Below the pieces are notes generated by a model. The model was not told the DNA's origin. It made no database searches and saw only the letters and a program-made list of their open reading frames with translations. DNA of 58,856 nt from a bacterium (lineage in GTDB: Bacteria > Calescibacteriota > Calescibacteriia > Calescibacteriales > Calescibacteriaceae). The position numbers and the translations under genes were made by a program. Shown in pieces: positions 1 to 58,856 of the stretch (its first letter is position 1; each line of letters begins with the position of its first letter). The stretch covers positions 1 to 58,856 of the forward strand of contig JAUQOU010000008.1 in the NCBI GenBank assembly GCA_030550715.1, written 5' to 3'.

Positions 1-1
1 C

Positions 2-298
2 AAAGTAAAAATTACCCCTTTGAGAGATAAGGTTGTTGTCAAAAGAGTTGAAGAAGAAGAACAGAAAACCCCAGGTGGAATAATAATTCCTGATACCGCA
101 AAAGAAAAACCACAAATAGGTGAAGTAGTAGCAGTTGGTAAAGGAAAAATTCTTCAAGATGGTAAAGTGATCCCACCAGAAGTAAAGGTGGGAGATAGGG
201 TCCTTTTTGCAAAATATGCCGGTACTGAAATTAAAATAGAAGGAGAAGAATACCTTATAATGTCAGAAGATGAAATACTTGGTATTATAGAAAAATAA
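2..298 (+). CDS. groES: Co-chaperonin GroES, 5'-truncated by the window edge
   Basis: In-frame translation from base 2 reads [46 protein letters not shown], classic Cpn10; the TTG at 20 in the ORF track is internal. groEL follows. Confidence 0.97.
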
Positions 299-349
299 AA
301 TTGCCTTTATTTTTTGATTTTTTATTTCAAAGAAAGGAGGTGAGAAGTT

Positions 350-1993
350 ATGGCAGCAAAAGAAGTACTCTTTGACGTAGAAGCAAGAGAAAAAATATTA
401 AGAGGAGTTGAAAAAATAGCAAGTGCAGTCAGGGTAACACTTGGACCTGGTGGAAGAAACGTGATACTTGAAAAAACATTTGGAGCTCCAACGGTAACAA
501 GAGACGGGGTCACAGTAGCAAAAGAAATAGAGCTTGAAGATAAATTCGAGAACCTCGGTGCGCAACTTGTAAGAGAAGTATGCTCAAAAACAAACGATGT
601 AGCAGGAGATGGAACAACAACCTCAGCGGTCCTCGCCCATGCGATATTCACAAAAGGGCTAAAGCTCATCTCCGCAGGTGCTAACCCCGTAAACCTCAAA
701 AAAGGAATAGAAATAGCGGTAGAAAAATGTGTAGAAGAACTCAAAAAAATGGCAAAAGAAATCAAATCAAGATCTGAAATAGAAAATGTAGCCAGAATAG
801 CTTCAAACCAGGATTATGAAATAGGCAAAATAGTCGCAGACGCAATAGAAAAAGTAGGGAAAGAAGGAGTGATAACAATAGAAGAAGCAAAAGGAACAGA
901 GACAACATGGGAAGCAGTAGAAGGAATGCAGTTTGACAGAGGTTACCTTTCTCCTTACTTCATAACAGACCCAGATAGAATGGAATGTGTCCTTGAAGAC
1001 CCCTATATATTGATATACGAGAAGAAAATATCATCTGTAAAAGACCTTGTGCCACTTCTTGAGCAGATTGTAAGAGATGGGAAACCACTTCTTATCATCT
1101 CCGAAGATGTAGAAGGTGAAGCTCTTGCAACACTCGTTGTCAACAAATTAAGAGGAGTTCTCAAATGCTGTGCGGTAAAGGCACCAGGGTTTGGAGAGAG
1201 AAGAAAAGCTATGATGGAAGACATAGCAATACTTACAGGAGGAAGGTTCATCGCAGAAGAGCTTGGTATCAAACTTGAAAACGTCCAACTTTCTGACCTC
1301 GGTAGAGCAAAGAAAGTAGTCGTAGATAAAGAGCACACAACAATAATAGGTGGAGCGGGTAAAAAATCAGAAATAGAAGCAAGAATAAACCAGATAAGAA
1401 AGGCGATTCAAGAGACAACTTCTGACTATGATAGAGAGAAGTTGCAGGAAAGACTCGCAAAGCTCGCCGGAGGAGTCGCAATAGTATATGTGGGAGCTCC
1501 AACAGAACCTGCTATGAAAGAGAAGAAGATGAGAGTTGAAGATGCAGTGAATGCTACACGTGCAGCTGTTGAAGAAGGAATAGTCCCCGGAGGAGGAGTC
1601 GCCTTCATAAAATGTATTCCCGCACTTGAAAAACTCCTTGAGGAAGAGAAAAACGATGATGTAAAACTCGGCATAAAAATAGTGAAAGAAGCAATAGAAG
1701 AACCCCTGAGATGGATAGCAAGAAACGCAGGATATGAAGGTTCAATAATAGTTGAGAAAATAAAAGATAAGATAAGACAAGACCCGAAGTCCAACCCGGG
1801 TTTTGATGCTCTTCAAGGCAGATTCGTTGACGACATGCTTTCAGCAGGAATAATAGACCCTGTAAAGGTGACAAGGTCAGCACTTCAGAACGCAGCTTCT
1901 GTTGCTTCACTCCTTCTCATTACAGAAGCACTTGTAGCGGAAAAACCAAAGAAAGAGGAGAAATTCCCAGCTACACCACCTCCTGAAATATAA
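350..1993 (+). CDS. groL: Chaperonin GroEL (Hsp60)
   Basis: [47 protein letters not shown] motifs; strong SD aaaggaggtgag upstream. Confidence 0.99.
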
Positions 1994-2001
1994 AAAATAA
2001 A

Positions 2002-3087
2002 ATGAGCGCCTTCCTTCCTCTGATTCCCGTTATATTAGCAGGTGGGGGGGGAAGGCGCCTCTTCCCTATCTCAACTCAAAAAAACCCAAAATACCTCCTT
2101 AAAATAAACTCTTCAAAATCTCTCATTGAAGAAACAATAGAAAGAGCAATACTGTGCCAGAAAGAAATAAATAAATCAGAAGTTTATCCCATCTTCATTG
2201 TAAGCAACATAAAGCACAAAAACAAAATAAAAAGGGTAATTCAGAAACTCAAAAGAACCAAAGCAAAAAATAACAACAGCACTCGCAAATTAAAAATTGA
2301 GTATCTTTTTGAACCGCTTATGAAAAACACCGCTCCCGCAATATGCTACTCTGCCCTGAAAATCCAAGAAAAGTTCAAAGATGCAGTTCTGCTGATTTTA
2401 CCATCAGACCACAAAATACAAGACAACAATAAATTCAAAGAAGCTATAAAATCAGCTTACGAGGTAGCAAAAGAGAACTTTATCGTAACACTCGGAATTA
2501 CCCCACAATATGCAGAAACAGGATATGGCTACATAAAAATATCAGAAAAAAAGTTGAAAGATAAAGATAATGTCTTTGAAGTTGAAAAATTTACAGAAAA
2601 ACCATCAAAAGAGAAAGCAGAGGAGTTTATGAAGTCGGGAAAGTATTTCTGGAATGCTGGGATATTTATAGCAAGAACTTCTACTATACTTGAAGAACTG
2701 GGAAAATACACCCCAATTCCAAACATAATGAAAGAAAATAGCATAAAAAAGGCGTACCAAATTGTGCCGGAAATCTCAATAGATTATGCGGTCTGCGAGA
2801 AGTCAAAAAAAATGGCTTGCGTTGTTGCAGATTTCAGATGGTCAGATGTCGGCTCCTTCAAAGCAATAAAAGAACTATTCCAAAATGATGAGAACGGAAA
2901 CTCAGGAAATGCTGACTTCATAGAATGCAAAAACTCACTCGTGTTCTCACAAAATAACAAAAGAAAAAAAATAATACTTTTCGGAGTCGAAAATTTAGTA
3001 ATAGCAGAAGGAGAAAATTTCTTACTCGTAACCTCCCTTGAAAAAAGCCAAGACATAAAAAAGATATCTGAAAAATACGATAAATAA
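2002..3087 (+). CDS. Mannose-1-phosphate guanylyltransferase-like nucleotidyltransferase
   Basis: PVILAGGGGRRLFPIS, LLILPSDHKI, YGYIKI, FTEKPSKEKAEEFM, FWNAGIFI, WSDVGSFKAI typical of the ManC family. Confidence 0.9.
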   Translation: MSAFLPLIPVILAGGGGRRLFPISTQKNPKYLLKINSSKSLIEETIERAILCQKEINKSEVYPIFIVSNIKHKNKIKRVIQKLKRTKAKNNNSTRKLKIEYLFEPLMKNTAPAICYSALKIQEKFKDAVLLILPSDHKIQDNNKFKEAIKSAYEVAKENFIVTLGITPQYAETGYGYIKISEKKLKDKDNVFEVEKFTEKPSKEKAEEFMKSGKYFWNAGIFIARTSTILEELGKYTPIPNIMKENSIKKAYQIVPEISIDYAVCEKSKKMACVVADFRWSDVGSFKAIKELFQNDENGNSGNADFIECKNSLVFSQNNKRKKIILFGVENLVIAEGENFLLVTSLEKSQDIKKISEKYDK

Positions 3088-3119
3088 TTCAGAAAAATTT
3101 GCGATAATAAATCAATAAG

Positions 3120-3326
3120 ATGAATAAATTTTTGTATTTCGTAATTTACTCTCCCGGATTTTCGGGAAGCTTATTTTTATCAAAGGTTATCAACTCACAC
3201 AAAGATGTAATCTGCCTGCACGAGACAGAAATGTTTGAAGCACTAGAAATCCACAACGATGGGAAAATAGAAACGAAATTCTTCTTTGAACTCAACGAAA
3301 AAAATAAATTTAAAAATTCGTATTAG
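3120..3326 (+). pseudogene. Possible N-terminal remnant of a sulfotransferase-like P-loop protein
   Basis: YSPGFSGSLFLSKVINSHKDVICLHE resembles the PAPS-binding N-terminus of sulfotransferases, but the ORF stops after 68 aa and the next gene begins 12 nt later. Confidence 0.4.
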
Positions 3327-3338
3327 ATTGTATATGCT

Positions 3339-4715
3339 GTGGAAGACAGAGCAAATCTTTTATATAAAATTATTGATGACATTGAGTTTATTCACTCTGC
3401 CTTTCCTGAAAAGGATTCAATAGAGCAGGCAGAAGAACTTAAAGAAAAAGCAAAAGCTTTCATAAAAGAGAACCGAGATAAGATTGAAATTTTTGAAAAC
3501 AAAGCAGAAGAAAATCCATCGTACTTTGATTGGAACATAGTAAAAAGCGGGGCGAAATTTAATTTTCTTTCTCTTATAATACCCAAAGAGTTTGGTGGCA
3601 AAGGTATAAAAGCACTTCCCTACTCTGTTTTCATAGAAGAGATTTGCTCTGAAACAGCAGGAGTTGGAAACATTTTCGGCGCCCACGCTCTCGGTATGAC
3701 ACCAATACTCCTTTCACCATACCTCTTTTCATTCACAAACATAATAAAAGAGGTCGTAGAGAGAGAAAAGAAAGGTGAGCCCATTTTATTTGCGTTTGGA
3801 TTGACCGAACCAACGGGAGGATCAGATGTCCAGCAAGACGAAGATTGGCTCAAAAAAGCAAAAATGACAACAAAAGCACAAAAAGTAAAAGATGGATACA
3901 TACTGAACGGGAGAAAAGTTTTCATCTCAAACGGTTCTGTTGCAAAATACATAACGGTTTTCGCTCAAACTTCGTCACCAGATAAAATGATGTGTCTTCT
4001 CGTGAACTCAGAAATGAAAGGTTTTTCTATCGGAAGGGTTGAAGATAAGATGGGACAGAAAACTTGCCACGCAGCAGAACTTGTATTTGAAGATGTTTTC
4101 GTCCCCGATGACATGGTCGTGATTCCAGAAGGTTCGGCACCGTTCATAAACCGAGTCATACTCTCAACAACAAGAGCACCAGTAGGAGCAATAGCAACCG
4201 GAATAGCAAAAGGAGCAATAAAAAAAGTAATAGAAATCGTAGAAGATAAAGACGAATACTTCGCACTGAAAATATCAGAAGCAATATCAAAACTCATTAT
4301 GGCAAGAATGCTGTGGATAACCTCATGCACAATAATAGATAAAGAAGGTTCAATGAAACTCAGCCAAAACCCCGTTGTAAAACTCATAGCTAAAATATTT
4401 TCAAAAATAAACTCATTAGACCAAAATCTGACCAGAAAACTTGGAAGAAAATTAGGAGATAGAATGAAAGATGTTTTTTTCAATGTTCTGAGCAAAAATC
4501 TCAAAAAGATAGAATCACTATCTTCAATCGCAAAATTCTCCTCAACTCAACTTAGTTTTGAGGTATGCAATATATGTATGGAGCTTCTCGGAGAAAAATC
4601 TGCTGACAAATCTCTGAAAATAGAAAGATTTCTCCGAGATGTGAGATTGACACAAATTTACGAAACAACAAATGAAGTGAATAAAATTATACTGTGGAAA
4701 AACCTGTTTGCCTGA
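3339..4715 (+). CDS. Acyl-CoA dehydrogenase family protein
   Basis: FGLTEPTGGSD, ILNGRKVFISNG, RFLRDVRLTQIYETTNEV motifs; GTG start. Confidence 0.92.
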   Translation: MEDRANLLYKIIDDIEFIHSAFPEKDSIEQAEELKEKAKAFIKENRDKIEIFENKAEENPSYFDWNIVKSGAKFNFLSLIIPKEFGGKGIKALPYSVFIEEICSETAGVGNIFGAHALGMTPILLSPYLFSFTNIIKEVVEREKKGEPILFAFGLTEPTGGSDVQQDEDWLKKAKMTTKAQKVKDGYILNGRKVFISNGSVAKYITVFAQTSSPDKMMCLLVNSEMKGFSIGRVEDKMGQKTCHAAELVFEDVFVPDDMVVIPEGSAPFINRVILSTTRAPVGAIATGIAKGAIKKVIEIVEDKDEYFALKISEAISKLIMARMLWITSCTIIDKEGSMKLSQNPVVKLIAKIFSKINSLDQNLTRKLGRKLGDRMKDVFFNVLSKNLKKIESLSSIAKFSSTQLSFEVCNICMELLGEKSADKSLKIERFLRDVRLTQIYETTNEVNKIILWKNLFA

Positions 4716-4740
4716 CTAACGGGTAAAATCTTTTAGCATA

Positions 4741-6141
4741 ATGATTTTGGAACTTACAAGAGACCTTGTAAAAGAGCTTTCAAAAATTGAAATCCCCGAA
4801 GATATAAAAAAAGCAGTAGCTTTACAGGTAGAGAACCTGAAACTATCAGCAGAGATAGGAAAAAGAAAGCTCAAATTCTCAGAGGAAAAAGCAGATAAGA
4901 TAGGTATAAAGCCCCCCCTCCTACAGATTCTTATAAATTCATCTGCCTCTATGTTATACGATTGGGATGATTACCTTTTTGCCGGACACACAGGGCACTC
5001 AGCGGTCTTTACCGCACTAGCACTAGGAGAAGAATTCAAAATCCCAGAAGAAAAAATAAAGAGAGCTATCTTTATAGGCAACGAGATAGGAGGAAGATTC
5101 GGAATACTGACTCTGATAGGACCTTTGAACGGACAGATGATGACATACCTTCACGGAATAATATCAGCAACCATCACAGAGTATCTTACAGGAAAAATAG
5201 AGAACATACCCAAAAGAATATGCTCCTACATATCAAATCCACACTTTATACACTTTGAAGGGTTTATGGGAGGGGAAACAAAGCTATTTACCGCATCTTT
5301 CCCGATAGTTCAAGGAGTCATATCATCTCTGTTTGATGTCAAAGAAAATCAATACTCCGAAGAAGGATTTGTGCGTATTTTCTCTTGGAATGATTTTTCA
5401 GAAGACACCATTAAAGCTATTTTCTCTCCCGATTTTTTTCTCACAAGAACACTGATGATAAAAAAGTATCCGGGATGTGCTTATGTTCTTCCACAGATTG
5501 AATGCACCCTCAAAATAAAAAGAAAAATAGAGGAGAATTTTGAGAAATTTGATATAGATTGCATAAGAGAGATTGAGGTAGAGTATTCTATAATACCTGC
5601 TCTGCTTGATGTTATCTCCTCTCGCTATCTTGATTTTTCAAGCCACATTCCAGCTCAGTTCTCAACATACGGAGCTGTAGCACTCGCTCTTTACGGGCAA
5701 AATTTCACCCCGGAAACATACGAGAAAGTTCGCTCACACAAAAACTCCATACTCAAAATAATATCAAAAATAAAGACAAAACACAACACAAAATACACAA
5801 GGAAAATTCTTGAAAAAGTTTCCGATAGCTTCCCTTTTCTTTATGGAGAAAAACCTCCGTCGGTAAAAAACATCTTGAAAGCTATCTCACACTCCCAAAT
5901 AAAAATATCCCACCTTGTGAAGGAAGGAATTTTCATTATCCCCGCGCTGATCGCAAGGAGAACCAAAACAGAGAGAAAAATCAAAGATGAGTTTAAATTT
6001 ATCTTCCCTGCAAAGGTAAAAATTCAATACAAAGACCTTTTACTTGAAGAAGAAGCAATCTCTCACTCAGCCCCTGCAATATCAGAAGATGCAGAAAAAA
6101 ATATTCAAGAGAAAAGAGAAATAGCAAGCAAAAAGGTTTAA
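4741..6141 (+). CDS. MmgE/PrpD family protein
   Basis: DWDDYLFAGHTGHSAVFTALALGEEFKI plus overall length and pattern of the MmgE/PrpD family. Confidence 0.75.
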   Translation: MILELTRDLVKELSKIEIPEDIKKAVALQVENLKLSAEIGKRKLKFSEEKADKIGIKPPLLQILINSSASMLYDWDDYLFAGHTGHSAVFTALALGEEFKIPEEKIKRAIFIGNEIGGRFGILTLIGPLNGQMMTYLHGIISATITEYLTGKIENIPKRICSYISNPHFIHFEGFMGGETKLFTASFPIVQGVISSLFDVKENQYSEEGFVRIFSWNDFSEDTIKAIFSPDFFLTRTLMIKKYPGCAYVLPQIECTLKIKRKIEENFEKFDIDCIREIEVEYSIIPALLDVISSRYLDFSSHIPAQFSTYGAVALALYGQNFTPETYEKVRSHKNSILKIISKIKTKHNTKYTRKILEKVSDSFPFLYGEKPPSVKNILKAISHSQIKISHLVKEGIFIIPALIARRTKTERKIKDEFKFIFPAKVKIQYKDLLLEEEAISHSAPAISEDAEKNIQEKREIASKKV

Positions 6142-6181
6142 AATCTTCTGTGAAATTAAAATTTTATACTGATAAAAAATA

Positions 6182-6463
6182 ATGAAAGAAAAAAGAAAGA
6201 TAAACAGGTTAAAGAGAAAAATTTTTAAATTAACCTTACTCTCTCTACCTTTAATCACCTCTATTTCTCCTGTATCAAAAGTCCAAGCTCAAACAGCACC
6301 TGCACCAGGAGATCTGCCCTCACCACGAATATATGAATCTATAAGGAAAAAGAAGGAGAAAGAAAAAGAAGAAGAAAAAAAAGGTAAGATAAAAAGAATT
6401 TTCCCTAAAAGGAAAAAATCCATATTTGAAGAAGATGAGGAGAAAACAGATTATCGTGATTAA
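6182..6463 (+). CDS. Small exported highly charged protein
   Basis: Basic N-terminus, hydrophobic segment, AQA-like cleavage site, then a Lys/Glu-rich tail; promoter-like TATACT at 6165-6170. Confidence 0.5.
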   Translation: MKEKRKINRLKRKIFKLTLLSLPLITSISPVSKVQAQTAPAPGDLPSPRIYESIRKKKEKEKEEEKKGKIKRIFPKRKKSIFEEDEEKTDYRD

Positions 6464-6504
6464 ATAAAATTTTTTTCTGCACAAAGTTTTTTCAGATGAA
6501 AACT

Positions 6505-7866
6505 TCAAAATTCCCTTTTTTTCCTCGCTTTATAAAAGTAATTTCTAAAGCCCTTCCAAACATTCAAAATCCTCAGGGTAAGTTCAACCTTATCTCCGAT
6601 TGAAAACCTTTCTCCGTCTTCAAGTTCTATTCCCTGAACATAAATTCTCGCTCCGTTTTCCGTCCTTACAACAAGCATAGGCAAAGGAGGAAAAACATCA
6701 GCATAAGTTGTAAGATAATCTTCGGTAAATGTGAAAACCTCTCCTTCTCTTGACATTTTCTCTTTTGAAAGATTCTTACTTCCGCAGACCTGACAGTAGA
6801 TTTGAGCAGGAAAAATAGAATTCCCGCAGTCAGAACATCTCAATCCGTAAAGAGAGAGATTTTGCTCTCTTTCTCTCCACAGAAGAGAAATAGATGATTC
6901 ATCTTCTGGGAAACCAATAATATCTTTTACCTTCAGGTAATGGCCAAATCTCATTTTTTTCCTTCTCTCAAAGACCTTTATGATTTCTCTATGAGGCAAG
7001 GAATTTCCTTGAAATGTTAAAATTACACCTTTGACCCCGTTTCCGAGACCCAGAACCGCAACCTTATCTCCCTTTTTCAAGAAACCTGTGGAATAAGCAA
7101 GAGATATAGGTATCTGGGAGTTGCCAAAGCTCCCGAATGCGGAGAAGACATCATCTTTGATTTTAAAAGTTCTCATAACTTGCAAAGCGATACCAAAAGT
7201 CGGAGAAGAGAATACAACTTTGAGGTCAGGCGAAAACACTTTTTTTATCAAAAAAGAATACACTTCTGTTGCGACAAATCTCTCATCTACACATAAGATT
7301 TTTCCATTTTCAGAAGAGATGGCAGGAGTTTCTTCACTTATGTGAAAGAAATCATCTACGGAAAAGATTCCATCTTCGCTTTCCGATGTAGCAGTCATAA
7401 AAATCGCTCCGCCTCCATCGCTGAGACCAAAATCAATATCCCACTCTGCTCCCCTTCTTCTCTCACCAGTAGCAATCAGCACACAATCTGCAAGATGAGA
7501 TTTTAGTAGAGAATAAGCAAGCTCAAAAGCACTTATTATACCCTCTGTACCCCCACCGATTGAAATGGTAGCAGTAGAAACCGGAAGATCAAGAGCTCGT
7601 GAAAGCGTAACAGAAGGATTCTTCTCAAGCCAGTGGTTGAAAGAAGAAGAGACAAAAATAAGAGCTGATCTTTTATCTTTTAAGTAATTGCTGAACTTCT
7701 TTACTATTCTGTAAGACGCTTCATAAGAGAGCGTAAGAGGGTCTTCATCATAAGAGCAGAACGCCTTCTCGTTCGGAGCCCTCACCCCTGCCTGATTCCT
7801 TATCTCCTCACCGCTCAACCTGAAAAAAGGAACATAACCTTCAATATCCTTTATAACTATCTTCAT
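6505..7866 (-). CDS. HMG-CoA synthase/KASIII-like thiolase-fold protein fused to a C-terminal zinc-ribbon/OB-fold (DUF35-like) domain
   Basis: ATGERRRGAEWDIDFGLSDGGGAIFM and GSFGNSQIPISLAYS typical of HMGCS-like proteins; C-terminal CSDCGNSIFPAQIYCQVCGSKNLSKEKMSREGEVFTFT typical of DUF35. Confidence 0.8.
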   Translation of the reverse strand: MKIVIKDIEGYVPFFRLSGEEIRNQAGVRAPNEKAFCSYDEDPLTLSYEASYRIVKKFSNYLKDKRSALIFVSSSFNHWLEKNPSVTLSRALDLPVSTATISIGGGTEGIISAFELAYSLLKSHLADCVLIATGERRRGAEWDIDFGLSDGGGAIFMTATSESEDGIFSVDDFFHISEETPAISSENGKILCVDERFVATEVYSFLIKKVFSPDLKVVFSSPTFGIALQVMRTFKIKDDVFSAFGSFGNSQIPISLAYSTGFLKKGDKVAVLGLGNGVKGVILTFQGNSLPHREIIKVFERRKKMRFGHYLKVKDIIGFPEDESSISLLWREREQNLSLYGLRCSDCGNSIFPAQIYCQVCGSKNLSKEKMSREGEVFTFTEDYLTTYADVFPPLPMLVVRTENGARIYVQGIELEDGERFSIGDKVELTLRILNVWKGFRNYFYKARKKREF

Positions 7867-7946
7867 TTCTCTTTTAGATTATTCAGTTGAAAACAAATTT
7901 CTAAACTTCCGAAAACTCTTAAACGACAAAATAAAATTCAAAAATT

Positions 7947-8888
7947 ATGGAAGTAAAAATATTGAAAGAAGCAAGACAAAGAGCAAAAACTGAAATATAT
8001 CAGTGCATAAAAAAGTGGTTCTCAGAAGATGAAATAAAAAAAGACATAACAACACAGTTCCTCGGAATAGGAGAAAAAAGAGGCAAGTTGATTTTATTCT
8101 CAAAGAATGAGGAAGATTTCATAGCTGCCGGAGTTGATTTTGTGAAAATTCTATTTGAAGAAGCTCAAAAAATTCTCTTCAAAAATTCAAGAGAAAAAAT
8201 AAAGTTTCACAAGTTCAAAAGTGATGGAGATAAAGTGAAAAACGGGGAAAAAATCGCCGAAATAGAAGGAAGAATGAAGGTTCTGTTTGCCACAGAGAGA
8301 TTGAGCATAAATCTTCTTTCACGGCTCTGCGGAATAGCTACTGAAACCTCAAAACTTGTCTCCGAAGCGAAAAAATACGGAATAGAGGTATGCGCTACAA
8401 GAAAAACAACCCCAGGACTGAGATTTTTAGAAAAATACGCAGTTGCAGTGGGAGGTGGAAATCCTTACAGATTCTCCCTCTCATCAGCAATAATGATAAA
8501 AGATAACCATATAATATCAGCAGGAGGAATTGAAAAAATAAGAGAAATAATAACAAGAAACAGAAAAAAATCAGGAAAGTTGAGAGATATTATAATAGAG
8601 GTTCAGAAAATGAGTGATTTAGAAGAGGTTTTGAAAATAGCGAAGGAGCTGAAAAATATATCAGTGATGCTTGATAACTTTCCCAAAGATTCCATAGGAG
8701 AAGCTATAAAGAAAATAAGGGAATTTTCACATAATGAAAAAGTGAAAATCTTAATTGAAATCTCGGGAGGTATAAGACCTGAAAAACTCCCCGAAATAGC
8801 AGAACTAAAACCAAATAGAATTTCAGCAGGATATATAACATCAAACCCGAAAATCCCCGATATTTCAGCAGATATAATTGCTCTATAA
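7947..8888 (+). CDS. nadC: Nicotinate-nucleotide pyrophosphorylase (carboxylating)
   Basis: ERLSINLLSRLCGIATETSKLV, ATRKTTPGLRFLEKYAVAVGGGNPYRFSLSSAIMIKDNHI, MLDNF, ISGGI. Confidence 0.96.
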   Translation: MEVKILKEARQRAKTEIYQCIKKWFSEDEIKKDITTQFLGIGEKRGKLILFSKNEEDFIAAGVDFVKILFEEAQKILFKNSREKIKFHKFKSDGDKVKNGEKIAEIEGRMKVLFATERLSINLLSRLCGIATETSKLVSEAKKYGIEVCATRKTTPGLRFLEKYAVAVGGGNPYRFSLSSAIMIKDNHIISAGGIEKIREIITRNRKKSGKLRDIIIEVQKMSDLEEVLKIAKELKNISVMLDNFPKDSIGEAIKKIREFSHNEKVKILIEISGGIRPEKLPEIAELKPNRISAGYITSNPKIPDISADIIAL

Positions 8889-8908
8889 AAGATTTTTATT
8901 TTCTTAAT

Positions 8909-9694
8909 ATGCAATTTGAAGACATAATCTACCAGAAAGATAAAGGGATTGCAACACTGATTATAAACAGACCAGAAGTTCTCAATGCGTTCAGGACAAA
9001 AACAATTGAAGAACTCTCCTCGGCCCTTGAAGACGCAGGGAAAGATAAAAAAATAGGAGTAATAGTGATAAAAGGAGCAGGTGAAAAAGCGTTCTGCGTA
9101 GGAGGAGATATTCAAGAGATGAAAAATTTTGACTACTGGTCTGGAAGAAATTTTCTTTTAAAGTTCCTGAATTTCCTCTTGCTAATAAGAAGAACCCCCA
9201 AGCCAGTAATATGCGCAGTAAAAGGATACTGCCTTGGAGGAGGAAACGAAATAAACATATCTTGCGACCTCACAATAGCAACAGAGGACTCAATCTTCGG
9301 ACAAGTTGGACCAAAGGTTGGCTCAGTACCAGTAATAGGAGGAACCCAATTCCTTCCGAGAATAGTCGGAGAGAAAAAAGCAAGAGAAATGGTTTTCTTA
9401 TGCAATCAGTATTCAGCTTATGAGGCATTAGAGATGGGATTGATAAATAAAGTTGTTCCAAGAGAAAAATTTGATGAGGAAGTAAATTTGTGGTGTCAGA
9501 GGATTTTAGAATTAAGCCCGCAAGCTTTGAGGATAGCCAAACTCTCTTTTAATTTTGAAAGCGACCTACTTTACCCTTCGTTCCTCCATGCGGTTGAAAT
9601 CCTCTCACAAATATATGATACAGAAGAATTCAAAGAAGGTATGAACAGCTTCTTGCAAAAAAGGAAGCCGGACTTCTCAAAATTCAGAAAGTAA
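8909..9694 (+). CDS. Enoyl-CoA hydratase/crotonase family protein, BadI/MenB-like (possible 2-ketocyclohexanecarboxyl-CoA hydrolase)
   Basis: NRPEVLNAFRTKT, GAGEKAFCVGGD, FGQVGPKVGSV, GEKKAREM, C-terminal KRKPDFSKFRK; the GSV and GGGN variants favour BadI over MenB. Confidence 0.85.
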   Translation: MQFEDIIYQKDKGIATLIINRPEVLNAFRTKTIEELSSALEDAGKDKKIGVIVIKGAGEKAFCVGGDIQEMKNFDYWSGRNFLLKFLNFLLLIRRTPKPVICAVKGYCLGGGNEINISCDLTIATEDSIFGQVGPKVGSVPVIGGTQFLPRIVGEKKAREMVFLCNQYSAYEALEMGLINKVVPREKFDEEVNLWCQRILELSPQALRIAKLSFNFESDLLYPSFLHAVEILSQIYDTEEFKEGMNSFLQKRKPDFSKFRK

Positions 9695-9696
9695 TC

Positions 9697-10446
9697 ATGA
9701 TAAGCTTAAAGAACAAAGTAGCAATAGTAACCGGTGGAGCATCAGGAATAGGAAGAGCTATATCAACATTATTTGTCCAACTTTCCGCAAAAGTCGTGAT
9801 AGCAGACATAAATGCAAGAGAGGGAGAAAAATTGTCAAAGGAGATAAACGCTCTATTTGAACATACAGATATAACCCAACTTGAAAGCGTAAGAGAAACT
9901 GCAAAAAAAGTGAAAGAAAAATTAGGGAAAATAGATGTTCTTGTAAACAGCGCTGGATGGGATGAGATAAAACCCTTTTTAGAAACTACGCCAGAATTTT
10001 GGGAAAAAGTAATATCTATAAACTTCAAGGGAGTGATAAATACTACGTATTGTGTTCTGCCCTATATGATAGAAGCGAAAAATGGTGTGATAATTAATAT
10101 ATCATCAGATGCAGGAAGAGTTGGAAGTAGCGGAGAAGCAGTGTATTCAGGTTGCAAAGCCGGAATAATAGGGTTCAGCAAAGCAATAGCAAGAGAGTAT
10201 GCAAAAGATGGGATAAGAGTAAATGTCATCTGTCCTGGACCAACCCGAACACCACTCCTTGAAAGCATTACGAAAGATAAATTGGGAGCAAAAATAATTT
10301 CAGCTATGGAAAAATATATACCTCTGGGGAGATTGGGAAGCCCAGAAGATATAGCGCCAGCAGTAGCATTTCTCGCATCAGATTATGCTTGTTATATAAC
10401 AGGTCAGGTTATAAGCATAAGCGGTGGGCTCACTATGGTCGGGTGA
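9697..10446 (+). CDS. SDR-family oxidoreductase, BadH-like (possible 2-hydroxycyclohexanecarboxyl-CoA dehydrogenase)
   Basis: VTGGASGIGRAI Rossmann motif; YSGCK catalytic motif; NSAGWDEIKPF and ISSDAGRVGSSGEAVYSGCKAG resemble BadH; 2 nt downstream of the BadI-like gene. Confidence 0.87.
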   Translation: MISLKNKVAIVTGGASGIGRAISTLFVQLSAKVVIADINAREGEKLSKEINALFEHTDITQLESVRETAKKVKEKLGKIDVLVNSAGWDEIKPFLETTPEFWEKVISINFKGVINTTYCVLPYMIEAKNGVIINISSDAGRVGSSGEAVYSGCKAGIIGFSKAIAREYAKDGIRVNVICPGPTRTPLLESITKDKLGAKIISAMEKYIPLGRLGSPEDIAPAVAFLASDYACYITGQVISISGGLTMVG

Positions 10447-10609
10447 TTTACTCACTCCTTTGAAAATGAAAAGGGAAGGAGAAGATGCAGATTTTTCCCC
10501 AAAATTCATCTCAAATCATTAAAATTATATATATCTAATTTATTAAGGTATCTATTTTTATTGACATAATATCTTATGATATAAAGCATTATAAAAGGAG
10601 GAAGAAAAA

Positions 10610-12679
10610 ATGGGAGAAAAGACAAAAGTAAAAGAAATAGAAAAAGAAAGAGAAGATTACTCAGCAGAAAAAATAAAAATCCTCAAAGACCTTGAAGCTG
10701 TCAGAAAAAGACCCGCAATGTACATCGGCTCAACGGGAATTCAAGGCCTACACCACCTTGTCTGGGAAATAGTAGATAACTCGGTTGATGAAGCTCTTGC
10801 CGGCTACTGCAACAAAATTATCGTCAGAATACTTGAAGATGGATCTTGTGAGGTGGAAGATAACGGCAGAGGTATCCCAATAGATATACACCCTGAAACA
10901 GGAACACCAGCACTTGAGGTTGTCTTCACAAAACTTCACGCAGGAGGTAAATTTGAAAAAGGAGTTTATAAGGTATCGGGAGGACTACACGGAGTCGGAG
11001 CGTCTGTTGTAAATGCACTATCAGAAGAGCTTGAAGTTTGGGTTAAAAGAGATGGAAAGCTTGCCTATCAAAAATTTAAAAGAGGAAAACCTGTCACACC
11101 GATGAAAATAAAACAGGAAAGCGGAGTTGAAGAAACAGGAACAAGGGTCAGATTCAAACCCGACCCGGAAATATTTGAAACAACAGAATTTTCATATGAC
11201 ATAATAAGAGAAAGAATGAAAGAAATATCTCACATAATCCCTGGGTTAAAAATAATACTTCACGACAAAAGACAAGATAAAAAAGAAACTTTCTTTTCAG
11301 AGTCCGGAATTTCTGAACTTGTCAGAGATTTATCTGAAAACTCAAATGTCCTTTTCAAAAACCCAATATACATAGAGGGGGAAAAAGAAAACATAAAACT
11401 TTCAGCAGCTCTTCTTTACAGGGAAGAAAGAGAAGAAATTCTTCTCTCTTTCGCAAACACAATAAGGACCGTAGATGGTGGGACACATGTGACGGGCTTT
11501 AAAACAGCTCTATCAAAAGCAATAAACCAGTTCGCATCAAAAATCCTCAAAAAAGATGTTCTTTTCTCAGGAGAAGATATAAGGGAGGGGTTGGTATGTG
11601 TTATTTCTGTTTTCCTGCCAGACCCACAGTTTGAGGGGCAAACAAAATCAAAGTTGGGGAATACGAAGGTAAAAAGCATCGTTGAATCGCTCGCCTATGA
11701 AAAACTTGTCAAGCACTTTGAAGAAAATCCAAAGATAATAGAAGGAATTGTAAAGAGAGTATGGGAAACGCATCTTGAAAAGGAAGCAGAGAAAAAAGCA
11801 AGAGACCTTATCAGAAAAAGAGCAAGGGAAGAGGTGATTTTACCCGGAAAGCTTGCAGATTGCCAGCTGAAAGACCCTGAAAAAACAGAAATATTCATCG
11901 TAGAGGGAGAGAGCGCAGGAGGAAGCGCAAAACAAGCAAGAGATAGAAGATTCCAAGCTATCTTACCACTCAGAGGAAAAATCCTCAATGTTGAAAAAGC
12001 TTCCCTGATAAAGATGCTAAATCACGAAGAAATACAGGCGATCGTCTCTGCTCTCGGTTGTGGAATAGGCAAAGAATGCTCACCAGAAAAACTCAGATAC
12101 CACAAAATAATCCTCCTTTCAGACGCAGATATTGATGGCTCACACATAAAAACACTCATTCTCACATTCTTCTGGCGCTATATGCGACCTATTATAGAAA
12201 ACGGGCACGTCTTTATAGCTCAACCACCACTTTACAGAGTGAGAGAAAAAACTCAAGATATATACCTCAAAGACGATAGAGAACTCAAAGAGTTTATAAT
12301 AAAAAGAGGTCTCAAAAAAATCCTGAAAGATGATAGCAAAAATCAAAATGAAATAGATAGCATAGTAAAAGCCATACTGAAAGATAAAAAAGAAGAACTC
12401 AAAAAATTTTTCAAGGACCCCGAAGAAATTATAAAATCAGCAGAGGAGAAAGGTAAAGAAAACCTCATAATCCAGAGGTTCAAAGGGTTGGGAGAGATGA
12501 ACCCATCTCAGCTCTGGGAGACGACGATGAACCCTGCAACAAGAGTTCTCAAAAAAATCACTGTAAAAGATGCCGAGGAAGCAGATGAGCTTTTTTCAAT
12601 TCTTATGGGAGAAAAAGTTGAACCGAGAAGAGAATTTATAATCAAGCACGCTCTTGAAACAGAAACACTTGATATATAA
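10610..12679 (+). CDS. gyrB: DNA gyrase subunit B
   Basis: AVRKRPAMYIGSTG, HHLVWEIVDNSVDEA, GGLHGVGASVVNALS, EGESAGGSAKQARDR, LSDADIDGSHI; SD aaaggagga. Confidence 0.98.
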   Translation: MGEKTKVKEIEKEREDYSAEKIKILKDLEAVRKRPAMYIGSTGIQGLHHLVWEIVDNSVDEALAGYCNKIIVRILEDGSCEVEDNGRGIPIDIHPETGTPALEVVFTKLHAGGKFEKGVYKVSGGLHGVGASVVNALSEELEVWVKRDGKLAYQKFKRGKPVTPMKIKQESGVEETGTRVRFKPDPEIFETTEFSYDIIRERMKEISHIIPGLKIILHDKRQDKKETFFSESGISELVRDLSENSNVLFKNPIYIEGEKENIKLSAALLYREEREEILLSFANTIRTVDGGTHVTGFKTALSKAINQFASKILKKDVLFSGEDIREGLVCVISVFLPDPQFEGQTKSKLGNTKVKSIVESLAYEKLVKHFEENPKIIEGIVKRVWETHLEKEAEKKARDLIRKRAREEVILPGKLADCQLKDPEKTEIFIVEGESAGGSAKQARDRRFQAILPLRGKILNVEKASLIKMLNHEEIQAIVSALGCGIGKECSPEKLRYHKIILLSDADIDGSHIKTLILTFFWRYMRPIIENGHVFIAQPPLYRVREKTQDIYLKDDRELKEFIIKRGLKKILKDDSKNQNEIDSIVKAILKDKKEELKKFFKDPEEIIKSAEEKGKENLIIQRFKGLGEMNPSQLWETTMNPATRVLKKITVKDAEEADELFSILMGEKVEPRREFIIKHALETETLDI

Positions 12680-12691
12680 AACTTTTTCTTC

Positions 12692-13939
12692 TCACTCCCT
12701 TATATGCCCGTCTCCGAATAGTATCCATTTTAGAGTAGTTAGACCTTCAAGTCCCATAGGTCCGTATGCGTGAATTTTCGTTGTTGAAATTCCGACTTCT
12801 GCTCCGAGCCCGTACTCATATCCATCTGCAAGACGAGTTGAGGCATTAACCATAACAGAAGACGAGTCAACCTCCTTTATGAACTTCATAGCGTTGCTGT
12901 AATTTTCTGTTATGATTGACTCTGTATGTGAGGAGCCGTATTTCCTTATGTGTTCTATCGCTTCATCAATAGAATTAACAACTCTGACTGCAAGAATGAG
13001 ATCAAGGTATTCAGCGTACCAGTCATCTTCAGTAGCCGGTTTAGCGTATGGGAGAATCTTTCTTGTTATTTCGCATCCCCTGATCTCAACCCCGTTTTCT
13101 CTGAAAATCTCTCCCATTTTCGGCAGGAATTTTTCAGCTATGTTCTTGTGGACAAGAAGCGTTTCCATAGCGTTGCATACAGAAGGTCTTTGAACCTTTG
13201 CGTTCAGACAAATCTTATATGCTTTCTCTAAATCAGCGTATTCATCAACAAAAATATGGCAGACGCCCTTGTAATGTTTGAGAACTGGCACACGAGAGTT
13301 TTCAGAAACAGCTCTTATAAGCTTTTCTCCCCCACGCGGGATCACAAGGTCTATCATTTCTTCTAGTTTTATAAGCTCAAGAACAAATTCATACGATGGG
13401 TTATCTACAAAGACCACAACATCTGGATTTATACCTTCGCTTGCTATTGCCTCTCTGATGATTTTTGCGAGAGCTGAATTTGTTCTTATGGCTTCTGATC
13501 CACCTCTTAAAATCACTGCATTTCCGGATTTTATGCAAAGCCCTGCTATATCAACTGTTACATTTGGTCTTGCCTCATAGATAGCGAAAACGACGCCGAG
13601 CGGTATTCTCATGCGTCCAACGAGCATTCCGTTAGGTCTCCTTCTCATCTCAACTATTTCACCAACAGGGTCGGGTAATTTGATTATCTCCTCCACTGAG
13701 TTTATGAGCCCCTTTATTCTTTTTTCGTCAAGCTTGAGTCTATCTAACAGAGCTTTTGATATACCGTTTTTTTCCGCATTTTCAAGATCTTGCTTATTTG
13801 CATAAATTATCTCATCTTTTTTGCTTTCAAGAAGTTGAGAAATTTTTGAGAGTATCTTGTTTTTAGTAATTGTGTCTGCTCTTGCAATTTCAGATTTTGC
13901 TTTCCTCGCTCTTCCTGCTATCTCTAATGCCAAACTCAT
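12692..13939 (-). CDS. proA: Gamma-glutamyl phosphate reductase
   Basis: LGVVFAIYEARPNVTVDIAGLCIKSGNAVILRGGSEA, VCNAMETLLVHK, STTKIHAYGPMGLEGLT; internal Met chosen as start (MSLALEIAGRARKAKSEIA). Confidence 0.96.
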   Translation of the reverse strand: MSLALEIAGRARKAKSEIARADTITKNKILSKISQLLESKKDEIIYANKQDLENAEKNGISKALLDRLKLDEKRIKGLINSVEEIIKLPDPVGEIVEMRRRPNGMLVGRMRIPLGVVFAIYEARPNVTVDIAGLCIKSGNAVILRGGSEAIRTNSALAKIIREAIASEGINPDVVVFVDNPSYEFVLELIKLEEMIDLVIPRGGEKLIRAVSENSRVPVLKHYKGVCHIFVDEYADLEKAYKICLNAKVQRPSVCNAMETLLVHKNIAEKFLPKMGEIFRENGVEIRGCEITRKILPYAKPATEDDWYAEYLDLILAVRVVNSIDEAIEHIRKYGSSHTESIITENYSNAMKFIKEVDSSSVMVNASTRLADGYEYGLGAEVGISTTKIHAYGPMGLEGLTTLKWILFGDGHIRE

Positions 13940-13994
13940 AAAGAACCTTTTAAAGATTTTTACTGCTCTGAAAAAAATTTGCAAGAATAATTAT

Positions 13995-15293
13995 CTATGT
14001 GATTGAAAAAGCTTTATCGCGAGTTTTTGAATCAAGAGAAAACAAAAGCAAAACAGAAGAAATGAAGAAAAGAAAAGCAAGAGAAAATCCCAAAATATAA
14101 TTGAGCTTCAATCCAGCTAAAATGAACGCAAGAAAAGATAAAAAAACAGAGGAAAGATATATGAACAAAACTGCGCCACGATGACTTTTCAGAAGAAACA
14201 TCAACCTGTGATGGATATGGTCTTTCCCTGTAAAAGCAATCCAATCAGAGAAAGATTTTACAAAGCCGTACTTTATTCTGAAAATCGTTATCTGAATCAT
14301 ATCAAAAAGCAGGAACCACATAATCATCGCGGGGAGTAAGAAAGCTTTCCAGTATTCTCCACGAGAAGCCCAAGCGACATCTGCGGTAAGTGAAGCGAGA
14401 ACGAAACCGCAAAACTGTGCACCTATATCTCCGAGAAAAATCCAAGCGGGAAAAAAGTTGAAAAACAAAAATCCCAAAAGAGCTCCGCAAAGCGGTAAAG
14501 ATAGCAGAAAAACCTCCGGAGAGCCATTGAGGAGTGATATAATTGAAGAAGAGAGGGCTATTATTATTCCGAGACCGCTTGCAAGTCCGTCAAGTCCATC
14601 TATAAAGTTATATGCGTTTGTAAAACCTATAATCCATATCAGTGTCAAAACCTCGTTCAAACCTTTACCCCACTCTTCGCCGACCGGGAAAAGACGAAGA
14701 GATATTCCATTATCTATGACCCATATTGCAAGGAAAAACTGAGCAAGTAATCTGAGTTTTGCTGGAATACCGAAAATATCGTCAAGAAGTCCAACAAAAG
14801 CAATTATAGCACCTGATACCATGACTATCTTATATTTGTATGGGAAGGAGTTTTCGGAGAGAATTATCGCTCCCGCAAAAGCCAGAGCCACCGCTAAACC
14901 CCCTAACTTACCTACTTCTCCGAAGTGAATTTTTCTCGGGGAATCTGACCTATCTACTATGCCCAAAATGCGCGAAAGCTCAAGCATTGAAGGAGTAAAA
15001 ACCAAAGAGAGAATGAACGAAGATATAAGCAAAAATACGGTTTGTGGAACTCCGAATTTTTCCCAGAAAGAGTTCATAAAAAAAAGCAAGAAAAAGAGTA
15101 AGATAAAGCCCAGGGGGTTTTTCAGAAATAACCTGATTTTGTTCAGAAGCGGTGAAATTTTGAGATGGTTAATAAACTCTTCGTTTTCTGAACCTTCTTT
15201 TTTCAGAGAATCTTTTTTTTCTTTTTCTTCGCTAACGCTATCTTTTTTCTCTTCCGGTTCTTTATCTTTCTCTTGAAAAACAGCTATATTCAT
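13995..15293 (-). CDS. WecA/TagO/MraY-like undecaprenyl-phosphate glycosyl-1-phosphate transferase with charged N-terminal extension
   Basis: GIVDRSDSPRKIHFGEVGKLGG, GLLDDIFGI, NAYNFIDGLDGLASGLG, FLGDIGAQF, HIHHRL; multiple TM segments. Confidence 0.93.
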   Translation of the reverse strand: MNIAVFQEKDKEPEEKKDSVSEEKEKKDSLKKEGSENEEFINHLKISPLLNKIRLFLKNPLGFILLFFLLFFMNSFWEKFGVPQTVFLLISSFILSLVFTPSMLELSRILGIVDRSDSPRKIHFGEVGKLGGLAVALAFAGAIILSENSFPYKYKIVMVSGAIIAFVGLLDDIFGIPAKLRLLAQFFLAIWVIDNGISLRLFPVGEEWGKGLNEVLTLIWIIGFTNAYNFIDGLDGLASGLGIIIALSSSIISLLNGSPEVFLLSLPLCGALLGFLFFNFFPAWIFLGDIGAQFCGFVLASLTADVAWASRGEYWKAFLLPAMIMWFLLFDMIQITIFRIKYGFVKSFSDWIAFTGKDHIHHRLMFLLKSHRGAVLFIYLSSVFLSFLAFILAGLKLNYILGFSLAFLFFISSVLLLFSLDSKTRDKAFSIT

Positions 15294-15315
15294 TCCATAT
15301 TTCCTCCGATTTTTT

Positions 15316-16005
15316 TCACTTTTCAGTAGGGTTATTCATTTTTTTATTTTTAAGCTTATCATTTGTTCCGTTGAGTATTTGGAGTATTTCAAGGAATTGG
15401 AATCTATACGGTTGGAATCCTTCCGCGTATCCGCATCTTGCTTGAATTCCTCTGAAAGTAGCTGTACTTTTTGCAACCCGAATTATATCAAGGTCAGATA
15501 TATTGACTTTATCTACCTGCGAAGCGTGGGCTAAAAGAAGTTTCATTTTTTCTTCAAGCACATCTGTTATATCTGTGAAGACATCTGGCTTGAAGCTCGC
15601 AGATGTACTTGGCACCTCATAAAAAAGAACATTTCTTGAATACCTTGTTGCAGTTATAGTAGATTTTGAAAGAGCGTAGTGATCTTGATGGGTATCTTCA
15701 TAAAAATTCACAAATATTATAGATGGCTGGACTTTATTTATGACTTCTTCTATTTTGATTATAAGTTCTCGGGAGTAAGATAGGAATGTATCTTTGAACC
15801 TTCCGAAGATGATTTCTGCTTTTAAAATCTCTGCTGATTTTGTAGCTTCTTTCATTCTGACTTCGGGGTCTCCGCCGTACTCACCCGAAGTAGCGACGAA
15901 CAAAAATATTTTTGCTCCAAGGTCTCTCAATTTCAAGAGAGTGCCACCGCATCCGAACTCTATGTCATCTGGATGAGCTCCTATCGCAAGGACACTCAGC
16001 GACAT
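15316..16005 (-). CDS. PIG-L/LmbE family deacetylase
   Basis: AIGAHPDDIEFGCGGTL; later DTHQDHYALSK; family-typical length. Confidence 0.93.
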   Translation of the reverse strand: MSLSVLAIGAHPDDIEFGCGGTLLKLRDLGAKIFLFVATSGEYGGDPEVRMKEATKSAEILKAEIIFGRFKDTFLSYSRELIIKIEEVINKVQPSIIFVNFYEDTHQDHYALSKSTITATRYSRNVLFYEVPSTSASFKPDVFTDITDVLEEKMKLLLAHASQVDKVNISDLDIIRVAKSTATFRGIQARCGYAEGFQPYRFQFLEILQILNGTNDKLKNKKMNNPTEK

Positions 16006-16233
16006 CTTTCCCCTACCCCTTTAACCAATCCAGATTAAAATTTTATTTTAAAAATCCTTCTTAAAATAAACCTTAACAATATTAAACTTTAAATTAAAAG
16101 CTGAAAATAATAGAAAAGCTAAAAATTTTTTGCTTTTTCCTTGAAAATTTTAGCAATAATTTATGAAAATAGAAAAATCTGAAAATCAACTAAATAGCAA
16201 AACTTATTTATTTGATACTCCAAAACCGGTGCA

Positions 16234-19200
16234 TTATCGGTCCTCAACATATATGTACTTCAAAAGTGGGGGAATTACAAGAAGTATGAGCAATCCCGAT
16301 ATGAACATACCACCCACGACCACCACCGCCAGAGGTTTTTGTATCTGACTTCCAACACCTTTTGATAGAGTTGTAGGTAAAAGACCCAAAGAAGCGGTAA
16401 AACTGCTCAAAAGAACCGCTCTGAATTTTTCTGATGCAGACCTCTTTGCAGATTCCTCGGGAGAAAGCCCATTCAATATATGTTCTTTATATGCTGACAT
16501 CATAAAAGATATGTTCAGAATAGATACACCAATTATAGAAACGAAACCAACCATTGCTGATAAACTCAAAGGGAAGCCGGCAACGAATAAACTTATAGCA
16601 CCACCGAAAAGAGAAAAAAGAATTCCACTCATAGCAATCAGTGTGTTCTTAACAGAGCGGTTAAGTATATATAAAAATGTGAAGAGAGCGACAATTGATA
16701 AACTTCCGGAAAAGGAAAGGCGTCTTAGGGCTTCAACAAGGCTTTTGAACTGCCCACTCCACTCCATAAAATATCCTTCGGGAAGTTCTATATCTTTTAC
16801 TTCTTCTTGCGCCTTCTTGACTGTACCTGCAAGGTCCTTTGAAACTACCGAGAACTTTATAGGTATATACCTCTTGTAGTTTTCTCTATATATAAATGAA
16901 GCTCCGGTGCTAAAATATATTTTTGCCAGAGAAGAAAGATTTACATAAGAACCATTAGAAAGAACGACAGGAATCTCCCCTATCTTTGAAGGGTTTTGCC
17001 TTAAATCTTCTGGAAGGATAACCAAAAGAGAAAATCTTTTATCACCTTCTATCACTTGCGTTGCCTCCTTTCCTCCAAGCGCAGCAGAAACAGTATCCAT
17101 AAGCTGTTCCACACTAAGTCCGTAGGCAGAAAGCGCATCTCTATCTGCCTCTATTACTAGGTTCGGCTGTCCTATCTCTCTGAAAACCCCAACATCTTCA
17201 ATTCCCTTTACTTTCTTTATTCTTTCTTCTACCTGATTAGCTAATTTATCTAAATTGAAAAGGTCATCTCCAAAGATTTTGACAGCGTTCTCTCCTTTAA
17301 CTCCTGTTATAACTTCCTCAAGATTATCTTGAATATATTGAGATATGTTTATATCAACGTGAGGAAAAATCTCTCTTATCTTTTGTCTTATAGCTTTTTC
17401 CAATTCTTTTTTATCTTTAAATCTTTTCCACTGTGAGTATGGTTTTAGGTCAACAAAGTATTCTGTGTTAAAAGGTCCTGTCGGGTCTGTTCCATCTTCC
17501 GGTCTTCCCACTTTGAAATTAACAGTTTTTACTTCTGGGAAAGTCAAAAGAATATCTCTAACTTTCTTTGCATTTTCATATGCAGAGGATAGAGAAATAG
17601 AGTATGGGAATATGATACGCATATATATGTTGCCTTCATCCATTTTTGGTATGAACTCAAGACCGAGATTTTTAAGTATAAGCAAACTCAAAACCGCTAA
17701 TGCAGAAAGTTGTAAAACCACCCACCTACCCTTTACTTTGACGAGTTTATTCAAAAATCTGTTGTATAGTTTTTCTGAAATTTTCACAAGAAGTGTTTCT
17801 TCTTTTTTTGGCTTTACAAAAAGCATAAGAGCAGAGACCAGAAATGTAAAAGTTAAAGCTATGCAGGCGCCTATGGCGTAAAGATATGTCTTAACCATAG
17901 GAGCAAATATTCTTTTTTCTGCTCCCTCCATAAGGAACACGGGAATAAAGCTTATACCTAAAAGAATTATAGACAGAACAAGAAGTCCCCCTACCTCCTG
18001 AGTAGATTGAACAAGAGCTCGCTTACCTGGACCGTATGACCTTGTGTTTCTGAAATAATTTTCTACAAAGAGAAGGGAAATATCAGCAATTATTCCAAAG
18101 TCTATGGCAGCTATGGAAAGGAAGTTGACAGATTCACCTCGCACAGCCATAATCCCCAACGCTATAATCAACGACATAGGAACAATAAGTCCCACAAAAA
18201 AAGCTGTTTTTATATCCCCGAGAAACAAAAAGATAGAGAAAAGAACCAGGGTTATACCTAAAAGTGCTATTTCAGATACTTTGTGAATAACTGTATCTAC
18301 AAGCTTTCCTCTTTCGTAAAAAGGAACTATTTTTACATCTTTTGGAAGTATATGAGAGTTTAGCTCTTTTACTTTTTCTTTTATAGACCTTATAGAAGGT
18401 ATGCTTTTTGCATCTCTGCGCAGAACTACGACTCCCATTACTATATCGTCATCTCTGTTCAAACCCACTATTCCAGTTCTCGGCACATTATCAATGCGGA
18501 CTTCTCCTATATCTCTTATGAGAACAGGAGTTCCGTTCTTATAAGCTACAACAACGTTTTCTATATCTTTGAGATTTCTTATAAGCCCGAGCCCTCTTAT
18601 GAGGAAGTATTGAGAACCGAAATCTATGGCTCTTCCTCCGGCATTCACATTAGAGTTTGAAAGCGCATCTATTATGTTTGAAAGAGATATCCTGTACTTT
18701 ATGAGATTTTCCGGCTTCACCTCAACCACGTATGCCTTTATAAATCCTCCGTAGCTTGGGACATCCTCAACACCTTCGGCAGTCCTGAGGTACCTTGCAA
18801 TCACCCAATCCTGAATTGTTCTGAGTTCCATAAGGTCTCTGTTACCCACCACGGCATACCGCATCACCTCTCCAATAGGATTAGGTATTATTCTGGGGGA
18901 CGCGTTATCTGGCAAGCTCACAATAGATATCCTGTTTATCACCTCCTGTCTTGCTTGCATGTAAGAGACATCATAAGAGAAAGTGCATTTTATGTCAGAA
19001 AGTCCGTAGAGCGATATAGAGTTTATTCTGCGGAGACCTCTCATACCTGCAAGTGCTATCTCCAACGGAATTGTTATCTGCCTTTCCACCTCTTCTGCTG
19101 ACCTACCGGGATATAAAGTCACTATCTCTATCACCGGGGGTGAAGGGTCCGGAAAAGCTTCAACATTTAGATTTCTTAAAAAAAGTGCACAGGAGACAGA

Positions 19201-19266
19201 AAAAGCTATACCGAAAATCAAAAATAACAAAGCATTATCAGATACAAAAATAACCCACCTTTTCAT
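16234..19266 (-). CDS. CusA/CzcA-type heavy-metal RND efflux permease
   Basis: 1010 aa; AAIDFGIIADISLLFVEN, GRPEDGTDPTGPFNTEYFVDLKPYSQW; ATGA overlap with the upstream adaptor gene. Confidence 0.95.
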   Translation of the reverse strand: MKRWVIFVSDNALLFLIFGIAFSVSCALFLRNLNVEAFPDPSPPVIEIVTLYPGRSAEEVERQITIPLEIALAGMRGLRRINSISLYGLSDIKCTFSYDVSYMQARQEVINRISIVSLPDNASPRIIPNPIGEVMRYAVVGNRDLMELRTIQDWVIARYLRTAEGVEDVPSYGGFIKAYVVEVKPENLIKYRISLSNIIDALSNSNVNAGGRAIDFGSQYFLIRGLGLIRNLKDIENVVVAYKNGTPVLIRDIGEVRIDNVPRTGIVGLNRDDDIVMGVVVLRRDAKSIPSIRSIKEKVKELNSHILPKDVKIVPFYERGKLVDTVIHKVSEIALLGITLVLFSIFLFLGDIKTAFFVGLIVPMSLIIALGIMAVRGESVNFLSIAAIDFGIIADISLLFVENYFRNTRSYGPGKRALVQSTQEVGGLLVLSIILLGISFIPVFLMEGAEKRIFAPMVKTYLYAIGACIALTFTFLVSALMLFVKPKKEETLLVKISEKLYNRFLNKLVKVKGRWVVLQLSALAVLSLLILKNLGLEFIPKMDEGNIYMRIIFPYSISLSSAYENAKKVRDILLTFPEVKTVNFKVGRPEDGTDPTGPFNTEYFVDLKPYSQWKRFKDKKELEKAIRQKIREIFPHVDINISQYIQDNLEEVITGVKGENAVKIFGDDLFNLDKLANQVEERIKKVKGIEDVGVFREIGQPNLVIEADRDALSAYGLSVEQLMDTVSAALGGKEATQVIEGDKRFSLLVILPEDLRQNPSKIGEIPVVLSNGSYVNLSSLAKIYFSTGASFIYRENYKRYIPIKFSVVSKDLAGTVKKAQEEVKDIELPEGYFMEWSGQFKSLVEALRRLSFSGSLSIVALFTFLYILNRSVKNTLIAMSGILFSLFGGAISLFVAGFPLSLSAMVGFVSIIGVSILNISFMMSAYKEHILNGLSPEESAKRSASEKFRAVLLSSFTASLGLLPTTLSKGVGSQIQKPLAVVVVGGMFISGLLILLVIPPLLKYIYVEDR

Positions 19267-20303
19267 GGTGATACCTCCAGAATAGGATTGGAAATCACCT
19301 TTTGTCCTTCCTGAATACCAAGGAGAGCAACTCTTCCATCTTCTAACTCTTTTACGAAATTCACCTCCTTCTTTTCAACTTTACCATCTTCAAGAAGGAA
19401 AACATAGAACTTACCATTTTGATAAAGCAAAGCTCTCCTTGGAATTACCGCATAACGTTCCTCACCCACAAGTATATTCACATTGAAAAACATGTTTATT
19501 TTGAATGGCTCTTTCTCCGAAGGTTCTATATAAACCTTTGCTCTATGGGTTTCAGGATCCAGAACATCACTCACGTACTTGACTTTTCCCTCAAACTTTC
19601 TCTGCGGATATGTGCTCACAAAAAAATCTACCTTGTCTCCTACCTTTATCTTTGGCAGGTCTCTATCAGCAATAAGAGCGGTAATGACAATTTTCAGTGG
19701 ATTCACTATGCTTAAAATTTCAGTCGCCTGATCTACCGGGTCACCTACATGAGCGAGTATCTGATAGACAACTCCATCTATTGGTGATATAATATTGCTT
19801 ATGCCCATACCACCGCCAAGTATTTTGAGTCTCTCCTCAACACCTCTTAGCTGAGCTTTTATGACCTCGTAGCTGGTTTCTGCCTCAATAAGCTCACTCT
19901 TTGGTATAGCTCCCACCTCATAAAGTTCTCTTTTGATTTTGAGAAGCTTTTCTGCTTGGGATAGTTGTGCTGAGAGAGAGAGTTTTTGAGCGTATAAATC
20001 AGTAGTATCTGGTGCCTTTACCACAGCAAGAATCTGTCCTGCTCTTACACGTTCTCCCACACGAACCTTTATACTTTGAAGAGTTCCTGGAGTGCGTGAA
20101 GTCACCTTAACTATGCCCTCTTTATCTGGCTGGACAAATCCCGTTGCTTCTACGAAATCTGGTATATCTTCAAATACCACTTTTTCTACCTGAATTTCCT
20201 GAGGTTTTTCTTTTTTGCTTACTTTCTCTCCACCCCCAGTAGAGCATGAGAAGATGATAAAAGAAAAGAACAAAATCATTATGAGTTTAGTTTTCATAAT
20301 CAT
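19263..20303 (-). CDS. RND efflux periplasmic adaptor, lipoprotein
   Basis: Lipobox FSCSTGG; VTSRTPGTLQSIKVRVGERVRAGQILAVV barrel-sandwich hybrid; SPIDGVVYQILAHVGDPV. Confidence 0.93.
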   Translation of the reverse strand: MIMKTKLIMILFFSFIIFSCSTGGGEKVSKKEKPQEIQVEKVVFEDIPDFVEATGFVQPDKEGIVKVTSRTPGTLQSIKVRVGERVRAGQILAVVKAPDTTDLYAQKLSLSAQLSQAEKLLKIKRELYEVGAIPKSELIEAETSYEVIKAQLRGVEERLKILGGGMGISNIISPIDGVVYQILAHVGDPVDQATEILSIVNPLKIVITALIADRDLPKIKVGDKVDFFVSTYPQRKFEGKVKYVSDVLDPETHRAKVYIEPSEKEPFKINMFFNVNILVGEERYAVIPRRALLYQNGKFYVFLLEDGKVEKKEVNFVKELEDGRVALLGIQEGQKVISNPILEVSP

Positions 20304-21501
20304 CCTCCCCCGCGAGAATTTTCAATCTATAATAATTTTGGATATATTGATAGCGAGCTTGCAAAAAAGCGTTCATAAAACTTCTGTGAGTACGCAAAGT
20401 ATCAAGAAAATCAAGTGTTGAAATGCCACCCAAAAGATAAGCTTTTTTTGTCCTTTCCAGAAGATCGTCCATAACACTTTTTCTTTCAAGGTAAGATTGA
20501 AAAATCTGCTTGCTCGCTTCGTAATCTTCAAAAGCCACAGAAATTTCTTTCCTTATACTTGCTTCCTCTCTTTTCAGAGATATAAGGAGTTGTTCTTTCG
20601 TAGCAAGAGCTGTTATAAGGTCACCCTGTCTCGCATTAAAAACGGGAAGCAAAAGAGAAAGTCCAAAACCTATACCCGGCTTATACTCAACACCGAAGGA
20701 GTCATACTCTAATCCCACGGAAATATCTGGAATTCTGTAAGCTCTTATAAGTTTGACCTGATAATCCAACGATTTGATCTGCTCCTGAATAGCTTTAACG
20801 CTTTCACGTCTTTGCATAGATTTCTCTATAAGTTCCTCAAGTTTCACTTCTCGTGGAACCTCCTCAACATCTGCTGGATGATATTCACCTCCACCTAAGT
20901 AAAAGTTAAACTCTTCAAGATCTCTTTTATAGGTAGCAGAAGCTTGGGTAAGAACCTTTTTAAGTTCAAGTTCGTAAAGCTGTAGCTTCAAAAAATCTAT
21001 AAGGCTGATAAGTCCAGATTTCTGCTTCTGCTCTTGTATTGCTAATATTTTCCCAAAGTCCTCAAGGTCTTTTCGTATGTAGTCAAGATAAGCCCTATCG
21101 GCAAGGGCTTGAAAATAAGCATAAATAAGTCCCAAACTCAAAAATCTTATAAAGCTCCCTTTCAGATACTCCGTGGTTCTCAATTGATACAACGCAGATA
21201 ATTTTCTTATCCTCCTTTTATTTCCAAGCTCTATGGGTTGGTCCATTCTCACCGAAAACAGTGTATTAGAATGGTCATAAATTATGTGTTTCCCCCCGAA
21301 AGTAAGCCCCGTATAATTTACAGAAATAATAGGATTTTGGAAAAGTCCGGACTGAATATATTCTCCCTCACTCTTTTTTACCTCATACTCAAACATTTTT
21401 GCATCATAGTTTTTTTCTTTAAGGAGTTTCAGAGCGTCTTTCAATCCTATCTCTTTACCCAAAGGCAAAACGACGATAATAGGGATTAAAAAAAAATCCA
21501 T
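20287..21501 (-). CDS. TolC/CzcC-family outer membrane efflux protein
   Basis: GLKDALKLLKEKNYDAKMFEYEVKKSEGEYIQSGLFQNPIISVNY; helical coiled-coil pattern; first gene of the RND operon. Confidence 0.9.
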   Translation of the reverse strand: MDFFLIPIIVVLPLGKEIGLKDALKLLKEKNYDAKMFEYEVKKSEGEYIQSGLFQNPIISVNYTGLTFGGKHIIYDHSNTLFSVRMDQPIELGNKRRIRKLSALYQLRTTEYLKGSFIRFLSLGLIYAYFQALADRAYLDYIRKDLEDFGKILAIQEQKQKSGLISLIDFLKLQLYELELKKVLTQASATYKRDLEEFNFYLGGGEYHPADVEEVPREVKLEELIEKSMQRRESVKAIQEQIKSLDYQVKLIRAYRIPDISVGLEYDSFGVEYKPGIGFGLSLLLPVFNARQGDLITALATKEQLLISLKREEASIRKEISVAFEDYEASKQIFQSYLERKSVMDDLLERTKKAYLLGGISTLDFLDTLRTHRSFMNAFLQARYQYIQNYYRLKILAGEDDYEN

Positions 21502-21710
21502 ATACTATCTCTTTTAATTTACCAAAATGAAACAGGATATTTTTCAAAATCTTTTCGGAAAACTTGAAAAAAGAAAAAAATCGGTCCAAAAAATAATTGA
21601 AAAATAAAAATTTCAGAAGGGAATAAACCCGAAATTATCAAAAAGAGAGATTATCAAAAAATCAAAAAAATAAACTAAAAAGTAAAGCAAAAGCATAAAC
21701 TCTTAACTTT

Positions 21711-24419
21711 ATGATAAACCTGCTCTCAACTTTCCTAATTTTGATGAAAAGCTTTGCGCTTGACTTTGAATCAGAAAAAGTCCTGACAACAAGAGTAAAA
21801 GACATAAAAATATATTACGAAGAAGCGCTCTCACCAGTTATACCTTATATTTACGAAAATCTAAAATCTGCGATTGAATCCGCAGAAGAAAAGTTCGGGA
21901 AAGAGAGAATAAATTTCAAACTTGTTATATCGTTCAAAGAAGATGAGTTCTCAGCAGAAAGGTTCTTCACACCTTCGCCCATAATATACATAAACTATGG
22001 CGGAACAAGAATTGATAAAGACCCCTTTTCAATCTCGCTCGCTTCAAAAATAAAAAAATCTGTTTTTATGTCCGCAGTAGGAGATATACCACATTCCCTT
22101 CCAAAATACCTAAGAGTTATTCAGGGGGACTTTTTTCTCTCACCTGAAATCGTCTCTGCATTCGGAGAATACGGAATTATTGACCAGAACTTTTACCAAT
22201 ACCCTTTTTTCGGCTCAAAATTAGCTCAAACCATAAAATTTATTGAGCTAAAATACGGACAAAAAGAAGTAAACGACATATTTTTAGAAGGCAAAATTTT
22301 TCCTAACTCGATGAAAAATTATGAAAAAGAGTTCAGAGAATGGAAGAGGAAGAGAATTGAAGAGATAAGGAAAGCAAAGTCCGCATTCGGAATCAAAATA
22401 GCAAATCCCGAAAATGTGTTTGATTTCCCTTCAATAGGAGTAGTTCTCTTCCCACCTGATGAGATTATAACAACAAAAATGAACGGTGAGATATTCTCTT
22501 CAAAAAAAGGTGTTATATTCAAAAGGAACGGAGGATACATTCTCAACGGGAGAAAAAACATCATAGTTTTTGATTCAAAAGATAAAGACGGATTTTTCAA
22601 AACGTTCATCATAGACGAAAAAGGAAAGATTCACAAATTAGAAGAAAAAAGAGCGTGGTATCCAGATATATATCTTTCAGAAGATGGCAAAAACGGAAAA
22701 ATCTTCTTCGTGAAGAAAAATTTAACTTATGATGAGTTATGCTTTGTAGAGTTTCAAAGAAAAGAAGACGATTTCTCTTTTGGAGAGAAAATATGCCCCT
22801 TGAAATCAGAAGCGGCAGAGGAGTTTTTAACACCATCTGTATCAGAAGATGGAAGGTTTGTTGCTTTTTCTGTCATAAGAAGAAACGGTTTCTGCGATAT
22901 AGTAGTTCTTGACACTTTCTCAAATTCTGTAAGCGGTATAACACAAGATGAGGAACCAGACCTCTTCCCTTCGTGGTATGAAGGAAAACTGATATTTTCA
23001 TCGTTCAGAGAAGGAAAATTCAGCATATACTCGTTTGACGGTAAAGAATTTTCAAAAATACTCGAAGGAGAAGAAAACATACTTCTTGGAAAAATCAAAG
23101 ATAACGAAATTTATTCTGTATTTCAGGAAGATGGAGAGTTTTTCATCTCAAAAAACAAGATTGAAACAAACGAAAAAGCAGACATCAAAAGAAGGTCGCT
23201 TGTTTTATTTTCACCATCTTCACCCGACTCAGAAAAAGAAGGTATAAAATTTGAAAGGTTCGGAATACATCAGCCGAAAATCTTTTTTTCAAGCACAGGG
23301 TTTCTTCTGGGAAGTTTCAATTTGTTTTTATCTGACTCAATCTTTACAAACCCTCTTTATCTTCAAATAAATATAAGGACAAATATTTTCAGGTCGCCAG
23401 ATTCTATACCTTTTGGTTCAGAACCCCCAAATATTTACTTTCAAGACAGAGGCAACTTTTTCGGGCTTTCTCTCTACACCTTTATAAGAAAATTTCAACC
23501 AAATTTATTTTTCAGGGTATCTTACAACCCATCTGGTATATTCATACGGAGGGTCTCTGAAAACTCAAATAACGAATACGAGTTCGTTCCCGAAAATATT
23601 TTTTCATCTCAACTTATTTTCTTCTATAAAATCGGCAAGGCGGTTTTGCTTTTTGGAGGAGAAGGAGGTGATATAAGCGGGAAAATTCCTGAAATAAAAT
23701 CAGCTTTTTGGGATTCTGTAAGAGATGAGTACAGGAAGTTCGGTTCGGGGAGCTTTTTTAATCTTGAAGCCGGAGGAGTTGTGAGAACCGCAAGAAGAAC
23801 CTTTGCACTTGAAGATGGAGCAGACCTGAAAATATTTTTCGGATTATCTAAATTCTTCAACACCCCATCAATATCTCCTTTTTCTGAGTTTTCTTTTTCT
23901 CTTTTTTCTCCGAGGTTCAGGTTTTTCGTTCTTTCCACAAACATAAACGGGTTTTTCGGACCAAATCTCAAAACACGAGCTATGGAAACACTAGGCTCAA
24001 AAGATATACCTTACTACTTTGACCCCCCTTATAATCTCAGCCCGCTTTTGAAGTTCGGACTCTACCAGTTCCTACCGGAAGACCTCAAATACGATATAGG
24101 AGTAATAAGAGGAGTAAGGGTAAGGAAAGGACAATTTTTTACTGTATTAAACCTTTACCCTGTGATAAACATTCTTTACAAAGAAGCTGTGAATTCGGTT
24201 ATATCTATAAACTCTCTAAATGTTATACCATTTTCATCTTTTGGGATTTTAAAAGATATACTTGGAAAGTACGGAAGCTTCATAAGTTTCGGCTCTGAAA
24301 TTGAGATAAACTCTGTCTTATTCTTCTCTATTCCGACCACATTCAAATTTGGATTTGCAAATGGAGAAGTTAAAGAGTTTTACTTTCTTATCTTCATCAC
24401 TCCGGGAACTACAAGATAG
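21711..24419 (+). CDS. Exported 902-aa protein: MA-peptidase-like N-terminus, TolB/PD40-like propeller, aromatic-rich putative beta-barrel C-terminus
   Basis: Signal-like N-terminus; propeller blades such as LTPSVSEDGRFVAFSVIRRNGFCDIVVLD and DLFPSWYEGKLIFSSFREGKFSIYSFDG; C-terminal alternating strands with F/G/S bias. Confidence 0.55.
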   Translation: MINLLSTFLILMKSFALDFESEKVLTTRVKDIKIYYEEALSPVIPYIYENLKSAIESAEEKFGKERINFKLVISFKEDEFSAERFFTPSPIIYINYGGTRIDKDPFSISLASKIKKSVFMSAVGDIPHSLPKYLRVIQGDFFLSPEIVSAFGEYGIIDQNFYQYPFFGSKLAQTIKFIELKYGQKEVNDIFLEGKIFPNSMKNYEKEFREWKRKRIEEIRKAKSAFGIKIANPENVFDFPSIGVVLFPPDEIITTKMNGEIFSSKKGVIFKRNGGYILNGRKNIIVFDSKDKDGFFKTFIIDEKGKIHKLEEKRAWYPDIYLSEDGKNGKIFFVKKNLTYDELCFVEFQRKEDDFSFGEKICPLKSEAAEEFLTPSVSEDGRFVAFSVIRRNGFCDIVVLDTFSNSVSGITQDEEPDLFPSWYEGKLIFSSFREGKFSIYSFDGKEFSKILEGEENILLGKIKDNEIYSVFQEDGEFFISKNKIETNEKADIKRRSLVLFSPSSPDSEKEGIKFERFGIHQPKIFFSSTGFLLGSFNLFLSDSIFTNPLYLQINIRTNIFRSPDSIPFGSEPPNIYFQDRGNFFGLSLYTFIRKFQPNLFFRVSYNPSGIFIRRVSENSNNEYEFVPENIFSSQLIFFYKIGKAVLLFGGEGGDISGKIPEIKSAFWDSVRDEYRKFGSGSFFNLEAGGVVRTARRTFALEDGADLKIFFGLSKFFNTPSISPFSEFSFSLFSPRFRFFVLSTNINGFFGPNLKTRAMETLGSKDIPYYFDPPYNLSPLLKFGLYQFLPEDLKYDIGVIRGVRVRKGQFFTVLNLYPVINILYKEAVNSVISINSLNVIPFSSFGILKDILGKYGSFISFGSEIEINSVLFFSIPTTFKFGFANGEVKEFYFLIFITPGTTR

Positions 24420-24524
24420 GAGCCCAAATCCAAGATAAGTAAAAAGTAAAAAGTGATACAAAAATTACGAAAAAATGCTTTTAATGACTAAATTATTTTA
24501 ATACTGCTACAAAGAACGGGGATT

Positions 24525-26213
24525 ATGAAACGGGGTGAAAACATCGCAAGAGAAAAAATCGCAAGAGAGAAAGAGAAAACAAAAAACTCCGAAATATCTA
24601 AATCAGAAAAAACAGAACCAAATGGAAAAGCTACAAAAGAAGAGAACTTAAACTGGGAAAACAGCAGAGAATTGAAAATTTTCATTTCAGAAAAAATTTC
24701 AAAAAAAAACAGAGAAAAAATTTTGAACGAGCTTTCAAATTCTTTCTCAATACACGAAACAAAAACAATAGACGGTTCAGATATAGCCATACTATCTGAA
24801 AAAGAAATTGACAGAGCAAAAGAGAACATATTATCAATCCTCTTTGTCAGCAGAAAAACCGGAAAAATTAATCCAGAACTGACAGAAAAAGGTATATCAG
24901 ATGTTATTACTTCAAGAGATATTCAGAAGAAATTATCGTTTTCTATAAAATCTCTATTAAAATTTTTGAAAAAACAAAATTCAATATCAGAAGGTAGAAT
25001 AGATACTTTACTCAAAGTAGAAGAAGAGATTGAAAAAAATAGAAACTCAACATATATACTTCTTGCAATACAAATCTGCAATTTTGATTCAATAGTGATT
25101 CTCTTTGGAGAGATGATATCTCAAAAGCTTTCAAACTATATAGAAAAAATACTGAAAGAGATTGAAGGAGAAAAACTAATAGGAAAAATCTCTGAAAGAA
25201 AATTTATATTACTCAAAAAAACAGAAAAGCAAGATTATGAGTCAGCTTTGAAGGAAGCCGAATCACTGGCAAAAAGAATAATAAAAAGTTTTGAAAACAT
25301 TCAGAAAGTTTATGAAAAGGAAACCAATATCCCCTTAAACATAGGAGTAGCAATATACCCTTACGATAATGATAAGACGGAAGAACTCGTTCATCTTGCA
25401 GAAGAACTGATAATGAAAGATACGAGCGAGTCAAAGATAAGCTTTGTATCAGATGAGATGAAAAACAGAAAATATATAAAGGTTAAGATTTTGAATCAGC
25501 TATTGCGTGCCATAGAAGAAAAAAGATTACTTTTTGCATTCCAGCCAGTTTACGAAGCAAAAACGATGAAGCTAAAAATGATTGAAGTCCTCCTCAGATG
25601 GAAAGGAGAAGAAATAAACCCAGAAGATATTCTTGAAGCAACATATATATCTGGACTTGAGAAAAAATTAATAGAATACATGTTCGTAAACTTATGCGAG
25701 ATCTTACAGAAGATAAAAAAAAGATATGATTTTTCAGTAAATCTTCACATGAGAAACCTCACAAAAGGGGTGGTATACAAAATTATGAACATAATTTCAT
25801 ACTACGGAGTTCCACCTACGAATATATGTATTGAGATAAGTGAAAAGAGCAAGCCAGATGAAATAATTGAAAACAAGCAAAATCTCCTTATGCTCAAAAA
25901 CACTGGAATGAAAATAGCTATTGATGACTTTGGTTCAAAAGAAAGCTCTATATTCCAAATACGAGAAATACCAGCAGATATAGTGAAGGTAGATAGAGAA
26001 ATCGTAAAACTTCTAACATCTGATGAAGAGGAAAAAAGAAAATTTGCTGAATGTATATTTCTTATGCTGAAAGGTACAGGGAAAAAAATAGTGGTAGAAG
26101 GTATTGAGACAGAAGAAGAGCTTAAAGAATCAATAAGGTTAGGAGCAGATTTCGTTCAGGGGTTTTTACTTTCTCACCCTATCGGAGAGGAAGAGCTACT
26201 TTCTATGATATAA
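24525..26213 (+). CDS. Degenerate GGDEF plus EAL domain protein, putative c-di-GMP phosphodiesterase
   Basis: EVLLRW, VNLHMRNL, CIEISE, IDDFGS, VKVDREIV, VVEGIET, QGFLLSHPI retain EAL positions; the GGDEF position reads KISERKF. Confidence 0.85.
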   Translation: MKRGENIAREKIAREKEKTKNSEISKSEKTEPNGKATKEENLNWENSRELKIFISEKISKKNREKILNELSNSFSIHETKTIDGSDIAILSEKEIDRAKENILSILFVSRKTGKINPELTEKGISDVITSRDIQKKLSFSIKSLLKFLKKQNSISEGRIDTLLKVEEEIEKNRNSTYILLAIQICNFDSIVILFGEMISQKLSNYIEKILKEIEGEKLIGKISERKFILLKKTEKQDYESALKEAESLAKRIIKSFENIQKVYEKETNIPLNIGVAIYPYDNDKTEELVHLAEELIMKDTSESKISFVSDEMKNRKYIKVKILNQLLRAIEEKRLLFAFQPVYEAKTMKLKMIEVLLRWKGEEINPEDILEATYISGLEKKLIEYMFVNLCEILQKIKKRYDFSVNLHMRNLTKGVVYKIMNIISYYGVPPTNICIEISEKSKPDEIIENKQNLLMLKNTGMKIAIDDFGSKESSIFQIREIPADIVKVDREIVKLLTSDEEEKRKFAECIFLMLKGTGKKIVVEGIETEEELKESIRLGADFVQGFLLSHPIGEEELLSMI

Positions 26214-26245
26214 GTTTTATTATATATTTGAGAGTTGATTCATTT

Positions 26246-27196
26246 TTATGGAGAAAGTATATCTCCGATTCTCATTCGCAGACCGTTTATGAAATCTCTG
26301 CCAGAAACTATGGAACGACCGGGTCTTTGAACTTTGCTGAGTCCGATCTGCCCTCCATCACCGCAGAGAACCCAAACTATATCTCCTTCGATATCAATAA
26401 TTTTTCCCGGTTCTCCCTCTGGAACCTTTTTGTTCTTGAAAAAAATCTCGTGAACTTTAATGGTCTCGCCTTTTATTTTTGTATATATTTTCGGCCAACG
26501 ACAGAAAGCTCTCATCTTACGCCATATATCCTGAGCGCTATCTTTGAAAGAAAAAAAACCATCTTCTTTTTTTATAGCTCTCGCCCAGCTTGCCCTTGAT
26601 TCATCTTGCACTGTCAAAGTAAAACTTCTATCTTCTACCATTTCTATCGCTCTACATACAAGTTCAGCCCCTAAACTAAAAAGCTTCTCTGAAAGATAAC
26701 AGAAATCCTCATCTCCCGAAAGCTTTATTTTCTCCTGAACCAGTATGTATCCTGAATCAACTTTTTTTTCAAGAGTGCATATTGTGCAACCTGCATATTC
26801 ATCACCGCTGAGTATAGTCCAATGCAAAGGGGCTGGACCCCTCCACCTTGGCAAAAGTGAAGGATGAACATTCAACCTCCTTTCAGAAGGTAAAAGAGAA
26901 AGAATGCTCTCCGGAATTATCTTGCCATAAGAAGCTACAATTAAAAAATCGGGAGAAAAACTCTCAATTTTAGTTTTCACAATGTCCCAATTTCCATCTT
27001 CAAAAAAAGGGAGTTTGTTCTCAACACAGAACTTTTTTACCTCATTCGGCAAAAGTTGAAGTCCTCTACCCTTAGGTTTATCAGGAGAAGTTATAACGAG
27101 AACAGAAAATCCTTCATATATGAGCTTTTTCAGAACAATCAAAGATAAATCTGAATTTCCAAAAAAAACCACTCTTTTTTTTCTTTCAGAACTCAT
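26246..27196 (-). CDS. fmt: Methionyl-tRNA formyltransferase
   Basis: VVFFGNSDLSLIVLKKL, TSPDKPKGRGLQL, VASYGKIIPESIL, LNVHPSLLPRWRGPAPLHWTILSGD. Confidence 0.97.
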   Translation of the reverse strand: MSSERKKRVVFFGNSDLSLIVLKKLIYEGFSVLVITSPDKPKGRGLQLLPNEVKKFCVENKLPFFEDGNWDIVKTKIESFSPDFLIVASYGKIIPESILSLLPSERRLNVHPSLLPRWRGPAPLHWTILSGDEYAGCTICTLEKKVDSGYILVQEKIKLSGDEDFCYLSEKLFSLGAELVCRAIEMVEDRSFTLTVQDESRASWARAIKKEDGFFSFKDSAQDIWRKMRAFCRWPKIYTKIKGETIKVHEIFFKNKKVPEGEPGKIIDIEGDIVWVLCGDGGQIGLSKVQRPGRSIVSGRDFINGLRMRIGDILSP

Positions 27197-27223
27197 AAAC
27201 GAAAGTAAAAATCAAAGCATATA

Positions 27224-28183
27224 TTAACTGCGAATACTTTTGTAAGATGGGACTCCCCCGAGTGATTCAGCGTATTTTACAGCGTTCAAAATTGCTTTTT
27301 TTGCTAACCTGTAGAACTCACCGAAGACATCAAATAAACTCACTCCTGTTTTCACTCCACAGGATACCGCAAAAGATATATCTCCGTCAAAAGGAGTGTG
27401 AGCTGGCTTTACGGTATGTGAAACAGCAGAATTCAGAGCTTGGGCGAGAATCCAGAGCTCAGGAGCAGAAAAAACGACTTCTGTAAAACCCACAACAATA
27501 ACAGTAGATGAAGAAAAATACTCTTCTGGGTACTTCGGGGGATGGAAAAATCCTTCTTCAACAAAGTCAAAGAATCTTCCATCTTTTCTCACTCCTGCGA
27601 TTATCTTTCCATTTTCAATTATGTTTCCGAAGGCATTTACGACTGCGAAAACGGCGTTTTTTACATCAATCCCGCCGAAATTTCTTTCAGACCAGGCTAT
27701 GCCCAAACCTCCTTTTGTTGAGTTTGGGACACCAAAAAGTTTTCCGACCGTTGCTCCCGTTCCAGCTCCAACACTTCCCTGCTCGGTTTCATCTATTGTG
27801 TATGAGAGAGAAAAACAAGCTTTATAAATCTGTTCGGGGGAAGGGGGGACTGGATTTCCTATCGTCAGGTCAAATATACATGCAGATGGGACTCGTGGGA
27901 CTTTGAATTTTCCGAAGCCAAAACCGACACCTTTTTCTTTCAGGAACTCAACAACCCCGCTCGCTGAGTTCAACCCAAAAGCACTCCCCCCACTTAAAAA
28001 CAGAGCATCTACTCCAAAAGATATATGAGGATGAAGAAGGGAATCTATTTGTCGTGTTGTTTGCGCTCCTCCTCTTTTATCTGCTGAACACAAAAGTGGC
28101 TCATCAAAAACAAAAATCGTTGCACCTGTTATATTCTCCTTATCTGTAAAGTTAACAAACCTCACCTTTGGTATTGAAAGCAT
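27224..28183 (-). CDS. P1 (DmpA) family peptidase
   Basis: LFLSGGSAFGLNSASGVVEFLKEKG, GSVGAGTGATVGKLFG, KGGLGIA, HTPFDGD. Confidence 0.9.
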   Translation of the reverse strand: MLSIPKVRFVNFTDKENITGATIFVFDEPLLCSADKRGGAQTTRQIDSLLHPHISFGVDALFLSGGSAFGLNSASGVVEFLKEKGVGFGFGKFKVPRVPSACIFDLTIGNPVPPSPEQIYKACFSLSYTIDETEQGSVGAGTGATVGKLFGVPNSTKGGLGIAWSERNFGGIDVKNAVFAVVNAFGNIIENGKIIAGVRKDGRFFDFVEEGFFHPPKYPEEYFSSSTVIVVGFTEVVFSAPELWILAQALNSAVSHTVKPAHTPFDGDISFAVSCGVKTGVSLFDVFGEFYRLAKKAILNAVKYAESLGGVPSYKSIRS

Positions 28184-28298
28184 AAGTTAATCTGAAGCAA
28201 AAAATATATCCACAACTCAAATCATTAAAAGATTATAAAAATAAAAAATTTTTACTTAATTTGACAAACTTTTTTAAAGGTTTTGCTTGCAGAAAAAA

Positions 28299-30209
28299 AT
28301 GACACCAACTCAAAAAAGTTTGATTTACATAGCTATATCTCTCGTATCTTTTCAGGTTTCAAGATTAATCCTCTTTATTCTTTACTTCAAAGACAAAAAT
28401 GTAAGCTTTCTCGTATTTTTTGATGGAATAAGGTTTGACTTTTTCGTCATCTCAACCTTTTGGTCGGTTCCCCTTGCTATCATAAACTTTCCTGTCTGGA
28501 AATCAGAAAGAGCGAATTTATATAAATCGGTATTTTTGATATGCTCTGCTTTCATGTATGTATCACTTATTATAATGCTTGCACTGAACTCATCTGACAT
28601 AGTATATTTCGGATACTCTGGAAAACACATCTCAACAGAAATACTTTCTATATCAGAAGATTTCGGATTTATCACTCACCTTATAATAAAACAATATCTC
28701 ATACACTTCGCTTTATTTCTGGCTTTCTCGCTTATTCTACTTTCTTTATGGATAAAAATCGCAAGAACTGATGTAAAATTTCCAGAAATTCACAAACAGC
28801 TCATAAACTTCATTTTACTTTCAGGAGCCATCTTAATAGGAATGAGAGGAACTCTATCAAGAAAACCAATCCATATTGTTGATGCATTCACAAAAGGAAG
28901 AGATTATGGGAATTTATCTTTAAACGGAGCATTCACGATTTACAGAACTCTTTACTCAAACCTGAAAAATTTGAAAAAAATCAGGACTTTAAATCTCATG
29001 CCAGAGAAAGAAGCCGTTGAAATTCTGGGATTAAAAGATAAAAATTATCCGTTCAAGAAAACTAATATCTGCAAAGATAAAAAAAGAGAAAATCTGAACA
29101 TCGTTGTTTTCATACTTGAAAGCTGGAACCCGGAGTTCATAGATAGTTTATCAGAAGAAAAGAGAAAATTGGGATTGACCCCAAACTTTGATAGAATAGC
29201 AGATCAGGGAATAGTATTTGAAAAAGCTTATTCAGCAGGCACAAGAAGTATATTCGGGATCCAAGCTATACTGACGGGAGTTCCAGTACTACCTCTACTT
29301 CCACCGATGGGATTTGGACTTGACAACATAAAATTTTCAGGTATAGGAGAAATTTTAAGAAGGAATGGGTATAAGACCATATTTGTTCAGAGTTCGCACA
29401 GACGCTCTTACAGATTGGACTCAATCGCAAAATCAAGCGGATTTGAATATGTTTTTGGAATGGAAGATGTTCAAGAAAAAATCGGAGTGTTTCTTGATTA
29501 TCCTGATCCAAAAGCTCCTCCCTTCGGCTGGGACTACGAAACCCTTATGTTCTTGAAAAAAGAAATAGATAGAGTTGGGGAGCCGTTTTCAGCGTTCGTT
29601 TTCACAGGAACAACACACCCGGATTTTCCTCCTCTTCCGGAAAGGTTTTTAAAATACCCACATTCTCCCAAGGAATTAGGAGGATACCTCAACACACTTT
29701 TTTATTCTGATTGGAGCATAGGAGAATTTATGAGGTCCGCGGAAAATTCAATCTGGTTCCCAAGAACGATTTTCATATTCACAGCAGACCACCCTGCTTA
29801 TGTGAGAGAAAACAGGTTTGATAAAATGTTTCATATTCCTTTTGTCATCTTCGCTCCGAAAATCTTCCCCCCAAAAAGAATAAAAAACATAGTCGTCTCA
29901 CACTATGATATTATCCCAACAATATTAGATGTTCTCTGTGTTGAATCAGAATATTCATCAATAGGGGAATCAGTTTTTTCAAAATCTGCTGATGACTTCG
30001 CGTTCGTGAGCAATGGAGAAATCATAGGAATAATATCTCCGGCAGGATATGTTGTTCATAACACAAAGCAAAGAATATCGGCTGAAAGATTTGAAGATTT
30101 GGAACCTGCTATGGCAGATAACTCATTTTTTGATACTCTTGAGAAAAAACTTTTAGCATTAACGCAACTTGAATTTACAGCTATACAGAAAAACAGATGG
30201 GCAGAATGA
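28299..30209 (+). CDS. LtaS/OpgB-like phosphoglycerol transferase (sulfatase fold) membrane protein
   Basis: N-terminal TM segments; NIVVFILESWNPEFID, TPNFDRIADQGIVFEKAYSAGTRS, FIFTADHP. ATG at 28299 preferred over TTG at 28287. Confidence 0.88.
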   Translation: MTPTQKSLIYIAISLVSFQVSRLILFILYFKDKNVSFLVFFDGIRFDFFVISTFWSVPLAIINFPVWKSERANLYKSVFLICSAFMYVSLIIMLALNSSDIVYFGYSGKHISTEILSISEDFGFITHLIIKQYLIHFALFLAFSLILLSLWIKIARTDVKFPEIHKQLINFILLSGAILIGMRGTLSRKPIHIVDAFTKGRDYGNLSLNGAFTIYRTLYSNLKNLKKIRTLNLMPEKEAVEILGLKDKNYPFKKTNICKDKKRENLNIVVFILESWNPEFIDSLSEEKRKLGLTPNFDRIADQGIVFEKAYSAGTRSIFGIQAILTGVPVLPLLPPMGFGLDNIKFSGIGEILRRNGYKTIFVQSSHRRSYRLDSIAKSSGFEYVFGMEDVQEKIGVFLDYPDPKAPPFGWDYETLMFLKKEIDRVGEPFSAFVFTGTTHPDFPPLPERFLKYPHSPKELGGYLNTLFYSDWSIGEFMRSAENSIWFPRTIFIFTADHPAYVRENRFDKMFHIPFVIFAPKIFPPKRIKNIVVSHYDIIPTILDVLCVESEYSSIGESVFSKSADDFAFVSNGEIIGIISPAGYVVHNTKQRISAERFEDLEPAMADNSFFDTLEKKLLALTQLEFTAIQKNRWAE

Positions 30210-31234
30210 AAAACTTGAATTTTTTATTATTGTATATAAAGATGATTGGGAAAAGAAGCGGATTTGCCATCTTGTTTTTTGTGGTTTTCGCCAGAGTTGC
30301 AGGAGCGCAAACTGGAACCACTTTGAAATTCGGAACATTAGCCCCATCAGGATCAGCATGGGTTGATGCCATGATGAAATTCAAACAATCTGTCGAATCT
30401 CAAACAAAAGTAAAAGTAGTCATATACTCCGGAGGAGTTCTCGGAGATGAAAGTGAAATGGTCAGAAAACTCAAAGAAGGAAAAATTCAAGGTGGAGCAT
30501 TCATAGTAAAAGCAATGAAAGAAATCGCCCCCGAGCTTGATTTCCTTGATGTCCCCTTCCTCTTTGAAAGCTATGATGAGGTGAGATATATATACGAAAA
30601 TATGAGAAGTGATTTTGAGCAACTAATAGATAGAAACGGCTTTGTTCTTGCTGAAATGAGCCATCACGGATTTGTGAAATTTTTCTCGGTAAAACCAATC
30701 AGATCTTTCTATGAACTAAAAAATATGAGAACATGGGCATGGCATGGAGAGCCAATGATAGCAAATTTCCTCAACTTACTTGAAGTAAAACCCATATTTG
30801 TAGAAGTTACAGAGCTTCTGAACGCGTTATCTAACGGATTAGTTGAAACTTTTCAAACAACTCCGCTCGGTTGTCTCTCTATGCAGTGGTGCAAAATAGC
30901 AAAATATGTTCTGGACTACAATTACAGATACGAACCGGGAATAGTTGTTATATCGAAGGGTTTCTTCAACTCACTGAGCAAAAATGAAAGAGATATAATT
31001 ATTTCGGAGGTGAGAAAAACCGCAAAAGAAATAAACACACAAATAGAAAGAATTCAAAAAGAAGCCGAATCGAAGCTCGTCCAAATGGGATTTACATTCT
31101 CAAAACCATCTCCATCTGAAATATCAGAACTAAAAGATAAGGTTCAACAAATGATAAAAAATAAAATAAAAGGATATGAATACTACTCAAAAGTCATAAG
31201 ATTACTTGAAGCATACAGAAAAAAGAAAAATTGA
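30206..31234 (+). CDS. TRAP transporter DctP-type solute-binding protein
   Basis: Signal peptide, LKFGTLAPSGSAWVDAMMKFKQSVE, YSGGVLGDESEMVRKLKEG, FQTTPLG. ATG at 30206 overlaps the upstream stop as ATGA. Confidence 0.88.
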   Translation: MKNLNFLLLYIKMIGKRSGFAILFFVVFARVAGAQTGTTLKFGTLAPSGSAWVDAMMKFKQSVESQTKVKVVIYSGGVLGDESEMVRKLKEGKIQGGAFIVKAMKEIAPELDFLDVPFLFESYDEVRYIYENMRSDFEQLIDRNGFVLAEMSHHGFVKFFSVKPIRSFYELKNMRTWAWHGEPMIANFLNLLEVKPIFVEVTELLNALSNGLVETFQTTPLGCLSMQWCKIAKYVLDYNYRYEPGIVVISKGFFNSLSKNERDIIISEVRKTAKEINTQIERIQKEAESKLVQMGFTFSKPSPSEISELKDKVQQMIKNKIKGYEYYSKVIRLLEAYRKKKN

Positions 31235-31259
31235 CACCAATCAGAAAACAAAATTAATT
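31231..31259 (+). promoter_or_regulatory. Candidate promoter of hemB, near-leaderless geometry
   Basis: TTGACA (31231-31236), 17-nt spacer, TTAATT (31254-31259), then only 8 nt to the ATG at 31268. Confidence 0.45.
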
Positions 31260-31267
31260 TTTCCATT

Positions 31268-32242
31268 ATGTTCCCAACAAGAAGAATGAGGAGATACAGA
31301 AAAAGCGAAGGAATTCGCAAAATCTTTGAGGAAACGAAACTAAATCCCTCTGACCTTATGTATCCCATATTTGTATGGAGCGGCAGAACAGAAGAAATAA
31401 AAGGTTTTCCCGATCAGAAAAGGTGGAACATAGATGACCCGAAACTTTTTAGATTTCTTGAAGAGCTCTTTGAAAAAGGGCTTTTGAGTATTTTGGTTTT
31501 TGGAGTCGCAACAGAAAAAGATGAGATTGGCTCCGAAGGATGGAAAGAAGATGGAACGGTTCAAAAATTCGTAAGAAAATTGAAAAAGAACTTTCCTGAA
31601 ATCGTCGTCGCAACCGATGTTTGTCTCTGCACATGGAGGAAAGATGGACACTGCGGAGTTGTGGAAAACGGCGAAATCATAAACGACAAAACCCTTGAAT
31701 ACCTCGCAAAAATAGCTCTGTCTCACGCATCAGCGGGAGCTGATATAGTCGCCCCATCTGATATGATGGACGGCAGAGTAAAATACATAAGAGAAAAACT
31801 TGATGAAAATAAATTCTTCAATACACTCATTATGTCATACTCCGCAAAATATTCTTCTTCTTTGTACGGACCTTTCAGGTCTGCTGCTGAATCCGCTCCC
31901 GCTTTCGGAGATAGAAGCACCTACCAGATGAGAATCACTCAATCAAAAGAGGCAATACTTGAAGCATATCTTGACTACGAAGAAGGAGCAGACATAATAA
32001 TGGTAAAACCCGCTCTCTTTTACCTTGATATAATAAAAACGCTTAAAGAAAAATTTTTGATCCCCGTTTCGGCTTTCAATGTTTCAGGAGAATACACAAT
32101 GATAAAGCTCGGAATAAAAAGCGAAATATTTGATGAGAAAAAAATCATAGAAGAGTGCCTTACATCTATAAAAAGAGCAGGAGCAGATATAATAATAACA
32201 TACTTTGTTCCGGAGTTTTTGGGAGTGAAAATTCCCTCATGA
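31268..32242 (+). CDS. hemB: Delta-aminolevulinic acid dehydratase (porphobilinogen synthase)
   Basis: RMRRYRKSEGIRKIFEETKLNPSDLMYPIFV, DVCLCTWRKDGHCGVVENG, ASAGADIVAPSDMMDGRV, GADIIMVKPALFYLD. Confidence 0.97.
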   Translation: MFPTRRMRRYRKSEGIRKIFEETKLNPSDLMYPIFVWSGRTEEIKGFPDQKRWNIDDPKLFRFLEELFEKGLLSILVFGVATEKDEIGSEGWKEDGTVQKFVRKLKKNFPEIVVATDVCLCTWRKDGHCGVVENGEIINDKTLEYLAKIALSHASAGADIVAPSDMMDGRVKYIREKLDENKFFNTLIMSYSAKYSSSLYGPFRSAAESAPAFGDRSTYQMRITQSKEAILEAYLDYEEGADIIMVKPALFYLDIIKTLKEKFLIPVSAFNVSGEYTMIKLGIKSEIFDEKKIIEECLTSIKRAGADIIITYFVPEFLGVKIPS

Positions 32243-32755
32243 TTTACTTGTTTTTGGTCTGAGGAGAGCAACAGAGATAGCAGATATACCTTTTCCTTTT
32301 CCTATGTCTCCGAGATGCTCAGGGCTTTTGACTCTCACATTCACATCACAAGAAAAAAGCTCCGATAGTTTTTTTTTCATCTCTGGAATAAAAATGCCGA
32401 GCTTTGGTTTCTGTGCAATAATAACGCAATCTATATTCACTATCTTGTATCTTCCGCTCACAACTTCTATAACTTTTTCTGCTATTTTTCTTGATGTTAT
32501 GCCTTTTGAAGTTTCAGGTGGAAAGAGAGTTCCTATGTCATCTTTTCCAGCAGCACCCAAAATGGCATCGCATATTGAATGTAAGACAACATCAGTATCA
32601 GAAGCTCCTTCAAGCCCATTATAATCTATCTCAACCTGTCCCAGTATAAGTTTTCTTTTACGCTTGCTCACCCTTGAAAACCTGTGGATATCAAATCCAA
32701 TTCCGACTCTGAAATCAAAAAATTCTCTCTTCACTCTTTTTTCACGCTTCGCCAT
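32237..32755 (-). CDS. ispF: 2-C-methyl-D-erythritol 2,4-cyclodiphosphate synthase
   Basis: RVGIGFDIHRF, SDTDVVLHSICDAILGAAGKDDIGTLFP, NIDCVIIAQKPKL, GKGKGISAISVALL. Confidence 0.97.
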   Translation of the reverse strand: MAKREKRVKREFFDFRVGIGFDIHRFSRVSKRKRKLILGQVEIDYNGLEGASDTDVVLHSICDAILGAAGKDDIGTLFPPETSKGITSRKIAEKVIEVVSGRYKIVNIDCVIIAQKPKLGIFIPEMKKKLSELFSCDVNVRVKSPEHLGDIGKGKGISAISVALLRPKTSKS

Positions 32756-32768
32756 CTTACTTTAAAAA

Positions 32769-33314
32769 TCAATCTATCTTTACTCCTCTTTTCAAGTATA
32801 TCTCTTTTTTAATCTTTTCTCCTATATTTTCTTCGTAAATCTGAGGAAAATCTTCTTTCAGGATTTTTTCTGTTTTGTTTATGATGGTTTTGTAGAAGTT
32901 CTCGTCAAACTTCAAAAAGATTTTGCAGTATAAGACCTGATTGTCTTCATCTGCGTATGATTCAACCATTTCTGCTTTGAAAGAAAAATCCTTCGCCATA
33001 TTCTCCGAAAGTTTCCTGAAAAAATCTTTTCTCACTCTCTCATCTCCAAAGGTTATATCTTTGAAAATATCTTCTATCTCTGCTTGGATTACATTCTTCA
33101 ATTTTAATCTTCCCTGAGTTTCGCATTTGAGCTGAGCGAGTGTCTTTGATGGATAAAGACCTACAACTTCAACAATAAATCCACCCCGTTGAGCGGTATC
33201 TATAAACTGCTCAGAATTTATCCATAGCGGAGCAGATTTTCCACAAGACAAAAATAGCACAACTAAAAGAATGAAAAAATTCTTCTTTGTAATGTCCAGA
33301 AAATACACACACAA
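32769..33314 (-). CDS. Hypothetical lipoprotein, LPP20-like
   Basis: Lipobox LFLSCGKS followed by APLWI; about 180 aa. Confidence 0.55.
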   Translation of the reverse strand: MCVYFLDITKKNFFILLVVLFLSCGKSAPLWINSEQFIDTAQRGGFIVEVVGLYPSKTLAQLKCETQGRLKLKNVIQAEIEDIFKDITFGDERVRKDFFRKLSENMAKDFSFKAEMVESYADEDNQVLYCKIFLKFDENFYKTIINKTEKILKEDFPQIYEENIGEKIKKEIYLKRGVKID

Positions 33315-33392
33315 TATAATTTACTACTTCGGAAGGGAAACCGCTTTTTTCCACTGCCACAAAGAAAATAGGAAATAATAGAAGAAATTTCC

Positions 33393-35789
33393 TTATTTTA
33401 AAGCATTATTAGCTGAAATAGCAAAAAGCCCTATTCCAATAAGGTCGTTTATAATCTGATTTGTAGCGGTTCTGAACTTGAAGTTCCCCGCAGGTTGTCC
33501 AATACCTATCGTAGCTCCTCCCTCCCCAACATAAATTCCACATTTATCTGTTTGAGAATCAGAAAGATACTTGACCTGCTGAATAATATTGGGTGGTAAT
33601 TGTTCATTTATCTGCCGGAATGCCTTCAATGCATCTAATCCTGCTACTCTTTCCACAAGGAAAGGATTGATTATTATTCCTCTCAAAAAGTTATAATTAT
33701 CTGCACTTATTTTATTTGTTACAAATAAATCAGAAACAGCATTTGCAAATTCCCATATCACGATACAGTTATCTATTTCAACTGCACCGTTGAGAACTTT
33801 TCCATCTTTTTCTTTGAAAAGAACATAAGGAATGAATTTAAGTCCGGCTTCGCTCAAAATAGCAGACAATGAGCTTACAACATCTTTTGGATAATTTGAA
33901 AACCATGTCACAGAAGTAAGATATGTTGTAAGAGGTTCAAAATAATCTCTTCTTATGGTTATACCTTCAAGATATGTAAATCTATCCCAATCTCCTCTTG
34001 CTACATAGGGTTTTTTCACATACCTTTCTGGAACCATGAGAGCAATAGCATTTGACGGCACACCTGTATTAAAAGTATCAGAAGAACGCATAAACGGGAA
34101 CAAACTATAAAAGAAGTAAGAAGGAGAAGTGAAAAACAGAGCACTTTCCTCATCAGAAGTAGGAGCTTTCACATAAGTCAAGTTAGAACTACTTGGAATG
34201 TATAATAAACTAACCCCATCAAAGTAAAACTTTGTTGTGTTATCTGAATACCCACCTGAAAGCACGAGAGAAAACACTATGTATTGACTTTGAGTTAAAT
34301 TAGTAAAGTAAAACGGATTTTGCGAAGTATTAAAATTAGTTATAGCTTTTTCGTAGAATTTACGACTTGCTTCCACTTCAAAAGCGAAATACTTTCCTGC
34401 CTCAACTAATTTATTATCATCTCCATATTCAGCAGGAAGGATAAGGTCTCGTATGGGAAGAGGGGTAGAACCCTCTTTTGCTCCGAAGAGTTTGCAGACA
34501 TCTATACGAGCGAAGTTAGGAAGTGTGATTGAGATAGAAAAACCTTCAATCAAACTCCCTACCGCACTTACAACTTTTTGTATATCAAATTCATTTTCTT
34601 GTCCTGCGACATTTATCAAGTTATCTTGGTTTGAGCAGTTAAATTTCCCCCCTCCGTTTTTGAGAACAGCAACAACAGTATTTGTCATTTTGTCGGAAAA
34701 TCCACCTTTAAGAAGTGTAAGAACTCCTGTTGCTTTTCCTCCCATAAAAACATTTTCCTTCTGCGGGTCAAGGTTAAACCTTATCGCAAGAGATGTTGCT
34801 CCTTTCTGCCAGCAAGCTAAAGCCGGGTCGTTATCTTTACACGGGTTGTCAAAGAAGTACTTTGCTCCATTCCCCGCCCATGTGAGCGCCTTTGATATAT
34901 TTGTAGGTATCTGCTTCCATGTATCTTCCCCACCACTCTTGAACCTGAGGAAATTTGGAGCTTTATCAATCCCTAAAGTTCCAGGAATATTCCTTATAAA
35001 TCCGGCAGGGTCATTGCTTAAATCCCCCAAAAGCTTTGATGCATTAGATATTATTTGATTTATATCAAGGTTCCAGTCGTGAGAGTTTATGACGTTGAAA
35101 AGCGCAAGAACAAGCTGGGCAACTGAACCTAATATGTTCATATGATCCCACCTTATCTCAGTTCCCGCTTTAAACCATACATTCACAAGGTTCCCAACCT
35201 TAACATTGAAAGGAACAGTAATGGCAAAAACAAAATTTTTGTCTCCTTTTTTGATGTAGTTTTCAGTAGCAATTGCAACCTCGGTCATAAGCTGAGTTAT
35301 CTCATCTCTTTTCAGACCAACGATGTTAAGAAGAGTATCAATCACATCTGTTTGTTTTGGAGTTATGCTTATTTTCTCGTATGGAGCAGAAGAGGTTGCG
35401 CAGATTGAACCAAGAGAACCTCCTGCAACTCCACAAAGGGTTGAAAGAGCAGAATCTAATCTTTTGAAAAGTATCATCATATTTATTACCGTGACATAAG
35501 CATTCACAGTTGGTTCGTTTGCATAAGTTTGGAGTTCATCTGAGCAACCATTTGTTCCGCAGACATTTTTTCTCAGGTCTTCAAATTTTCCTTGCTGAAA
35601 AAGAGAAGAAGCATTGTCAGATGGTTGAGCTATTGTTTTTCCATCTTGCTGAATCACTTTAGGTCCGTAGTCGGGCATATGCACATGTTCTTCTTTTTTT
35701 GCGCAAGAGAAAACAAACCCGAGAACCAAAGAGAGAGCCAAAACCCCTATTTTTAAGCTTCCAACTCTTACTATATCTTTTCTCATCAT
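33393..35789 (-). CDS. Large hypothetical lipoprotein (798 aa)
   Basis: N-terminal lipobox VFSCAKK; SD gaaggaggag; no recognised domain. Confidence 0.75.
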   Translation of the reverse strand: MMRKDIVRVGSLKIGVLALSLVLGFVFSCAKKEEHVHMPDYGPKVIQQDGKTIAQPSDNASSLFQQGKFEDLRKNVCGTNGCSDELQTYANEPTVNAYVTVINMMILFKRLDSALSTLCGVAGGSLGSICATSSAPYEKISITPKQTDVIDTLLNIVGLKRDEITQLMTEVAIATENYIKKGDKNFVFAITVPFNVKVGNLVNVWFKAGTEIRWDHMNILGSVAQLVLALFNVINSHDWNLDINQIISNASKLLGDLSNDPAGFIRNIPGTLGIDKAPNFLRFKSGGEDTWKQIPTNISKALTWAGNGAKYFFDNPCKDNDPALACWQKGATSLAIRFNLDPQKENVFMGGKATGVLTLLKGGFSDKMTNTVVAVLKNGGGKFNCSNQDNLINVAGQENEFDIQKVVSAVGSLIEGFSISITLPNFARIDVCKLFGAKEGSTPLPIRDLILPAEYGDDNKLVEAGKYFAFEVEASRKFYEKAITNFNTSQNPFYFTNLTQSQYIVFSLVLSGGYSDNTTKFYFDGVSLLYIPSSSNLTYVKAPTSDEESALFFTSPSYFFYSLFPFMRSSDTFNTGVPSNAIALMVPERYVKKPYVARGDWDRFTYLEGITIRRDYFEPLTTYLTSVTWFSNYPKDVVSSLSAILSEAGLKFIPYVLFKEKDGKVLNGAVEIDNCIVIWEFANAVSDLFVTNKISADNYNFLRGIIINPFLVERVAGLDALKAFRQINEQLPPNIIQQVKYLSDSQTDKCGIYVGEGGATIGIGQPAGNFKFRTATNQIINDLIGIGLFAISANNALK

Positions 35790-35934
35790 TTTTATCTCCT
35801 CCTTCTGTTTTTTTATTTTAATATTTTCATTTTTATTTTTGTTTTATTTTAGCGATTTTTCAATTTTTTGTTCTATTTTGTGTTTTTACAATTTCAGTCA
35901 TTTTTCAAATTTACAGAAACTTTTTTTCAAGATT

Positions 35935-36321
35935 CTATGAATTTGACTTTTTAAGTTTATACACTTTTGAACTCGGGGATATTTTTTTGATAAGTGCTTT
36001 TATTATCATTTTCATAGCAAGCTCTCTTGCGTAAGGGATTTTTTCAATTTGACCTGCTATCTTTATCGTTTCATCTTCATCGTATCCGATTATGTGAAGT
36101 GCCTCGTGCCAGAATGTGTTCAGAAGCTCATTTATATCTCCCTTATGCCTTTTGAGATTCAGTATTATCTCTTTTTCTTCCGGGTCAGAAAACCCGTATC
36201 CTTTTATTCTGTTGTCAAATTTCAGGTTTATTCTCTCAAGCTTACGAACAATTTCGTTTATTTTCTGCTCGTCTATTTCCTGGTCAGAAGATAAATTTTC
36301 TTTGGTTTTGAGTTCATTCAC
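35935..36321 (-). CDS. Small zincin-like protein with HExxH motif
   Basis: LLNTFWHEALHIIGYDEDE; 128 aa, no signal peptide. Confidence 0.55.
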   Translation of the reverse strand: MNELKTKENLSSDQEIDEQKINEIVRKLERINLKFDNRIKGYGFSDPEEKEIILNLKRHKGDINELLNTFWHEALHIIGYDEDETIKIAGQIEKIPYARELAMKMIIKALIKKISPSSKVYKLKKSNS

Positions 36322-36366
36322 AAATTAAATTTTACGAAAAATCCGGGAATTTTGTAAAAATCAAAC

Positions 36367-36717
36367 TCACTCTTTGAAAAGTTCTGATTGCTTTCTTTCC
36401 CTGAGATAATATAGTTTTGCTCTTCTTACGGGTATTTTTCTTATTATTTCTATTTTTTCTATGTATGGCGAATGGTATGGGAAAATTCTTTCAACGCCGA
36501 CTCCACTTATAACATTTCTCACTGTGAATGTTTTCCCTATCCCACTTCCTCTAACAGAGATGACAATTCCCTCAAATGCGCTGAGTCGCTCTTTATCTTT
36601 TTCTTTAACTTTTGTCCAGACCTTCACAACATATCCTGGTCTGATTTCCGGAAGGTCGTTTCTCAAAAAATTCTTTTCTATATTGATGATGTATTTTTTG
36701 TCTTTGAGAGAAGGCAT
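36367..36717 (-). CDS. rplS: 50S ribosomal protein L19
   Basis: [74 protein letters not shown]. Confidence 0.97.
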
Positions 36718-36816
36718 AGTTTTGAAATATACTTGAAAAATTTTTCTATTTTTGATTTTTCAAAAATTTTCAAGCGCTCACAAAACATAAAGGAACGGAC
36801 TAAATTATCTGAAAGA

Positions 36817-37851
36817 ATGTTCGGGAAAGCTCCTTCGCTATGGTATAAGCCAAAATACAGCTTTCCGAACCCGCTTTTTATACCCATTTCTGAAATCCTT
36901 GGATTAATCGTTTTTATAAGGAAAGCGATAAAAAGAAAGGTGTTCATTGATCTTCCATCGGTAGGAGTAGGAAGTTTAGCATTAGGTGGAGCACACAAAA
37001 CAACATTATCTCTCACAATAGCAGAAAAAATAAGAGAGAACAAAAAAAGAGTCGGAGTGGTCATATCTGGATACGGCGGAAAATTCCAAGGAACACTTAT
37101 ACCACAGCAAAAAAACACAGAGCAAAATCTGAAAGATATTTCAGACGAAGCCCTGCTATATCTCAAAAATAACTTCCCGGTATCAACAAACAAAAACAGA
37201 AAAAAAGGAGCGGATGAATTAAAAAGTATGGCAGACCTTGTAATACTTGATGACTTCTTCTCATCTTTATATGAGCCGTGGATAAAAATCATCAGCATAA
37301 CAAAAGATAGCATGGGAAACGGATTAATTCAGCCGTTCGGTCCACTCAGAGAACCAATAATATCTGTTCTTTGGTCAGATACGATACTCCTTGAAGAGAA
37401 TCTCAAAAACTCAAAATACGAGAGAAAGATAAGGAGAATTTTTCCGAGAAAAAAAGATGTTTTTTACTTTTCAATAGATGCAGCGGGTATACTGCATTTT
37501 GACGGTGAGGGTATACGGGAGATAAGTCCGGAGCAAATCAAGAACAAAAAAGCAATATGCATTTCTGCTGTCGCAATACCCAAAAACTTTGAGGAAACAC
37601 TCAAAAAATTAGGAGTTAGAGTTTATGAACACTTCAAGTTAAAAGACCACTCAAAAATCACCCGGAAAATTTTAGATAAAGCTGAAGAAAAAGTGAAGAA
37701 AAAAGACGCAGATATAATAATAACAACCGAAAAAGATTTCTGGAAGATAATAGAAAACAGCAAAAATCCTCCAGAAATACTTGGAGTTAAGATAAGAGCA
37801 AAGTTATCTGAGGATTTCTTCAAAAAAATCGAATGCGCACTCAACGAGTGA
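36817..37851 (+). CDS. Divergent LpxK-like tetraacyldisaccharide 4'-kinase
   Basis: Overall LpxK layout: WYKPKY...PLFIPISE, P-loop region VGVGSLALGGAHKTTLS, VVISGYGGK, VILDDFF, ISAVAIPKNFEETLKKLG, IIITTEKDFWKI. Start moved to the internal ATG because the track start overlaps rplS. Confidence 0.72.
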   Translation: MFGKAPSLWYKPKYSFPNPLFIPISEILGLIVFIRKAIKRKVFIDLPSVGVGSLALGGAHKTTLSLTIAEKIRENKKRVGVVISGYGGKFQGTLIPQQKNTEQNLKDISDEALLYLKNNFPVSTNKNRKKGADELKSMADLVILDDFFSSLYEPWIKIISITKDSMGNGLIQPFGPLREPIISVLWSDTILLEENLKNSKYERKIRRIFPRKKDVFYFSIDAAGILHFDGEGIREISPEQIKNKKAICISAVAIPKNFEETLKKLGVRVYEHFKLKDHSKITRKILDKAEEKVKKKDADIIITTEKDFWKIIENSKNPPEILGVKIRAKLSEDFFKKIECALNE

Positions 37852-37951
37852 AGATGAAAACTAATTTCACAAAAAATTTCCAAAAAATCAAAAAAGTTCA
37901 AACCGATTCCTGAAAAAACTAAAATAAATCTTCACATAAAAAAATCAAGAT

Positions 37952-39310
37952 ATGGAAGTAAGAGAAAAAGACCCAGAAATAGAAAGAGTTCCGGAAAGAG
38001 AACTTGTAAAAGAGCTTTATCATCTCTCAAAGATAAACTGGGGAGTTGATGATGGTTTTTACCCTCTTGGTTCATGCACGATGAAATATAACCCACGAAT
38101 AAACGAAAAAATCGCATCTCAGAAAGAATTTTTGTTTCTGCACCCGGCTTTCCCCGAGCTTGCTCAGGGAACACTTGAAATTATGTACGAGTTGGAGCAA
38201 ATGCTCTGCAAAATAACAGGCATGGATGCATTCTCGCTTTTGCCTTCTGCCGGAGCTCACGGAGAATTCCTCGCACTAAAAATAGCAAAAAAGTTCTTCA
38301 TAGATAAAAAAGAGTATCAGAGAAAATATGTTCTCATACCAGATTCTGCTCACGGAACAAATCCAGCATCTGCTTCAATGTGTAAATTCCAAACCAGAGA
38401 GATAAAAAGTGACCCAAGAGGAAACATAGATATAGATGACCTCAAAAGAAAAGTCGGAGATGACATAGTTGCTCTGATGATAACTTATCCTAACACTCTT
38501 GGACTCGCCGATGAAAACATAGAAGAAGTAATAAAAATAATCCATGACGCAGGTGGTCTTGTGTACTTAGATGGAGCAAATATGAATGCAATTTCTGGAA
38601 TAGTAAGACCCGGAGATATGGGATTTGACTTCGTTCATCTTAATCTGCACAAAACATTTTCTACCCCACACGGTGGAGGAGGTCCAGCAGCAGGACCGCT
38701 CGGTGTCAAAAAAGAACTTGCAGAATATCTCCCATACCCAAGAATAAAAAAAGAAGATGGTAAATTTTCTCTTGATTACTCAAACAGAGAAAAATCAGTG
38801 GGGAAAATAGAAGCGTTCTACGGGAATTTTCCTGTTCTGCTCAGAGCGTGGGCATACATAAAAATGCTCGGCGAAGATGGACTCAAAAAGAACTCGCAAA
38901 TAGCGGTTCTCAACGCAAACTACCTTATGAAAAAACTCTCTCAAAAGTATGATATACCGTTCAAAAGAAAATGTAAGCACGAGTTCGTCCTCAGTGAAAA
39001 GGGCTTGGGAGTTAGGACAGAAGACCTCGCAAAAGCACTCCAAGATGAAGGTTTCCATCCCCCTACGATATACTTTCCACTCATAGTGAAAGGAGCACTC
39101 ATGATAGAGCCAACAGAAACAGAGACAAAAAAGACGCTTGATGATTTCGCCGAAAGCATGCTCAAACTCTTTGACCTTTCACATCAAAACCCTGAATACT
39201 TTTCAAAAGCACCATACAAACAGAAAGTCAAAAGAGTTGATATGGTGAAAGCAAACACTCAAATAATCCCCTCAGAAAGATGGGAAAGAAAAACAGACGA
39301 AAAAGAGTGA
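37952..39310 (+). CDS. gcvPB: Glycine dehydrogenase (decarboxylating) subunit 2
   Basis: GFYPLGSCTMKYNPRINE, SLLPSAGAHGEFLALKIAKKF, PDSAHGTNPASASMC, VHLNLHKTFSTPHGGGGPAAGPLGVK. Confidence 0.96.
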   Translation: MEVREKDPEIERVPERELVKELYHLSKINWGVDDGFYPLGSCTMKYNPRINEKIASQKEFLFLHPAFPELAQGTLEIMYELEQMLCKITGMDAFSLLPSAGAHGEFLALKIAKKFFIDKKEYQRKYVLIPDSAHGTNPASASMCKFQTREIKSDPRGNIDIDDLKRKVGDDIVALMITYPNTLGLADENIEEVIKIIHDAGGLVYLDGANMNAISGIVRPGDMGFDFVHLNLHKTFSTPHGGGGPAAGPLGVKKELAEYLPYPRIKKEDGKFSLDYSNREKSVGKIEAFYGNFPVLLRAWAYIKMLGEDGLKKNSQIAVLNANYLMKKLSQKYDIPFKRKCKHEFVLSEKGLGVRTEDLAKALQDEGFHPPTIYFPLIVKGALMIEPTETETKKTLDDFAESMLKLFDLSHQNPEYFSKAPYKQKVKRVDMVKANTQIIPSERWERKTDEKE

Positions 39311-39327
39311 ATCTTTTACCGATTTAC

Positions 39328-39738
39328 TTATTTTCTATCAAGAACATGCCTATCAAGAACAACGCAGAAAAATTTTCCTTCAAAAACCTTCTCATCAGTT
39401 CCTTTTTTGAAAACCTCTACGAAAACCTCTTTTTTTGAGCCGTCCTCCGAAATAACCTGTGCTCGGGCAATAAGTGTATCTCCGAGAACAACGGGCTTTG
39501 TGAACTTCACTTCTGCTCTATGTAAAACAACATAGGGATGATTTACAGCAAGCATAGCAGAGTAATCTGCAAGAGAAAAAGTAAATCCCCCGTGAATAAG
39601 TCCTTTTTCATCAACAACCATCGTCTTTTTTGTCTTCAGTTCAACAGAAGAGAATTTCTCTGAAATGCTTATCACTTTTCCGCAGTATGAACTGCTTGCC
39701 AAAAGATGAGTCCTCTGCTCAATCCTTCTCTCTCCCAT
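39328..39738 (-). CDS. PaaI-like hotdog thioesterase
   Basis: DEKGLIHGGFTFSLADYSAMLAVN, VKFTKPVVLGDTLIARAQV. Confidence 0.85.
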   Translation of the reverse strand: MGERRIEQRTHLLASSSYCGKVISISEKFSSVELKTKKTMVVDEKGLIHGGFTFSLADYSAMLAVNHPYVVLHRAEVKFTKPVVLGDTLIARAQVISEDGSKKEVFVEVFKKGTDEKVFEGKFFCVVLDRHVLDRK

Positions 39739-39851
39739 AACAGTTCAAAATATTGCTTTTCCAAGAAATTACCTAAATATCTTGAAAATTGCAAAACGCA
39801 ATACCAATTTCTAAAATTAAATTCAATTTTTTTATAAGGAGGTAAAAACTT

Positions 39852-40253
39852 ATGATTTCACTCAGAAATCAAAAATTAATAGGTATAGGAACAGGGATAA
39901 TATTATCGGCAGCTCTTGTATTATCTTCATGCGCTAGGAAACCCGAAAAAGAGCTTCAGGACGCAAGAAATGCTCTGAAAGAAGTTGAAAACCTTGAAGC
40001 ACCGAAATACACCCCCGATGAGTGGAACTCGCTTCAATCAAAACTCAAAGACGCAGAATCTAAAATAGAAGAAAGAAAATACAAAGAAGCAAAGGAAATA
40101 CTCCTTCAAATCATCTCAGAAGCTCAGGCACTGAAACCTAAGATAGAAGAGGCAAAGAAGAAAGCTGAGGAAGAAGCAGCAAAACAGCAGCAGGCACAAG
40201 AAGGAGCTACAGCTCCGGCAGGAGCTACTCAACCCCAACCACCAGCTCAGTAA
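39852..40253 (+). CDS. Small coiled-coil lipoprotein with Ala/Pro/Gln-rich C-terminus
   Basis: Lipobox VLSSCARK; heptad-like charged region; strong SD aaggaggt. Confidence 0.75.
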   Translation: MISLRNQKLIGIGTGIILSAALVLSSCARKPEKELQDARNALKEVENLEAPKYTPDEWNSLQSKLKDAESKIEERKYKEAKEILLQIISEAQALKPKIEEAKKKAEEEAAKQQQAQEGATAPAGATQPQPPAQ

Positions 40254-40283
40254 TCTTTAATTAAAAGATATAGTCAAATAAAT

Positions 40284-40318
40284 TAGCCCCCTTATCTTTT
40301 TTCAGGATAAGGGGGCTA
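40284..40318. terminator. Perfect 13-bp inverted repeat between convergent genes, candidate terminator
   Basis: TAGCCCCCTTATC (40284-40296) / GATAAGGGGGCTA (40306-40318), 9-nt loop; no long U-tract after it. Confidence 0.7.
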
Positions 40319-40375
40319 TCTCTTTCGCTGAAATTCAAAAATTTCACCTCATCAATTTCAAAAAATTTTTTACTT

Positions 40376-41380
40376 TTATCTTGAACTTTTCCTGGCAAAA
40401 CTTCGCCTGAACCTCAAAAAAGCCACCCTCTGCACAGAGTCCCTTATTCTCTCTTCACTGACCCTTTTCTTTATATCCCTTGAAAATTTCTCAAAAGTAT
40501 CTGCAAGAAGGTTATAATCTGGCTTGCATATCAAAATCGCATCGCACCCCGCTTCAAACGATAAAAGAGCAACATCACTAATAGAACCAAATCCCTTTAA
40601 AGCATCCATAGTCAGATCATCTGTTATAACGCACCCCCTGAAAAAACTTTTCAGCTCTGCAATACATCTTTTTGAAATAGTGCAGGGAAGAGAATCTAAA
40701 TTTTTTAAAACTATGTGAGCGGTCATAATCCCATATACATCATCAGAAACCATCTGAAAAGGCAATATGTGTTTTTTAATTTCTTCCTCATCGCAGTATG
40801 AAACCGGGAGTTCCTTATGTGAGTCCTCAGGAGCAAGTCCATGCCCCGGGAAGTGTTTAGCCACCGGAAGAACTCCGCCAGATCTCATACCCTTTGCGAA
40901 AGCTCTTGCTATTTTTCCAACAGTTTGCGGATGAGAAGAAAAAGCTCTATCTCCTATCACAGAAAAGTTGTATCCGTATAAATCCACCACGGGCGCAAAA
41001 TTAACATCAATACCACAACCTGCAAGAAAAGAACCAAGTTTTTCTCCAAGTTCAAAAACATCTTCATCTGAAATTATGCCTTTTTCGTACATCTCACCTA
41101 TCTGTCTCGCCGGTGGGAGTTCAAAAGGTGGTTTTATTCTCATCACTCTTCCACCCTCTTGATCTACGCAGAAAAAGAAGTTATATCCAACCTTGCCCTT
41201 CAAAGAATACAAGAACTCCCGCAGGTCATCAACGCTATCTGGTATGTTATACGAGAACAGAATAACCCCGGACGGCTTGAATGTTTTCAAAAAATCCACC
41301 GTCTCCTGATCTGCCTCTTTACCCTTTATGGCGACTATGAAAAAACCACCAAGCATAGAAAAAAGTTTATCAAAATTCAA
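40376..41380 (-). CDS. Beta-N-acetylhexosaminidase (GH3, NagZ-like)
   Basis: VDQEGGRVMRIKPPFELPPARQIG, FAPVVDLYG, VAKHFPGHGLAPEDSHKELPV, VITDDLTMDAL. Confidence 0.95.
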   Translation of the reverse strand: MNFDKLFSMLGGFFIVAIKGKEADQETVDFLKTFKPSGVILFSYNIPDSVDDLREFLYSLKGKVGYNFFFCVDQEGGRVMRIKPPFELPPARQIGEMYEKGIISDEDVFELGEKLGSFLAGCGIDVNFAPVVDLYGYNFSVIGDRAFSSHPQTVGKIARAFAKGMRSGGVLPVAKHFPGHGLAPEDSHKELPVSYCDEEEIKKHILPFQMVSDDVYGIMTAHIVLKNLDSLPCTISKRCIAELKSFFRGCVITDDLTMDALKGFGSISDVALLSFEAGCDAILICKPDYNLLADTFEKFSRDIKKRVSEERIRDSVQRVAFLRFRRSFARKSSR

Positions 41381-41381
41381 T

Positions 41382-43523
<2,142 letters not shown>

Positions 43524-43538
43524 TTAAATTGACAGTTT

Positions 43539-45737
43539 ATGAAGAATTTTTCAATACCTCAAAATCGTTTTATGCGATTTTTTGTTTTTGCTATCAATTT
43601 TTTTCTCACCTCAACAATTTTTTCATGCTCAAAGAAAAAGAACCTTGAATTTGCTCTGAAATTCGAAGATATAAAACAAGAGCTTGAAGAAAAATTTGAG
43701 AAAGCAGATGAAACACTCGCAATAAAATTAGAAGACATATTCCAAAACTGTCTTATACCTCTTTATCCTACTGACTCCACATATATATCGTCAATACCAC
43801 AGAAAAATAAGGCGCCTCTTACTTTTCACCTTGAAAAATTTGGATTTGATTTAGCGGAGTCCTTCTTTCTCTCTCACTTTTTAGAAGAATGTCAAACCAA
43901 CACCTGCCAGCTCGCAAAAGATAAAACGAACTACGACATAAAAGAAGAAAGAAAAAAACTACAAGAAGGATATGAAAAGAGCAAAATTGAAATAAACAGC
44001 CAAAGAGGTAATATAATCATTGATGCATTCTACCCGCCTATTCCAACTCAGGTTGTATCAATAATCTCCATAGAATCAGCATCAGAAAAGAAAGCGAGCT
44101 TCAAATTCGCTTCTTCTATCACACTTGAAAAACCCGGAGCTAATATCGTAGAACTTGAAAGCGTAGTCATATACCAGCCCGAAGGAGAAGGAGAGAAAAA
44201 GATTTCATGCTACTCAAAAACAAAAATAACAGGAGAAACAAGAAATCTTGAGATAAAGCTTGTAAAAGGGAATAAGAAAAATTTTGTTCAAGGATATATA
44301 AAATCTGAAAAGGACTGTCCCCAAAAACCATTTATATATCTCAGCTCAAATGAAGAAATATTCGCATCAGAAGCACAAAACCTATGCGATTCTTTTTTAC
44401 CAACATCATCTCTTGAGATTCTCGCCCTGAAAATAAAAGAGAAAGCAGAAGAAGATAATACATACCTTGAAATACTTGAAAAAATATCTGATAAATTTCA
44501 GGTAATGCAAAACGAACTCAATTTTATAAAAATCTCAAACAACATAAACGAAATTTTTCAAAACCTCTCAATAATAAGAATGCTCTTTGATGATGAATAC
44601 TTTAACTCAATCACTCAAAAGATATACGCAACGCGGGATATGCTAAAAAGAGCAAACTTTTCCATTCACTCCAAACTCAAAATACAGCTTTCTGAAAATT
44701 TTTCAGTAGATATAACCTATACGGTAAATCCCTCAACAATAATGTTTTTTGATTTAATTTTTCAGTATTTTTCAGCAGCGGTAGATTACATCTCATCTCT
44801 TGAAAGGGATTTGCCAGAAAACACAAAAAAACTGATAGTTCAGAGAATCAGGAACGAAAATCTGACGAAAAAGGAAATGATGAATATTCTGGTAAGCGCT
44901 CTTAACGCTAGCAGGTCATTTTTGAAAACAAAAGATGAAGAAAAAAGAAAAAAGGCACTTTATGAGCTGGAAAACGCTACAAGCAGAATCACCGACTTTA
45001 TTTACCAAGCTCAAAAAGAAAAAGTGGGATTGATAAAAGCAAAAAACAACTCGGTCTTGATCGGAGATAAAATACTTATAAGCTCAGAAACTTCAAACTA
45101 TCTTTTCAAAACACCTATCACAGAAATTTTTCACAACTTCGTAGAACACAAAGACCTGTATCCTTTCCTATTCCTCATAAAAGACGTGATTTATGGATTG
45201 ATGTCAAAAGAGAACAAAAATACACTGATTTTAGACATAACCGAAAAGATAATCAAAAAATCAAATTATAACGTTTTCAGAATAAACCTGGGAAAAATTA
45301 TTCTCGCAGACCTCAGAGAAATTCTGCCAGCATGGACAAAAGATGGATACTTCGCTATAGAATGGGAGTGCAAGATAGCAAACCTCTCACCTCCGATATC
45401 AGCAGAAAACCTATTCCCAGAAAACATAACATGTGAAGGAGAAATTGAAGATTCTCCACACTTTACCAAAAACTTTGAGTTCTCAGAAGAGATTACAGAT
45501 TCAATAACTCAAAACCCGTTCTTCCCTCAACTTCCAAAAGATAATATTTTCACAAGGTACCCATATATAATTTTCAGAGAACCGAGCTTTTCCGGAGGAT
45601 TAGAGCTTCAAGTATCAGTTCTACCAAATCAATATTTTTGCCAGAGCGAGACCACAAAAAATTTTTTCTTTTCACCACAAGGAAAAGAAGGAATATGCTA
45701 TCTTATATACACCCTTTCTTTTTTGCTCTCGGAGTGA
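43539..45737 (+). CDS. Large hypothetical lipoprotein (732 aa)
   Basis: Signal segment and lipobox TIFSCSKKK; no recognised domain. Confidence 0.75.
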   Translation: MKNFSIPQNRFMRFFVFAINFFLTSTIFSCSKKKNLEFALKFEDIKQELEEKFEKADETLAIKLEDIFQNCLIPLYPTDSTYISSIPQKNKAPLTFHLEKFGFDLAESFFLSHFLEECQTNTCQLAKDKTNYDIKEERKKLQEGYEKSKIEINSQRGNIIIDAFYPPIPTQVVSIISIESASEKKASFKFASSITLEKPGANIVELESVVIYQPEGEGEKKISCYSKTKITGETRNLEIKLVKGNKKNFVQGYIKSEKDCPQKPFIYLSSNEEIFASEAQNLCDSFLPTSSLEILALKIKEKAEEDNTYLEILEKISDKFQVMQNELNFIKISNNINEIFQNLSIIRMLFDDEYFNSITQKIYATRDMLKRANFSIHSKLKIQLSENFSVDITYTVNPSTIMFFDLIFQYFSAAVDYISSLERDLPENTKKLIVQRIRNENLTKKEMMNILVSALNASRSFLKTKDEEKRKKALYELENATSRITDFIYQAQKEKVGLIKAKNNSVLIGDKILISSETSNYLFKTPITEIFHNFVEHKDLYPFLFLIKDVIYGLMSKENKNTLILDITEKIIKKSNYNVFRINLGKIILADLREILPAWTKDGYFAIEWECKIANLSPPISAENLFPENITCEGEIEDSPHFTKNFEFSEEITDSITQNPFFPQLPKDNIFTRYPYIIFREPSFSGGLELQVSVLPNQYFCQSETTKNFFFSPQGKEGICYLIYTLSFLLSE

Positions 45738-47021
45738 TCAGAACCAGAATTTATCAACAAGTTTATCTGCAACAATCTCAAAGACCTTTTCAACATTTTC
45801 TCCAACCCTATACACTTGAATATCTCTTATTATGAACCCGGAAGAAGAGAGCAAGATGTCGGAATATTTTCCCTGTATCTTTGTTATCTTTGAGAATCTG
45901 TACATTTCACCTATATATCTCAAAGTGTCTGCTATTTTTTTTAGTTCGTAGATGTAAAAAGATGTTCTATCTTCTTCATATGGTATTATATCGGCGTAGA
46001 AAACCTTTGAATAATATCTTTTTTCAAGGTATGATTTGATTCCAGACCACATAAATCCGAAGGCAAGAAAATTTCTTGCTCCCGCAAAAGTGAGCTGAGG
46101 TATTATAGCTGCTGAATTCTTTGAGTTATCTAAAATTATCACACAACCTGACTCATCAAATTCTTCTCCAACAATACTCAGGAGTTCTTTATCAGATTTA
46201 TAATTTACATTTTTTTTCTTTGAAATGGTTTTTGCTCTGTTCAAAAGAGAAGGAATAATATCTATTCCCGAGTATTCTAATGAAAATGATACAGAAACCC
46301 CGCTCGCCCAGGAAATACTCAACAAAATATCTTTATACTTTTCGGTATCTTTTCTGAAAAGTATTATCGGGGAACAACCTACTTCTCTTTTTATATATTG
46401 CATAAGAGTCCACCCAAAATGTGAAAAATGCGGGAGAAAAAATATATGGTTTGCCTGAGGGTATGAAACAGGGACAGAAAAATCAATAAAAAAGTAATTT
46501 CGCTCAACATAAAAATTATCTCTTGTGAAGTTCAGAACAACCGAAAACGCTCTGCCTGGAGGAAAGAAATAAAAGTAGTCAAAACCCGTATCAAAGGTTA
46601 TATAAAAACTTTCAAAAGAATCAAATATGTAATCAAAAAAAATGTCAAAAGGAGAATTTTTACCTTCATCATAAGGAAAGAAGAAAATCGTTCTGCCTTC
46701 AACATCATCTTTACCGTAATGTGATAACTCCTTATCAATCATCAGGATAACTTCCGATATTTCAATCGGATAGAAAAAAGTCAGAAGGTTTGGAAATGAT
46801 TCTTTGAGAATTCTTCTGTCCCGAAAAAAATCCTGCCCGAGATGTTGTTTGAGTTCATCGTAATTTTCCACCGCACCAGCAAAATTCCCGTTCTTCAAAG
46901 AATATATAATATCAAGAAGTTTTTTCTCATACTGATTGAACTCATCTGTAAAAGCAGAATATGAAAAAGAGAGAAAAAACAACAAAAAAAAGAGAGAAAA
47001 GCCCTTTTTCAACCTCTCCAT
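45738..47021 (-). CDS. Exported protein, possibly with a periplasmic-binding-protein/LpoA-like fold
   Basis: N-terminal signal peptide; segment VIILDNSKNSAAIIPQLTFAGARNFLAFGFMWSG resembles type I PBP-fold proteins; weak. Confidence 0.5.
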   Translation of the reverse strand: MERLKKGFSLFFLLFFLSFSYSAFTDEFNQYEKKLLDIIYSLKNGNFAGAVENYDELKQHLGQDFFRDRRILKESFPNLLTFFYPIEISEVILMIDKELSHYGKDDVEGRTIFFFPYDEGKNSPFDIFFDYIFDSFESFYITFDTGFDYFYFFPPGRAFSVVLNFTRDNFYVERNYFFIDFSVPVSYPQANHIFFLPHFSHFGWTLMQYIKREVGCSPIILFRKDTEKYKDILLSISWASGVSVSFSLEYSGIDIIPSLLNRAKTISKKKNVNYKSDKELLSIVGEEFDESGCVIILDNSKNSAAIIPQLTFAGARNFLAFGFMWSGIKSYLEKRYYSKVFYADIIPYEEDRTSFYIYELKKIADTLRYIGEMYRFSKITKIQGKYSDILLSSSGFIIRDIQVYRVGENVEKVFEIVADKLVDKFWF

Positions 47022-48070
47022 ATACTTTTTCTCTTTGAAAGGAGTTCTGAAATAATATCTTCAATCCTGTGCCTGACCTCCTGCGAAATCTGGTTCACAA
47101 GAATATCATCTTCAGCAGCCTCTGGGGGATACTCTGTCACATCTATAATTTTCCCAAATTTTATATACCATTTTGAAGGGAAAGGAATAAAACCAAGAGG
47201 TCCTAAAAGAAGCATATTAAGAACAATAGGAAAAGTAGGGAGATTAAAAAGTTTTCCAAGCGAGTCAATCTTAAATATAATAGGATATATCTCTTCTGCT
47301 CCGACGACACCAACAGGGAGAATCGGACTTCTTGTTCTTATAGCGAGTTTTACAAACCCACCCCTGCCGAACCGCTGGAGCTTATACCTCATATAAAACG
47401 GTTTCACAATACCTTTGACACCTTCTGGAAAAACAATAACTGCCTCATCTCTCATCAGAAGTATCTGAGCATTCTCCTGACAAGCTCTGACCCCTCCGAC
47501 TCTGTTCATTATTGTTCCCGCAAATGGGAGGTAATAGACAAAGTTTTCAGCAAGAGGTCTGACATCTCTGTGAGCAGGATGAACCTCCCTCATATAATAC
47601 TTTATCATAGCACCATCAAAAGGCAAAGTCCCCGAGTGATTTGCAACAAGAAGAACCCTTCCTTTCGGAGGAATGTTCTCACCACCTTCAACTTCTACTC
47701 TCCACCACTTCTCATAAAGGAATTTGAAAATCGGTTTTATAAAATCCTCAAATTTTGGGTCATAGCCGAACTCATCTACAACATCTGAATAAATAAGCAT
47801 CTGATAAGCCCTAATTATTTTTCCGAATGAATTCATGTAAAGAGCAGAAAAGATTGGTCTCACCTCATTTATGTATTTTCTGATTATTCCAGCTGCCTCT
47901 TCAAAAGAGAGATCTTTCCTACCAGAGGCATCTTCTATTTCCTTGACCGCTTCTTGAAGAATTTTTCCAGCATCTTTGAAGAGAGAAGATATATTTTTTT
48001 TCTCAACTCTTGCTTTCCGAAAACCCTCAACTATATCCTTTCTCTCATCCCGTTCTATTTCTGTTCTCAT
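47009..48070 (-). CDS. PlsC-like 1-acyl-glycerol-3-phosphate acyltransferase
   Basis: VLLVANHSGTLPFDGAMI, GGVRACQENAQILL, VIVFPEGVKGI, PILPVGVVGAEEIYP. Confidence 0.88.
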   Translation of the reverse strand: MRTEIERDERKDIVEGFRKARVEKKNISSLFKDAGKILQEAVKEIEDASGRKDLSFEEAAGIIRKYINEVRPIFSALYMNSFGKIIRAYQMLIYSDVVDEFGYDPKFEDFIKPIFKFLYEKWWRVEVEGGENIPPKGRVLLVANHSGTLPFDGAMIKYYMREVHPAHRDVRPLAENFVYYLPFAGTIMNRVGGVRACQENAQILLMRDEAVIVFPEGVKGIVKPFYMRYKLQRFGRGGFVKLAIRTRSPILPVGVVGAEEIYPIIFKIDSLGKLFNLPTFPIVLNMLLLGPLGFIPFPSKWYIKFGKIIDVTEYPPEAAEDDILVNQISQEVRHRIEDIISELLSKRKSIWRG

Positions 48071-48178
48071 ATCTATAATTTATTACGGAAGAAAAAATTT
48101 TGTTCTGTTTTTGCAGATAGATAAAAAACGTTTTGAGAAAAATCAAGTTATTAATTTCTGATAGCAAATTTTCATATT

Positions 48179-49036
48179 ATGCCGTTTTGCGTATCACACG
48201 ATGGAGTAAAAATTCACTACGAGATTACTGGAAGTGGGAAAAAAGAGATTTTTTTTATAATGGGACTTGGCGTAGATAAAAGGGGATGGCTCTTTCAAGT
48301 ACCATATTTTTCAGAAAAATACAGGGTTTTTTTAGTAGATAATAGAGGAGTAGGGAAAAGCGATGTCCCGGAAGGATTCTTCTCAACAGAAGACATGGCA
48401 AAAGATATACTATGCATTATGGATAAAGAAGGAGTGGGAAAAGCATATTTTGTAGGTGCATCTATGGGAGGAATGATACTCCAAAAACTCGGTGCGATAG
48501 CTGGCGAAAGAGTTGAAAAACTGGTCCTCGCCTGCACGCTCGCAAAACTTGATGAACACGAAAAAGAACTGATGAAAAAAGGTCTCAAATTCGTAAAAGA
48601 CATAGATATAGATAAAATAGACGAAAACAACATAAAAGAATACATAAAACTTGTCATTGAGTCAGATGCAGAAAGAATATTCAACTTCCTCTCAAAAAAC
48701 ATATTTTCTCCACAATTTCTTGAACAGAACAAAGAACTGATACTGGATTTTTTCAGAAATTACCTTAATGATGGGTTCAAAGTCAAGGGTTTTGCAAAAC
48801 AACTATATGCTATTTTGAATCATGACTCAACAGGAGACCTCGAAAAAATAAAGGCAAAAACTCTGGTCATAACAGGAGATAAAGATAAGATGGTTCCAAA
48901 AGAAAAATCAATTTTCATCGCAAGCAGAATCAAAAACTCAACACTGAAAATAGTAGAAAACGGCTCACACGCCTTTATGTTTGAGATGCCCGATGTCTTC
49001 AATAGAGAAGTTGATAGATTCCTAACCGCTGAATAA
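48179..49036 (+). CDS. Alpha/beta hydrolase
   Basis: HYEITGSGKKEIFFIMGLGVDKRGW, DNRGVGKSDVPEG, FVGASMGGMILQKLG, VITGDKDKMVP, ENGSHAFMFE. Confidence 0.93.
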   Translation: MPFCVSHDGVKIHYEITGSGKKEIFFIMGLGVDKRGWLFQVPYFSEKYRVFLVDNRGVGKSDVPEGFFSTEDMAKDILCIMDKEGVGKAYFVGASMGGMILQKLGAIAGERVEKLVLACTLAKLDEHEKELMKKGLKFVKDIDIDKIDENNIKEYIKLVIESDAERIFNFLSKNIFSPQFLEQNKELILDFFRNYLNDGFKVKGFAKQLYAILNHDSTGDLEKIKAKTLVITGDKDKMVPKEKSIFIASRIKNSTLKIVENGSHAFMFEMPDVFNREVDRFLTAE

Positions 49037-49054
49037 TTTTGCTAAATCAAATTC

Positions 49055-50431
49055 TCATGCCTTACCATTTTTATTTTTCCCATCAAGACCATTCCAGATT
49101 TTGCCGAATATAAGTGGCTTTATATTTTGAAGTGCTTTTTTCAGCTTTTTCATCGCCCTGCTCTCTATCTGCCTCACCCTTTCACGAGTCATACTCATAA
49201 GCTCGCTCACCTCATCAAGTGTTGCTTCCCTACCGTTCAAAAATCCACACCTCAATTCAATAATCTTCCTCTCCTTCGGAGAAAGAACAGTATTTATTAC
49301 CTCCCTTATCTTTTTTATTATATCGTATCTTTCAAGAGAATCAAATACTTCATCTGAATAAATCCAATCCTGAGGTATGCAATCAACGAGCTTTGTGTTA
49401 TCATCGTTATCTTGCACATTCTCTTCAAAAGGTATCGGTTCTTTCACAAGCTTCATAACAACCTCAACCTTTTCAGGGTCAACCTTTAAAATCTTTGCTA
49501 TCTCAAAAGTAGATGGGTCTCTTCCGTTCTCCTGGAAGAAATTTCTCACAACTTTATTTATTTTGTTGAGAAGCTCAACGATATGCCCCGGCATTCTGAC
49601 ATAATGGATGCTATCGTTCATTGTTCGCATTATCGCCTGCCTCAACCATGGAACAGCATAAGTTGAAAATTTCGTTCCTCTCCTCCAATCAAATTTCTCT
49701 ATCGCTTTGGCAAGAACCATGTTGCCCTCCTGAATGAACTCCATAAGGTCCATATTCTTCATATGATATCTTTTCGCGATAGTGACCGCAAGACGCAAAT
49801 TAGATGAATAAATGCGATTGGTCTCCTCTCTCATCTTGACGCTTATTTCATTTACCTTCTCAAGAACACTCTTTATTTTTCTGAGATTCTCATTTTTCAA
49901 AACCATCTCAGGATTTTTTGCCTTTGAAGAATTATACAACCGCTGGATATACATCTTGAGATGATGAATAAGTTCAAGAGTAATTCCTATGCTCTCCCTG
50001 AGCTTAGCTATTTTATCAAAGTATTCCTCCGCCTTTTTTGTATTGCCTGCCTGGATGAAAACGCTTGAAATCTTGTAGTAATTCACCATCTTCGCAATCG
50101 TCATTTTTATCTTTGATGCTAACTCTCTTCTTCTTTTGAAGTTGGATTTTTTCTCAAGGTCTTCGTAATCTGCCTTTGTTATATCAAAAAATTCAGTAGG
50201 GAAAACCGCTGTCTTTACCATCTCATCCAAAATCCTCTCTATCTCCTTCCACGATTCATCTAATGTCATAAGCTCACAAAATATCGTGAGAATATATTTC
50301 TCATTTTTCCTGAAAAGCTCTTTTTCCTCCCTGGCAGAAAGGAGTTCAGATTTTTTCAGGAAGAAAAAATAAGAGTTCAACATCTCCAACCTATCCTCTT
50401 TTGATTCAGAGTATTTTTCTCTTCTTGCCAT
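49055..50431 (-). CDS. rpoD: RNA polymerase sigma-70 factor, RpoD-like
   Basis: NLRLAVTIAKRYHMKNMDLMEFIQEGNMVLAKAIEKFDWRRGTKFSTYAVPWLRQAIMR; region 4 EATLDEVSELMSMTRERVRQIESRAMKKLK; adjacent to dnaG. Confidence 0.94.
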   Translation of the reverse strand: MARREKYSESKEDRLEMLNSYFFFLKKSELLSAREEKELFRKNEKYILTIFCELMTLDESWKEIERILDEMVKTAVFPTEFFDITKADYEDLEKKSNFKRRRELASKIKMTIAKMVNYYKISSVFIQAGNTKKAEEYFDKIAKLRESIGITLELIHHLKMYIQRLYNSSKAKNPEMVLKNENLRKIKSVLEKVNEISVKMREETNRIYSSNLRLAVTIAKRYHMKNMDLMEFIQEGNMVLAKAIEKFDWRRGTKFSTYAVPWLRQAIMRTMNDSIHYVRMPGHIVELLNKINKVVRNFFQENGRDPSTFEIAKILKVDPEKVEVVMKLVKEPIPFEENVQDNDDNTKLVDCIPQDWIYSDEVFDSLERYDIIKKIREVINTVLSPKERKIIELRCGFLNGREATLDEVSELMSMTRERVRQIESRAMKKLKKALQNIKPLIFGKIWNGLDGKNKNGKA

Positions 50432-50509
50432 AGCTCGTTATCCTCCTCTGCTGAAAAATTTTTACGCACTTTTTTTAACAAGACCCGCCAAAAAAAGCCC
50501 AGTTCATTT

Positions 50510-52243
50510 TCAAAATTTTCTGGTTCTGCGTCCGCTCTTGCTCTTTACCCCTTCAAGAATAGAGAGCTTTTTAAGAAGGAGAAGGTACCTCTGCTTTTTC
50601 ACAGGGTCATCTGTTGCGCTCTTGCTGATAGCAGATAACTCCCTCCTTATCCCCTCTATCGCAACCCTTCTCAGTATGCTTTCAAGAAGCTCCTCCCAAC
50701 CAAACTCGGGATATTCCTTATCTTCAAGAAGTATGTCTATCATCAGCTTTTTAGATTGTTCATCTGCAAAAAGCAAAGCTAACTCCACGCTTGAAGATGT
50801 AGATAAAAGCAAGTTCAGAACATCCTTGACCTCTTTGCTCGTTATGTAATCTATATAATCTTTTATGTATTTGAGCGACTCTTTCTTGTTGAGAGCAAAC
50901 CTCAAAATCTCCAGCTCATACTCGGGTATATTTATATCTACCTTCCTTTTTAATGTAGATGGTTTTGTGAGACGCTTTATATCTGCTTTGAAAGATGAAT
51001 AAGATAGTCCGACTCTTTCACAGATTTCTTTTATATATATTTCCGCCTGAGTTTGTGATTCATGACTTATTATTGATATAAGCTCCTGAACTTTCAGGAT
51101 TGACCTCGCAAGCTGGACTGAATCTTTTTGCTCTTTTGCAGGAAGTATCAGGCTCTCACTCGCGTATATTATACCGTCCTTTACTTCAAGGTCAGAGATT
51201 GAACCACCTTTTGCAAGGAAAGAATCAGGGTCTTCACCATGAGGGAGGAGACAAACTTTCGGAATAATTCCAGCTTTTAGAAAGGTTTCAAGGTTTTTCA
51301 AAATCGCCTTTTTCCCCGCGTCATCTCCATCAAACATAAAGATCACATCGCCACAGATTCTTTTCAAAAATGCGATGTGAGATTGAGTTATAGCTGTTCC
51401 AAGACAGCTTATCGCATATTTCACACCTGCCTGATGCAGAGCGATAACATCAAAGTATCCTTCCACGATAACACATCTTCCGTATAATCTCATCTCATCT
51501 ATGGCTTGAAGGATACCGAAAAAGCTCTCCCTTTTTTTGAAAACTGGACTTTCAGCAGAGTTTATATATTTTGGGGAGAGATTTTCGTCAAGGACTCTTC
51601 CGCCAAAAGCGATGACCTCTCCCTTTGAATTAACTATTGGGAAGATGAGCTTTTTTCTGAAAATGAAGACAAGGGATTTATCAGCTTTTCTTATGCTTCC
51701 GGTCATGCAAAGGGTATCAGGGTCAAACCCTTCTTTAAGGAGAGCAGATGGTATAACGAAAGGGTCTTCGGGAGCAAAACCAAGAGAGAAAATTCCCCAC
51801 ATATCTTCGTTTATTTTGCGCCGTTTGAGATAATCACGGGCAGGGCTTCCCTCTTTTGAGTTGAAAAATTTCCTGAGGAGGAAAAGGATATGAGCGTTAG
51901 CTTGAATAATTTTTCTTGCACTTTCCCAGTTTTCCTTGGATATATCTGGTATGACAACGGGATAGTATTTTTCCGCAAGATAAGAGATAGCTTCTTGAAA
52001 AGAGATATTTTTTACTCGGGAGATGAAAGAGATAACATTACCACCGACACCACAACCGAAGCAGTTGAAAACCTTTTTATCTTCTCTGACGCGCAGAGAT
52101 GGTTTTGTATCTGGATGGAACGGGCAGAGTCCATACCAATCTTTTCCTATTTTTTTGAGGGATACATATTCAGATATAACTTCGACTATATCAATTCTTT
52201 CAAGGAGCTCTCTTACAATTTCTTTTTTTTCTTGGTAGGTCAT
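50510..52243 (-). CDS. dnaG: DNA primase
   Basis: Zinc-binding CPFHPDTKPSLRVREDKKVFNCFGCGVGGNVISF; TOPRIM IVEGYFDVIALHQAG and FMFDGDDAGKKA. Confidence 0.97.
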   Translation of the reverse strand: MTYQEKKEIVRELLERIDIVEVISEYVSLKKIGKDWYGLCPFHPDTKPSLRVREDKKVFNCFGCGVGGNVISFISRVKNISFQEAISYLAEKYYPVVIPDISKENWESARKIIQANAHILFLLRKFFNSKEGSPARDYLKRRKINEDMWGIFSLGFAPEDPFVIPSALLKEGFDPDTLCMTGSIRKADKSLVFIFRKKLIFPIVNSKGEVIAFGGRVLDENLSPKYINSAESPVFKKRESFFGILQAIDEMRLYGRCVIVEGYFDVIALHQAGVKYAISCLGTAITQSHIAFLKRICGDVIFMFDGDDAGKKAILKNLETFLKAGIIPKVCLLPHGEDPDSFLAKGGSISDLEVKDGIIYASESLILPAKEQKDSVQLARSILKVQELISIISHESQTQAEIYIKEICERVGLSYSSFKADIKRLTKPSTLKRKVDINIPEYELEILRFALNKKESLKYIKDYIDYITSKEVKDVLNLLLSTSSSVELALLFADEQSKKLMIDILLEDKEYPEFGWEELLESILRRVAIEGIRRELSAISKSATDDPVKKQRYLLLLKKLSILEGVKSKSGRRTRKF

Positions 52244-52464
52244 ATTTTTTGTTTAAGGGATAGGTCAGCAAAATTTCTTTCTCTTAAATTTATTTTTGAA
52301 TTTTTGCATTTGCACTTTTTCTCAAAAAAGAAAAGCTTCATTTTAATTTTCCAACACATGTTGAAAAATAGCAAAACTAAAATTAACAACTTGAAGATAA
52401 ATTTTCAACTTTTTTGAACAACTTTCCCCTTTGAAATCAAAAAGAAAATCCAGAAAATCGCAAT

Positions 52465-53166
52465 CTACTCATAACGAATAGAAGTTGCCGACCTTAAAAT
52501 GGGTATATCTTTCGTGTGAAAAGAACAATACTCAATTTGCAAATCTATCCCAGAACTTTCTCCCTGACCCGATGACAAAACACTATGACCCAAAACCAAC
52601 TTATAAGGAATATTCCTGCAATCAGAAGAAAAATTAGAAGCAAAAGATAAAATCTGCTCCCTCATCTCCGAAGGGAAATGGGCAAAAACTACTTTCCTCC
52701 TGCATCGCTTCTCCAAGATAAAAGTTCTTTCTAAAAATTCAAGAGTTTTGAGAAAAAGAAACCCTCCAAAAGATGCTGCTATTCCGAGCACAAAGTAACC
52801 TGCACCTATAAGTATTCCAAGAGCTCCACAGAACCACACCAAAGATGCGGTTGTCAATCCCTCAACAAACTGTCCTCTCCTTATTATTGAACCCGCTCCT
52901 AAAAAACCTATCCCCGTTGCTATATTTGCAGAAATCCTTGTCGGGTCTCCCCCGAGAAATTTTGAAATTTCAAAAGATAAAAAAGCAAAAAGTGAAGAAC
53001 CAACGGTTACAAATACGAGTGTTTTCAATCCAGCTGGCTTTGCGAGAAGTTCTCTCTCTACACCCAATATCCCACCGGCTACCGTGGCAGAAAAAAGGCA
53101 TAAAAAAAATCTCAAAATCCACTCCAAACTCAATTTTATCTCCGGGAAAAATACAGAAAAATCCAT
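52465..53166 (-). CDS. MgtC/SapB family membrane protein
   Basis: GGILGVERELLAKPAGLKTLVFVTVGSSLFAFLS, ANIATGIGFLGAGSIIRRGQFVEGLTTASLVW. Confidence 0.95.
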   Translation of the reverse strand: MDFSVFFPEIKLSLEWILRFFLCLFSATVAGGILGVERELLAKPAGLKTLVFVTVGSSLFAFLSFEISKFLGGDPTRISANIATGIGFLGAGSIIRRGQFVEGLTTASLVWFCGALGILIGAGYFVLGIAASFGGFLFLKTLEFLERTFILEKRCRRKVVFAHFPSEMREQILSFASNFSSDCRNIPYKLVLGHSVLSSGQGESSGIDLQIEYCSFHTKDIPILRSATSIRYE

Positions 53167-53190
53167 AAAAAATAAAAATTAATCAACTGG

Positions 53191-54147
53191 TTATGAGGTT
53201 TCTCGTTTTGTGTTTTTTGTAAAGAGGTAGTAAAACACCGCCATCCTCACCGCAACTCCATTTCTGACCTGCTCAAATATAGCAGAAGAATCAGAATAAG
53301 CAACAGATGGCTCTATTTCAACTCCAAGATTCATCGGTCCAGGATGCATTATGATAACGCTATCTTTTTTTCTTCTTTTTATCTCATCTAAAAACCTCTG
53401 GTTAAGCCCCCAGAACTCGTTATACTCTCGGTCCGATGGTATTATGAAATTTCCGTGTCTTTCTTTTTGCAATCGCAGAGCCATTATAAAGTCAGAAGAG
53501 AAAACCTCATCATCAAAAAAATTCTTGACTTTTACTCCGAAAAATTTTTCTATATCTTTTGGTAAAGTTGTGTAAGATGATACAACTATAACATTTAAGC
53601 CGACCTTTGAAAACAGTTTTATTCCACTTCTCGCTACTCTGCTGTGCATTATATCTCCAACAATAGAAATAGTAGCTCCTTTGATTTCACTCAGCTTCCT
53701 CACTCCTTTTTTCAGCATCATAGTGAGTAGGTCTAAAAGAGCTTGTGTTGGATGTTCATTTTTCCCATCTCCCCCGTTTATTGTTGGTATCTTAGCAAGG
53801 TCTGCTATAAGATGAGGGAACCCTTCTCCTTTATGTCTCACGACTATGAAGTCCGCTCCGAGAGATTTTATTGTTTTTATGGTATCTGCTAACGATTCGC
53901 CCTTTTCTATTGATGAACCCTTGTCAGAGAGATTTATTGTATCTGCAGAAAGTGTTTTCGCTGCAAGCTCAAAAGAAACTCTGGTGCGAGTTGAAGGTTC
54001 AAAAAACATAAGAAAAACAGTCCGACCGCGCAAAGTAGGAACTTTTTTTATATCTCTTCCCAAAATCTCAAGCATAGAAAAAGATAAGTCCATTATGTTC
54101 TCAACATCAGAAAAACTCAGGTCATCCACCGATAGAAGATGATGCAT
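53191..54147 (-). CDS. pyrB: Aspartate carbamoyltransferase catalytic subunit
   Basis: FFEPSTRTRVSFELAAKTL, VVRHKGEGFPHLIA, NGGDGKNEHPTQALLDLLTM, HPGPMNLGVEI; internal Met (MHHLLSVDDL) preferred as start. Confidence 0.96.
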   Translation of the reverse strand: MHHLLSVDDLSFSDVENIMDLSFSMLEILGRDIKKVPTLRGRTVFLMFFEPSTRTRVSFELAAKTLSADTINLSDKGSSIEKGESLADTIKTIKSLGADFIVVRHKGEGFPHLIADLAKIPTINGGDGKNEHPTQALLDLLTMMLKKGVRKLSEIKGATISIVGDIMHSRVARSGIKLFSKVGLNVIVVSSYTTLPKDIEKFFGVKVKNFFDDEVFSSDFIMALRLQKERHGNFIIPSDREYNEFWGLNQRFLDEIKRRKKDSVIIMHPGPMNLGVEIEPSVAYSDSSAIFEQVRNGVAVRMAVFYYLFTKNTKRETS

Positions 54148-54157
54148 ACCAAAAAAC

Positions 54158-54185
54158 ACTTTAATTTTTCTCGTTGCTATTTCAA
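54158..54185 (-). promoter_or_regulatory. Candidate promoter of pyrB, near-leaderless geometry
   Basis: On the minus strand TTGAAA (54185-54180), 16-nt spacer, TAAAGT (54163-54158), 10 nt to the ATG at 54147. Confidence 0.4.
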
Positions 54186-54260
54186 AATTTCCATACAAAA
54201 TGAAAAGTTAAACAAAAACTTGAAAATTCCGAGTAAATAAATTAAATTATAAATTGTCTC

Positions 54261-54283
54261 TCCCTCTCAATATGGGGGAGGGG
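54261..54283 (+). other. Hairpin in the 5' region of the flagellin-like gene
   Basis: TCCCTC (54261-54266) pairs with GAGGGG (54278-54283) with one G-U wobble, upstream of the SD. Confidence 0.35.
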
Positions 54284-54321
54284 CAAGGAAGCCAAAAAAT
54301 AAAGCAAGGAGGTAAAAGAAA

Positions 54322-55584
54322 ATGGCAACACCAGTCAGAACAAACCCAGCAGGTCTTGTAGCAGCAGAAGACCTAAGGCGTATCACCATTGAACTTGGAG
54401 GCACCATGAAACGCCTCCAAACCGGTTTCAGGGTCAACTCCGCATCAGAAGACGTCGGCGCTCTCGTTCAATCTAATATACTCACACGCGCTCTTGATGC
54501 ACTACAAATCGCCTCTGAACAGGTCGCAAAAGCTGACTCACTCCTGACAAAAATAGAAGATACCGTAAAACGCATATACGACCTCCTATCTCAAATGAAG
54601 CAAAACGCTGAACGTGCTACCCAATCCACTGACTCCCAAGAAATATCATCTCTTCAAGCTTCTTCTGATGCTCTATACCAAGAAATAAGAAAAATCGCAC
54701 GCTCTACCGTCTTCCAAAAGCAACAGCTAATAAGAGGTGGTATCGGAAACAGAATGATAGCTCCCGTCACTCTTGGCGGCGGTTCTGCCCCAACTCTTTA
54801 CAGAGTCAACTTCGATGTCTCTGGTATAAACCTTGCAGGTTATGCTTCTGGAACTCTTGCTGACACCGCTGCACCTAACCTCGTCACAGTTATAGGGAAC
54901 GGAACAGCAGGAGCTATGTTCACAAACTCTATCGCTTATGGTCAGCAAGCTTCTATAAACTTCCAAGTAGGTGGAGGTATTGCAACAGCTGAGCTGTACA
55001 TAGGTGGAAATCCTGTCTTCACAGAAGCAATCAGAATAAACTTCACGGGAGCACAGGTCCTTGACTTTACAAACCTCGGTTTCAGAGTATATGTTGAAGA
55101 TGTTGCAACACTGTTTGGACCGGGTAGCACAATAGCAGCCACAGCAATAACTATTCAGAGAGAGGAAGCGAGGGTGTTCAGGGGAACTCATGTTGGAAGT
55201 GAGATGGACTACACACACTTTGATATTCCGAACTTAGAGCCAGAGAACCTTTTAGGTTCAGTATCTTTGGGTGGTGGAAGGATGTTCACTTTTGACTTGC
55301 GCACTGCTGCAGAAACAGCAGTAGGGCTCATAGAAGAGGCAATAAAGTATGTTGAGAATGTTAGGGCAAGGGTAGGAGCGATAAAGCATCTTATGCAGAC
55401 AGCACAGGAGCAGGTTCAGAATCAGAGGATAATAGCACAGGTTCAGAGGTCAGCCGTAATAGACACGAAGTTCGATGAGGAGGCGTTGCGACTGACATCG
55501 TTGCAGGTAGTTCAGCAGAGCGCTAACGCTATGGTTGCTATATCACGTCTCACTCCACAACTTGTCCTTCAGCTATTTGCATAA
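54322..55584 (+). CDS. Divergent flagellin-like protein
   Basis: N-terminal LGGTMKRLQTGFRVNSASEDVGALVQSNILTRALDALQIASEQVAKADSLL and C-terminal LIEEAIKYVENVRARVGAIKHLMQTAQEQVQ...LTSLQVVQQSANAMVAISRLTPQLVLQLF match the flagellin D0/D1 pattern; strong SD aaggaggt. Confidence 0.82.
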   Translation: MATPVRTNPAGLVAAEDLRRITIELGGTMKRLQTGFRVNSASEDVGALVQSNILTRALDALQIASEQVAKADSLLTKIEDTVKRIYDLLSQMKQNAERATQSTDSQEISSLQASSDALYQEIRKIARSTVFQKQQLIRGGIGNRMIAPVTLGGGSAPTLYRVNFDVSGINLAGYASGTLADTAAPNLVTVIGNGTAGAMFTNSIAYGQQASINFQVGGGIATAELYIGGNPVFTEAIRINFTGAQVLDFTNLGFRVYVEDVATLFGPGSTIAATAITIQREEARVFRGTHVGSEMDYTHFDIPNLEPENLLGSVSLGGGRMFTFDLRTAAETAVGLIEEAIKYVENVRARVGAIKHLMQTAQEQVQNQRIIAQVQRSAVIDTKFDEEALRLTSLQVVQQSANAMVAISRLTPQLVLQLFA

Positions 55585-55606
55585 AAGGAAATCGTCAGAG
55601 GGAATA

Positions 55607-55636
55607 GGGGAAATAGGAAAAATCCCCCTGTTCCCC
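55607..55636 (+). terminator. Candidate terminator hairpin after the flagellin-like gene
   Basis: GGGGAA...AGG / CCT...TTCCCC imperfect inverted repeat 23 nt after the stop; no U-tract. Confidence 0.4.
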
Positions 55637-55686
55637 ACTTCTCAAATTTCAAGCACAAGATTAATTTAAGATAAGGCAGAGAAAAA

Positions 55687-56616
55687 CTACATTGTGTACA
55701 AAATATACTTTGATATGTAGTAGTACAAAGGTATGGTAAAAAGCAGGCTATCTACTCTATCGAGAACACCGCCGTGTCCAGGAATTAATGAGCTTGAATC
55801 TTTCAGATGAACATCTCTTTTAAGAGCTGACTCTGCAAAGTCGCCAAGGAGACCAAAAAAAGCAGAAACAAATCCGAGAAGAATCCACATAAGCACATTT
55901 CCGCTGGCTCCGAAAGAGAACTTCAAAATAAGAGAAACAATAATTGAGAAAAGGGCGCCACCTAAAAATCCTTCAACGGTTTTGCCGGGAGATATCTTTT
56001 CAGCAATCTTGGTTTTGCCAAATCTTTTACCGAAAAAGTATGCACCTATATCTGCAAAAGCTGTTGTAGCAACCGCAAACAGAAAAAAGAATAGCCCCGG
56101 GTCTATCTTTGAAAAATTCGGTGATTTTACCTCCGAGCCGATATTTCGCAAAAGAACAGCGTGAGCTCCACCTAACCAGCCCACATACACTATCCCAAAG
56201 TATGTCATCATGACTTTTTCTATCGTTCCTTTGAACTCGCGAGAAATTATCTGAACAAAAAATATAGCAATAAGCGAAAATGTCAAAAGAGCAAATAGCA
56301 TCTCAGAAGGAGCAAAATAAGATATAAATGGTATTGAAACAGATATACCCGTCCCGACTAATGTATATGGATTTTCGCCTTTTAGCTCAAGCAACCTGTA
56401 AATCTCAATTGATGCAAGAGCAACAAATATCACCACAAAGAACACAAAAAATATTCCGCCCTTTATGGTAAAAAAAAGAGCTATACCCGCAAGAACAATA
56501 CCAGATACAACTCTTTTATATATCTCCTCATAGTTCCATGTTAATTCTGATTTCCTTCTCTCAATCGTTTGAGAAACCCTCTTTACATGCTCGCCGTATT
56601 TTTCTTTGTCGCGCAT
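55687..56616 (-). CDS. cdsA: Phosphatidate cytidylyltransferase
   Basis: GAYFFGKRFGKTKIAEKISPGKTVEGFLGGALFSI, GDFAESALKRDVHLKDSSSLIPGHGGVLDRVDSLLFT; ATG at 56616 preferred over TTG at 56643. Confidence 0.96.
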   Translation of the reverse strand: MRDKEKYGEHVKRVSQTIERRKSELTWNYEEIYKRVVSGIVLAGIALFFTIKGGIFFVFFVVIFVALASIEIYRLLELKGENPYTLVGTGISVSIPFISYFAPSEMLFALLTFSLIAIFFVQIISREFKGTIEKVMMTYFGIVYVGWLGGAHAVLLRNIGSEVKSPNFSKIDPGLFFFLFAVATTAFADIGAYFFGKRFGKTKIAEKISPGKTVEGFLGGALFSIIVSLILKFSFGASGNVLMWILLGFVSAFFGLLGDFAESALKRDVHLKDSSSLIPGHGGVLDRVDSLLFTIPLYYYISKYILYTM

Positions 56617-56742
56617 GAAAATCAAAAATTTTTTATCCTTCAATATAAATCAAAATTACAAATTCAATTGATACCTGATTTTTTGCTCTGAATTTTTGTT
56701 TCTTTCTCTTTTTCCGCAAGCGTATTTTCTAAATTTTCTCTT

Positions 56743-57786
56743 ATGTCTGACACCAAAAATTTTTTGAAAAAGTTAGTAGATGGAAAAAGTTTGAGTTTTG
56801 ACGAAGCTAAAAAATGCGCAGAACTCATAATATCTGGCAGTATCTCTCAAACACTTACAAGCGCAATTTTGATTGCCCTGAGAATGAAAGGAGAGACCCC
56901 CGAAGAAATAGCTGGATTCGCCTACGCTATGAGAGAGAGCTCAGTAAAGCCCGAAATACCACCAGATATAAAACCCATAGATACCTGCGGAACCGGAGGA
57001 GATGGGATAGGAACTTTCAACGCCTCAACCTGCTCAGCGATAATTTTAGCTTCGCTTGGAATTCCCATTGCAAAGCACGGCAATAGAGCTGTCTCGTCTC
57101 AAATCGGCTCGGCAGATATTCTCGAAAAAATCGGAGTGAAAATAGAAGTAAAACCCGAAGATGTCTCCAAAGAACTCAGAACAAAAAACTTTGTTTTCCT
57201 ATTCGCTCCGTTGTATCACCCCGCTATGAAAAATGTCGCTCCTGTTAGACGAGAACTCGGAATAAGAACTATCTTCAACCTTTTAGGACCTCTTACAAAT
57301 CCAGCACGGGTAAAAAGGCAGATAATAGGTGTCTTCTCCCCAGATTATGCGGAAAAAATAGCAGATGCCTTACTTGAACTTGAACCTGAAAAAGTCCTTA
57401 TTTTCTCAGGAGAAATAGGAGAAGGGAAATTCATAGATGAGATATCTCCATCGGGTAGAACATTTTTTTTCTATGTTGAAGGAAGACGGAAAGAATCTTT
57501 TTCCATAGACGCAAGAGACATTTTGAAAAAGCCGGTTTCCCCAGAAAAAATCGGTTATAGTGGTAAAGCAGAAGATGAGTTTTTATCTGTGCTTGAAGGT
57601 AAAGCAGAAGAAGAACTCGTTGATTTTGTAGCTTTGAATGTTGGCGCGGGATTATTCATCGTAGAGAAAGCGAAAGACATAAAAGACGGATATGAAAAAG
57701 CAAAGGAGTTTATACTATCTGGCAAAGCAAAAAAATTCTATGAAGAAAAACTAAAACAAAATGAGCTAAAAAGCTTACCCTCCTAA
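56743..57786 (+). CDS. trpD: Anthranilate phosphoribosyltransferase
   Basis: DTCGTGGDGIGTFNAST, KHGNRAVSSQIGSADILEKIGVKI, FAPLYHPAMKNVAPVRRELGIRTIFNLLGPLTNPA. Confidence 0.95.
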   Translation: MSDTKNFLKKLVDGKSLSFDEAKKCAELIISGSISQTLTSAILIALRMKGETPEEIAGFAYAMRESSVKPEIPPDIKPIDTCGTGGDGIGTFNASTCSAIILASLGIPIAKHGNRAVSSQIGSADILEKIGVKIEVKPEDVSKELRTKNFVFLFAPLYHPAMKNVAPVRRELGIRTIFNLLGPLTNPARVKRQIIGVFSPDYAEKIADALLELEPEKVLIFSGEIGEGKFIDEISPSGRTFFFYVEGRRKESFSIDARDILKKPVSPEKIGYSGKAEDEFLSVLEGKAEEELVDFVALNVGAGLFIVEKAKDIKDGYEKAKEFILSGKAKKFYEEKLKQNELKSLPS

Positions 57787-58856
57787 CCTCAAAAATTTGC
57801 CAAGAGAAGAAAGAACTTTATTGATGATTTTATTTAAAGCGTAATTTCCTATCCTTATATCAGAAGGTCTTACAAGGTAATTTGGGGCCGCAATTCCCCA
57901 GCTCTGCTCCTTTGGTAAGCAAGAATCATTCTTAGATAATTCGTAGGTTGAGATAAAAAGAGAGTTGTCAAAGGTTGGGTCAGCAAAAGGTATATATAGT
58001 GGTCCTCCTGCAACACAATCTTTTTCTATCGTAACTCCTTCTGGATATAAATCCGATACTTTGGATACTTTGCCAGGAAAAGTTAAGGAAAAAAGATGTT
58101 CAGAGTCAGAAAAGTGTTCTTTATCTTCGCTACCGCTTTCTGTTTCAAACACGAAAAGAAATGTATCGCCTTGCTTTGCGACAAAAGGCAGTAGAGAGCG
58201 AAGCGATTTCGGCTTGAAAAACTCTGACGGAACTATGGCTATATCTACTTTAGTCAAATCTTTAGTCAAATCTTGGAATTTTTTGAAGGGCGGAGGTAGG
58301 GTTAAACCTTCTATTACAGTTAAGGAAGGAAAATCTTCCATTACTCTTATACATCCATCATTCTGAAATTCCTTCTGAAATTCTTCTTTCTTATTAGGAT
58401 CATAATGAGGGTACTTCTTTATTCTGTTATCTTCTACAATACAAGTTCTTTTACCTGTTAAACTTTCAGACCACTTGTTCAGGGTAGGTGATACTAAATT
58501 GCCAAATATTCCAGCAACACCGCATACATTCAAATTTTTTACATTTTCTACAATTTCAGGTGCAATTCCAGATAAAATTGAGCTTATCATCAATACCGAT
58601 GCTTCGTTTCCGTTCTTATCGCACTGCTGATCTAACTCTCTCATAAATTCTCCAAGATTTTTCAGAGAGTCAGCAAGATCTGTTGCGGACTTAGACCATA
58701 AATTTGCTCTATCTTTATTTAAAGTAAGAAGTTCTGGATTGACAGCAAAAAGATGCCCGAGCTTTGAAAGTGTCAAAAGAAGATTATTATTCTGTTCTTT
58801 GAGAAGCTTCCTTATGAAATCAAAAGTATATGTCAAGCTTATGTTGTAGTTTTGAG
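57775..58856 (-). CDS. Hypothetical protein, open at the right window edge (5' end missing)
   Basis: Reading frame continues upstream of the TTG at 58836 to the window end without a stop (…QNYNISLTYTF); several Cys residues; no recognised domain. Confidence 0.65.
   Translation of the reverse strand, partial: QNYNISLTYTFDFIRKLLKEQNNNLLLTLSKLGHLFAVNPELLTLNKDRANLWSKSATDLADSLKNLGEFMRELDQQCDKNGNEASVLMISSILSGIAPEIVENVKNLNVCGVAGIFGNLVSPTLNKWSESLTGKRTCIVEDNRIKKYPHYDPNKKEEFQKEFQNDGCIRVMEDFPSLTVIEGLTLPPPFKKFQDLTKDLTKVDIAIVPSEFFKPKSLRSLLPFVAKQGDTFLFVFETESGSEDKEHFSDSEHLFSLTFPGKVSKVSDLYPEGVTIEKDCVAGGPLYIPFADPTFDNSLFISTYELSKNDSCLPKEQSWGIAAPNYLVRPSDIRIGNYALNKIINKVLSSLGKFLRLGG

Follow-up and report, generated by a model that had tools for sequence, protein, structure and literature searches.

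An HMG-CoA-synthase-like/DUF35 fusion protein devoid of catalytic residues is probably a non-catalytic partner of an SCP2-type thiolase

Results and discussion

A synthase-like gene without a nucleophile

The window, that is, the whole stretch of 58,856 nucleotides analysed here (contig JAUQOU010000008.1 of a bacterium of the Calescibacteriota, assembly GCA_030550715.1), encodes a protein in which a domain resembling HMG-CoA synthase (HMGCS) is joined to a DUF35 domain. An earlier note, made from the sequence alone, remarked that the catalytic Cys and His appear to be missing and proposed that the protein might be a single-chain C-C lyase of the Ltp2/ChsH2 type or a scaffold rather than a condensing enzyme. 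The question is therefore what such a protein could do, and with which partner.

The fusion at 6505-7866 is as the note described it, with an intact open reading frame, matches for both domains (Table 1) and the quoted motifs exactly in place: TATISIGGGTEGII at residues 98-111, VVFSSPTFGI at 217-226, GSFGNSQIPISLAYS at 245-259 and CSDCG...CQVCG at 344-362. Searched against solved structures as a single sequence, it matches DUF35 proteins and, weakly, archaeal HMGCS. By sequence comparison, the best solved match for the N-domain of a profile of the five orthologues of the phylum is archaeal HMGCS (6esq_I, 7.6e-11), and the DUF35 part matches 6esq_E (2.2e-9) and PhlB (5m3k_B, 4.5e-9); with a profile of the whole family, the N-domain matches 6esq_I with 4.7e-56 and the PhlA chains 9skh_A and 5m3k_A with 1.8e-55 and 4.9e-53, respectively. 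The best N-domain matches are HMGCS, PhlA and KAS III. The C-terminal third matches zf-ChsH2 (3.6e-7) and OB_ChsH2_C (3.9e-5, slightly below the curated cut-off). NCBIfam gave sub-threshold matches only (HMG-CoA synthase and BbsA), the scores against HMG-CoA synthase families being 16.3 bits for TIGR00748 (cut-off 353) and 33.7 for NF003274 (cut-off 244). A monomer structure prediction, made from two input sequences, had a mean pLDDT of 28.9.

Table 1 Features of the fusion gene in the window
Feature	Position	Strand	Remarks
HMG-CoA-synthase-like pseudoenzyme/DUF35 fusion gene	6505..7866	-	453 aa, ATG start, no internal stop
N-terminal HMGCS/PhlA-like thiolase-fold domain (res. 1-318)	6913..7866	-	profile matches to 6esq_I and PhlA
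C-terminal DUF35 domain (res. 322-453), zinc ribbon + OB fold	6508..6903	-	PF12172, PF01796; 6esq_E, 5m3k_B
Zinc-ribbon ligands Cys344, Cys347, Cys358, Cys361	6784..6837	-	invariant in 13-sequence family alignment
Ser74, at HMGCS catalytic Glu	7645..7647	-	E in 12/13 unfused HMGCS; S in 5/5 phylum orthologues
Thr107, at nucleophilic Cys	7546..7548	-	C in 12/13 unfused, 0/41 fusions; 6esq_I alignment
Ser220, at catalytic His	7207..7209	-	H in 13/13 unfused, 0/41 fusions; 6esq_I alignment
Ser246, at catalytic Asn (GN of GNTYSGSSP)	7129..7131	-	N in 12/13 unfused, 7/41 fusions

Loss of the catalytic residues

When the phylum profile is aligned to chain I of 6ESQ, Thr107 falls on the cysteine of FACKAG and Ser220, within VVFSSPTFGI, on the His of VFHQP, which bears out the suspected absence of both residues. 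An alignment of 54 sequences, comprising fusions and unfused bacterial HMGCS, places Cys and His in the same columns and indicates that Glu and Asn have been lost too. Among the 41 full-length fusions neither Cys nor His was found, and Glu is present in one and Asn in seven, compared with nearly complete conservation (Table 1) in the 13 unfused HMGCS, which come from HMGCS-thiolase-DUF35 operons. The zinc ribbon is kept, as had been noted, with all four of its Cys. The Asn region, on the other hand, is not: the catalytic column holds Ser246, and Asn249 lies three residues beyond it.

At the Cys position, the four other orthologues of the phylum (identities of 91, 61, 49 and 50%) carry Thr/Ser/Asn/Pro, so that the Cys-bearing orthologues that the note had named as contrary evidence were not found among them. 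Since these four likewise lack the Cys, a sequencing error can be rejected, and a pseudogene can be rejected as well because dN/dS of the whole gene versus the 91% orthologue is about 0.10, indicative of purifying selection and not of gene decay. An active HMG-CoA synthase was also rejected, all four catalytic residues being replaced (Ser74, Thr107, Ser220, Ser246). Judging from its sequence, the fusion is an HMGCS homologue without catalytic residues, and not a condensing enzyme.

The fusion is paired with an intact thiolase

Fusions of about 450-500 residues are present in many lineages of a sample of 290 genomes; further fusion-like sequences were sought in viral contigs and none was found there. 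Among 37 fusion genes from other phyla, 33 are followed directly, on the same strand, by a gene for an SCP2-type thiolase; of the remaining four, two lie at contig ends, in the third case a thiolase gene follows at a distance of 1.4 kb, and in the fourth the genome encodes a close thiolase at another locus. Every fusion-linked thiolase that was read retains the nucleophilic Cys, and all of them retain HDCF and GHP except two truncated or broken copies (L107, L122), the HDAF/HDSG variants being confined to unfused sets. In the five genomes of the phylum the two genes are unlinked, and both are present in all five. The thiolase of the phylum is 56-58% identical to a fusion-linked one and is nested among the fusion-partner thiolases in the tree (node support 0.95-0.96), and in all five genomes it has Cys, HDCF and GHP intact; its representative in the window's genome (G000:C60:1773-2912) is the candidate cognate thiolase. 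In the window's lineage it is tree placement and co-retention that suggest the pairing. The distances among fusions and among thiolases are correlated (34 pairs, r = 0.68, a value reached by 0 of 2000 permutations), a correlation to which shared species history contributes.

The two proteins are under different constraint. Between the window and the 91% orthologue, dN/dS is 0.12 for the N-domain, 0.066 for the DUF35 part, 0.048 for the thiolase and 0.029 for gyrB, and identity of the window's proteins to those of the relatives G001, G003 and G004 is 43-54%, 62-79% and 84-88% for N-domain, DUF35 part and thiolase, respectively. Constraint increasing from the pseudo-synthase through DUF35 to the thiolase would be expected of a system in which the chemistry is left to the thiolase, and the graded divergence, greatest in the N-domain and least in the thiolase, fits the prediction of a scaffold.

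Six further fusions, in addition to the 41 aligned, are borne on plasmids; their hosts are Novosphingobium, Rhodococcus, Niveispirillum, Azoarcus, Mycobacterium avium and an archaeon, Halostagnicola. All six are without Cys, the one from Halostagnicola retaining the His as an HQ motif. In all six loci the fusion/thiolase pair lies within a CoA-dependent catabolic cluster, with CoA ligases, acyl-CoA dehydrogenases, hydratases and dehydrogenases in the neighbourhood. On the Halostagnicola larsenii plasmid (L144, 6820-9410) the thiolase gene is located upstream of the fusion gene and not downstream. The operons of unfused relatives suggest that the fusion arose from an HMGCS-thiolase-DUF35 set in which synthase activity was lost. 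In genome G165, the gene for an unfused HMGCS-like protein in which Gly replaces the Cys and the His is kept (L128:3015-4079) lies next to thiolase and DUF35 genes, a set that looks like the PhlACB type.

Near the fusion gene in the window lie genes for an acyl-CoA dehydrogenase, an MmgE/PrpD-like protein, a crotonase and an SDR, a neighbourhood kept in G002 and absent around the gene in G001, G003 and G004. The operon logic within the window was tried as a guide to the substrate and rendered none, these neighbours not being conserved in the latter three genomes. The 466-aa protein encoded downstream of the acyl-CoA dehydrogenase (4741-6141, forward strand; dN/dS 0.085) has a weak match to the MmgE/PrpD C-domain only and no NCBIfam match. 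The crotonase and SDR genes, adjacent to each other (8909-10446, forward strand), score best in NCBIfam against BadI and MenB (crotonase) and BadH (SDR), in both cases well under the cut-offs. A gene for a mesaconyl-CoA-hydratase-like MaoC protein is found about 3 kb from the fusion gene in G004, and a similar one adjoins the partner thiolase gene in G003 (L032:5179-5712 and L097:4712-5245), which makes a faint link between the unlinked loci.

Comparison with known complexes

The same three components occur in the archaeal HMGCS/thiolase/DUF35 complex (6ESQ), whose chains I and E are the best solved matches for the two domains of the fusion, and whose chain A (2.1e-72) is, along with 7yvy_A (1.9e-72), the best solved match of the partner thiolase. 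The archaeal HMGCS is, however, a separate and active enzyme with its Cys, whereas its counterpart in the window forms one chain with DUF35 and has none of the four residues Glu, Cys, His and Asn. In the acyltransferase PhlACB of Pseudomonas (PpATase; PDB 5M3K), the HMGCS homologue PhlA has neither Cys nor Glu, DUF35 is represented by PhlB, and catalysis is carried out by the thiolase-like PhlC only, in a cavity lined by the three subunits (PMC6392133). By sequence, PhlA is the closest solved relative of the fusion N-domain besides HMGCS. PhlA and PhlB are separate chains, but their counterparts are fused here; moreover, PhlACB functions without added CoA, and the partner thiolase matches PhlC (1.4e-23) far less closely than it does archaeal acetoacetyl-CoA and related CoA thiolases. 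Fusions of DUF35 to members of the thiolase superfamily, and the active/inactive pair in phlABC, were already noted in the paper on the SSO2064 structure (PMC2954200). Benzoylsuccinyl-CoA thiolase BbsAB (PDB 7PXP) also combines DUF35 with an active thiolase, but no HMGCS-like subunit has been reported for it, and BbsA matches the DUF35 half of the fusion weakly (30.5 bits, far under the family cut-off of 250 bits).

The best reading is that the fusion unites PhlA and PhlB in a single polypeptide and has a PhlC-like thiolase as its partner. We consider it probable that it is the non-catalytic partner of the SCP2-type thiolase whose gene lies at another locus of the genome, the two forming a complex with a CoA site that carries out thiolysis; the physical complex, its binding of CoA, its reaction and its substrate are what we infer from these comparisons. 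By analogy with the archaeal complex and PhlACB, DUF35 would tie the thiolase to the pseudo-synthase domain and make the CoA site complete, while the pseudo-synthase would give the acyl cavity beside the thiolase active site its shape. Thiolysis of a 3-oxoacyl-CoA (or a Claisen condensation) would fall to the Cys/His of the thiolase, presumably in a degradative, beta-oxidation-like pathway. Degradative thiolysis is more likely than Friedel-Crafts acylation because the partner is closest to archaeal CoA thiolases and because of the catabolic neighbourhoods on plasmids. The scaffold alternative raised in the note would thereby be favoured, given the loss of the four catalytic residues and the pairing of the family with an intact thiolase; as for its "single-chain version", the fusion of both parts stands, but the stand-alone role does not, the thiolase being the likely catalytic partner.

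Other possible roles

A single-chain retro-aldolase or C-C lyase of the Ltp2-ChsH2 or Sal-Shy type is the least probable of the roles considered. The DUF35 domain does come from the family of ChsH2, the Cys is replaced in the fusion, and those systems also combine a thiolase fold and DUF35 with a repurposed active site. Their Cys-less subunit, however, is of the SCP2-thiolase type and carries a Tyr-containing YDHF/YDCY motif, described as catalytic (PMC12329534), whereas the N-domain of the fusion is HMGCS/PhlA-like without any YD[HC][FY], and the equivalent of Ltp2 is the separate thiolase, usually encoded next to the fusion, which bears HDCF and the Cys. Both kinds of pair coexist in Novosphingobium sp. 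ES2-1, where the fusion/thiolase pair adjoins a pair formed by a lipid-transfer protein (YDAF) and a DUF35 protein in one cluster, and therefore they represent two systems.

It is also unlikely, if less so, that the pseudo-synthase has been retooled as a different enzyme that uses Ser73-75, Ser220, Thr223 and Asn249 and acts alone or feeds the thiolase. These residues are invariant in the five orthologues in spite of N-domain divergence to about 43% identity, and the invariance of Ser74, Ser220 and Asn249 in the window's lineage leaves some probability to a pocket function, whether retained or new; but they are not common to other fusions and they lie in the least constrained of the three parts. 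Nor does it seem at all probable that the fusion of this phylum has left the thiolase for some other partner, for instance a second, conserved Cys-less thiolase-like protein encoded in the genome. Linkage of fusion and thiolase genes in none of the five genomes would agree with such a change; yet the cognate thiolase is strongly conserved in all five and nested among fusion partners, and a stand-alone DUF35 protein of the genome could serve the second thiolase-like protein.

Implications for the family

Public records label members of this family as HMG-CoA synthase, OB-fold protein or KAS III, and such labelling suggests a biosynthetic step that is impossible without the catalytic residues. 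For EGO55_13555, the "HMG-CoA synthase" of the estrogen-degradation (edc) cluster of Novosphingobium tardaugens, the authors assigned no step and doubted a condensation (PMC7793797). Compared by gene order alone, the surroundings of EGO55_13555 agree with those of the fusion gene in ES2-1, and on this basis the fusion family includes it. If these proteins are read as thiolase subunits, genes of estrogen, aromatic and other catabolic clusters acquire a role that can be tested, and their co-expression with the neighbouring thiolase is predicted. More tentatively, there may be a widespread, undescribed class of degradative thiolases that depends on a dedicated fused pseudo-synthase/DUF35 subunit, the dead site of which would have turned into a pocket that confers specificity, or into a new site of catalysis, for acyl-CoAs that are bulky or unusual.

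The second thiolase-like protein of the window's genome (L100:6600-7721; G000:C4:46606-47637), conserved in the relatives at loci L056 and L060, has NIDGAFG in place of VENxCATG and MECF in place of HDCF, and lacks GHP. From its sequence, it is a truer candidate for a non-thiolytic enzyme of the thiolase fold.
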